DNA from: a bacterium
Lineage (GTDB): Bacteria; ARS69
Assembly (NCBI GenBank): GCA_025774865.1
Contig: JALGZO010000563.1
Location: 1-5,863 of the forward strand
Direction: 5' to 3'
Length of the DNA: 5,863 nucleotides
The notes under the pieces are model-generated. The model searched no databases and had not been told where the DNA came from. It was given only the letters and a program-made list of their open reading frames with translations. Both the position numbers and the translations under genes were made by a program. Positions 1 to 5,863 of the stretch are shown in pieces (position 1 is the first letter of the stretch; every line of letters starts with the position of its first letter).

Positions 1-270
1 CGACTCGCACGAGCCGGTCGGGTGAGTTCGGGGCGAAGACTGCATGTCTGCCCCGCTCGATGCGCCGCCGGCGACGATCCGGGGACGGGACCCCCGCTGC
101 GTCGGCCGCCGGTAGGGGAAGCGCCCGACCAGACCAGCCGCCGTCGACGGATGCACCGTAGGCGGGCGCCCAGGAAGAGTCAAGAGCCATCTCAGACAGG
201 TCTCAGAGCCGTCTGTAACCCATGTGGAGACGACGAAGGAGGCGTGGTCTCGAGAGGCGCCGCCCCGGGT
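1..270. other. Left-edge stretch without a supportable gene
   Basis: I find no convincing gene here. Several frames are open because the DNA is GC-rich, but their translations are Arg/Pro/Gly-rich and show no domain. One minus-strand frame could start at an ATG complementary to 188-190 and run off the left edge (it begins MALDSSWAPAYGASVDGG). It has no clear ribosome binding site, and a second minus-strand frame is equally open, so I do not call it. A small + strand reading frame ends with TGA at 23-25 (DSHEPVG then stop) and could be the last residues of an upstream gene; this cannot be tested here. An imperfect hairpin (CAGAC-GG pairing with CC-GTCTG, 193-215, with one bulged A) is visible but has no T-run. 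Confidence 0.4.
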
Positions 271-300
271 TGCCCGGCTGCCCCGTCCGCGGCACTTTTT
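271..300 (+). terminator. Putative intrinsic terminator
   Basis: The 5' arm TGCCCGG (271-277) pairs with CCGcGGCA (287-294) to give 7 base pairs with one bulged C at 290. The loop is 9 nt, and a C and then TTTTT (296-300) follow directly. This is the shape of a rho-independent terminator reading rightwards. It would end a transcript entering from the left and insulate the blaI-like promoter. A competing hairpin CCGGG-TTG-CCCGG (265-277) uses the same left arm. The T-run is short, so this is moderate evidence only. Confidence 0.45.
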
Positions 301-340
301 ACATCCGCGTAACCTGTTGTGAATCAGCTTGTTGTGTGAT

Positions 341-361
341 CCGTGTTTCTCCGGCACACGG
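341..361. promoter_or_regulatory. Inverted repeat upstream of the blaI-like operators
   Basis: CCGTGT (341-346) and ACACGG (356-361) form a perfect 6-bp inverted repeat around a 9-nt centre. It sits directly left of the two BlaI-type palindromes, and its centre (351) is about 21 bp from the centre of the next one (372.5). Its sequence is unrelated to them. It could be a second regulator's site or chance. It lies in a locally AT-richer stretch that also repeats TGTTGTG at 315-321 and 330-336. Confidence 0.3.
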
Positions 362-364
362 TTG

Positions 365-380
365 TACGAAACTCTTCGTC
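365..380. promoter_or_regulatory. BlaI-type operator, copy 1
   Basis: TACGAAACTCTTCGTC contains the palindrome ACGAA-N4-TTCGT. It matches the second copy at 386-401 in 14 of 16 positions, in the same orientation. Short dyads of this size with a TAC outer edge, placed just before the repressor gene, are what BlaI/MecI/CopY-family dimers bind. The role is inferred from position and family; the palindrome itself is seen directly. Confidence 0.75.
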
Positions 381-385
381 GAAAC

Positions 386-401
386 TACGAAACTTTTCGT
401 A
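386..401. promoter_or_regulatory. BlaI-type operator, copy 2 (perfect dyad)
   Basis: TACGAAACTTTTCGTA is a perfect TACGAA-N4-TTCGTA dyad. It begins exactly 21 bp after copy 1, about two turns of B-DNA, so two repressor dimers would bind the same face of the helix. Its right end overlaps the best -10 candidate (TATAGA, 400-405), so occupancy should block RNA polymerase and give autorepression of the blaI/M56 operon. No further copy of the motif was seen elsewhere in the window. Confidence 0.8.
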
Positions 402-405
402 TAGA
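400..405 (+). promoter_or_regulatory. Candidate -10 element of the blaI/M56 operon
   Basis: TATAGA matches the sigma-70 -10 consensus TATAAT at four of six positions. It lies 41 nt before the start codon and overlaps the right arm of operator copy 2. No good -35 hexamer stands at 16-18 bp; TTCGTC at 375-380 is 19 bp away and poor. The promoter position is therefore an inference from the operator layout. Confidence 0.4.
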
Positions 406-446
406 GTGCCGTTTCAAGAGTCAGTACGCGACCATCGGGAGACCTC

Positions 447-839
447 ATGGCGAAGAAGCCGAACCCATTGCCCACCGAGAGCGAGCTCCGCATCCTGGAG
501 GTTCTCTGGGAACACGGTGCGTGCACGGTGCGCGAGGTTCACGAGGCCCTGAGCCGGTCGCGCCGAACCGGACACACGACGGTACTGAAGCTCATGCAGA
601 TCATGGCGGAGAAGGGATCGGTGATCGTCGACCGGTCGACGCGGCCGCAGACCTACCGCGCCACCGAGCCGCAATCCAGAACGCAGCGACACCTCGTGGG
701 CGACCTTCTCGATCGCGCGTTCTCGGGCTCGCCGGGACCGCTGGTTCTGCAGGCATTGTCGGCCAAGCGCGCGACCCCGGACGAGCTTCGGCAGATTCGT
801 GAACTTCTCGACCGCATCGAAAAGGAGCGTCCCGAATGA
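447..839 (+). CDS. BlaI/MecI/CopY-family transcriptional repressor
   Basis: This 130-residue cytoplasmic DNA-binding repressor belongs to the family that controls beta-lactamase, mecA or copper genes and is inactivated through a partner M56 membrane protease. Length is normal for the family (about 120-140). The N-terminal winged helix-turn-helix covers about residues 9-72: helix ESELRILEVLWEHG, then TVREVHEALS, recognition helix region GHTTVLKLMQIMAEKG (42-57), and the wing ending QTYRA. The C-terminal dimerisation helices span about 78-130 (PLVLQALSAKRATPDELRQIRELLDRIE). The start is set by GGGAGA at 437-442, 4 nt before ATG. The gene overlaps the M56 protease by ATGA, indicating translational coupling, and twin palindromes upstream imply autorepression. 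From memory of the S. aureus proteins, the Asn-Phe cleavage site falls at Gln102-Ala103 here. The physiological target genes are not in the window. Confidence 0.93.
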   Translation: MAKKPNPLPTESELRILEVLWEHGACTVREVHEALSRSRRTGHTTVLKLMQIMAEKGSVIVDRSTRPQTYRATEPQSRTQRHLVGDLLDRAFSGSPGPLVLQALSAKRATPDELRQIRELLDRIEKERPE

Positions 840-2212
840 GCCCGTTCGCGACGGCACTCGGCCTCGCCCTCTTGCACTTTGTCTGGCAGGGTTTCTTTCT
901 GGGCGCGTTGATCGCCGGTACTCTGGCCGCGCTCCGGGAACGCCCGGCGTCCGTGCGCTACGTGGTTTGCGTTGGCGGCATGGCGCTGTTGTTCGCGGCG
1001 CCCGTCGCGACGACGCTTCTCATCCTGAGGGCGCCGCCCGGAGAGTGGGTCCTCCCGATACTTCACGGTACGCGGGTGGCTTCGAGCTTGGTGTCACCGC
1101 TCCTCCCGATTCTTCCCGTGCTGCCGATCGTGTGGGGCGCGGGTGTCATCGCGCTCCAGGTCCGGATGATCGTCGCCTGGATCCGCGCGGAAAGCCTCGG
1201 CCGGATCGGTACCCGCGCCGCATCAGCGCGCTGGCAGCGCGAGTTCGAAGATCTCGTGGCCCGGTTATCGGTCGATCGCCCGGTCCGTCTGCTCGAATCG
1301 TCGCGGGTGGTCGTGCCGGCGGTGGTGGGGTGGTTGCGGCCGGTCGTGCTCGTACCCGCGTCTCTCGCCACCGGGCTGAGCCCCGGCGAGATCCGCGGGC
1401 TGTTGGCGCACGAGCTCGCTCACGTGCGGCGCCACGACTACGCGGTGAATGTGGCCCAGTGTCTGTTCGAATCGCTTCTCTTCTTCCACCCCGTGACCTG
1501 GTGGCTCTCCGGCCGTCTGCGGGCGGAACGCGAGTTCTGCTGCGACGACGTGGCCCTCACGGTCGGTGGCGGGGCGCTCGCCTACGCGCGAACGCTCTCT
1601 TCCCTGGAAGAGCTTCGGGACCGGACCGCTCTTCCTGTCCTCTCCGCGAAAGGAGGAAGTTTGATGACGAGAATCACGCGTCTGCTCGGCGGGGGCCCGC
1701 ACGGCCACGGTCGGGCGGCCCTGGCCCTGGGCATCGTAGCCGTGACGGGGGGAATCACCCTCGGCGCGCTGATGGCCACGGGCTGTTTCCAGGGCGAATC
1801 GGTGGCCGCGGTGGAAAGCGAAACCCTGGTCGGGCCCGGCTCCGAGCAGGCCGCTGCGGCGTTCGCGCCGGAGCCTGCCGACGTGAGCCAGGTCCTCGCG
1901 ACCCTGGACGCGGCGGTCGCCGCGGGCCGGCTGTCCGCCGAGGCCGCCGCGACGATCCGCACGAAGATCGAAAGCGGCGAGGCGAAGTTCTTCTCCGCGT
2001 CCTACACGTCAGCCGGTGGGTGCGGGACCGCGGCGAACTGCGCGCCCGCGGATTGCGAGCCTTCGGCGTGCGTCGAGTTGACGGGTTCGGGCGAAGGCGA
2101 GCCGATGTGCGTCGTGATCGAGTGTGACGAATCGGCGTGTATGCCGACCAGTGCCGTGGGTAGCGACGCTCCAATCGTCGAGGCCTTCGAGGTCGTCGAG
2201 CTGGGCAAGTAG
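836..2212 (+). CDS. M56-family (BlaR1/MecR1-like) membrane zinc metalloprotease with Cys-rich tail
   Basis: This is a 458-residue integral membrane protease and the presumed signal transducer for the BlaI-like repressor encoded just upstream. Hydrophobic segments lie at about 8-29, 40-64, 88-113 and 293-312. The zincin domain sits in the cytoplasmic loop before the last helix. It has HELAH at 192-196 (LLAHELAHVRRHDY) and the downstream EREFCCDD at 231-238, where E233 is the likely third zinc ligand. The start is set by AAGGAG at 822-827, 8 nt before ATG, and by the ATGA overlap with the repressor gene. Classical BlaR1 ends in a penicillin-binding domain of about 260 residues. Here the outer tail is only about 140 residues (318-458), with no SxxK or KTG pattern seen, and carries seven cysteines at 396, 402, 407, 412, 425, 430 and 435. 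The signal sensed is therefore unknown and probably not a beta-lactam by the known mechanism. C317 sits in ATGC right after the last helix, a weak lipobox. An internal ribosome binding site and ATG occur at 1651-1666. Confidence 0.93.
   Translation: MSPFATALGLALLHFVWQGFFLGALIAGTLAALRERPASVRYVVCVGGMALLFAAPVATTLLILRAPPGEWVLPILHGTRVASSLVSPLLPILPVLPIVWGAGVIALQVRMIVAWIRAESLGRIGTRAASARWQREFEDLVARLSVDRPVRLLESSRVVVPAVVGWLRPVVLVPASLATGLSPGEIRGLLAHELAHVRRHDYAVNVAQCLFESLLFFHPVTWWLSGRLRAEREFCCDDVALTVGGGALAYARTLSSLEELRDRTALPVLSAKGGSLMTRITRLLGGGPHGHGRAALALGIVAVTGGITLGALMATGCFQGESVAAVESETLVGPGSEQAAAAFAPEPADVSQVLATLDAAVAAGRLSAEAAATIRTKIESGEAKFFSASYTSAGGCGTAANCAPADCEPSACVELTGSGEGEPMCVVIECDESACMPTSAVGSDAPIVEAFEVVELGK
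1651..1666 (+). promoter_or_regulatory. Internal ribosome binding site and in-frame ATG within the M56 gene
   Basis: AGGAGG (1651-1656) stands 7 nt before an in-frame ATG (1664-1666, codon 277 of the M56 gene). This is a better Shine-Dalgarno than those of the annotated starts in this window. Initiation here would give a 182-residue protein with a basic N-terminus, one hydrophobic segment ending LMATGC, and the whole Cys-rich tail, resembling a small exported or lipid-anchored protein. The codons involved encode Lys-Gly-Gly-Ser, and a Gly-rich linker before a basic stretch is common in M56 proteins, so the match may be coding coincidence. Confidence 0.4.
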
Positions 2213-2275
2213 CTGCGATCCTGGCGGCATCGAATCGCTCCCGGTCGCCCGAGGCTCCGGTCGCCCGCGGAGTTG

Positions 2276-2302
2276 CGCACCCTGGAAGAGCCCCGGGGTG
2301 CG
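2276..2302 (+). terminator. Weak terminator-like hairpin after the M56 gene
   Basis: CGCACCC (2276-2282) pairs perfectly with GGGTGCG (2296-2302) across a 13-nt loop, 63 nt after the M56 stop codon. No T-run follows, so it is not a standard intrinsic terminator. It may end or stabilise the 3' end of the blaI/M56 transcript. Confidence 0.3.
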
Positions 2303-2361
2303 TGCCCTCACCCGCGGCACACCAGCACGTATCGAACTCCCGTGACTCACGACGGGGGGGT

Positions 2362-2414
2362 TGCCCGAATCACACGAACGCGTTAGTGTACTGCCACATT
2401 CGGGCATCAGCCCG
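2362..2414. promoter_or_regulatory. Nested inverted repeat with alternative pairing, helicase upstream region
   Basis: TGCCCGAAT (2362-2370) and ATTCGGGCA (2398-2406) are perfect 9-bp complements. Inside lies ACAC-g-AACGCGTT-a-GTGT (2372-2389), itself a near-perfect dyad. CGGGC (2401-2405) in the right arm can instead pair with GCCCG (2410-2414) over an ATCA tetraloop, so the two folds exclude each other. In RNA this would be an attenuator-like switch about 150 nt before the helicase start. Alternatively it is an operator, because TTGCCC (2361-2366) and TAGTGT (2384-2389) with a 17-bp spacer form a weak promoter candidate inside it. Confidence 0.45.
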
Positions 2415-2564
2415 GCAGCGGCGAACAACAGGACCTCGCTCAATTCCCTCCGAGGTCACGCCGCCAACGAAACCCTCCTTCCCTTCGCTGTTGTACGGGT
2501 CGGAACGTACGGCCGTGCCGTGCAGGTTCCAGCCTGTATTCGTGCGGCGGAGAAGAACCCATTC

Positions 2565-3839
2565 ATGTCAGTTTTGGAATCCACGGAATCGGCTGGATTC
2601 GGCCGCTTCGGGCTCGACGAAGCCCTCATGCGCGGTATCGACGCCGCCGGCTTCGAGACCCCGTGGCCAATCCAGTTTGAAGCCATTCCCGCCGGCCTTG
2701 ACGGTCGCGACGTGCTGGGCCTGGCCCAGACCGGAACCGGCAAGACGGCGGCCTTTGCCCTGCCGCTGCTCGAGCGCCTGCTCGAGGTGCGCGGCAAGGG
2801 CCCTCGGGCCCTGGTGCTCGCCCCCACGCGGGAGCTGGCCACTCAGATCGCCGACGAGATCCGCATGCTCTCCAAGTTCACCCCCCTGAGAGTGGCCACC
2901 GTCTACGGTGGCGTCTCGATGCGAAGCCAGGTCAACGCGATGCGCCAGCGCCCGGAGATCGTCGTGGGCTGTCCGGGTCGAGTGCTCGACCTGCTCCAGC
3001 AGGGTGTGCTTCGCCTCGGCCAGATCGATGCCCTCGTGCTCGACGAAGCTGACCACATGTTCGACATGGGCTTCCTGAAAGATGTCCGGAGGATCCTCGC
3101 GGCGCTGCCGGCCCGCCGACAGAACCTGCTCTTCTCGGCGACGATGCCCAAGGAGATTCGCCGGCTGGCCGACGAACTGTTGATGGACCCGCAGGTGGTC
3201 GAGCTGGCCGATGCCACGCCGGCCGCCACGATCGACCACGCGCTGTATTCGGTCGCGGAGGGACGCAAGCGCGACTTGCTCGAGCACGTACTCACACGCG
3301 GGGACTGCGACTCGGCCATCGTCTTCATGCGCACTAAGCACCGAGCCCGCCGCCTGGCGGACCAGCTGAGCAAGGCGGGACATCGGGCCGTCGGCCTCCA
3401 GGGAAACATGTCCCAGGGCCAGCGCGATCGGGCCATGAGCGGCTTCCGCTCGCGTCGCTATGACATTCTGGTGGCAACGGATATCGCGGCGCGCGGCATC
3501 GACGTGAGCGGCGTCTCCCACGTGATCAACTTCGACGTGCCGAACACTCCGGAGGCCTACACCCATCGCATCGGACGCACCGGCCGCGCGGAGCGCGAGG
3601 GCGTGGCCTGCACGTTCGTCACGGGCAGTGATCGCGGCTGGGTGCTCGCCACCGAACGGATGATCGGCGCTTCGATTCCGCGCCGGAGGGTCGAGGGCTT
3701 CGAGTCCGACGCCAGCGAGGAGCCTGAGCGCCGTCGGTCCCAGCGGGGCAATGCGATCCCTGCGCGAGTCGGCGCACAGCGACAGAGCAGGCGGCGCCAC
3801 TCGTCCGGACGCAGGCGCGGCCGAAGGCGCGCCGGGTAG
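2565..3839 (+). CDS. DEAD-box ATP-dependent RNA helicase, RhlE-like
   Basis: This 424-residue ATP-dependent RNA helicase remodels RNA duplexes and ribonucleoproteins in the cytoplasm, as in ribosome assembly, mRNA decay or cold adaptation. All core motifs are present in order: Q motif (F15, GFETPWPIQ ending at Q37), I AQTGTGKT (54-61), Ia PTRELATQ (87-94), Ib CPGR (136-139), II DEAD (160-163), III SAT (191-193), IV IVFMRTK, V ATDIAARGID (304-313) and VI HRIGRTGR (334-341). The final 52 residues (373-424) contain 18 Arg, many in RRR triplets, forming the unstructured basic RNA-binding tail seen in RhlE-type proteins. I chose ATG 2565 because homology begins just after it. GGAG at 2549-2552 is 12 nt upstream, slightly far. 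The frame is open further upstream, but without helicase-like sequence. Motif Ib has Cys136 where Thr is usual. It is probably transcribed alone. Confidence 0.96.
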   Translation: MSVLESTESAGFGRFGLDEALMRGIDAAGFETPWPIQFEAIPAGLDGRDVLGLAQTGTGKTAAFALPLLERLLEVRGKGPRALVLAPTRELATQIADEIRMLSKFTPLRVATVYGGVSMRSQVNAMRQRPEIVVGCPGRVLDLLQQGVLRLGQIDALVLDEADHMFDMGFLKDVRRILAALPARRQNLLFSATMPKEIRRLADELLMDPQVVELADATPAATIDHALYSVAEGRKRDLLEHVLTRGDCDSAIVFMRTKHRARRLADQLSKAGHRAVGLQGNMSQGQRDRAMSGFRSRRYDILVATDIAARGIDVSGVSHVINFDVPNTPEAYTHRIGRTGRAEREGVACTFVTGSDRGWVLATERMIGASIPRRRVEGFESDASEEPERRRSQRGNAIPARVGAQRQSRRRHSSGRRRGRRRAG

Positions 3840-4230
3840 ACCGATCCGGGTGCGCCCGCCGGGCCGGGCGGCGCTCGGACACTGCGGAATTGTAATGTCG
3901 TCTGCCGCGACCTACCCTAGGTTCGGTCCCGCGGAATGCGCATTTCGAACGGAGCCGATTTGCTACCGACGCAGGAAAGCGAGGGTCTCGACCGGCCGGG
4001 TCTGCGGCATCATGTCGTCCGGTCGGCGCTTGCGGCCGAGTGGTCCCGATAGCTCGCACCGGGATCGCGCGGCGGCTGTGGCGTCTACGGCGCCCTACAG
4101 GGGTGTGCGTTTCACCAGACGTTGGAAGGTCCTGACGATTGGTCGTTCCGCGATGATGTGCTTGCCTCGCACGCGTTCTTCCGACGACCTCGGGGTGATT
4201 TGGGGCGAATGGAGGTGCCTGGCTCGAGTT

Positions 4231-4270
4231 GGCGCGAGAATTGCCGTGCAATGCGGTCAAGCGTTGCGCC
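4231..4270 (+). promoter_or_regulatory. Two-level hairpin in the radical SAM upstream region
   Basis: GGCGCGA (4231-4237) pairs with TTGCGCC (4264-4270), with one G-T wobble. It encloses a perfect small hairpin ATTGC-CGT-GCAAT (4240-4252). The element lies 127 nt before the radical SAM start codon. Its role is unknown; it may be part of a structured leader or chance in GC-rich DNA. Confidence 0.3.
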
Positions 4271-4298
4271 GTTGCTCGTGAAGCGGAAGGGCGTGATC

Positions 4299-4314
4299 CC
4301 GCCGAAATCGGCGG
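4299..4314 (+). promoter_or_regulatory. Compact GC hairpin CCGCCG-AAAT-CGGCGG
   Basis: A perfect 6-bp all-GC stem closes an AAAT tetraloop, 83 nt before the radical SAM start codon. No T-run follows, so termination is unlikely unless Rho-assisted. It may be part of a structured 5' leader together with the inverted repeat at 4326-4348. Confidence 0.4.
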
Positions 4315-4325
4315 AGACGTGGTAT

Positions 4326-4348
4326 TTGTGAGCACGGAGAGCTCACGA
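4326..4348. promoter_or_regulatory. 23-bp inverted repeat, possible operator or leader hairpin
   Basis: TTGTGAGC (4326-4333) and GCTCACGA (4341-4348) are complementary over 8 positions with one G-T wobble, around a 7-nt centre. The spacing is wrong for a CRP site, whose TGTGA and TCACA halves are 6 bp apart; here they are 11 apart. The size would suit a dimeric repressor operator or an RNA hairpin. It sits 48 nt before the radical SAM start codon. Confidence 0.4.
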
Positions 4349-4396
4349 CTGGACCGCCATGGGCATCTCTCTCGATGCCGACTTTTGGGAGGCCGC

Positions 4397-5863
4397 ATGC
4401 GACTGCTCCTGATCAACCCGAGCAACCCGGCTGTGAGCGTGGTCAAGAACAAGCAGAATCCGTGGAACAGGTATCGGGTTTGGAAACCGCTTGGTCTTCT
4501 GGTTCTGGCTGGGCAAACGCCTCCCGAGTGGGACATCACCGTGGTCGATGAGAACATCGGATTGCCGGATTACACGTCGATGCGCCCACCCGACGTGGTT
4601 GGGATCACCGCCTTTACGTCGCAGGTCACCCGCGCGTACGAGATCGCGGCCGAGTGGCGGGCCCGCGGCGTGCCGGTCGTCATGGGTGGCATCCACGCCA
4701 CAATGTGTTTGGACGAGGCGTGGGACCGAGTCGACGCGGTGGTGACAGGCGAAGCGGAGGGAATCTGGCCCCGGGTTCTCGAGGACGCTCAGCGGCGTAC
4801 CCTGAAGCCGCACTACATGGGTACCCACGTGGCCGCGGACAGCATTCCCATCGCTCGCCATGAATTGCTTCCGACCGGCTACTACTTTGGATCGATCCAG
4901 ACCGCGCGCGGCTGTCCCCTCAACTGCAGTTTCTGCAGCGTCACCACGTTTAGCGGAAGGTCGCTTCGGCGCCGTCCCATCGACAAGATCATCGAGGAGT
5001 TCAAGCAGATTCGGGAGAGCCATGTTTTTGTGGTGGACGACAACCTCATCGGCACTCGGAAAGACCAAATCGCCGGCACGAAGGATCTTTTCCGAGCCAT
5101 GATCCGCGCGGATCTCGGGAAGAAATGGATTTCCCAGGCAACGATCAACATGGCAGACGACGAAGAACTGCTTCAGCTCGCAGCGCAGGCCGGATGTGCG
5201 GGTGTTTTCGTTGGCTTCGAGTCGACGACCGCCGAGGGCCTAGCGGAGATTCACAAGAAGTTCAACATTCAGAAAGGTCGCGACTTCCGAGCCTCGGTCG
5301 GGAGAATACAGCGGCACGGCATCCCGGTGATGGGTTCCTTCATCATGGGACTGGATGTTGATAAGCCCGGCATCGGGCGGCAAATTGCCGAGACGGCGAG
5401 CCACTACGGTGTGGATTTCATCAACGTGCTATTCCTGACGCCGCTGCCCGGTACCTGCCTTTGGGAGCAAATGGAATCCGAGAATCGCATCGTCGCCAAC
5501 TCTTTCCCCGGAGACTGGCAGTACTATACATTGAGCTTCCCGGTGGGTCGTTACAAGCACCTGAGCCGAGCCGATAGCCTCCGAGAGATGGAATTGTGCA
5601 ACCGGGAATTCTATTCGTTGAAGCGCATCACGGGACGGTTCGCGCGAAACATCTGGAGTAGGCGCAAGCCCTTGGTGACGCTCGTCGGGAATCTTGCCAG
5701 CATGAACAATGCTCGGCTGAACCGGAAGGTGTACCGGGATTTCAATCTGGAGCACAGCGACGCCCGCTTTGAGGCGATGGTGCCGCCGACCGACGACAAT
5801 CTGCACGTCCTTGCGCCGTCGGAAGGCTCTCGCAAGCATGGGGTCGCCCGACGGCCGGCCATT
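4397..5863 (+). CDS. B12-binding domain radical SAM protein (3' end beyond window)
   Basis: The frame gives 489 codons with no stop before the window edge. It encodes a cytoplasmic cobalamin-binding radical SAM enzyme of the COG1032 type (BchE, methyltransferase and hopanoid-methylase relatives). These use a 4Fe-4S cluster and S-adenosylmethionine to make a radical that methylates or rearranges a substrate. The N-terminal cobalamin-binding Rossmann domain covers about 1-135 (MRLLLINPSNP, LVLAGQTPPEWDITVVDEN, VVMGGIHAT at 94-102, VVTGEAEG at 115-122). The radical SAM barrel follows with C173-x3-C177-x2-C180 (RGCPLNCSFC), VVDDN (212-216), GFES (273-276) and TPLPGT (348-353). A helical C-terminal region of over 100 residues follows. 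GGGAGG (4387-4392) is 4 nt before ATG, and homology begins exactly there, although the frame is open upstream. Substrate and pathway are not identifiable without downstream neighbours. More A/T-ending codons than in the helicase hint at a different history. Confidence 0.93.
   Translation, partial: MRLLLINPSNPAVSVVKNKQNPWNRYRVWKPLGLLVLAGQTPPEWDITVVDENIGLPDYTSMRPPDVVGITAFTSQVTRAYEIAAEWRARGVPVVMGGIHATMCLDEAWDRVDAVVTGEAEGIWPRVLEDAQRRTLKPHYMGTHVAADSIPIARHELLPTGYYFGSIQTARGCPLNCSFCSVTTFSGRSLRRRPIDKIIEEFKQIRESHVFVVDDNLIGTRKDQIAGTKDLFRAMIRADLGKKWISQATINMADDEELLQLAAQAGCAGVFVGFESTTAEGLAEIHKKFNIQKGRDFRASVGRIQRHGIPVMGSFIMGLDVDKPGIGRQIAETASHYGVDFINVLFLTPLPGTCLWEQMESENRIVANSFPGDWQYYTLSFPVGRYKHLSRADSLREMELCNREFYSLKRITGRFARNIWSRRKPLVTLVGNLASMNNARLNRKVYRDFNLEHSDARFEAMVPPTDDNLHVLAPSEGSRKHGVARRPAI

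Follow-up and report, generated by a model that had tools for sequence, protein, structure and literature searches.

To our knowledge, work on BlaR1 has dealt almost entirely with its role as a beta-lactam receptor, and few M56-BlaI pairs outside Firmicutes have an assigned signal. Operators of the TACA/TGTA type are a feature of BlaI and MecI. Among other systems, the RsrA-type redox-sensing zinc anti-sigma factors work in a way comparable to the one proposed below, in that thiol chemistry is proposed to control the release of a transcription regulator, but they are unrelated in sequence to the pair described here, are cytoplasmic, and involve no proteolysis of a repressor. In BlaR1, both the N- and the C-terminus lie outside the membrane, as does the sensor, and the protease, which faces the cytoplasm, cleaves BlaI (PMC9834060).

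Our analysis concerned a stretch of bacterial DNA of 5,863 nucleotides (the window, by which the whole stretch is meant). Like BlaR1/MecR1 with BlaI/MecI, it carries a gene pair made up of a four-TM M56 gluzincin, with HExxH and ExxxD motifs and accessory D, Y and R residues, and a BlaI-type winged-helix repressor, with dyad operators ahead of the operon. Unlike BlaR1 and MecR1, the protease has no class-D beta-lactamase-like sensor and ends instead in some 140 aa that form an acidic tail rich in Cys; unlike those of BlaI and MecI, the operator is ACGAAnnnnTTCGT and not TACA/TGTA. Nor does any beta-lactamase or PBP gene adjoin the pair or lie at the operators found, in contrast to the BlaR1/BlaI system. 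The architecture of this BlaI-M56 pair with a Cys-rich tail is well supported.

Repressor and protease genes

The upstream gene (447–839, + strand) encodes a BlaI/Penicillinase_R-type repressor of 130 aa (PF03965, 87.9 bits; cut-off 22.6). It is overlapped at its stop codon by the start of the downstream gene (836–2212, + strand), which encodes an M56 (BlaR1-type) membrane zinc metallopeptidase antirepressor of 458 aa. A Pfam profile search matched Peptidase_M56 (PF05569) over residues 92–263 of this protein with 89.6 bits (cut-off 31). Active-site residues were assigned by the motif definitions given for BlaR1 in the S. aureus structure paper (H201ExxH, E242xxxD, D210, Y261 and R294; PMC9834060), and H192ELAH196, E233FCCD237 and the accessory residues D201, Y250 and R279 were all found. 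An AlphaFold2 model built with 33 sequences had a core with pLDDT >90. When this model was used for a fold search against the PDB, the five best matches were all BlaR1, with S. aureus BlaR1 first. The last membrane helix, TM4, was placed at residues 293–311 (1712–1768, + strand) by the AlphaFold2 helix and a hydrophobicity scan. By analogy with BlaR1, the tail that follows it is probably outside and the protease inside.

Searches with Pfam and NCBIfam revealed no penicillin-binding sensor (transpeptidase or beta-lactamase domain) in the M56 protein, and the NF000326 score was 85 bits (cut-off 400). The original prediction of an M56/BlaR1-type protease paired with a BlaI-like repressor is borne out by the PF05569 score, the BlaR1 fold match and the adjoining BlaI-type gene, and these profile searches agree with its claim that the outer tail has no penicillin-binding domain.

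Five genomes made up the comparison set for the phylum, and one other genome (G002) has an orthologue (L033). The M56 cores of the two proteins are identical at 167 of 312 aligned positions (54%), and their repressors at 88 of 127, the winged-helix segment TTVLKLMQIM being the same in both. The genome from which the window comes (G000) has a second BlaI-M56 pair (L001; G000:C596), the tail of which is charged, helical and free of Cys. Elsewhere in the window, a gene for a DEAD-box RNA helicase (2544–3839), which begins some 330 bp past the end of the M56 gene, is probably unrelated, and a gene for a B12-binding radical SAM protein (4397–5863) is cut by the contig end.

Operators ahead of the operon

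Positions 365–401 contain two copies of ACGAAnnnnTTCGT, arranged as a direct repeat of 21 bp from start to start. The upstream operator is ACGAAACTCTTCGT (366–379). The downstream one is the perfect dyad ACGAAACTTTTCGT (387–400; TACGAAA-CT-TTTCGTA), and the same dyad precedes the BlaI-M56 operon of the orthologue, as it does in most of the Phycisphaerales loci that we looked at. The dyads between 330 and 450 were all of the ACGAA/TTCGT form, and none of the TACA/TGTA type was found there. As a pair, the two sites are unique in their own genome, and a tandem ACGAAnnnnTTCGT pair, 21–22 bp apart, lies ahead of the repressor-protease operon in the genomes of both orthologues.

The strict site ACGAAANNTTTCGT occurred at two places in the genome of the window and at two in G002, while its reversed control gave zero. 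It was also present before the BlaI-M56 pair in most of the Phycisphaerales loci fetched, usually as the sole site of the genome. The operator ACGAAAnnTTTCGT is common to BlaI-M56 operons of the phylum and of Phycisphaerales (L039, L041, L042, L044, L046, L047, L048, L051, L052 and L067), and its being mostly the sole site per genome suggests that these BlaI-M56 pairs are strictly autoregulatory. The operator motif had been proposed at 365–401, and it has fared better than was stated, being conserved across phyla. The second strict sites in the genome of the window (on contig C206) and in G158 were treated as chance occurrences, as they are inside coding sequence. Another second strict site, in the Phycisphaerales genome G148 (L102 1501–1514, G148:C7), has no convincing gene start adjoining it.

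The cysteine-rich tail

The protein has cysteines at residues 45, 209, 235, 236, 317, 396, 402, 407, 412, 425, 430 and 435. The last seven make up a Cys-rich region (2021–2140, + strand) bounded by the codons of C396 and C435, within which C402/407/412 and C425/430/435 each have the form C-x4-C-x4-C. The positions of the Cys codons confirm the two equally spaced triplets and C396 as first described. The chemistry of the tail is one of thiols and acids, with a net charge of −17, no His and very few aromatics. Since its GC3 (0.86) resembles that of the M56 part (0.82) and the alignment with the orthologue extends to the very C-terminus, the frame of the tail is the coding one.

Cys makes up 0.85% of the local coding sequence, so that seven Cys in 40 aa are far beyond chance; simulation put the probability of such a cluster at about 1e-5 for a Cys content of 0.8–1.2%. 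Among 56 background ORFs, only one other protein, a ferredoxin, had at least seven Cys within 45 aa. Two equal-step triplets arose from seven Cys in 40 positions in 0.14% of simulations, a figure that rose to 1.1% when a repeat of any triplet spacing was counted, but this test was chosen after the data had been seen, and the regular spacing is less secure than the Cys enrichment. The two 24-nt triplet units are identical at 15 of 24 bases, and a repeat finder run on the window did not report them as a repeat. The case for a duplication of the units is therefore weak.

Profile searches of the tail against Pfam and NCBIfam gave no family match, in agreement with the original prediction, which recognised no named domain in this small, acidic, Cys-rich tail. 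The tail of the orthologue likewise matched no Pfam family. No match to the window tail was found in plasmid records by tblastn, and no relative was found among viral contigs. When the five phylum genomes were searched with the tail, it matched itself only (all else E >0.03). We found no description of an M56 protein with a Cys-rich sensor in the literature searched. In the AlphaFold2 model, a helical hairpin is predicted between TM4 and the Cys region (residues 350–362/368–380; 1883–1975, + strand) with pLDDT of about 83, while the Cys region itself has no confident fold, its pLDDT being at or below about 50 with short strands predicted near the Cys. A separate model of just the tail, built from two sequences, had a mean pLDDT of 43 and gave no fold.

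C317, which the original prediction did not mention, is at the outer end of TM4 (codon 1784–1786, + strand) and is the last residue ahead of the tail. Its context is lipobox-like in both orthologues (MATGC in the window, FGSGC in L033). In BlaR1, signal peptidase cleaves a little past TM4, at Gly331 (PMC9834060), and by analogy lipoprotein signal peptidase could act at C317. By a PROSITE-like rule, a lipobox-like Cys in or at the end of TM4 was seen in 10 of 66 M56 proteins, most clearly in L050, L010, L017, L028 and L011; such a residue is possibly a lipid anchor or a cut site of the outer domain.

Distribution of the tail among M56 proteins

We compared 101 non-redundant M56 ORFs. In 98 of them the tail had no more than three Cys per 45 aa, and the Cys-rich tail was confined to the window protein and L033. 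A third candidate, L025, with seven Cys, was rejected, as its ORF crosses a masked N stretch into Cys-rich sequence. Three paralogues examined from the genomes of the window and of L033 (L021, L022 and L030) have no tail Cys.

The tails of the two orthologues have seven (window) and eight (L033) Cys, no His, and a net charge of −17 each. Outside the core, identity falls to 21 of 62 positions in the linker plus hairpin and 13 of 41 in the Cys region (about 30% over the tail). The Cys of L033 follow the pattern CC-x8-C-x6-C ... CC-x7-C-x6-C. The original prediction of a duplicated C-x4-C-x4-C module is not supported, given this different spacing, the limited likeness of the units and the silence of the repeat finder. 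Loss of either the cysteines or their spacing in orthologues had been named as evidence against it; the spacing is indeed lost in L033, but the cysteines are kept. The conserved trait is thus the Cys-rich acidic tail and not a duplicated module. As only two members were found in the sets searched, the tail evolves fast, with no conserved Cys pattern.

The M56 proteins of Phycisphaerales (L039–L051, L067) are 31–39% identical to the window protein in the core, have a BlaI-type neighbour and mostly share the ACGAAAnnTTTCGT operator, but they end in long helical repeats that are poor in Cys. We considered whether the hairpin of the window is homologous to these repeats and rejected the idea, as a profile of the repeats gave no match to the window tail. 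The protein of 836–2212 is a genuine variant on the BlaR1/BlaI theme, restricted to its lineage, and its putative sensor region is of a new sort.

Operator sites elsewhere in the genomes

A search for tandem sites in 20 genomes found a close ACGAA pair at the operon of the window, at that of the orthologue, at G002:C16:1360–1392, and at the own operons of other genomes. The few remaining CGAA/TTCG pairs lacked the flanking A and T, and the one in G002 sits in an ORF. In G000 and G002, every looser single site that was checked fell within a long ORF. Beyond the BlaI-M56 operons, the tandem operator was found at one promoter only in the genomes of the two orthologues, that of a molybdoenzyme operon in G002.

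There, the pair has the 21-bp geometry of the window and is about 90 bp ahead of the point where an operon of three genes plausibly starts with TTG (L106 1359–6058 with the tandem operator; G002:C16). The genes encode a DsrO/TtrB/ArrB-like 4Fe-4S protein, an NrfD membrane subunit and a molybdopterin oxidoreductase. The best PDB match of the catalytic subunit was the Thermus polysulfide/thiosulfate reductase 2vpw (E 1.2e-61), with ArrA second. In NCBIfam, the PhsA model came top, yet below its cut-off, and ArrA-type arsenate reductase also matched. We refer to this operon as Psr/Phs-like. The genome of the window (93% complete, 785 contigs) had no close copy of it; the nearest homologues are 34% (catalytic subunit) and 31% (NrfD) identical, and no operator was found near these. 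Beside the G002 operator, a stretch on the minus strand (L106 738–1070), apparently truncated or frameshifted, has Cys motifs that by eye are like those at the C-terminus of reductive dehalogenase-like Fe-S proteins.

Discussion

We consider it nearly an even prospect that the pair is an autoregulated BlaI-M56 relay in which the tail takes a thiol-directed signal, the protease cleaves the repressor, and targets are derepressed. The BlaI-type repressor would dimerise on the two tandem ACGAAnnnnTTCGT operators before its own operon. In the M56 protein, the gluzincin site would face the cytoplasm, and the helical hairpin and the acidic, His-free, Cys-rich tail would be outside, past TM4. A thiol-directed signal, we infer, would alter the tail by disulfide oxidation or by polysulfide or persulfide chemistry, soft-metal binding being less likely, and the change would pass via TM4 to the protease. 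Once activated, the protease would cut the repressor, so that its own operon would be derepressed, together with target genes where these are present; the putative target in the genome of the orthologue is the Psr/Phs-like molybdopterin oxidoreductase operon. Several findings speak against this reading: the tail, seen in two members, evolves fast and varies in its Cys pattern, the genome of the window has no close copy of the Psr/Phs-like operon, the catalytic subunit of that operon also matches ArrA, and AlphaFold2 gives the Cys region no fold.

That the tail is a sensor, whether of metal, thiol oxidation or disulfide stress, is a plausible hypothesis with indirect support from the operator at the Psr/Phs-like operon of G002. 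The nature of this target suggests as the signal an electron acceptor that reacts with thiols, be it a respiratory one of the sulfur type or another. Together with the chemistry of the tail, it points to a signal directed at thiols, for which reactive sulfur or a different respiratory oxidant would be candidates. Protein disulfides can arise from polysulfides without oxygen (PMC11921322), so thiol sensing would be possible in anoxic habitats as well.

The main alternative, a serious one though unlikely, is a soft-metal sensor: outside the membrane, Cu(I), Zn(II), As(III), Hg(II) or a similar metal would bind to the tail and thereby switch on the M56 protease. This would parallel the metal homeostasis that CopY controls, except that the metal site would be in the protease and not in the repressor. 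The repressor shares the BlaI-like fold of the CopY/TcrY copper repressors and matches their profile below threshold (TIGR02698, 39.1 bits; cut-off 122). Its single Cys, C26 (P0002), however, leaves it without the C-terminal Cys metal hook of CopY/TcrY, the Cys being in the protease instead. The two Cys clusters and the many Asp and Glu residues of the tail would suit a metal site, but the tail of the window has no His and no CxC or CxxC knuckles, and the number and spacing of its Cys differ between the orthologues, which is unusual for a site of fixed geometry. The kinship of the target operon in G002 to ArrA arsenate reductase also favours a metal signal, whereas no metal transporter or metallochaperone was found in the window or at any operator detected.

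Small disulfide-rich extracytoplasmic domains are common, and the Cys may be locked in constitutive disulfides for the stability of a small outer domain, the true ligand being another, such as a peptidoglycan fragment, a peptide or an envelope protein. The orthologue keeps many Cys without their spacing, as expected if stability alone were selected, and the short strands predicted around the Cys are consistent with this. We nevertheless regard such a structural role as quite improbable, given the odd Cys count of the window (7, or 8 with C317) against 8 (9 with the corresponding Cys) in the orthologue, the near absence from the Cys region of aromatics that could build a binding site, and the lack of any fold for this region in the AlphaFold2 models. 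Very improbable, in our view, is a low-complexity, fast-evolving and non-sensory extension, perhaps released or lipid-anchored at C317, with the signal read at EL1 or the TM region: the low identity of the tail relative to the core, its pLDDT <50, the lipobox-like C317 of both orthologues and the cleavage of BlaR1 itself past TM4 (PMC9834060) fit it, but drift alone would not preserve the Cys enrichment, the absence of His and the net charge in both orthologues, and paralogues from the same two genomes lack tail Cys.

Returning to the thiol-directed relay, its fullest form is that the antibiotic sensor has given way to a fast-evolving Cys-rich tail, which responds to reactive sulfur or to some other respiratory electron acceptor that reacts with thiols, and that a Psr/Phs-type molybdoenzyme is thereby derepressed via a new tandem operator. 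We offer this as a conjecture that is doubtful as a whole.

The lineage carrying this protein is barely sampled. The operator, being common to two phyla, gives a handle for mapping the regulons of BlaI-M56 pairs. With a short sensor of obvious chemistry, a defined operator and a candidate target operon in one genome, the case described here makes the signal of such a pair testable.
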